A stretch of DNA of 64,000 bases from Haliclystus octoradiatus (Eukaryota > Cnidaria > Staurozoa > Stauromedusae > Haliclystidae): assembly GCA_916610825.1 (NCBI GenBank), contig OU744451.1, forward strand, positions 9,484,989 through 9,548,988, written 5' to 3'. Of this stretch, positions 1 to 64,000 are shown piece by piece. Both the position numbers and the translations under genes were made by a program. Every line of letters starts with the position of its first letter. Within the stretch, counting starts at the first letter, position 1. The notes below the pieces were generated by a model. It had not been told where the DNA came from, ran no database searches, and saw only the letters and a program-made list of their open reading frames with translations.

Positions 1-493
1 GTAAAAGGTAAAATATTTGATAGGCTACAATGCAGAACCTTCCCATAATGTTCTATTACACATCACATTGTCTAGATTTGTTTTGTAAAAATAGAGGTTG
101 GAGTTCAATAGATGTGGCTTATCTACTCCTGATCAAGTTTTGCACAAGTAGGATTTTTTAGACAACATTTTTAGACAACAGTTCAATCTTTTTGTCATCT
201 ATTCTAAATACTAAAGATTGCATCACTTAAAGGCATATGATATAATTAATAATACAGCCAATATTGCATAATACGTTATTGTTGAAATCCTGGAAAAATA
301 AAAATACCGCTTGATGAGATTAATGTGATACACAAATTTGAACTGTAAAGAACACCAACTATAAATATAATAAAATCTAACATTTTCAGAATAATCTCAT
401 AAATTGAAAATCCTGGCATCCATATCTCCAGAACTAGATAATGACTGCTGTCAGAAGTTTAATGATTGTTGAATTGTTTTGTTGCTGCTTCAG
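1..493 (+). other. intron sequence upstream of the first visible CHAF1B exon
   Basis: No coding exon, RNA gene or clear repeat was found here. The stretch ends in a splice acceptor (TTCAG) directly before the exon at 494, so it is most simply the 3' part of a CHAF1B intron. Confidence 0.6.
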
Positions 494-3400
494 GTCAAAA
501 ACTATCGATTATGAATGATCATCATCATTACATACAAGGCGTGACATGGGATCCTAAGGGGCAGCTGGTCGCAACTCATTCCAGTGACAGGTATGCAATT
601 AACAGCAACACATGTTCAAATCATTATGGGACCACCCCTGCAAATAACATTTTCATGAACATTTTGTGCTTCTCCATGAACTTATTATGAATTGCCACAA
701 TAAGTCCACGAACATGTTCACGAAAATTGGTCCATTTAACGTTCATGAACAGTTCATGAATTGTTTTTCATGATCTGTTTTTCATGAAATTGCTTATCAA
801 TATATATCTTGAGTTACATGTTCCAGTGCATGTTCAATGCCACACGTCTCTATTATGAATTCTGCATCAAATAAACAAATTTGCTTACTTTCAGGTCATG
901 TAAGATTTACAACACATCAACATATCATTGTTTACAAACAATACACAAAACTCGTGTTTTTAGAAAATTGGAAGCAGATGTAAGTTGCAAATTGCTATTT
1001 TCAATTTCAAAAGGATTTCGAACTTTAATCCTTAATACTTTTGATTTTGCTTATAAACATATCTCGATAGAGAATTGAAAAATATTGATAATGGTAACTA
1101 TGACTACTCGCATTAAACACCAATTTAACCTAATAATTCTTTCACAGGAACAGCCAAAGCAGTTCAAACTTTTCCTTGATGAAACAATGCAGTCATTCTT
1201 TAGACGATGTTCGTTTTCACCAGATGGATCATTACTTGTTCTTCCAGGTATACACTTCAATCATTATGATAGTTCATGTCATCATATCTTCAAATAGAAT
1301 AGTGTCAAGAATTCGTATTCACGTTGTATCCAATGGCCTATGAAATCGAAATTATTGGATCCTGGGTTCATAAAAAGCTAAGCTAGATTACTAATTCGGT
1401 GATTTTGTTTTCAAAATTTGCAATGGGATTTCTATTTTAATTTGACTTTGAGTTTTGAGTAAAATTTCTTGATTCTAAAGCTTATCAGCCTGATCGGTAT
1501 CGATCTTCTTTTTTTTCCGGAGGAGCTACATATCTCTAAAGAAATAATAAAGCAAAGATGAGATTCTGCCAGAAATCAAAAATGGTTAACAGATCATGCT
1601 ATGGCTATAGAATAACCTCCATGGACTGAATCTAAGTCAATATACATTTTGCGTTGTGAAGTAATGATTCAAAGGAGCTTTAAATGCCAAATGACCAAGC
1701 CAAAATTTATGCAATGAAAATTTTAATGAAAAAATTTAAGTAGAACTACTTCCAGTACTTCTGATGGATATAAATGAATAACTGTCATTTAACATCTACT
1801 TTTATTATTAGGTGGAATCTATGAAGCAGGAGGAAAAGTGCACAAAACGACTTATGTGTACGTCAGAGGGCATTACTCAAGGTATGAATGTTAACGTAAC
1901 TCAAGCAAACATCATTTCATAAAGTTCATGGTGCAGTTTAATTGGTGCTCAGATTTGTAGGAAATTAGAAAAATAATTAATTAACTAAATAATAATATAT
2001 ACAACAACTGTTGAAAACATACTGTCAATCAAAGATGGATTGGAGAACAATTTCACTGTTATAAATTGTAATTGACAATCAGACGCCTATGAAGTCACAG
2101 CATTTTTCTGCAGTGTAACTTAGTAAAGATTGGTAATGAGAATTTTTAACATAAAACACTAGAATTAAAATAATTGAATATGTCCCTCCAGTGAGGCAAT
2201 ACTGTAAAAAACACTACCACTGTACATGTAGCAATACAATATAATGGGAACTAGGATAGTGTAACTCAAATTTGCATTTTGAGGAGTTTTAAAATGGTCA
2301 TAATAGAGTGATGATATCATCATTACGTAAATAATCCAACTCAACTGTAATTAACATCTTCAAACATTGATAATTCTACGTCTCCAGCCGATATCAATAA
2401 CACAGACATGAAATAGTTTCTGGAAAAAGCTGATATCCTCATTTTCTATCATCTTTGTTCTCGTTATATTAGATCTTGACTGTCACCGTAGACTCAATGA
2501 AGATTCATATGCAGCAGCTCAGATATCAACTTATAATCAACATTTCCCCAACTTATTTACAAAAACGCAAAACATCTTCTGGATAGCATAATCATTGTAA
2601 ATTTCCATTTCAGACCAGCTATTCATCTGCCATCACTAAAGAAACCTTCAATTGCAGTTAAATTTTGTCCTGTTATATTTGATCTAGTGGACAAAGAAAC
2701 TGAAGATAAAAAATCACTGTTCAAGTAAGTTTCTTTAGCATTTATCATTTTACAACAAACCACATAGGCTGGTGACTTTTTTCACTGTAGGGCTGAACTG
2801 ATTGGTTAGTATGTGTGAGTTTGATGGCCGGATGCTCTTCCTGGCGCCAACCAATACTGCTCTTGCCAGGTACTGAGCCAAGACCCTGCTGGCCAAGGTT
2901 CAACACCCTAACCACTACACTAAGGATGTACATTCTTGATAGATCAAACTGCAGAGTACGGTTTGCTAAGAAAGGCAAATTCATCTGAGCTCAAAGTTTG
3001 CTTCTAAAAGCATGCAAAGTATATAATATAGATTGGTTGCATCTGTGACACCTTGTTTCTTCGTGTTGCCCTCAAGATATTGTTGAAAGCCACTGCAGAC
3101 TGATTGGACGACTGTGCAACATCGCACAAGCTACTGTGCATATCAACCATTTATATATAAACAGTGTTATCAACTCACAAGACAACAGCTATTATTTCAT
3201 TATTTTATTTATATTGTTGTGTTTTGTGAATAGGTTACCTTATAGAATGGTTTTCGCAGTTGCAACATTAGACTCAGTAACATTATATGATACACAACAT
3301 CTACAGCCTTTTGGTCATGTTTCAAATATCCATTACGCATCAATAACAGATTTAGCTTGGTGAGTATGAAGGGGATATCATTTTGGTCATTGCACAACTA

Positions 3401-6400
3401 TCAAAGTATTCTTTCAAAATGTGTTAAGATGTTAATTTTCTTAAGTTAAAGTTTATGTTAATTTATTTGAAAGTGTTCAATGTTGCATTTGATAAGATAA
3501 AAGGAATGCATCTTTCATTAAAGCCTTCACATGAGTAAAGAATTCATAGTTTCAACAAAATTATTTGTTTCGAACTTTTCAAACATGTTTGATCATCCAT
3601 GCTTAAAGTTGTCGTTTTTTAACTAGGTACAAATTAGAAATTTCTATTTTATAAATCAAATATTAAGGACTTTATGTGTTTATTATACCGGTAAGACACA
3701 TGAAAAGTGCCAGAAAATTTCAAAGCCACAAACATGGCCTAGCCCTTGCAAAAACAGTTCTGGAATTCATGAAAAGCTCATGAACAGTTCATAAAAATTG
3801 GGGCCATTAAACGTTCATGAACTGTTCATGAACTCTTGAACTGTTTTTCACAGGGGAACTCATCAAATTTTATGATTCTGTTAACTCTGCTGATGTTAAC
3901 TTTTAAATTTATGTTAAAACAGGTCTTCAGATGGTAAAATGCTTGTTGTATCCTCAATGGATGGTTACTGTTCGTTTCTTGTTTTTGATATGGAGCAACT
4001 TGGTGAAGAATCATCTATTAAACCATTAGAAATGAAAACACCAGAACGGTCTGAAAAATCTTTAACACCAGAAAAATCAATTCATCCACCAAAAGGTATT
4101 ATATATTGCTTAATTTGGTTGTTTTACTTGGTGGATTTACCAAAGTTTTACAGTGCGTAGTGCAAATTGTGCATCAACCAACTTTCAAAATTCTATCTGA
4201 TTCTGCACAATTCCTAAAAAATTGAACTGTGTAGATACAATGATAAATAAAAAATTTATCGCAAAAAATCTTGGCCTAAGAAAAACGTTACCATCATCAA
4301 GTACAGTTTCAAAGTTGAATCACTGTTTTATTGTGTATTGTATCTAAAAAGCTTGTGATAGATACTGATTGATTCTAGATCATTTCCAAACCCATAACAT
4401 AACCAGTTAAAAAAGGTCACTTTCTAGGTAAGAGATTTGACGGTAATGCTGTCATGGCACATATGAATTGATCCCAACTTTTAATACAGTGTAACCCGCT
4501 CAAGTGTAAGTCAAAATTTCAACGGATTTCATTGCAGTTATCCGAATTTGTTTAACAAAGCCATGACAAAAAATAGCCAACAGAGTTTTAAAGCCAGGCT
4601 GCATATAAGCGGGATTTTACTTATCCGAATTAATGGCATTTCCAAAAGTTGCTATTAAGCTGGTTGAAAGATGATTGCTTGTGTTAACATAACATACAGT
4701 AGGAACTGATATTCCTGGTGAGATTTGGTATCTTATAAATAATTTGCTATAACCGTACACATACTTTCTAAAAGTTCGCCAAGTGTGCCTTCAACCTCCC
4801 ACCAACCAAGCACATAGGCCAAATTATTGTGATGTTAAGGATCCGAGATAAAGGGTTTAATTGTAGTAAAATGAAATTTTACCAAGGTCAAACACTATCT
4901 TTGAATCCCACTGCAAGCTCTCCTGCTAAATGGCACAAAGTCTTCTTATAGATACCAATCTGCCTTAGTATTGAATTGAGCACATGTAACAGCATGACCC
5001 TGTCAGTTCCTTATTCCTAGGACCCTAGATTAAGCTAGTTATCAGTGCAGTTCAGAACGATACTGTTCTTTCTTTGCTTCAACGCACCGCTGAATGGTTG
5101 AGGAAAGTCAATGAGGGTTTATGCTTATTGAATGGCTTGTTTGATCTGTGACTGCATGTATGCCTATGATGTGTTATGTCAAAGCCTTTCATCTAAACAA
5201 ATGATGTCAAGTTTGTATATGCACACCATTTGTTATGTTGTTGCTTTTGTATTTTTTGACGCGGTTGATTTATGTGCTGCTGATATTTTATGCTCATTGT
5301 TTACTTTCCCCTCCCTACCCATCCCTTTGTTGGTTGATAAGGTAAGTATAACTAGGAATTCAACTGACTTAGCAGTGCGACTGGAGCTTGGTTGGTGGCG
5401 TCAGGTCTGCTATTGCTCAACTAGCTATTGTATTTTGCTGCCAACCTCCCACCAACCAAACACCTAGGCCAAATTATTGTGATGTTAAGGATTCAAGATA
5501 AAGGGTTTAATATGGTAACCTCCATGAAAGAATTGAATTAAATGTTACATGTTTAATCTAAATCTCTGTCACCCTTGAAAACGTTTCGTTGCCTTCCTAG
5601 ACGCCATGGCTTCTGAAACTAACAATCAAAGTGCAGTTTCAAAATCTCCACCTAGTCAAGTCCAATCACCAAAACCAACAAACACACCAAAGGCTCATAA
5701 TACATTGGATAAATTTTTCACACCATCACGAAAACGCAAAGCCGATGAGACTAGTCCAGTATCAAGCAGAGAAAACATTCCAGGTACCGGTAAGAAAAAA
5801 TATATCTTGGAGAAATCTCTCTCTACTAAAGCCCCGGGCAAACGACGGCAACATTTGCGCGACAAATCGGTTTTTTGTCTGCCGTGTGTTTTCGTGTTTT
5901 GAATCAGTCTTTTCAGGAGCGGCTAAACAACAAGAATTTTCTCAAGACTTTTCTAGAACAACTCAGATTGAGCTTAAAAAGAAGCCACGGAGAAGCAACA
6001 GCATCGAAAAAGGTCGATACATTTCGAACAAAATGGTTCGAAAAGAATAACGACGACGTTCGATAACAAAAAAATCCTTGGAAAGACTTAGAAAATGTTT
6101 GATGGCCATCAAACACGATGCGACAAATAAAATACACGATGCAACACGTCAGACAAAATCGGAAGAGTGGCTAAACGACAAGGACTTTCGAAGGATTTAA
6201 AAGTCGCGCAAATGTTGCCGTCGTTTGCCCAGGGCTTAAGGGATATTTTTTATGACCTAGCTTATCAGGAATTTGTGTTAATAGGTAGACCAACAGTATC
6301 ATTTATCAACAGTATAAACCCTGAATAAAATTCAAACATATTATCATGCTCTACTGTATGTCACTATGCGTACTTTCTAATTTTCTAGCTTTCAGTTAGC

Positions 6401-7595
6401 CTGCGCTTACACCCAAATCTTTTTTTAAGTTAGTAGGGTCTGCGTAATGCCGACAGAAAGATTGAGCTGGACTGAACTGGGGAAGTGGCTGAAACGTGAG
6501 AAAACCGTTGTTGCCATAGTTCATCAGCCAATCACTACCGAGTTCTGCCAAAATGGAACCAGATTGTGATTGGATGATGAAAAATATACAAACAATGGCT
6601 TCTCACATTTCTACCATTCCTCGACTCAGCCCAGCTCAATCTTTCTGTTGCATTCTGTCGGCATTATGGAGACCCTACTAACCCTCCAAAAATGGATCTG
6701 CACGCAGGCTCTAGCTTTCAGTTGATTATAGAATAGAGCATCATCATAATGGAACAAAATGCTTATTATAGCGCATCACATTATCTCGTGCAAGCGTGAT
6801 ATCATTTTGAAAACAATAAATACTATTGTAATGACGTTTAAATGAAAGAGATCTGCTCTTGAGAACAAGTTATACAAATAAATGCTGACTACTTTGATAT
6901 TTTGTTCAGGTACTAACACATCTGCAGCGTCTCCAGATTGTATCATCACAATTCAAACACCTTCAAAGAAAGATTTTACTAGTCATGTCATTGGTAGCTT
7001 ACCAAAACAGAACCAAATTCCTTCATTAAAAAATATTTCTAACAATGCTATACCAAAACCACAAATAAATGTATCAACCGTATCAAATGTGACAAATGAA
7101 GAAACTAAAAGCGCTACCGGTAAATCGGAACAACCCAGACGTATTCAATTAACAACATTATGTCAAAAGTCACCACGACGGGTCCCATTGATAACATTAA
7201 GTTCAAAACCATCATTAACTGATGTTAGTATTGAAGCAAATACACCAACGATAGGGTTTGATACACCCACTGTTACACCAAACCAAGCTGTACAAGGAAG
7301 CTCAAAGTTAATTACATCTATTACTAAAGAAGATTCCATTACAATTGATGATAATCAATTACAAGAACAATCAAAAACATCTAACAAAACAATCTGTGAA
7401 ACCAAGCAAGATTATCAAACCGCTATAGCCCCACCACCAAGGAGAGTATCATTTATAACATTACCATCTCCTAAGAAGAATATATCGCCAACAAAGCAAA
7501 CAATTAGTTTATCAGATGATATGCAAACTTCATCATCAAACGTGAAATCTGACAAGCCAACAGATCAATATGTCCCAACAATAATTATTGATTAG
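494..7595 (+). CDS. CHAF1B: CAF-1 subunit B (p60), 3' part of the gene, nine exons
   Basis: WD40 subunit of chromatin assembly factor 1, which deposits H3-H4 on newly replicated DNA together with p150, RbAp48 and ASF1 in the nucleus. Exons read by hand: 494-590, 895-979, 1148-1247, 1812-1881, 2614-2724, 3234-3359, 3923-4095, 5601-5789, 6910-7595; all introns are GT-AG and the phases join into one open frame of about 545 codons. Diagnostic stretches are [55 protein letters not shown] and [13 protein letters not shown], which match the p60 propeller. The unstructured tail holds three (P)RR[IV]-x-[LF]-x-TL motifs (about 7126-7461) like the B-domain motifs that bind ASF1 in this family. The start codon and roughly 150 N-terminal residues lie left of the window. 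An ATTAAA at 7695 could serve as polyadenylation signal. A strong alternative donor at 5784 would remove two codons. Confidence 0.93.
2800..2925 (-). repeat. SINE-like dispersed repeat, copy 1
   Basis: On the minus strand it reads GTTAGGGTGTTGAACC...GGCGCCAGGAAGAGCATCCGGCC, resembling a tRNA-derived head followed by a conserved body. A second copy with the same block, TTGGCGTCAGGAAGGCATCTGGCC, lies at 28490-28600. Lies in a CHAF1B intron. The class is inferred from the look of the sequence only. Confidence 0.4.
3765..3857. repeat. GTTCATGAAC-rich palindromic repeat
   Basis: Iterated GTTCATGAAC-like words ending in TTTTTCACAGGGGAA. The same family is seen at about 650-790, 8145-8300, 24065-24195, 36974-37198, 39720-39780, 43835-44050, 44410-44505 and 52370-52510. 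It lies just upstream of the CHAF1B exon at 3923. Confidence 0.6.
4788..4870 (+). repeat. direct repeat copy A (CCCACCAACCAA type)
   Basis: About 80 bp from CAACCTCCCACCAACCAA to the AAAGGGTTTAAT block recurs almost unchanged at 5441-5517 in the same CHAF1B intron. Identity unknown; the second copy is preceded by GGTTGGTGGCGTCAGG, which hints at a SINE-like unit. Confidence 0.5.
5441..5517 (+). repeat. direct repeat copy B (CCCACCAACCAA type)
   Basis: Partner of the copy at 4788-4870, about 650 bp downstream in the same intron and only about 85 bp before the exon at 5601. Confidence 0.5.
5830..6236. mobile_element. MITE with TAA target duplication (Harbinger-type size)
   Basis: Terminal inverted repeats AGCCC[CT]GGGCAAACGACGG... 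of more than 30 bp pair between 5830 and 6236. The trinucleotide TAA flanks both ends (5827-5829 and 6237-6239). A 3-bp TWA duplication is characteristic of PIF/Harbinger elements. It sits in the last CHAF1B intron, 41 bp after the donor; open frames inside it are by-products of the repeat and show no transposase motif. Confidence 0.75.
6398..6710. mobile_element. MITE with AGCCTGCG ends and a 13-bp direct repeat
   Basis: Ends AGCCTGCG...CGCAGGCT, with inner inverted blocks (GTAGGGTCT..ATGCCGACAGAAAG and its complement). The flanks carry an exact 13-bp direct repeat CTAGCTTTCAGTT at 6385-6397 and 6711-6723, which reads as the target-site duplication. A second element with the same ends is at 12540-12867. 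Confidence 0.7.
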
Positions 7596-8645
7596 AAGAT
7601 AATTAATTATTACATTCAACTTGTATGTCTATAGAGGAACAAATAATGTACTACCTCTGATTACTTACATATATATATATATACATATTCTTTGATTAAA
7701 TTTGGTAATTTTGTAATTTTGTGACTTGATAAATGTCACTATTTATTAAAGTAGTCAAAAAATAATAAGCCGAATAATACATTCAAACATCGATATCTCG
7801 GTCATCTGTTATCGGATCAGCTTCAAACTTTGACCAATCAATTATTTTAGTTACTTTACATCACAATTAATTATTTAATTGAAGGCTATTTTTTTCATAC
7901 AAATCACCCATGATCCAAATTTGCCAAATAAACATATTGTAATCCCACATGCATAATACATTCTCTAATCTCAAGATTAACAAGAGATCCAATTTGGTAA
8001 AACAGAGTACAATTATGTGTTGAATCAGAACAAAGCAAACTTGTAGTGATGCTTCCTTCCATGTTACCCAACATTTGGTAGCCAGTCGGAATCATTAAAG
8101 GGATCATACATGGACGAGGTCTGCCAATATAAGTATGTTACCCCTGTGAAAAACAGTTTGTGAGTTCTTGAACGGATAATGGACACTAAATGGCTCAATT
8201 TCATAAACCTGTTCGCAAACTTTTTATAGCAAGACCTATTCATAAAAACTTTATGAATAAGCAATAAACAGTTTGTGAACTCATGAACTGTTTTTGGCAT
8301 GAGTGCTTATGATTTCTCTGGGTCATTCAAGCTGAATGTGAGCATTGATCATACTCAATTAATTTGAACCCAAATATGATCCGTTTTCTGAATTTTACAT
8401 TTAAAATTTGAGAAAATATAACACCTTTATAAATATTCTCAGTTTACATTTGAAATTATTTGAACATGATTCAATTATCTTGAACATGAATAAATATTTA
8501 AAAATGTCGACATTGATTGAATTTTAAGTCTTATTTTTTGAGTACTTCACTACGTACGTTGAGTGCGTTATTTTTTTATTAAAGCCATGTGGGTGATATA
8601 TTATGTTTATAAAGTAATAGTATATACATAGTTTTCTTTAGCGAC
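7596..8645. other. intergenic, CHAF1B 3' side
   Basis: Holds the presumed 3' untranslated region of CHAF1B (ATTAAA at 7695-7700, a short TA run near 7668-7684) and one GTTCATGAAC-family repeat around 8145-8300. No coding exon or RNA gene was recognised. Confidence 0.5.
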
Positions 8646-9361
8646 GCTTGAACAGTAGGCTTGACAATTAACACGATTAAGACGAAATGTATTGCTCTAG
8701 GCAGAAAACAGGCACACCTTGCTACATCAAATGGTGACATGGAACGTGTAGATCAGTACACGTACCTAGGTTCTGCACTTCCATCTTCTTCAGATGATTT
8801 AACCCAATGTAGAGCCCAGGCTTGGGCAGCCATTAGAGGTCTAAATAAATTCTGGGCGTCCAATGTCAACACTGACGTTAAGTTACGACTGTTCAGACAC
8901 ACAATAGAACCTGTTCTATTATATGCATCTGAAACGTTGGTTCTATCAACCTCACTATTGACCCGACTTGACTCAGCTTATGATGCCATGCTTCCGCATG
9001 CTTTAGGAGTACATTGGCCCAACTTACTGTCTACTGCTAAACTTAGGAATCCTTCCCCTTCTGCCTCTACTATTGCTCACCAACGCCAGATGTCTTTTTT
9101 AGGTCACATCGAAAGATCAAAAACATATGCCCCTCAACCGCTGCATGACATCCTTCACGGGCAATCGAAGGAGATGTTTCGACGGGGCAATGGGAAAGTA
9201 GTATCTTTTCATAATGCTTGTATCGTGAATTGTCGTATTTACAAGTTTCTTTGTCAGCTATGTCTGACCGTGATTTGTGGCGTTCTTTGTAGCAAATATG
9301 TAAGGCGTAAGAGGGACGGCACATTCCTATAATGTGACTGTCTATACTACTACTACTACTA
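8646..9361 (+). mobile_element. 5'-truncated non-LTR retrotransposon (LINE) copy
   Basis: An open frame from about 8659 to 9332 reads as the C-terminal part of a LINE reverse transcriptase: GLTINTIKTKC (thumb-side motif), DQYTYLGSALPSS, LRLFRHTIEPVLLYASETL and a terminal GH-E-R-containing region. The copy ends in a (TAC)n tail and is flanked by the exact 10-bp direct repeat CTTTAGCGAC (8636-8645 and 9362-9371), the signature of target-primed insertion. The catalytic YxDD region is missing, so the copy cannot encode an active enzyme. The short-repeat tail suggests an RTE-like clade, which is inference. The intact frame suggests a young insertion. Confidence 0.85.
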
Positions 9362-9371
9362 CTTTAGCGAC

Positions 9372-9812
9372 ACAATATTCTTCTTTAGAATAATAGAATA
9401 ATTTGCCAAACTAGTTTCAACAATAGAAATAATCAAAGGTTTCAACTGTAGGCATACCGATTTCATATTTCCATTAACAAAAATATAAAATGTTCAATCA
9501 ACCAATCGTGACCACTAGCGAGTTGATTCTATTATTTCAAAACGTTTATATAATACACAGCATTACCCACACCAGTTAAATAGGATATAAATGTCACATT
9601 CATCGTTTGTCTATATACAGTATATTGCTATATTTTCTATAGTCCTTAATAACATCATCACCCACTCATAATCAAATAAATACAATAAATGATAGCTGCT
9701 GTCAAATAGATAAGTACAGTACAATATAAAATAAAATTCCAATGAGAGTACATTCATAATATTTACAAAATTTGATGGCATAGAAAATGTTTTACCTTTG
9801 ATGAAAATTGTT
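9372..9812. other. intergenic, BUD13 3' side
   Basis: AT-rich sequence between the LINE copy and the BUD13 stop codon. It must contain the BUD13 3' untranslated region, but I see no clear signal or repeat in it. Confidence 0.4.
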
Positions 9813-12800
9813 CTACATGTCTTCTACACTCCATTTATATGCGTCTTCTGCTAATGATTTCTTACCAGCAAGCATTGTGAAACGTTTCTTTTCAAAACCG
9901 TTGGATCTATCAACGCCATCCCATCGATATCCCGGAAAAATATTAAACCTATTTGGTGGAGGCGGGGGTCCTTTGTATCGAGGTTTTTCTGTAAAACAGA
10001 CAAAAATATCATCAAATACTTACTATGTGTAAGATACTCTTTACCCATCAAAGGCTTTGGCCTTCTGCAATTTCTTCTGGGTGGTTTTGTTGAGGTTTGG
10101 CATATAATCAAGAATATATCAACTTTCTTATGATTTTGCTCAAACCTTCAGTGATACAGGATTCCTATTATTCGAAACCTGACCCTGAATTATAATTTTT
10201 GCTTCCACATTTTTTGAGTTGATTACATTAGACCGAGCGCCACAGAACTAAAATGGCAGGTTTCTCCGGGCAACTTGAAAACCACATAACGTGTTCATAA
10301 AGATATGCTGAACAATTCCCTATTTCTTGTTTCAATTAAATTTTATTGTGAACCCTTCAAAAATCCAATTTATATTTCATGATTCACGGTCAAAGCCTTC
10401 TTATCGTTTTGAGAAAACGCTGCATGTGAGCTACATGGTCAGTGATTCTTTTGTTCTCCCATGATTTTGCGAATCCATAGAAGCATGCATGACGAAAACA
10501 CAGTGTATGAATTAAGAGGGCTCTGACCGTGAAATGATTTACAAATCCGTTGTTGGTGAGCTCTACAATAAAATTTGACTAAAACAAGAAACGGGAAAGT
10601 ATTTACCGGTATGGTATTTTTAAGAACATTTTGTGTACATTTCAAGTTGCACGGAGAAACCTGCCGGTTTAGATATGTGGTGCTTGGTCTACATTATGCA
10701 AATGGTTTCACAGTTCTTATTTAGAGGTTATTGTCCATCAATTGTCATAATCAGATACAAACTTCACTTTCCCATTGATGTTTCATAGAAAAGTCTTCCT
10801 CTGGTTGTAAAAACTTGAATACAGCTATTACCTCTCCTTGCTTCTGAATTTGTGCTAGCTTACCAGGAATCTCAGTCCCGAAATCCCCCATTTTATCACA
10901 TCTTGCCGTGAATCACAAAATTTATCTTGATATACAATCTTTATTTGTTTGAAATTGATGATAATTATACACTTGAATATTCCAGAAAGCTATGAGGTGT
11001 CATGATATGATAACATATCTGAAAAATGTTTGTCTCCATGAGGTATTTTGCATGCTTCTTTTAATAACATTACCATTCAGATCAACAACATTGCAATTAT
11101 CAGTTGACTTTTTGACGAATTACTTCAACATTAGATTCAGTATAAATCCAGGTTTACATGAGGATAATTGTTTTGTGTTGTCAGAAGCTTGTACTCCTGA
11201 TAACTAAAACACATACAGTGAAACCTGTATTTAACGGCCTGCAACGAGAGGTAGATAAACTGACCAATATAGACAGGTGGCCTTTATATACAGGTTTCAT
11301 TCAATAGAAAATATTATTTTAGATATTGCAAGAGTGACCACTATAGACAGGTGGCCACTGTATAGCGGTGACCGTTATAACAGGTTTGACTGTTCCACTA
11401 AAAGATGTAGCCAGGCTCCGACAAAATATTTAGCCTTCTGGAATCCTAGAGGCATTTCAAAATTTTCTTCTAAATTTTTTTGTCGAGGTGAATTTGCTGT
11501 AAACATTTCAGAATCTAGGTTTCCAGGATTTCTACTTTTGTCGGACCCTGGGTGTATCCTCACCTTTCTTTTTTGAATTAGTTGATGCCTTCTTTGAGAT
11601 ATAAGCTAACATTGGATCCTCTGATCTTAATTGATTCTTTAATAAATTATCTAAATCTTTATCATCTTGATAGCGCGCTAATGGTTTTGACATTTCATGT
11701 AAATTTCCTTCAATTTGCTGTTTTCTTTCTTTGGTTTGAGCTACCCTGAAATAAAAACAAAAATGGATTATCACCAACAAGTTGTAAAATGTATCTGCAA
11801 GTTAAACAAGATAAGAAATAATCAACTAAAATTTCAACTGGGTGAATGTTCAGCCTTCGGTATGTGCTTTTGATTAAATTGAACACTGAAACGCTGTCTG
11901 ACAAAAGGCTTTATCTCACAGTATTTAATAGCAAAGTAATTGAAAACAGGCAGCTTTGACTTCAATTTAATTGACTTGGTTTGATTTATTTTGTTCATAA
12001 AATATATTTAATTAAGAAAAAGAAAATATTTTATAAAAGCCATTTTAGGTTACAATAAATAACACTAACATATACAAAATGGACCAGGGAAACATCTACA
12101 AAATGAATTTAAATTTACTTGATGGAGAGGGAAATAAATACATTCAATATATTCGGCACAAGACGTCATGTTTAGACAGAGAATTCCATACAGATATAAT
12201 TCTATCGAAAAACATTTTGAAACCTCACAATTATTTTTTGCAACATATATCTTGATTTTAGTTTGTTGAATACTATGGTTCCTAGAGGGATTTCTTGATG
12301 AGTACTCAGTGAATATCAGGTTGAAAATGAGTTTGCTGAATTAACATAAAATTGATTAGGCTATATGATTGATAAGCAAACAGGCAAACATTTCTATCTG
12401 GATTGAATTGATCGAAAACGATCAGTTGAACGGGATTAGGATTACAATCTAGATAAGATATGCTAGTCCTGTCTATACACAGGGTCCAACAGAAGTGGGG
12501 ATCTTGGGATCCTAGATTCCGGAAGGCTAGAGCAAACTTAGCCTGCGTACCAGCCCCAAGGTGTTTCTGAAACCATAGAGTCCTGTGAACTAATGTGTGA
12601 TTTTCAGCCCATCAAAATAGTGCCTGATATAAATTTGATAAATTATTCACACACCAATTCACACACTGTCACAAAACATCAATTGTCATAAAATTACAAC
12701 TCTTCTTCAAACACGTCACAGCTATCAGACACGACAATATCTTAATGATAATATGACGTAATGCATAAATTATATCCCAAACTCATGGGAACCTGTTGGG

Positions 12801-15800
12801 CTGAAAATCACACATTAGTTCACAGACCCTATGATTTCAGAAAAACCTCGGGGCTGGTACGCAGGCTAGAGAAAATTAAGAAGCAAATTGATAATTTTTT
12901 AATTCACTGGTCAAACCTTAACAAAAAATTCAGAAGGAAAAGCTGACGATGTCTAAAGAATTTGGAATGTTAAACCTTTTGTCAGATACAGTCTATACAG
13001 TAGGCCTATTGATATATTCCTGTCTGGACATAGACTAGCACAATGGAACTAATTAAAGAGACACAGTGAGTACATGGTATGCCATACCCTTTGCCCCATT
13101 CTTTGAAGACTTTATCATCTTCTAGCTTCTGTTGTTCCTCTTCTTTCTTTAAAACCTTTTCGTTTGCAATGTTTCTTCGTTTTCCTTCCTTGTCGCGATA
13201 AACTGTCCCAACACCTTTACCAGAGACCGATGCTTCCATTTTACGAAACTTATCATATTCTTGTTTTTTACGTAATCTATTTTCTTTTCGCAGAGAATCT
13301 GCTGTTTGAAGACCCGATTTTTTCTCTGAAAATCAAAATCAAAATGCTATCATCAAATACATCCAATCTATTTCTCTTTGATCAATTAGAAAATATTTGA
13401 AAAAAACAAGTCTTATGAATAGTACTACAGTGCAACCAGCTCAATTAAGTACAATACAAATAAGTGAAATTCACATTTATCTGAAACCTGGCTTTGAAAC
13501 TCTATAAACTATTTCCTGGCCAAGTTCTTGTTTTCAACAATTTCAGATAACTGCAAATTTGAATAATTGCAATGAAAACCGTTAACAATTTTGACTTGCA
13601 TTTAAGAGGGTTACACTGTATATGCTATAGCAATGAAGAGACCTTTCTGCCACAGAGATTCCATTTGTATGTACAGAGCAGAGCAAACCATCTGGTTTAT
13701 AATAAATCTATCATCTATATCACAAAAATTGCTATACGTTTGCTCACACATAAAACGCCTTATCCTATTTCATCAACAAAATAGAATAAATTATATTGCA
13801 GCTCGTATATTCATTAGTTAAAGTGCACATGACACGAAAAAATGTTATCACAGATTTGAGTAGTTGAATCTAAATGATGAAGAATGGGGACAATGATTTC
13901 TTAGTTTGAAAGCGTATAAGTAGGCAAAAGATATTTAATGTTGAATCTACCCTATTTTCGATTGGTCACTTTTTCCAAACTCAGAACAATAGTAGGAATG
14001 ACAAGAGGGCTTAGGTCTACTATAGGGCAATTGAAAACTTTGGAAAATCGTATCACCATTCACACAGAATTAAAAGTTTCTAACGTCTGAGTCAGCTATG
14101 CCTACACCTTTGGGACACCTTTTCTGCTTGAAATGAGTTCATTTAACCGAGAAACACATGAGATACAAGGATATTTAATAGTTGACATAGCGTTTTTCTG
14201 TAGAGAAAGGGGCAAACACTTGTCACAAATGAAGGTGAGGTGTGCGTAGAACAGCGAGTGCAGAGTCCAAATCGCAGGCCGCGGAGGATGATTGACACAT
14301 TTTGACAGAAAAAAGTAAATCCAACAACAACAAAACCCTTGTAACTCATGTATTTCTTAATAAATTATATTTATTTCAAGCAGAAAAGGTGTCCTAGAGG
14401 TATGGGCATAGCTGACTTGGACGTTAGAATTTTTTGATTTTGCGCGAAAGAAGATACAACTTTTATATTTCTGACCTCACTTTTTTCCTATAGTAAGCCT
14501 TCTTGAATTCCGACTGTCATTCGAGTTTGGAAAATAGTGAATGAATGTAAATAGGGTAGCTTCAGCATTAAATATCTCCGCTTATACGGGTTCAAACTAA
14601 GAAATCTTTTTCAACATTCTTCATCATTTAGCTTCAGCTACCCGAATCTGTGTTGAAAAATGTTCCTGTCATGTGCACTTAACAAATCAATCAACAATTA
14701 TGATCTTCTTGTTCGAAAATGAGAATAAATATTTAAAATGCAGTTCAGTAATTAATACTACTTTGATACCCAAACATTTATAGGCCTACCATGTTACGTG
14801 ATTTATAAAGTTTGTGCCAAAATCTTTTATTTAATTCATATTTAAATAAAAATTATTTTGTCAAATATATAAAAGAAAATAGAACAACTGTTTTATCTGT
14901 TATGATCCAAATATTAGGCTTAAACTTTGTTTAAAAACCTAATATTATAAATAGGGTAGCTTCAGCATTAAATATCTCCGCTTATACGGGTTCAAACTAA
15001 GAAATCTTTTTCAACATTCTTCATCATTTAGCTTCAGCTACCCGAATCTGTGTTGAAAAATGTTCCTGTCATGTGCACTTAACAAATCAACAATTATGAT
15101 CTTCTTGTTCGAAAATGAGAATAAATATTTAAAATGCAGTTCAGTAATTAATACTACTTTGATACCCAAACATTTATAGGCCTACCATGTTACGTGATTT
15201 ATAAAGTTTGTGCCAAAATCTTTTATTTAATTCATATTTAAATAAAAATTATTTTGTCAAATATATAAAAGAAAATGGAACAACTGTTTTATCTGTTATG
15301 ATCCAAATATTAGGCTTAATATTTGTTTAAAAACTTAATATTATGAAATTAGGTTGGATCATGTCACTCGTTTTAACCATATTGTGTGAAACAATGGTGC
15401 CAAGATCTTGAGACAGTATCGATGCAGGACGCCATTGGCCAAATGATACCCATCCGGCACTCAATTTGCGCATGCACAAATCTTTTGAGGGACAACAAAG
15501 GTTTATAATAGATTCAACGCTGAACCATGATCTATTCAGACTTCAAGACTTCAAAACAATAATCAAAATCATTAATTTAAGTCAAATCAGTACGAGCAAA
15601 AACCCTGAACTAAAATAAAGAGCCCTTGTTTATTTTTGTTGCTGGTTAAATGTCGATCAAAGTCACAATTTGCAACAGGGCCAACTGACGTTACGTACGC
15701 CTCGTAGGCTATTTCCTTATCAATATCGCTTTCGAGAAGGATTGTGCTGAGATTTTTATTGTTTTTTGTGTGCCACCGTAGTTCCAAACTTATCCCCGAT

Positions 15801-17689
15801 AAAAATTGTAAATCAATATCCTGAGTGAAGTGATCACAAAAAGTTAGTTTGATGAGAAATGCTTTAACAATCAAATAATAATCACTCTGTTATGATTTGC
15901 TACCATAACTTTTTAGACACCAAGAGTGTGTGACTTTCCACGACTGTCGTTTAATGGGATTATAAATTCTGGCACCGCGGAAAGCACAGGCATCCACAAA
16001 TTGAGTGCCGGACAGATATCATTTTGAAAATGGTGGTACATTTTGTATTAGCCTAGCTCCACAAGGCCCACTATTTTGTTACTCTACATATGGGCCTTGT
16101 AAAATTTCAGTGAATTGATGATGCGCTAACAACGTTGTGTCATCTATTTTATAAACAGAATACAATATACCACTGGGTCATTCCATGGGGAATCTGCAGT
16201 TTTTCCCCGCACCCTCTTAGAATTTGTTAAAAAATATATATGCATATAGATCTCGATGAGCTGAGTTTAGAAATGTAACTTGAAAATGTAAAAGGCGTGA
16301 ATCTTTGTCAATTAGCGGCGTTGTGACACCGACATATTGAGCTGCAAATTACTCCAGCTAAAAGGTAAATATTGCAATTTGAGTACAGAAATTGAAATAG
16401 CATCGCAGGAAGCAGCCTAGCAACAGAATGAGTCACATAGGGTTAGACAACTACCTGCTGTGAAACTTTTGTCAACATTTGACAAAAATCGAAATATTAC
16501 CTTTTTTGCTATGTATTTTTGAAGCTTTCATTTCAATTTTAATGGCAGTAAATGTGTAACTGCTTGGCTTTAAATTATACACTTGGCAAGACAATTCATT
16601 CCTCTATTGCAGATGGTTTAAATCGTTGAAATCCAATGAGAAATGGAAAGGATATAAGTGTTTAAATGAGTACCGAAAATGTAATTACAAATTGGTGTAG
16701 TTTACATGTGAAACAATGCGCCCTGAGATGTGCGAATCAATTTGACTGCCTTTTCAATTCACAAAGACGTCACAAATAATTTCATGAGTTAGGTAGATCA
16801 CCCCCTAAGGCCGCACATGCTAACCAGTGATTGGTCATTCTGATTTTTTGTAATGAGTGCATCAATTCATTCACTAGAAAGCTAATGTCTCCTATATGAA
16901 ACATCCGTTGGTAAAGTGGAGTACAGGGGCATGTGGCATAAGTCTAACTTTGTATATTTTTGTTAAAATAAGTATTTTTGTTAAATAAAAATGAGTTTAT
17001 TTCGTATGAAATGAATATGGTATTTCTCATGCCATCAAACTGTCAGATAATGAATTTCACAACTTGAATAACACATTCTACAATTGGCCTGTGACTAAAT
17101 ACTAACTCATAACTTCTGGAGAACTACTCTTCTCTCGTTTGATATGTTCATGTTTTGATTGGTCCCTTGGGATATCATCGTAGTCGGAATTATCTGAATC
17201 ATGACGTCGTCTCCTTCCTGGTGGTGAATAATCCGAATCTGAATTGTTCTTTCTTTGAGGTGAATAATCACTATCAGAATCTTTCCTCTGTCTATGTTTT
17301 CTTACGGGTGAAAAATCAGAATCGGAATTAGCCTTATTTTGTCTTACTGGCGAATAGTCAGAATCTGAATCGTGTCTATTTCTATTAGATACGCTATCTT
17401 CATCTTTGTCTTTTACTGTTTTCCATTTACTAGCTGCAGCTTTTTCCTTTTCGAGTTCATTTTGCTGAATTAAACTTAATCCATCTTCTGCATATACTAA
17501 TGGTTTATCTTGCTCGTCATCAGAGCTATCTTTGCGCTTATCCAAATCTTTAAAACTTACATCTTCATCTATAATATTTATATTGTTCTTCTTTTTAATT
17601 AAATTACTATTTGGCTTCTTTTTTCTTTTCTTTTTCTCCGGTTCAAGATAACGTTTCAAATAATCAGCTTTTGACAACTTGACCGCCAT
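9813..17689 (-). CDS. BUD13: BUD13 homologue, RES complex / spliceosome, four exons
   Basis: Subunit of the pre-mRNA retention and splicing (RES) complex of the activated spliceosome. Exons in transcript order: 17689-17107, 13325-13088, 11745-11564, 9988-9813; phases join to 393 codons including the stop (392 aa), shorter than the vertebrate protein. The start [20 protein letters not shown] is the family N-terminus. Exon 1 carries a repeated S-D-S-D-[YF]-S-P module between basic stretches, the counterpart of the RHD(S/T)PD repeats of BUD13. Exons 2-4 give the conserved C-terminal half: [64 protein letters not shown], ending in AYKWSVEDM. The exon 1 donor (GTTAGT) is inferred from phase. Intron 1 is 3.8 kb and full of repeats. 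Convergent with CHAF1B and divergent from the MTF-1-like gene. Confidence 0.93.
10231..10689. mobile_element. MITE with TACATTA target duplication
   Basis: Inverted ends GACCGAGCGCCACA... and ...TGTGGTGCTTGGTC pair, with a further well-matched block GGCAGGTTTCTCCG[GT]GCAACTTGAAA. Direct repeat TACATTA flanks it at 10224-10230 and 10690-10696. Lies in BUD13 intron 3. Duplication length (7-8 bp) would fit a hAT- or P-like source; no coding capacity. Confidence 0.7.
11216..11392. mobile_element. Tc1/mariner- or pogo-type MITE (CAGTGAAACCTG ends)
   Basis: Begins CAGTGAAACCTGTAT and ends AGGTTTGACTG, and contains the run GACCACTATAGACAGGTGGCC. A second copy in inverted order is at 30312-30493, there flanked by TA on both sides. 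CAGT ends with TA duplication are typical of pogo/Tigger-like MITEs. Confidence 0.7.
11412..11550. mobile_element. small hAT-type MITE (CAGGSTCCGACAAA ends)
   Basis: Near-palindromic element with ends CAGGCTCCGACAAAA and TTTTGTCGGACCCTG, lying 14 bp from the BUD13 exon 3 donor. Family members: 12480-12991, 22657-22810 and 27401-27574; the first of these has an exact 8-bp duplication, as hAT elements make. Confidence 0.65.
12480..12991. mobile_element. hAT-type MITE with exact 8-bp duplication, split by another MITE
   Basis: Starts CAGGGTCCAACAGAAG and ends near TTTTGTCAGATACAG. The 8-bp direct repeat TCTATACA flanks it (12472-12479 and 12992-12999). It is interrupted by the AGCCTGCG element at 12540-12867. 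It lies in BUD13 intron 2, about 90 bp from the exon 2 donor. Confidence 0.75.
12540..12867. mobile_element. AGCCTGCG-ended MITE nested in the hAT-type MITE
   Basis: Long inverted ends AGCCTGCGTACCAGCCCC... and ...GGGGCTGGTACGCAGGCT, with an inner inverted block AGTCCTGTGAACTAATGTGTG and its near complement. The host repeat is duplicated at the junctions as CTAGAGCAAACTT / CTAGAGAAAATTA (10 of 13 positions agree), matching the 13-bp duplication of the sister copy at 6398-6710. Confidence 0.65.
13428..13618. mobile_element. mariner-type MITE (CAGTGCAACC ends, TA duplication)
   Basis: Ends CAGTGCAACCAGCTCAATTAAG and CATTTAAGAGGGTTACACTG, flanked by TA on both sides. A related copy starts near 4486 (CAGTGTAACCCGCTCAAGTG) in CHAF1B. 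Confidence 0.65.
13817..14683. mobile_element. long-TIR element (GTTAAAGTGCACATGACA ends)
   Basis: The outer ends GTTAAAGTGCACATGACACG and CCTGTCATGTGCACTTAAC are complementary and the pairing continues inward for about 150-200 bp with mismatches (ATCACAGATTTGAG, TGATGAAGAATG, ATATTTAATGTTGAATCTACC). A separate inner inverted pair, GACACCTTTTCTGCTTGAAATGAG, lies at 14116 and 14370. Shorter relatives are at 41696-42048 and near 43600-43810. No transposase frame. Confidence 0.65.
14547..15345 (+). repeat. tandem direct duplication of about 400 bp
   Basis: The segment starting AAATAGGGTAGCTTCAGCAT at about 14551 is repeated from about 14951, to about 15345. The copies differ by a 4-bp insertion (CAATCAACAA against CAACAA) and a few substitutions. 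The duplication includes the right end of the element at 13817-14683 plus some 260 bp beyond it. Lies in BUD13 intron 1. Confidence 0.8.
15431..16037. mobile_element. non-autonomous TIR element (CCGGCACTCAATTTG arms)
   Basis: The left arm GCCATTGGCCAAATGATACCCATCCGGCACTCAATTTG pairs with the right arm CAAATTGAGTGCCGGACAGATATCATTTTGAAAATGG, a roughly 38-bp imperfect inverted repeat about 600 bp apart. No duplication could be fixed and no protein motif was seen. Exact ends are uncertain. Confidence 0.5.
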
Positions 17690-19623
17690 TTTGTAAATGT
17701 TGATCTGTGCTTTTATATTTACCTCTTTTTGATGTTACCTCGTAATCCAACTCGTAATCATGCTAATCCAACCATGAGATTTTCTCAGTTTTGGCGACTA
17801 AAAAAGTTTGTTGTTGGTTGAAATCGTGATAATTTAAACGCGCGTATAATTTGTCTGGTAGGTAGGTACATATTATTGCTTTTTTACTGATAATTGGCTA
17901 TCGAGGACACTGTAAATAAATCAAGGAATGAGATTTTACTTAACGCATATTCTTAGTACTTATATCCTTATCGTGGTAGTTTTTTGCAAAATAGAAGAGT
18001 CCTTTTATGATGCGAAATCTACCGCGAAAATATATTGTTCGCATTTATGTCAATGTTACTATTCGAAATGTACAGATTTTATGCTTGCCTTCTATAGAAA
18101 CATGAACTGATCACCCTAATGAAATTACCAAAGCTTCGTTGAATCATGGGAGGATAACTGATCAGCGATTCAGCGGCTTGTAGACCAGTCCTATAACCAC
18201 TCAATTTTTCCTTCAACTGAACTTTAAGCAAAATTCCTGTGTCTGCAACTCGTTTTCTAAGCTAATAATTGTGATTATTACATGCACATTGGTTGATATT
18301 TCAACTCATTGAATGGCATATCGATTGATTTTTGAATTTTTAGTTTCCTTTTTAACTTAATTAAATGTGAGCTAGCCTACTATCCAGTATTCACTATTTA
18401 TCTTTCGACATTTCATCTGACCACACGCCAGTGCAATGGTGAAACCCCAAACCCACATGGCACGGACACATGGCATGGTAACTATTCTTTTGGTGCCATG
18501 AAATCCATCCACGATATGTATGATTTACATTTCGCTTGCACATTTGGCTTGTGCTCAAATAATATGATGTTTTGAAAAACCTATTTATCCGCAGGGACTC
18601 AAGAACAGAGGGCAACAGGGTGACTTCCCTCCTGCCTTTGACGTGAAGGGGCAAAAAGAGCCTTAATAATCCGCACTTATTCATATTTATCTTACCAGAT
18701 CTTAAGTTTAATGGTTATTGAGATCTTATTCTGATTCCCTGTTGGGGAACTGCAAAATTCATCGTTTTAATCAGACCTAATCTTGTTTAATCGTTACAAT
18801 CTTGATCTAGAGATTACAAAACAGAGGAATAAAGATAATAGTCCTCTTTATTTATCAAACTTGTGTCTCTGATATGCAAAATCAACTTAGTTGGCTTTCT
18901 GTCAGAGACAGAATAACATCTCATCAAATAATGTTCACTCATAAAATTAAATTCAACATCCTCCACTGCTTTCTAACTTTTCCAATTGCCAAATACTAAC
19001 ATTACAAAACCTGATACCCACAATGATGTTTACTTCAACTCAAGCCATCGCCGTCCATTTCAAGTGTTGGCTTGGTCCTTCTTATTAGGCCTATAGGCTA
19101 CTACATTTAGGTTAGTCCTCAGTGTGAAGCTTTCACTCTTTGTACATCAAATCAAAGTTGAGCTAAAATAGTTAAGATACTATATTTGTCAAAATGTTAT
19201 TCCGTGATATCCTTTGCTTTGCTTGTATTCAAATTTACCAAACTATTTAAAAGTTGATGAGGCTTGTCTGACATGTGTTTCGTCTCTGTCAAGTGACTCA
19301 TCGTAGACCTTTCTGATGTCGTAGCTCGTCAGGCATCACTCCTGAAGTGCCAATAAAAATAAAATATTTATAAATTGTTCAATGTTACTCTACGAAACGT
19401 TCCAATTATCAAAATCCTCTAGAAGTTGGAGAACCTTGGATATTTTGCCCACTGTCCTGCCTTGTCTGCTTTGTTTTATTTTGTTTCTTTTATAAATCTA
19501 TGAAATTTTATATTAATGCTAATTTGAAATGATAAAACACTGAAATCGCATTATCCTTTTTTGTTAGGTTTCTGTTGCCTCACCTTATTGATTAGAGTTT
19601 TATGGAATGGAAGTTGAAGAAAG
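17690..19623. other. divergent intergenic region between BUD13 and the MTF-1-like gene
   Basis: Should contain both promoters and 5' untranslated sequence. I see no convincing exon, RNA gene or repeat; weak open frames near 18394-18684 have no recognisable motif. Confidence 0.45.
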
Positions 19624-20622
19624 ATGGAGTTTAATTGTACTATAACAGGATGTGGACGTCGCTACAAAACAAAAGGAAATCTTAAAACACACTTGAGATT
19701 GCACAATGGTGAATATTCTTTCCGATGTGAATATGATAATTGTACAAAAGCATTTGTATCATCATACAGTTATAAAATTCACTTCCGAAGTCATACCGGT
19801 GAAAGACCGTATAATTGTTTAATGGATGGATGCGAAAGACGCTTTAACACGAAATATAGACTAAATGCTCATTTACGTATACATAATGGAAAGACTTTTG
19901 ATTGTATGATTGAGGTATGTCGTAAAAGTTTTACGACAAAAAGTGATTTACAGAAACATATAAGAACACATACAGGGGAAAGACCATATCCGTGTAAAGA
20001 ACAAAGTTGTTTGCAGTCATTTGCTACATCGCATCATTTGAAGGTACATAATCGTAGACATACTGGAGAGAAACCTTATACTTGCGAAAAAAACACTTGC
20101 CAAAGATCGTTTTCAACAAGTTTTGGACTGAAGTCACATAAGAAAAGACATGTAAAAACAACTGGATCTTCAATAGATGCGCCAGGTCCGAGCAATGAAA
20201 ATAACACAGATTTTGCTATATTTCAGCAACTGCCCGAAGCAGAAGAGACAGCTGCTAATGTTGAAATTCCTCCAAATATTGTACCTTTGACCTCTGTTGC
20301 TCAACCATCAAATTATATTCTTCCTGAAAATATCATTGCCGGTAATTTGAATCATAATAATGCAATAGCCGTTATTCAACAACCAATGGAACCTATTGTT
20401 ATAACCAATATAGCACAACCTATTGTTATAATCAACCAATCGGGTGGTGGATGTTCTAGCAATAGACATGATAAAAATACAAATGGATGTGGTTGTTGTT
20501 GTAGAGAATGCAGCTGTAGTATTAAATCACCACAAAATACAGCCATTACAACATCTAGTGTTGTTTTAAATGTTATACCACAAACAATTGTAAATCATAA
20601 TGTAAACAATAATCCTAATTAA
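19624..20622 (+). CDS. MTF1: MTF-1-like metal-responsive transcription factor, intronless, six C2H2 fingers
   Basis: Reads as metal-regulatory transcription factor 1, which binds metal response elements and drives metallothionein and metal-handling genes. Six C2H2 fingers fill residues 5-176 (first Cys at 5, 35, 65, 94, 124, 154; last His at 27, 57, 87, 116, 146, 176). Finger order and linkers are those of MTF-1: finger 1-2 linker HNGEYSF (HRGEYTF in vertebrates), finger 3-4 linker HNGKTFDC, and signatures such as FTTKSDLQKHIRTHTGE and FATSHHLK. The tail has a cysteine cluster, C289, C291-C293, C296, C298, which corresponds to the metal-sensing Cys cluster of MTF-1. At 332 residues it is less than half the vertebrate length, with little room for the acidic, proline-rich and S/T-rich activation domains. 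An in-frame TGA at 19615 supports this ATG. AATAAA lies at 20712 and 20986. No introns, unlike its neighbours. Confidence 0.85.
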   Translation: MEFNCTITGCGRRYKTKGNLKTHLRLHNGEYSFRCEYDNCTKAFVSSYSYKIHFRSHTGERPYNCLMDGCERRFNTKYRLNAHLRIHNGKTFDCMIEVCRKSFTTKSDLQKHIRTHTGERPYPCKEQSCLQSFATSHHLKVHNRRHTGEKPYTCEKNTCQRSFSTSFGLKSHKKRHVKTTGSSIDAPGPSNENNTDFAIFQQLPEAEETAANVEIPPNIVPLTSVAQPSNYILPENIIAGNLNHNNAIAVIQQPMEPIVITNIAQPIVIINQSGGGCSSNRHDKNTNGCGCCCRECSCSIKSPQNTAITTSSVVLNVIPQTIVNHNVNNNPN

Positions 20623-21461
20623 AATGAACTAGTTGTGAATAGTAGAATAATGTTCATAACAAAACAAAATTATATCGTAGTTATACAGACACAGCACAGT
20701 CTCGCATTTTTAATAAAACGCTTTTAAATCAGTATCAAGAGATCCAATATTTTAGAGCAATTCCTATGACAAAAAATTGCCTTGGAACTTATTCCAGATC
20801 CTTTTGTCAAGATTCAGTAGGTATCTTGAAACACAAATAAGTAAATTCTGTTTCATATGAGTTTAAAATATTTTTGATTCTTGTTCAATCATATGCTCTT
20901 GATGGTAGATATTTTGTTTGGTCAAAATTGGTTGCAATAGCTTTCTTATTTCTTATTATATCTGAAAAGCTTGTTGTAGATTTGTAATAAATGGATGATG
21001 AGGTACCAGAATCAAAATGAATTTTCAAATCAGTTGAAGCAAAATTTACACATTAATTTTATGGAGAAAATCACTTTTTGGTTGATTGACAATGAAGTTC
21101 AAAAAACAACGTACAATTGGTACATGCACTTATCAGCCAGCCCTGAGATTTATGCCAACCGTGGGATCTCTGAACTAGCATGTGATTTCTGTTCAATAAG
21201 TTAGAATTGTCATTTTATGGAAATTGATGTTTTATGACAGCCTGTTGTTTCAAAAATATAATGAGACTGGTAATGAGGCTAGTGCACTCAAAGAAACTGA
21301 GCAAAACAGTAAAGATCCAATCCATTTTTTTCGTGAACTATTATTCAAATTTGATCACCAAAAATATCTTACTGTAAATCAATATATACATTTTCCAAGT
21401 TACAAATACCATCTTATTAAATTAGCGTCAAAAACAATCTTTCAAATAGTCATAAATTATA
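20623..21461. other. convergent intergenic region, MTF-1-like / PHIP
   Basis: Contains the 3' end of the MTF-1-like transcript (AATAAA at 20712-20717 and 20986-20991) and the 3' untranslated region of PHIP on the other strand. Small open frames here have no recognisable content. Confidence 0.45.
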
Positions 21462-56146
<34,685 letters not shown>

Positions 56147-57183
56147 TCCAAGATCTTCTATAGATCAAAACCATGAATTACCATCAAAGGATGATACTAA
56201 AATAGTTATCATACAAATATATCAAGTCGATAGTATCATTTTCATGTTTTAAATCGCGTAAATTTAGACTGCTAGAAAGCGAATTGTCATTTCTCTTGAT
56301 GCTTTACGTCACGTTCGTTAACATAACACATTGTCTACGCCGTACAGTCTGGAAGTAGCAATCTGTCCAAAACTACCCAATCATCGCACAATATGTAATG
56401 AATTCTGCTACAGATAATAAGAAATTATTTCCCACGGGAAAAAGCGCGAATTTCGAAGAAATTTTGGCATTAGAAACAAAGAAGTTTACATTATGGTGTT
56501 CTTCACTGGAGTACCTCAGCCTACATTTTCACATGGTTTTCAATTGCTTTTCACCGTGTAAACTTTTGTGTCTTTCGTTTTAGTAGAGTAACCCCTCATA
56601 ATTATGTAATTGAAGAAAAAATTATCATTTTCAGAATTTTATAATGATTTAATAATAATACATTACAATTTACAGTTACAGTACTTGCCAAGTCTGCTTA
56701 TCATAAAAGAGCAATATCTACTTGCAAAATAAATTATTCCAAAGAAGATTTTTCGGATATGTGTATCTTCCGAATTTTCGTAACAAGATTGGAGGCCACT
56801 GGTGAGTTTACTGTGCTGTGACAGTATTGTACTGACATGGCTAGTTTGTTTATGATTGTTTACCGGCTTGTATATTTTCGTGTGGTGATGATATATTAGT
56901 TAGAGTTTTGAAATGAATATGGTTGATGAAATTCGAGATAAGAAAGATGGGCCTCATGAAACTTGATGTAAATGTGGTCTGTTTACGAAGTTAACAAAAG
57001 AAGAACAATGGCTTTGTTCTGATTAGCGATTGTTCTGAGAAAAGAAATTGCAGTCTGGGTAAAATTACGTCATTAAAATGGACAAAAATGTTGAGTTTTG
57101 CACTTCGGTTTTGTTGGGCAGTTCATAACATCACAGCCATCACAGCTGGCTTTTTAGCATAGTTTAGTGTGAAATTTACCGCG
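56147..57183. other. upstream region of PHIP, with a weak candidate exon
   Basis: Should contain the PHIP promoter. On the plus strand an ATG at 56398 opens about 40 codons of ordinary-looking composition (to about 56516), and an open stretch at about 56680-56800 ends in GGCCACTG|GTGAGT. I could not join them in phase and recognise neither protein, so no gene is called. Confidence 0.3.
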
Positions 57184-57333
57184 ATGATGGAGCTACTTTG
57201 TGAAGAATACGATAATGTTGTGAATCGTTTGCGAACCTTCAACACGTGGCCAAATTCTGCACCAGCACTGATCAAAGATTTTGTTGAAGTTGGGTTTATT
57301 TATACAGGAGAGAAAGATAAAGGGCAATCCTGA
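57184..57333 (+). pseudogene. partial BIR (baculoviral IAP repeat) domain, stops mid-domain
   Basis: The frame gives 49 residues that include NRLRTFNTWPNSAPALIKDF and VEVGFIYTGEKDK, the N-terminal half of a BIR domain as found in inhibitor-of-apoptosis proteins (R-x-TF--WP-----L---GF-YTG--D). The zinc-binding half (C-x2-C ... H-x6-C) is missing: a TGA follows at 57331 and no GT donor sits at the expected place. It could be a decayed gene or an exon of an unusual transcript. It lies about 190 bp from the left end of the Merlin-like element. Family call is from the motif, function is not implied. Confidence 0.6.
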
Positions 57334-57521
57334 CTTCTACGGTATCAAAATCGTGTTTACGTTTTAGGAATTTTAATTGGTGTTAACAACCCACCTTTCC
57401 GAAAACATTGACGCGCTTGTAGACATCACATGTCTGTCAGCTACAACCCATTTGCTGCTGAAAAGTACCTCGTTTTCAAGCTTTGTATGTTATTAATTAT
57501 CCGTCCTCCGGTTATAGCTTG

Positions 57522-60500
57522 AAAAAAGCCGGTTTTTATGTTTTCAACTTTAAATGTCTCTCATACAAAAACGGGCGATACAATTCATTTCATTTCTTAG
57601 TATGTCATAGTCAAACGTGTATCGAAGTGATTTAAAAAAACTAGATAAAAAAATATCAAGTCTATATTTAGAAACAGCCATTTAAGTTGACCTCGATGTG
57701 ATTTCACCTCTTTTCAGATTTTGAAAAAGCCGGTTTTCTACTTTTTTTCACTTAAAATGTCTCTCATACTAAAACGGGCAAAACAATTCATTTCATTTCT
57801 TAGTATGTCATAGTCAAACGTGTATCGAAGTGATTTAAAAAAACTAGATGGAAAAATAACAAGTCTATATTTAGAAACAGCCATTTAAGTTGACCTCGGT
57901 GTGATTTCACGTCTTTTCAGATTTTGAAAAAAGCCGGTTTTTATGTTTTTCAACTTTAAATGTCTCTCATACTGAAACGAGAGATACAATTCACTTCATT
58001 TCTTAGTATGTCATAGTCAAACGTGTATCGAAGTGATTTAAAAAAACTAGATGGAAAAATATCAAGTCTATATTTAGAAACAGCCATTTAAGTTGACCTC
58101 GGTGTGATTTCACGTCTTTTCAGATTTTGAAAAAAGCCGGTTTTTATGTTTTTCAACTTTAAATGTCTCTCATACTGAAACGAGAGATACAATTCACTTC
58201 ATTTCTTAGTATGTCATAGCCAAACGTGTATCGAAGTGATTTAAAAAAACTAGATGGAAAAATATCAAGTCTATATTTAGAAACAGCCATTTAAGTTGAC
58301 CTAAGCGTGATTTCACGTCTTTTCAGATTTTGAAAAAGGCCGGTTTTCTACTTTCTCAAGTTTAATTATTTCTCATACTAAAACAGGCGATACAATTCAC
58401 TTCATTTCTTAGTATGTCATATTCAAACGTGTATCGAAGTGATTTAAAAAAACTAAATAAAAAAATATCAAGTCTATATTTAGAAACAGCCATTTAAGTT
58501 GACCTCGGTGTGATTTCACCTCTTCAGATTTTGAAAAAAGCCGGTTTTCTACTTTTTTTCACTTTAAATGTCTCTCATACTAAAACGGGCGATACAATTC
58601 ACTTCATTTCTTAGTATGTCATAGTCAAACGTGTATCGAAGTGATTTAAAAAAACTAGATGGAAAAATATCAAGTCTATATTTAGAAACAGCCATTTAAG
58701 TTGACCTAAGTGTGATTTCACGTCTTTTCAGATTTTGAAAAAGGCCGGTTTTCTACTTTCTCAAGTTTAATTATTTCTCATACTAAAACGGGCGTTACAA
58801 TTCACTTCATTTCTTAGTATGTCATAGTCAAACGTGTATCGAAGTGATTTAAAAAAACTAGATGGAAAAATATCAAGTCTATATTTAGAAACAGCCATTT
58901 AAGTTGACCTAAGTGTGATTTCACGTCTTTTCAGATTTTGAAAAAGGCCGGTTTTCTACTTTCTCAAGTTTAATTATTTCTCATACTAAAACGGGCGATA
59001 CAATTCACTTCATTTCTTAGTATGTCATAGTCAAACGTGTATCGAAGTGATTTAAAAAAACTAGATGGAAAAATATCAAGTCTATATTTAGAAACAGCCA
59101 TTTAAGTTGACCTAAGTGTGATTTCACGTCTTTTCAGATTTTGAAAAAGGCCGGTTTTCTACTTTCTCAAGTTTAATTATTTCTCATACTAAAACGGGCG
59201 ATACAATTCACTTCATTTCTTAGTATGTCATAGTCAAACGTGTATCGAAGTGATTTAAAAAAACTAGATGGAAAAATATCAAGTCTATATTTAGAAACAG
59301 CCATTTAAGTTGACCTAAGTGTGATTTCACGTCTTTTCAGATTTTGAAAAAGGCCGGTTTTCTACTTTCTCAAGTTTAATTATTTCTCATACTAAAACGG
59401 GCGATACAATTCACTTCATTTCTTAGTATGTCATAGTCAAACGTGTATCGAAGTGATTTAAAAAAACTAGATGGAAAAATATCAAGTCTATATTTAGAAA
59501 CAGCCATTTAAGTTGACCTAAGTGTGATTTCACGTCTTTTCAGATTTTGAAAAAAGCCGGTTTTTATGTTTTTCAACTTTAAATGTCTCTCATACTAAAA
59601 CGGGCGATACAATTCACTTCATTTCTTAGTATGTCATAGTCAAACGTGTATCAAAGTGATTTAAAAAAACTAGATGGAAAAATATCAAGTCTATATTTAG
59701 AAACAGCCATTTAAGTTGACCTAAGTGTGATTTCACGTTTTTTCAGATTTTGAAAAAGGCCGGTTTTCTACTTTCTCAAGTTTAATTATTTCTCATACTA
59801 AAACGGGCGATACAATTCACTTCATTTCTTAGTATGTAATAGTCAAACGTGTATCGAAGTGATTTAAAAAAACTAGATGGAAAAATATCTAGTCTATATT
59901 TAGAAACAGCCATTTAAGTTGACCTAAGTGTGATTTCACGTCTTTTCAGATTTTGAAAAAAGCCGGTTTTTATGTTTTTCAACTTTAAATGTCTCTCATA
60001 CTAAAACGGGAGATACAATTCACTTCATTTCTTAGTATGTCATAGTCAAACGTGTATCGAAGTGATTTAAAAAAACTAGATGGAAAAATATCAAGTCTAT
60101 ATTTAGAAACAGCCATTTAAGTTGACCTAAGTGTGATTTCACGTTTTTTCAGATTTTGAAAAAGGCCGGTTTTCTACTTTCTCAAGTTTAATTATTTCTC
60201 ATACTAAAACGGGCGATACAATTCACTTCATTTCTTAGTATGTCATAGTCAAACGTGTATCGAAGTGATTTAAAAAAACTAGATGGAAAAATATCAAGTC
60301 TATATTTAGAAACAGCCATTTAAGTTGACCTAAGTGTGATTTCACGTCTTTTCAGATTTTGAAAAAAGCCGGTTTTTATGTTTTTCAACTTTAAATGTCT
60401 CTCATACTAAAACGGGAGATACAATTCACTTCATTTCTTAGTATGTCATAGTCAAACGTGTATCGAAGTGATTTAAAAAACTAGATGGAAAAATATCAAG

Positions 60501-61015
60501 TCTATATTTAGAAACAGCCATTTAAGTTGACATCGGTGTGATTTCACGTCTTTTCAGATTTTGAAAAAAGCCGGTTTTTATGTTTTTCAACTTTAAATGT
60601 CTCTCATACTAAAACGGGAGATACAATTCACTTCATTTCTTAGTATGTCATAGTCAAACGTGTATCGAAGTGATTTAAAAAAACTAGATGGAAAAATATC
60701 AAGTCTATATTTAGAAACAGCCATTTAAGTTGACCTAAGTGTGATTTCACGTCTTTTCAGATTTTGAAAAAGGCCGGTTTTCTACTTTCTCAAGTTTAAT
60801 TATTTCTCATACTAAAACGGGCGATACAATTCACTTCATTTCTTAGTATGTCATAGTCAAACGTGTATCGAAGTGATTTAAAAAAACTAGATGAAAAAAT
60901 ATCAAGTCTATATTTAGAAACAGCCATTTAAGTTGACCTAGGTGTGATTTCACGTCTTTTCAGATTTTGAAAATAGCCGGTTTTTATGTTTTTCAACTTT
61001 AAATGTCTCTCAAAT
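57522..61015 (+). repeat. 203-bp tandem repeat array, about 17 units (left arm)
   Basis: The word GTGTATCGAAGTGATTTAAA recurs every 203 bp (202 twice): ATCGAAG at 57621, 57824, 58027, 58230, 58433, 58635, 58838, 59041, 59244, 59447, 59650 (one change), 59853, 60056, 60259, 60462, 60664, 60867. Two main unit forms differ in one segment: GGCCGGTTTTCTACTTTCTC and AGCCGGTTTTTATGTTTTTC. A more diverged unit follows in the same register (61070). No coding potential. Confidence 0.95.
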
Positions 61016-61239
61016 TAGGACGATGTGTGCCGATGACCTGATACCACTCTACATGGCTCTTACATGTGTATCGGATACAATTAAAAAGATTTGATGAGAA
61101 CATATCTTGCATTTATTTAGATACACCCATTTAAGTTGATATTGGGGGTATTTCAGGGTTTTCAAAATGCCCATTTTTCAATTTCTTCAATTTCTAGTTC
61201 TTTCAAATGAGAACGAGGCTGGAAAATCATTAGATATCA

Positions 61240-61562
61240 GTAGATATAGTTCTTAGATGTATATCAAATTTAAATAAAAAGGTTCATGGTAGTATGCACG
61301 AAATGTTATCACACATACTTAGAGCCACTTACCATATCTTGCTTACTTCATTAAACTGTAGGTGTTGTTGATGTTTATTGTGCAATTTTGTGGGTGTCAG
61401 TACTGTGATAGATATATTGATGGATATATTGCATGAAGTTGTGTAACATTCTTGGCACGTTTGATGAAATCTGATCTCTACGTGGTGGATGTTGCTTAAC
61501 AATCCTAGCTTTAAGACCACTCACTCATTTATTTCTATCTGTCTGTCGGTGAAGACGTCAAA
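61240..61562 (+). other. transposase leader region
   Basis: Unique sequence between the inner arm and the transposase ATG; should contain its promoter. Nothing recognisable. Confidence 0.4.
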
Positions 61563-62462
61563 ATGAATATGTATGAGATGTTCGTGATTATCTCGACCAT
61601 TGAAAATACTTTGGCCTTTTTAAGGTCGAAAAAATTAATCAGAAGACAGCCACCGGACTGCCCTGATTGTGCCCTACCAATGAAGGAGTATAAAAGAGCA
61701 GATATTTCAGATGGATATACGTGGAGGTGCAGAACCCATAGAAACAGGAAGATTTCAATTCGTGATGGATCGTACTTCGCAAAGTCAAGATTGAAACTTG
61801 GGGAGCTCATTCATCTTATGCATTTATGGTCAATGAACATACCTATACATACGCAAGTGGGGTATTCAACTACAAGTGAACGTTCAGTGATACAATGGAA
61901 CTCTTACATGCGGGACATTTGTTCCCATGAGCTTCTGACGAATCCTATCATTTTGGGGGGGCCTGACAGAACCGTGGAAATTGACGAGTCCCTCATGTCT
62001 AAACGGAAATACCATAGAGGACGATTAAGACGACAGGAATGGGTATTTGGTATGTATGAACGTGAACGAAAGATCGGTTTCTTTGAATATGTCACAGATC
62101 GTTCTGCACCGAGTCTGCTCCCAATCATAATGGCAAACATTGCTCCAGGTACCAAAATACATTCGGACGAATGGCGAGCTTACAACCAAATTAGCAATTT
62201 AAATGTATTACCACCTTTCACTCACGACACTGTAAACCACAGCGTCAATTTCGTAGATCCGATCACAGGATGTCATACAAATAATGTGGAGTGCTTTTGG
62301 AAAAATGCTAAGCGCAAAAAAGCATACATGTCAGGTACAACTAGAGCTATGTTACCAGGTCATTTAGATGAGTTCATGTGGCGAGGGATCTATGGCAGAA
62401 CGCATGCACTTGCATTCGAAAATGTCATAGATCAACTTGCTGCATGGTACCCAACTCCCTAA
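61563..62462 (+). CDS. Merlin-type (IS1595/ISXO2-like) DDE transposase
   Basis: Complete 299-residue frame without introns. N-terminal zinc ribbon: C33-x2-C36 ... C56-x2-H59 (CPDCALPMKEYK..RCRTH), then ISIRDGSYFAKSRLKLGEL, the helix-turn-helix-like segment usual in this family. Catalytic triad in RNase H fold: D141 in VEIDESLMSKRKYHRG, D202 in IHSDEWRAY, E243 in HTNNVECFWKNAK. It is the length and layout of bacterial IS1016/IS1595 transposases and of animal Merlin enzymes, which cut and paste the element by binding its ends. All catalytic and zinc-binding residues are present, so the enzyme may be functional. Flanked by inverted 203-bp repeat arms. Confidence 0.93.
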   Translation: MNMYEMFVIISTIENTLAFLRSKKLIRRQPPDCPDCALPMKEYKRADISDGYTWRCRTHRNRKISIRDGSYFAKSRLKLGELIHLMHLWSMNIPIHTQVGYSTTSERSVIQWNSYMRDICSHELLTNPIILGGPDRTVEIDESLMSKRKYHRGRLRRQEWVFGMYERERKIGFFEYVTDRSAPSLLPIIMANIAPGTKIHSDEWRAYNQISNLNVLPPFTHDTVNHSVNFVDPITGCHTNNVECFWKNAKRKKAYMSGTTRAMLPGHLDEFMWRGIYGRTHALAFENVIDQLAAWYPTP

Positions 62463-63029
62463 AATGAACTGGTAATATAGCCCTATCGCCGGGCCTGGCT
62501 GGCATGTATCCTTTTTTGATCTCCATGCTATTTGTAGACAAATTTCTGTGGTTCGTGACACTGTTGTAATTCTGACCCATTATCCGAATGTATTTTTGGC
62601 GTTTGCCATTGGGAGTAGGCTCCGAAACCGATCTTTCGTTTGTTCATCCATTTCTGGCATTTTGATTCTTTAATGATTATTGTATTTCCAATTAGACTGA
62701 ATGGCATACTCTTTTTCCATGATTCTGTGTGACCTTTTCAAAATTATAAGATATTCAGGAGTTCATGGGTACCAATTCGTTGCTCTTATCAATCAATCAA
62801 CATTATATACATAGAATACATCCTTTTTCTATATTTTAGAGCTCCATATACATGTATTGATAAAACATTGTATTACTGAACGTTCTTGTATTAATTCATT
62901 ATCAATTTCCACTTACGTATGTATAAACCCAGTAGCCCATATTTGTATAAGTATTGATGACTCCCCATCAATAATTTTAACTTGACTTTGTGACGTATTG
63001 AACTATCATGAATTGAAATCTTCTTGTAT
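62463..63029. other. transposon interior after the transposase
   Basis: AT-rich, without further frames or recognisable repeats. Confidence 0.4.
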
Positions 63030-63172
63030 ATTAACCATTATGCACCTTCATGTATATCCGGAAAAATATATGCAATTTTATACTCCTTCATTGGTAGGGC
63101 ACAATCAGTGCAATCCGGTGGCTGTCTTCTAATTAAATTTTTTGACCTTAAAAAGGCCAAACTGTACGCATG
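63030..63172 (-). pseudogene. inverted, decayed 5' fragment of the transposase gene
   Basis: On the minus strand, TTTGGCCTTTTTAAGGTC... followed by AGAAGACAGCCACCGGATTG and TGATTGTGCCCTACCAATGA matches 61610-61690 of the intact gene (codons about 16-45), with a first Cys codon region still readable; weaker similarity continues to about 63030 (GGATATACATGAAGGTGC against GGATATACGTGGAGGTGC). Several substitutions, a CPDC to CTDC change and small gaps show it is not functional. It places the right arm as an inverted duplicate of the left side of the element, reaching into the coding sequence. Confidence 0.8.
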
Positions 63173-63412
63173 TATATCAATGATTCAACAATTATATATA
63201 TAAAGAAATAATATTGAATGATTTTTTTATCTCTTAACATCTATGCATGATAACCCATCTCTTGAATCTCAATACAACTGCATATTTGATCAAAAATGAT
63301 ACTCCATGTACTTTCACAAACTTTTTTGAACTAAATCTAGCGATATCTGATAATTTCCCAGCCTCGTTCTCATTTGAAAGACGTACATGTCAGACAAAGT
63401 GAAGATTGGCAT

Positions 63413-64000
63413 TTTGAAAACCCTGAAATACCCCCAATATCAACTTAAATGGGTGTATCTAAATAAATGCAAGATATGTTCTCATCAAATCTTTTTAATT
63501 GTATCCGATACACATGTAAGAGCCATGTAGAGTGGTATCAGGTCATCGGCACACATCGTACTAATTTGAGAGACATTTAAAGTTGAAAAACATAAAAACC
63601 GGCTATTTTCAAAATCTGAAAAGACGTGAAATCACACCTAGGTCAACTTAAATGGCTGTTTCTAAATATAGACTTGATATTTTTTCATCTAGTTTTTTTA
63701 AATCACTTCGATACACGTTTGACTATGACATACTAAGAAATGAAGTGAATTGTATCGCCCGTTTTAGTATAAGAAATATTTAAACTTGAGAAAGTAGAAA
63801 ACCGGCTTTTTTCAAAATCTGAAAAGAGGTGAAATCACACCGAGGTCAACTTAAATGGCTGTTTCTAAATATAGACTTGATATTTTTCCATCTAGTTTTT
63901 TTAAATCACTTCGATACACGTTTGGCTATGACATACTAAGAAATGAAGTGAATTGTATCTCCCGTTTTAGTATGAGAGACATTTAAAGTTGAAAAACATA
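63413..64000 (-). repeat. 203-bp repeat array, right arm (continues past the window)
   Basis: Reverse complement of the left arm: the diverged innermost unit, then TTCGATACACGTTTGACTATGACATACTAAG repeated at about 203-bp spacing up to the last base of the window. About 2.9 units are visible. Confidence 0.95.

What the first reader, a model, noticed from the sequence alone, without database searches (positions are those of the whole stretch)
57522..64000. Merlin-type transposon with kilobase inverted arms made of a 203-bp satellite
Seen: an intact ISXO2-type transposase lies between inverted arms, the left about 3.6 kb and built of about 17 tandem units of 203 bp, the right beginning as its mirror image. 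Known: Merlin elements usually have short terminal inverted repeats; foldback-like elements with repeat-filled arms are known from other superfamilies (FB, Galileo). Inference: this is a foldback-architecture Merlin, perhaps using the repeat units as multiple transposase-binding sites, and a possible seed of satellite DNA.
Basis: partly seen in the sequence, partly recalled or inferred. Interest (0 to 1): 0.8.

Follow-up and report, generated by a model that had tools for sequence, protein, structure and literature searches.

The report
Merlin transposon with satellite-filled inverted arms
A jumping gene of the Merlin type, still carrying what looks like an intact transposase, has huge mirror-image ends made of a 203-letter satellite repeat, and copies with such ends have moved around this animal's genome, which lets one ask how such 'foldback' transposons arise and work.

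Summary
Confirmed, and extended beyond the window. The complete element is C7:9542311-9553461 of the window's own 262-Mb assembly (window 57323 to 68473-equivalent; 11,151 bp). It has a perfect 8-bp target duplication (AGATAAAG), GG tips and an outer 196-bp non-satellite cap identical at both ends. The arms hold 17 (left) and 23 (right) units of 203 bp. Between them lies an open 299-aa IS1595/Merlin-type transposase with its DDE residues. Of 13 copies with both tips found, 8 have an 8-bp duplication (5 perfect, 3 with one mismatch) and 5 have none. Seven fetched copies lack the core and are only cap, units, inverted units, cap. One 33-base unit variant occurs 77 times genome-wide, 77 of 77 in ten capped elements. 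So this is a foldback-architecture Merlin encoding its own transposase. The sequence right of the transposase is a decayed inverted copy of it, so the element probably arose by inverted duplication. Units as transposase-binding sites are unsupported: cap and unit are no more alike than shuffles. No free array of that variant was found. Closest known: Tetris, Galileo, Tm1, assigned to other superfamilies.

The parts
57315..57322 (.). left target-site duplication AGATAAAG; the identical 8 bases follow the right tip at C7:9553462-9553469, outside the window
57323..57518 (+). outer cap of the left arm: 196 bp, not part of the satellite, tip GGCAATCCTGACTTCTACGG; the outermost 222 bp are identical at both ends
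57519..61012 (+). left-arm satellite array, 17 units of 203 bp
61011..61178 (+). diverged inner unit (67% to the 203-bp unit); mirrored at 98% in the right arm
61179..61295 (+). further diverged unit-like stretch at the inner edge of the left arm
   Evidence: similarity of this stretch (core 1-117) to units of a related element
61563..62462 (+). open reading frame of 299 aa: Merlin/IS1595-type transposase; residues D141, D202, E243 conserved
62463..63401 (-). decayed inverted copy of the 5' region and transposase ORF (best piece 62866-63161 against 61610-61897, 76%)
63402..64000 (-). right arm, first 599 bp in the window; it continues to C7:9553461 (window-equivalent 68473) with 23 units of 203 bp and the cap

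Best explanation
This is a Merlin-superfamily DNA transposon with foldback architecture that encodes its own transposase. Anatomy from outside in: 8-bp target duplication, GG tip, 196-bp cap, array of 203-bp satellite units, a few diverged inner units, then a core with one open transposase and the decayed inverted relic of a second. Shown: ends, duplications, arms, copies and their unit numbers. Inferred from the family: the DDE transposase cuts at the tips in the caps and inserts the whole piece at a staggered 8-bp cut. Inferred: core-less palindromic copies arise by internal deletions between the two arrays and are moved in trans by the same transposase. Inferred: unit number drifts in each arm by unequal exchange, including a six-unit higher-order repeat in the right arm, so the arms are length-flexible passengers or helpers rather than a fixed structure. 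Inferred with good support: the two-sided structure goes back to an inverted duplication of one half (arm plus transposase), after which one transposase copy decayed.
For: Transposase: Pfam DDE_Tnp_IS1595 6.6e-17, NCBIfam IS1595 above its cut-off; 24 homologs found, the four best at 45-47% identity, named ones from Octopus, Caligus and Heterodera; catalytic D141, D202, E243 conserved over 13 sequences apart from gaps. Ends: perfect AGATAAAG duplication, GG tips, 222 bp perfect outer repeat. Family: the cap has 42 matches and the 27-base tip 49 (up to 2 mismatches) against 0 for the reversed-pattern control. Duplications in 8 of 13 copies with both tips. Core-less copies: 7 of 9 fully fetched copies. 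Seven different centre junctions in unit register: six and C8b. Six-unit period in the right arm: mean identity 97.0% at lag 6 against 92.9% and 92.8% at lags 5 and 7. Inverted relic: six collinear inverted segments, best 76% over 304 columns at E 1.4e-52; five exceed the best of 50 shuffles (28.3 bits). An older relative at C8:3005439-3012271, transposase 61% identical with five stops, has the same plan with 203- and 193-bp arrays and shares the first 14 bases of the tip.
Against: No target duplication in 5 of 13 copies, including the second open-transposase copy on C10, nor in the older C8 relative; the decay or recombination offered for this is untested, and no reciprocal partner flanks were found beyond one low-complexity near match. 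Transposase loci at C1:24.12 (70% identical) and C10:12.53 (66%, fragment) showed no 203-bp array within the stretches fetched. The recent C7-C10 comparison gives only weak purifying selection (dN/dS 0.58 on 14 changes); C7-C11 gives 0.87; the older C7-C1:24.12 pair gives 0.09, with saturated dS. No activity was shown. Terminal repeats of 3.9 and 5.1 kb lie far outside the 24-462 bp quoted for Merlin in PMC8101967.
Confidence: 0.92

Rival explanations
1. An ordinary Merlin inserted into a pre-existing block of 203-bp satellite, so that the arms are just host satellite.
For: The array is satellite-like, with a higher-order repeat in one arm.
Against: The satellite lies inside the element: identical caps and an 8-bp duplication lie outside the arrays; the arrays point in opposite directions on the two sides; 77 of 77 exact copies of one unit variant lie in ten capped elements.
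Confidence: 0.02
2. The foldback structure belongs to another superfamily (for example Mutator, the usual guess for foldbacks with 8-10 bp duplications), and the Merlin gene is a passenger.
For: Tetris and Tm1, with similar plans, are placed in Mutator (PMC4079207, PMC3169594, passages). In this genome a Merlin fragment has been caught inside another TIR family at C11.
Against: GG tips and 8-bp duplications are what is reported for Merlin (PMC8101967, passages); the older C8 relative with a 61% transposase keeps both the plan and the first 14 tip bases; Pfam returns only the IS1595 domain for the ORF. At C11 the outer ends are a different sequence with a 9-bp repeat, so that case looks different.
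Confidence: 0.05
3. Assembly artefact: the inverted arms were created by mis-joining.
For: Long inverted repeats are hard to assemble; reads were not available.
Against: The arms differ in unit number (17 and 23) and in unit order, and several independent loci with target duplications have the same plan.
Confidence: 0.02
4. The sequence right of the transposase is an independent insertion of a Merlin fragment, or two elements inserted tail to tail, rather than an inverted duplication of one half.
For: Only about 76% identity in the best piece; loss of the middle cannot be reconstructed.
Against: Six inverted segments are collinear across the whole half and run into the 98% inner unit and the identical caps; no cap or tip match lies in the middle of the element. 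C10 has the same relic and C5 keeps that part of the core.
Confidence: 0.12

Closest known systems
Merlin superfamily (Feschotte 2004, not read, known through PMC8101967; Lopes et al. 2021 = PMC8101967, passages and part 1 of section 10 read)
   Same: IS1595-type DDE transposase, GG tips, 8-9 bp target duplications; internal tandem repeats reported in Symbiodinium Merlins (52 bp, 163 bp) and stated for several Repbase Merlins
   Different: Terminal repeats are quoted there as 24-462 bp; here 3.9 and 5.1 kb, filled with 17 and 23 satellite units and capped by a non-satellite outer domain
Tetris of Drosophila virilis (PMC4079207, passages and section 10 read)
   Same: Very similar plan: outer flanking domain, tandem repeats of about 220 bp, inner domain, middle; 8-10 bp duplications; unit number varies
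   Different: Tetris has no transposase and is placed in Mutator by inference; its terminal repeats reach 1,735 bp; its flanking domain and repeats share 37 bp, whereas cap and unit here share nothing above shuffles; Tetris seeded a satellite, which was not seen here
Galileo (P superfamily; PMC3573991 passages, PMC3688188 abstract)
   Same: Long internally repetitive terminal repeats, independent unit numbers in the two ends, transposase-less copies, copies without matching duplications, inverted recruitment of inner sequence into the ends
   Different: Other transposase superfamily, 7-bp duplications, terminal repeats up to about 1.26 kb; multiple transposase-binding sites shown by experiment there, not here
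Tm1 of root-knot nematodes (Mutator/Foldback; PMC3169594, passages)
   Same: Composite terminal repeats with tandem motifs; coding and MITE-like forms
   Different: 9-bp duplications, about 14-bp motifs, Mutator/Foldback according to its title
IS1595/IS1016 bacterial insertion sequences (NCBIfam)
   Same: Transposase domain and an 8-bp duplication (the latter from PMC8101967)
   Different: Small bacterial elements with short ends (recalled)

Membership tests
Merlin superfamily | DDE_Tnp_IS1595 transposase domain | tested here: met
   Pfam 6.6e-17, NCBIfam 2.1e-22
Merlin superfamily | conserved catalytic DDE residues | tested here: met
   D141 and E243 invariant, D202 in at least 90% of 13 aligned sequences
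Merlin superfamily | terminal 5'-GG | tested here: met
   GGCAATCC tips at both ends
Merlin superfamily | 8- or 9-bp target duplication | tested here: met
   perfect 8 bp for this copy; 5 perfect and 3 one-mismatch of 13 copies, none in 5
Merlin superfamily | no Zn_Tnp_IS1595 domain | tested here: met
   only DDE_Tnp_IS1595 reported at E 0.001; a CxxC...CxxH pattern is nevertheless visible at the N-terminus
Merlin superfamily | terminal repeats of 24-462 bp (descriptive range quoted in PMC8101967) | tested here: not met
   arms of about 3.9 and 5.1 kb; treated as a variant, since the range describes the members known in 2004
Foldback-type architecture | long terminal inverted repeats filled with tandem units of variable number | tested here: met
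   17/23 here; 13/5, 11/11, 6/4, 4/7, 5/3, 9/8 in other fetched copies; C15a and C15b have 4 units on one side and only a partial unit on the other
Foldback-type architecture | the strand folds back into a stem in the cell | not testable with these tools
   follows from the inverted arms; no experiment
Galileo-like use of units as multiple transposase-binding sites | a shared motif in the end and in the units | tested here: not met
   cap-unit local alignment score 19, reached by 147 of 300 shuffled caps; a short motif could be missed
Mutator superfamily | Mutator-type transposase | tested here: not met
   the only Pfam hit of the ORF is DDE_Tnp_IS1595
Satellite-seeding transposon (Tetris-like) | units amplified as arrays outside the element | tested here: inconclusive
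   77 of 77 exact matches of one 33-base variant lie in ten capped elements; the list for the whole unit is capped (348 matches, part listed) and collapsed satellite may be missing from the assembly

The most novel reading that the evidence does not exclude
The element was born as a full palindrome by an inverted self-copying step that doubled one half (tip, satellite arm and transposase). The same kind of step, copying one arm onto the other during transposition or gap repair, still regenerates the mirror symmetry, while the satellite acts as a length-flexible landing strip for it. Foldback transposons would then be a growth form that any DDE superfamily, Merlin included, can enter, rather than a lineage.
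Probability: 0.25. Interest if true: 0.75.

Novelty: new variant of a known kind. Interest (0 to 1): 0.56.

Why it matters
Most foldback transposons are said to belong to Mutator, and Tetris was placed there from its plan and 8-10 bp duplications without a transposase (PMC4079207, passages). A Merlin with the same plan, an open transposase and matching ends shows that the plan occurs in a further superfamily and that plan plus duplication size does not identify the superfamily. It also gives a natural series of arms (from a partial unit to 23 units in the copies counted, and one copy with none) to test what satellite arms do, and an origin by inverted duplication that can be studied. In seven literature searches of an open-access library I saw no foldback Merlin in the listings; most subscription papers are not in it, and Repbase itself was not searched.

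Tried and rejected
Satellite-insertion and assembly-artefact readings were rejected on the caps, target duplications and unequal arms. I first took the C11:5.62 copy for a possible one-armed ancestor. It is instead a Merlin fragment inside a different, abundant 131-bp end pair with a 9-bp repeat outside, so it was dropped.

Search for a transposase-binding motif shared by cap and unit: nothing above shuffles. The planned alignment of units across subfamilies kept only six units; those of the C8 relative were not cut by the anchor, so its conservation result is not used. Test for arm-to-arm homogenisation within an element: the best match in the own opposite arm is not consistently higher than in other elements (C7 98.73 and 98.73; C2b 99.41 and 99.56; C2a 98.98 and 98.43; C10 95.88 and 98.50; C1a 96.94 and 99.08; C2c 97.15 and 98.52; C10b 98.70 and 99.35). 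This counts against the self-copying maintenance reading. Search for reciprocal target duplications among copies without one: only one low-complexity near match. PDB sequence search: no match. The species was not identified: the search with a zinc-finger ORF gave only distant MTF1-like and other zinc-finger proteins, the named ones among the listed rows mostly from animals.

Rows dropped before counts: C15b (left tip truncated by 14 bases) and the older C8:3.00 relative are not among the 13 copies of the duplication count; solitary tips were not counted.
Full report
Where it is. The window is C7:9484989-9548988 of an unnamed 261.9-Mb assembly in 33 contigs. The named relatives of a zinc-finger ORF in the window, among the 120 rows listed, are mostly animal proteins; the species was not identified.

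The observation. The 203-bp array at 57519-61012 (17.2 copies, 94%) and the mirrored array beginning in the right part of the window are real. The ORF at 61563-62462 encodes 299 residues with an IS1595-type transposase domain. Its homologs include proteins from Octopus, Caligus and Heterodera; 24 proteins were found at E 0.001 or better. The catalytic residues D141, D202 and E243 are conserved in an alignment of 13 sequences. In the own genome 41 matches to the protein were scored. Two of the 41 (C7 and C10) cover residues 1-299 without a stop.

The complete element. Adding the next stretch of the contig completes the right arm: 23 units in all, then a cap identical to that on the left. The element runs from C7:9542311 (window 57323) to C7:9553461, 11,151 bp. 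It is bounded by GGCAATCC tips and the 8-bp duplication AGATAAAG; the outermost 222 bp are identical at both ends. The cap, 196 bp, is not part of the satellite.

Other copies. The cap has 42 matches in the genome and the 27-base tip 49 with up to two mismatches, against 0 for the reversed control. For 13 copies with both tips I compared the flanking 8 bases. Five are perfect (C7, C8:10.70, C2:38.52, C2:15.80, C10:8.31). Three have one mismatch (C2:36.32, C1:32.95 and the 247-bp copy on C5:23.69). Five have no duplication (C10:16.59, C15:44, C8:5.88, C5:17.76, C6:10.63). At a chance rate of 25 in 65,536 per pair (my arithmetic), 8 of 13 with at most one mismatch is far above expectation. The C10 copy, 6,707 bp, has 13 and 5 units and the second open transposase, but no duplication.

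Core-less copies. Of nine copies fetched whole, seven have no core (C2b, C1a, C15a, C15b, C2c, C10b, C2a) and are cap, units, inverted units, cap. C15a and C15b are near mirror copies of each other (1373 of 1386 columns) and are not counted as independent. For the other five and C15a the centre was located, and the six lie at different places in the unit; C8b gives a seventh. This is what independent internal deletions between the two arrays would give. The 247-bp C5 copy has the cap and a short inverted tip but no unit, so units are not needed for a copy to persist. Whether it lost them before or after inserting is unknown.

Arms as evolving satellite. Unit numbers vary between arms and copies. 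In the right arm of C7 unit identity peaks at a lag of six (97.0%, neighbours 92.9% and 92.8%; 95.8% at lag 12), a six-unit higher-order repeat; the left arm has no such peak. One exact 33-base unit variant has 77 matches in the genome, 77 of 77 in ten loci that carry a cap. The search with the whole unit gave 348 matches, of which only part is listed. The listed rows fall in 14 places: 13 have a cap match, and the one on C11 has a partial cap.

Origin. The region right of the transposase (62463-63401) aligns in inverted orientation with the 5' region and transposase, in six collinear segments; the best is 76% identical over 304 columns (E 1.4e-52), and five exceed the best of 50 shuffles. Left-right identity tends to rise from the core outward: 76% in the longest core segment and 69-87% in shorter ones, 89% at 61199-61252, 98% in the inner diverged unit, 100% in the cap. 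No cap or tip match lies in the middle. I infer that one half was duplicated in inverted orientation and that one transposase copy then decayed. Galileo also recruits inner sequence into its ends by inverted duplication (PMC3573991, passages). Whether the arms are still corrected against each other is open: unit similarity within an element is not consistently higher than between elements.

Age of the plan. An older relative at C8:3005439-3012271 has a transposase 61% identical and broken by five stops, outer 203-bp arrays (5.2 and 5.0 copies), inner 193-bp arrays (4.9 and 7.8 copies), and the same first 14 tip bases; it has no duplication. A palindromic relative with 192-bp units lies at C1:30883894-30888533, with no transposase match inside. 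A further non-autonomous group appears as 14 equally scoring places; three fetched stretches show related units and part of the relic. Transposase loci at C1:24.12 and C10:12.53 show no 203-bp array in the fetched stretches. So the plan is shared by at least two transposase lineages but was not seen at every related locus.

Selection. Nei-Gojobori dN/dS is 0.09 for C7 against C1:24.12 (252 codons, dS saturated), 0.58 for C7 against C10 (14 changes), and 0.87 for C7 against each of two C11 pieces. Long-term constraint is indicated; recent constraint is not shown.

How it works. Shown: structure, ends, duplications, copies. From the family: a DDE transposase acting at the tips and an 8-bp staggered insertion. 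Inferred: mobilisation of core-less copies in trans, array drift by unequal exchange, origin by inverted duplication. Not supported: units as copies of an end-binding site (score 19; 147 of 300 shuffles reach it).

Place among known things. Merlin membership tests are met except the quoted length range of the ends. Tandem repeats inside Merlins were already reported (PMC8101967, passages). The plan matches Tetris closely (PMC4079207, passages and section 10) and resembles Galileo (PMC3573991 passages; PMC3688188 abstract) and Tm1 (PMC3169594 passages). The only paper found by the joint search for foldback, Merlin, transposase and inverted repeats is a plant review (listing only). I therefore rate it a new variant of a known kind.

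Noticed in passing
window 45408-50741: A second palindromic element: inverted arms that include A-rich and T-rich stretches of about 0.5 kb and a 64-bp tandem pair, tips TATGGTGGCCCATTGTTCTC, the bases CCAGAG outside both ends, no ORF of 70 aa or more from a common start codon.
   Followed up: partly
G000 C11:5620870-5624639 (L030, L031): A Merlin fragment (transposase 93% identical in two frames, one 8-unit arm, partial cap) sits inside a different 131-bp end pair with the 9-base repeat TTATTTCTT outside. These ends have 40 listed matches (217 candidates, 40 scored), so it looks like capture by an abundant unrelated TIR family.
   Followed up: partly
G000 C6:6448568-6450618 (L032, L033): Tandem array of 387-bp units, 5.3 copies, made of the 5' region and N-terminal part of a Merlin transposase.
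   Followed up: no
G000 C15:44066-45447 and 48411-49791 (L081, L082): Two core-less copies in opposite orientation 3 kb apart, near mirror images of each other (1373 of 1386 columns); one lacks its outer 14 bases.
   Followed up: partly
G000 C10:8314118-8316425 (L084): Core-less copy whose right end carries a second, truncated cap (157 bases) in tandem, with a perfect duplication outside the outer one.
   Followed up: no
window 61563-61760: The transposase N-terminus has a CxxC...CxxH pattern, also seen with variations in several homologs, although Pfam reports no zinc domain there.
   Followed up: no
window 14548-15349: A 396-bp unit present twice in tandem at 97%.
   Followed up: no
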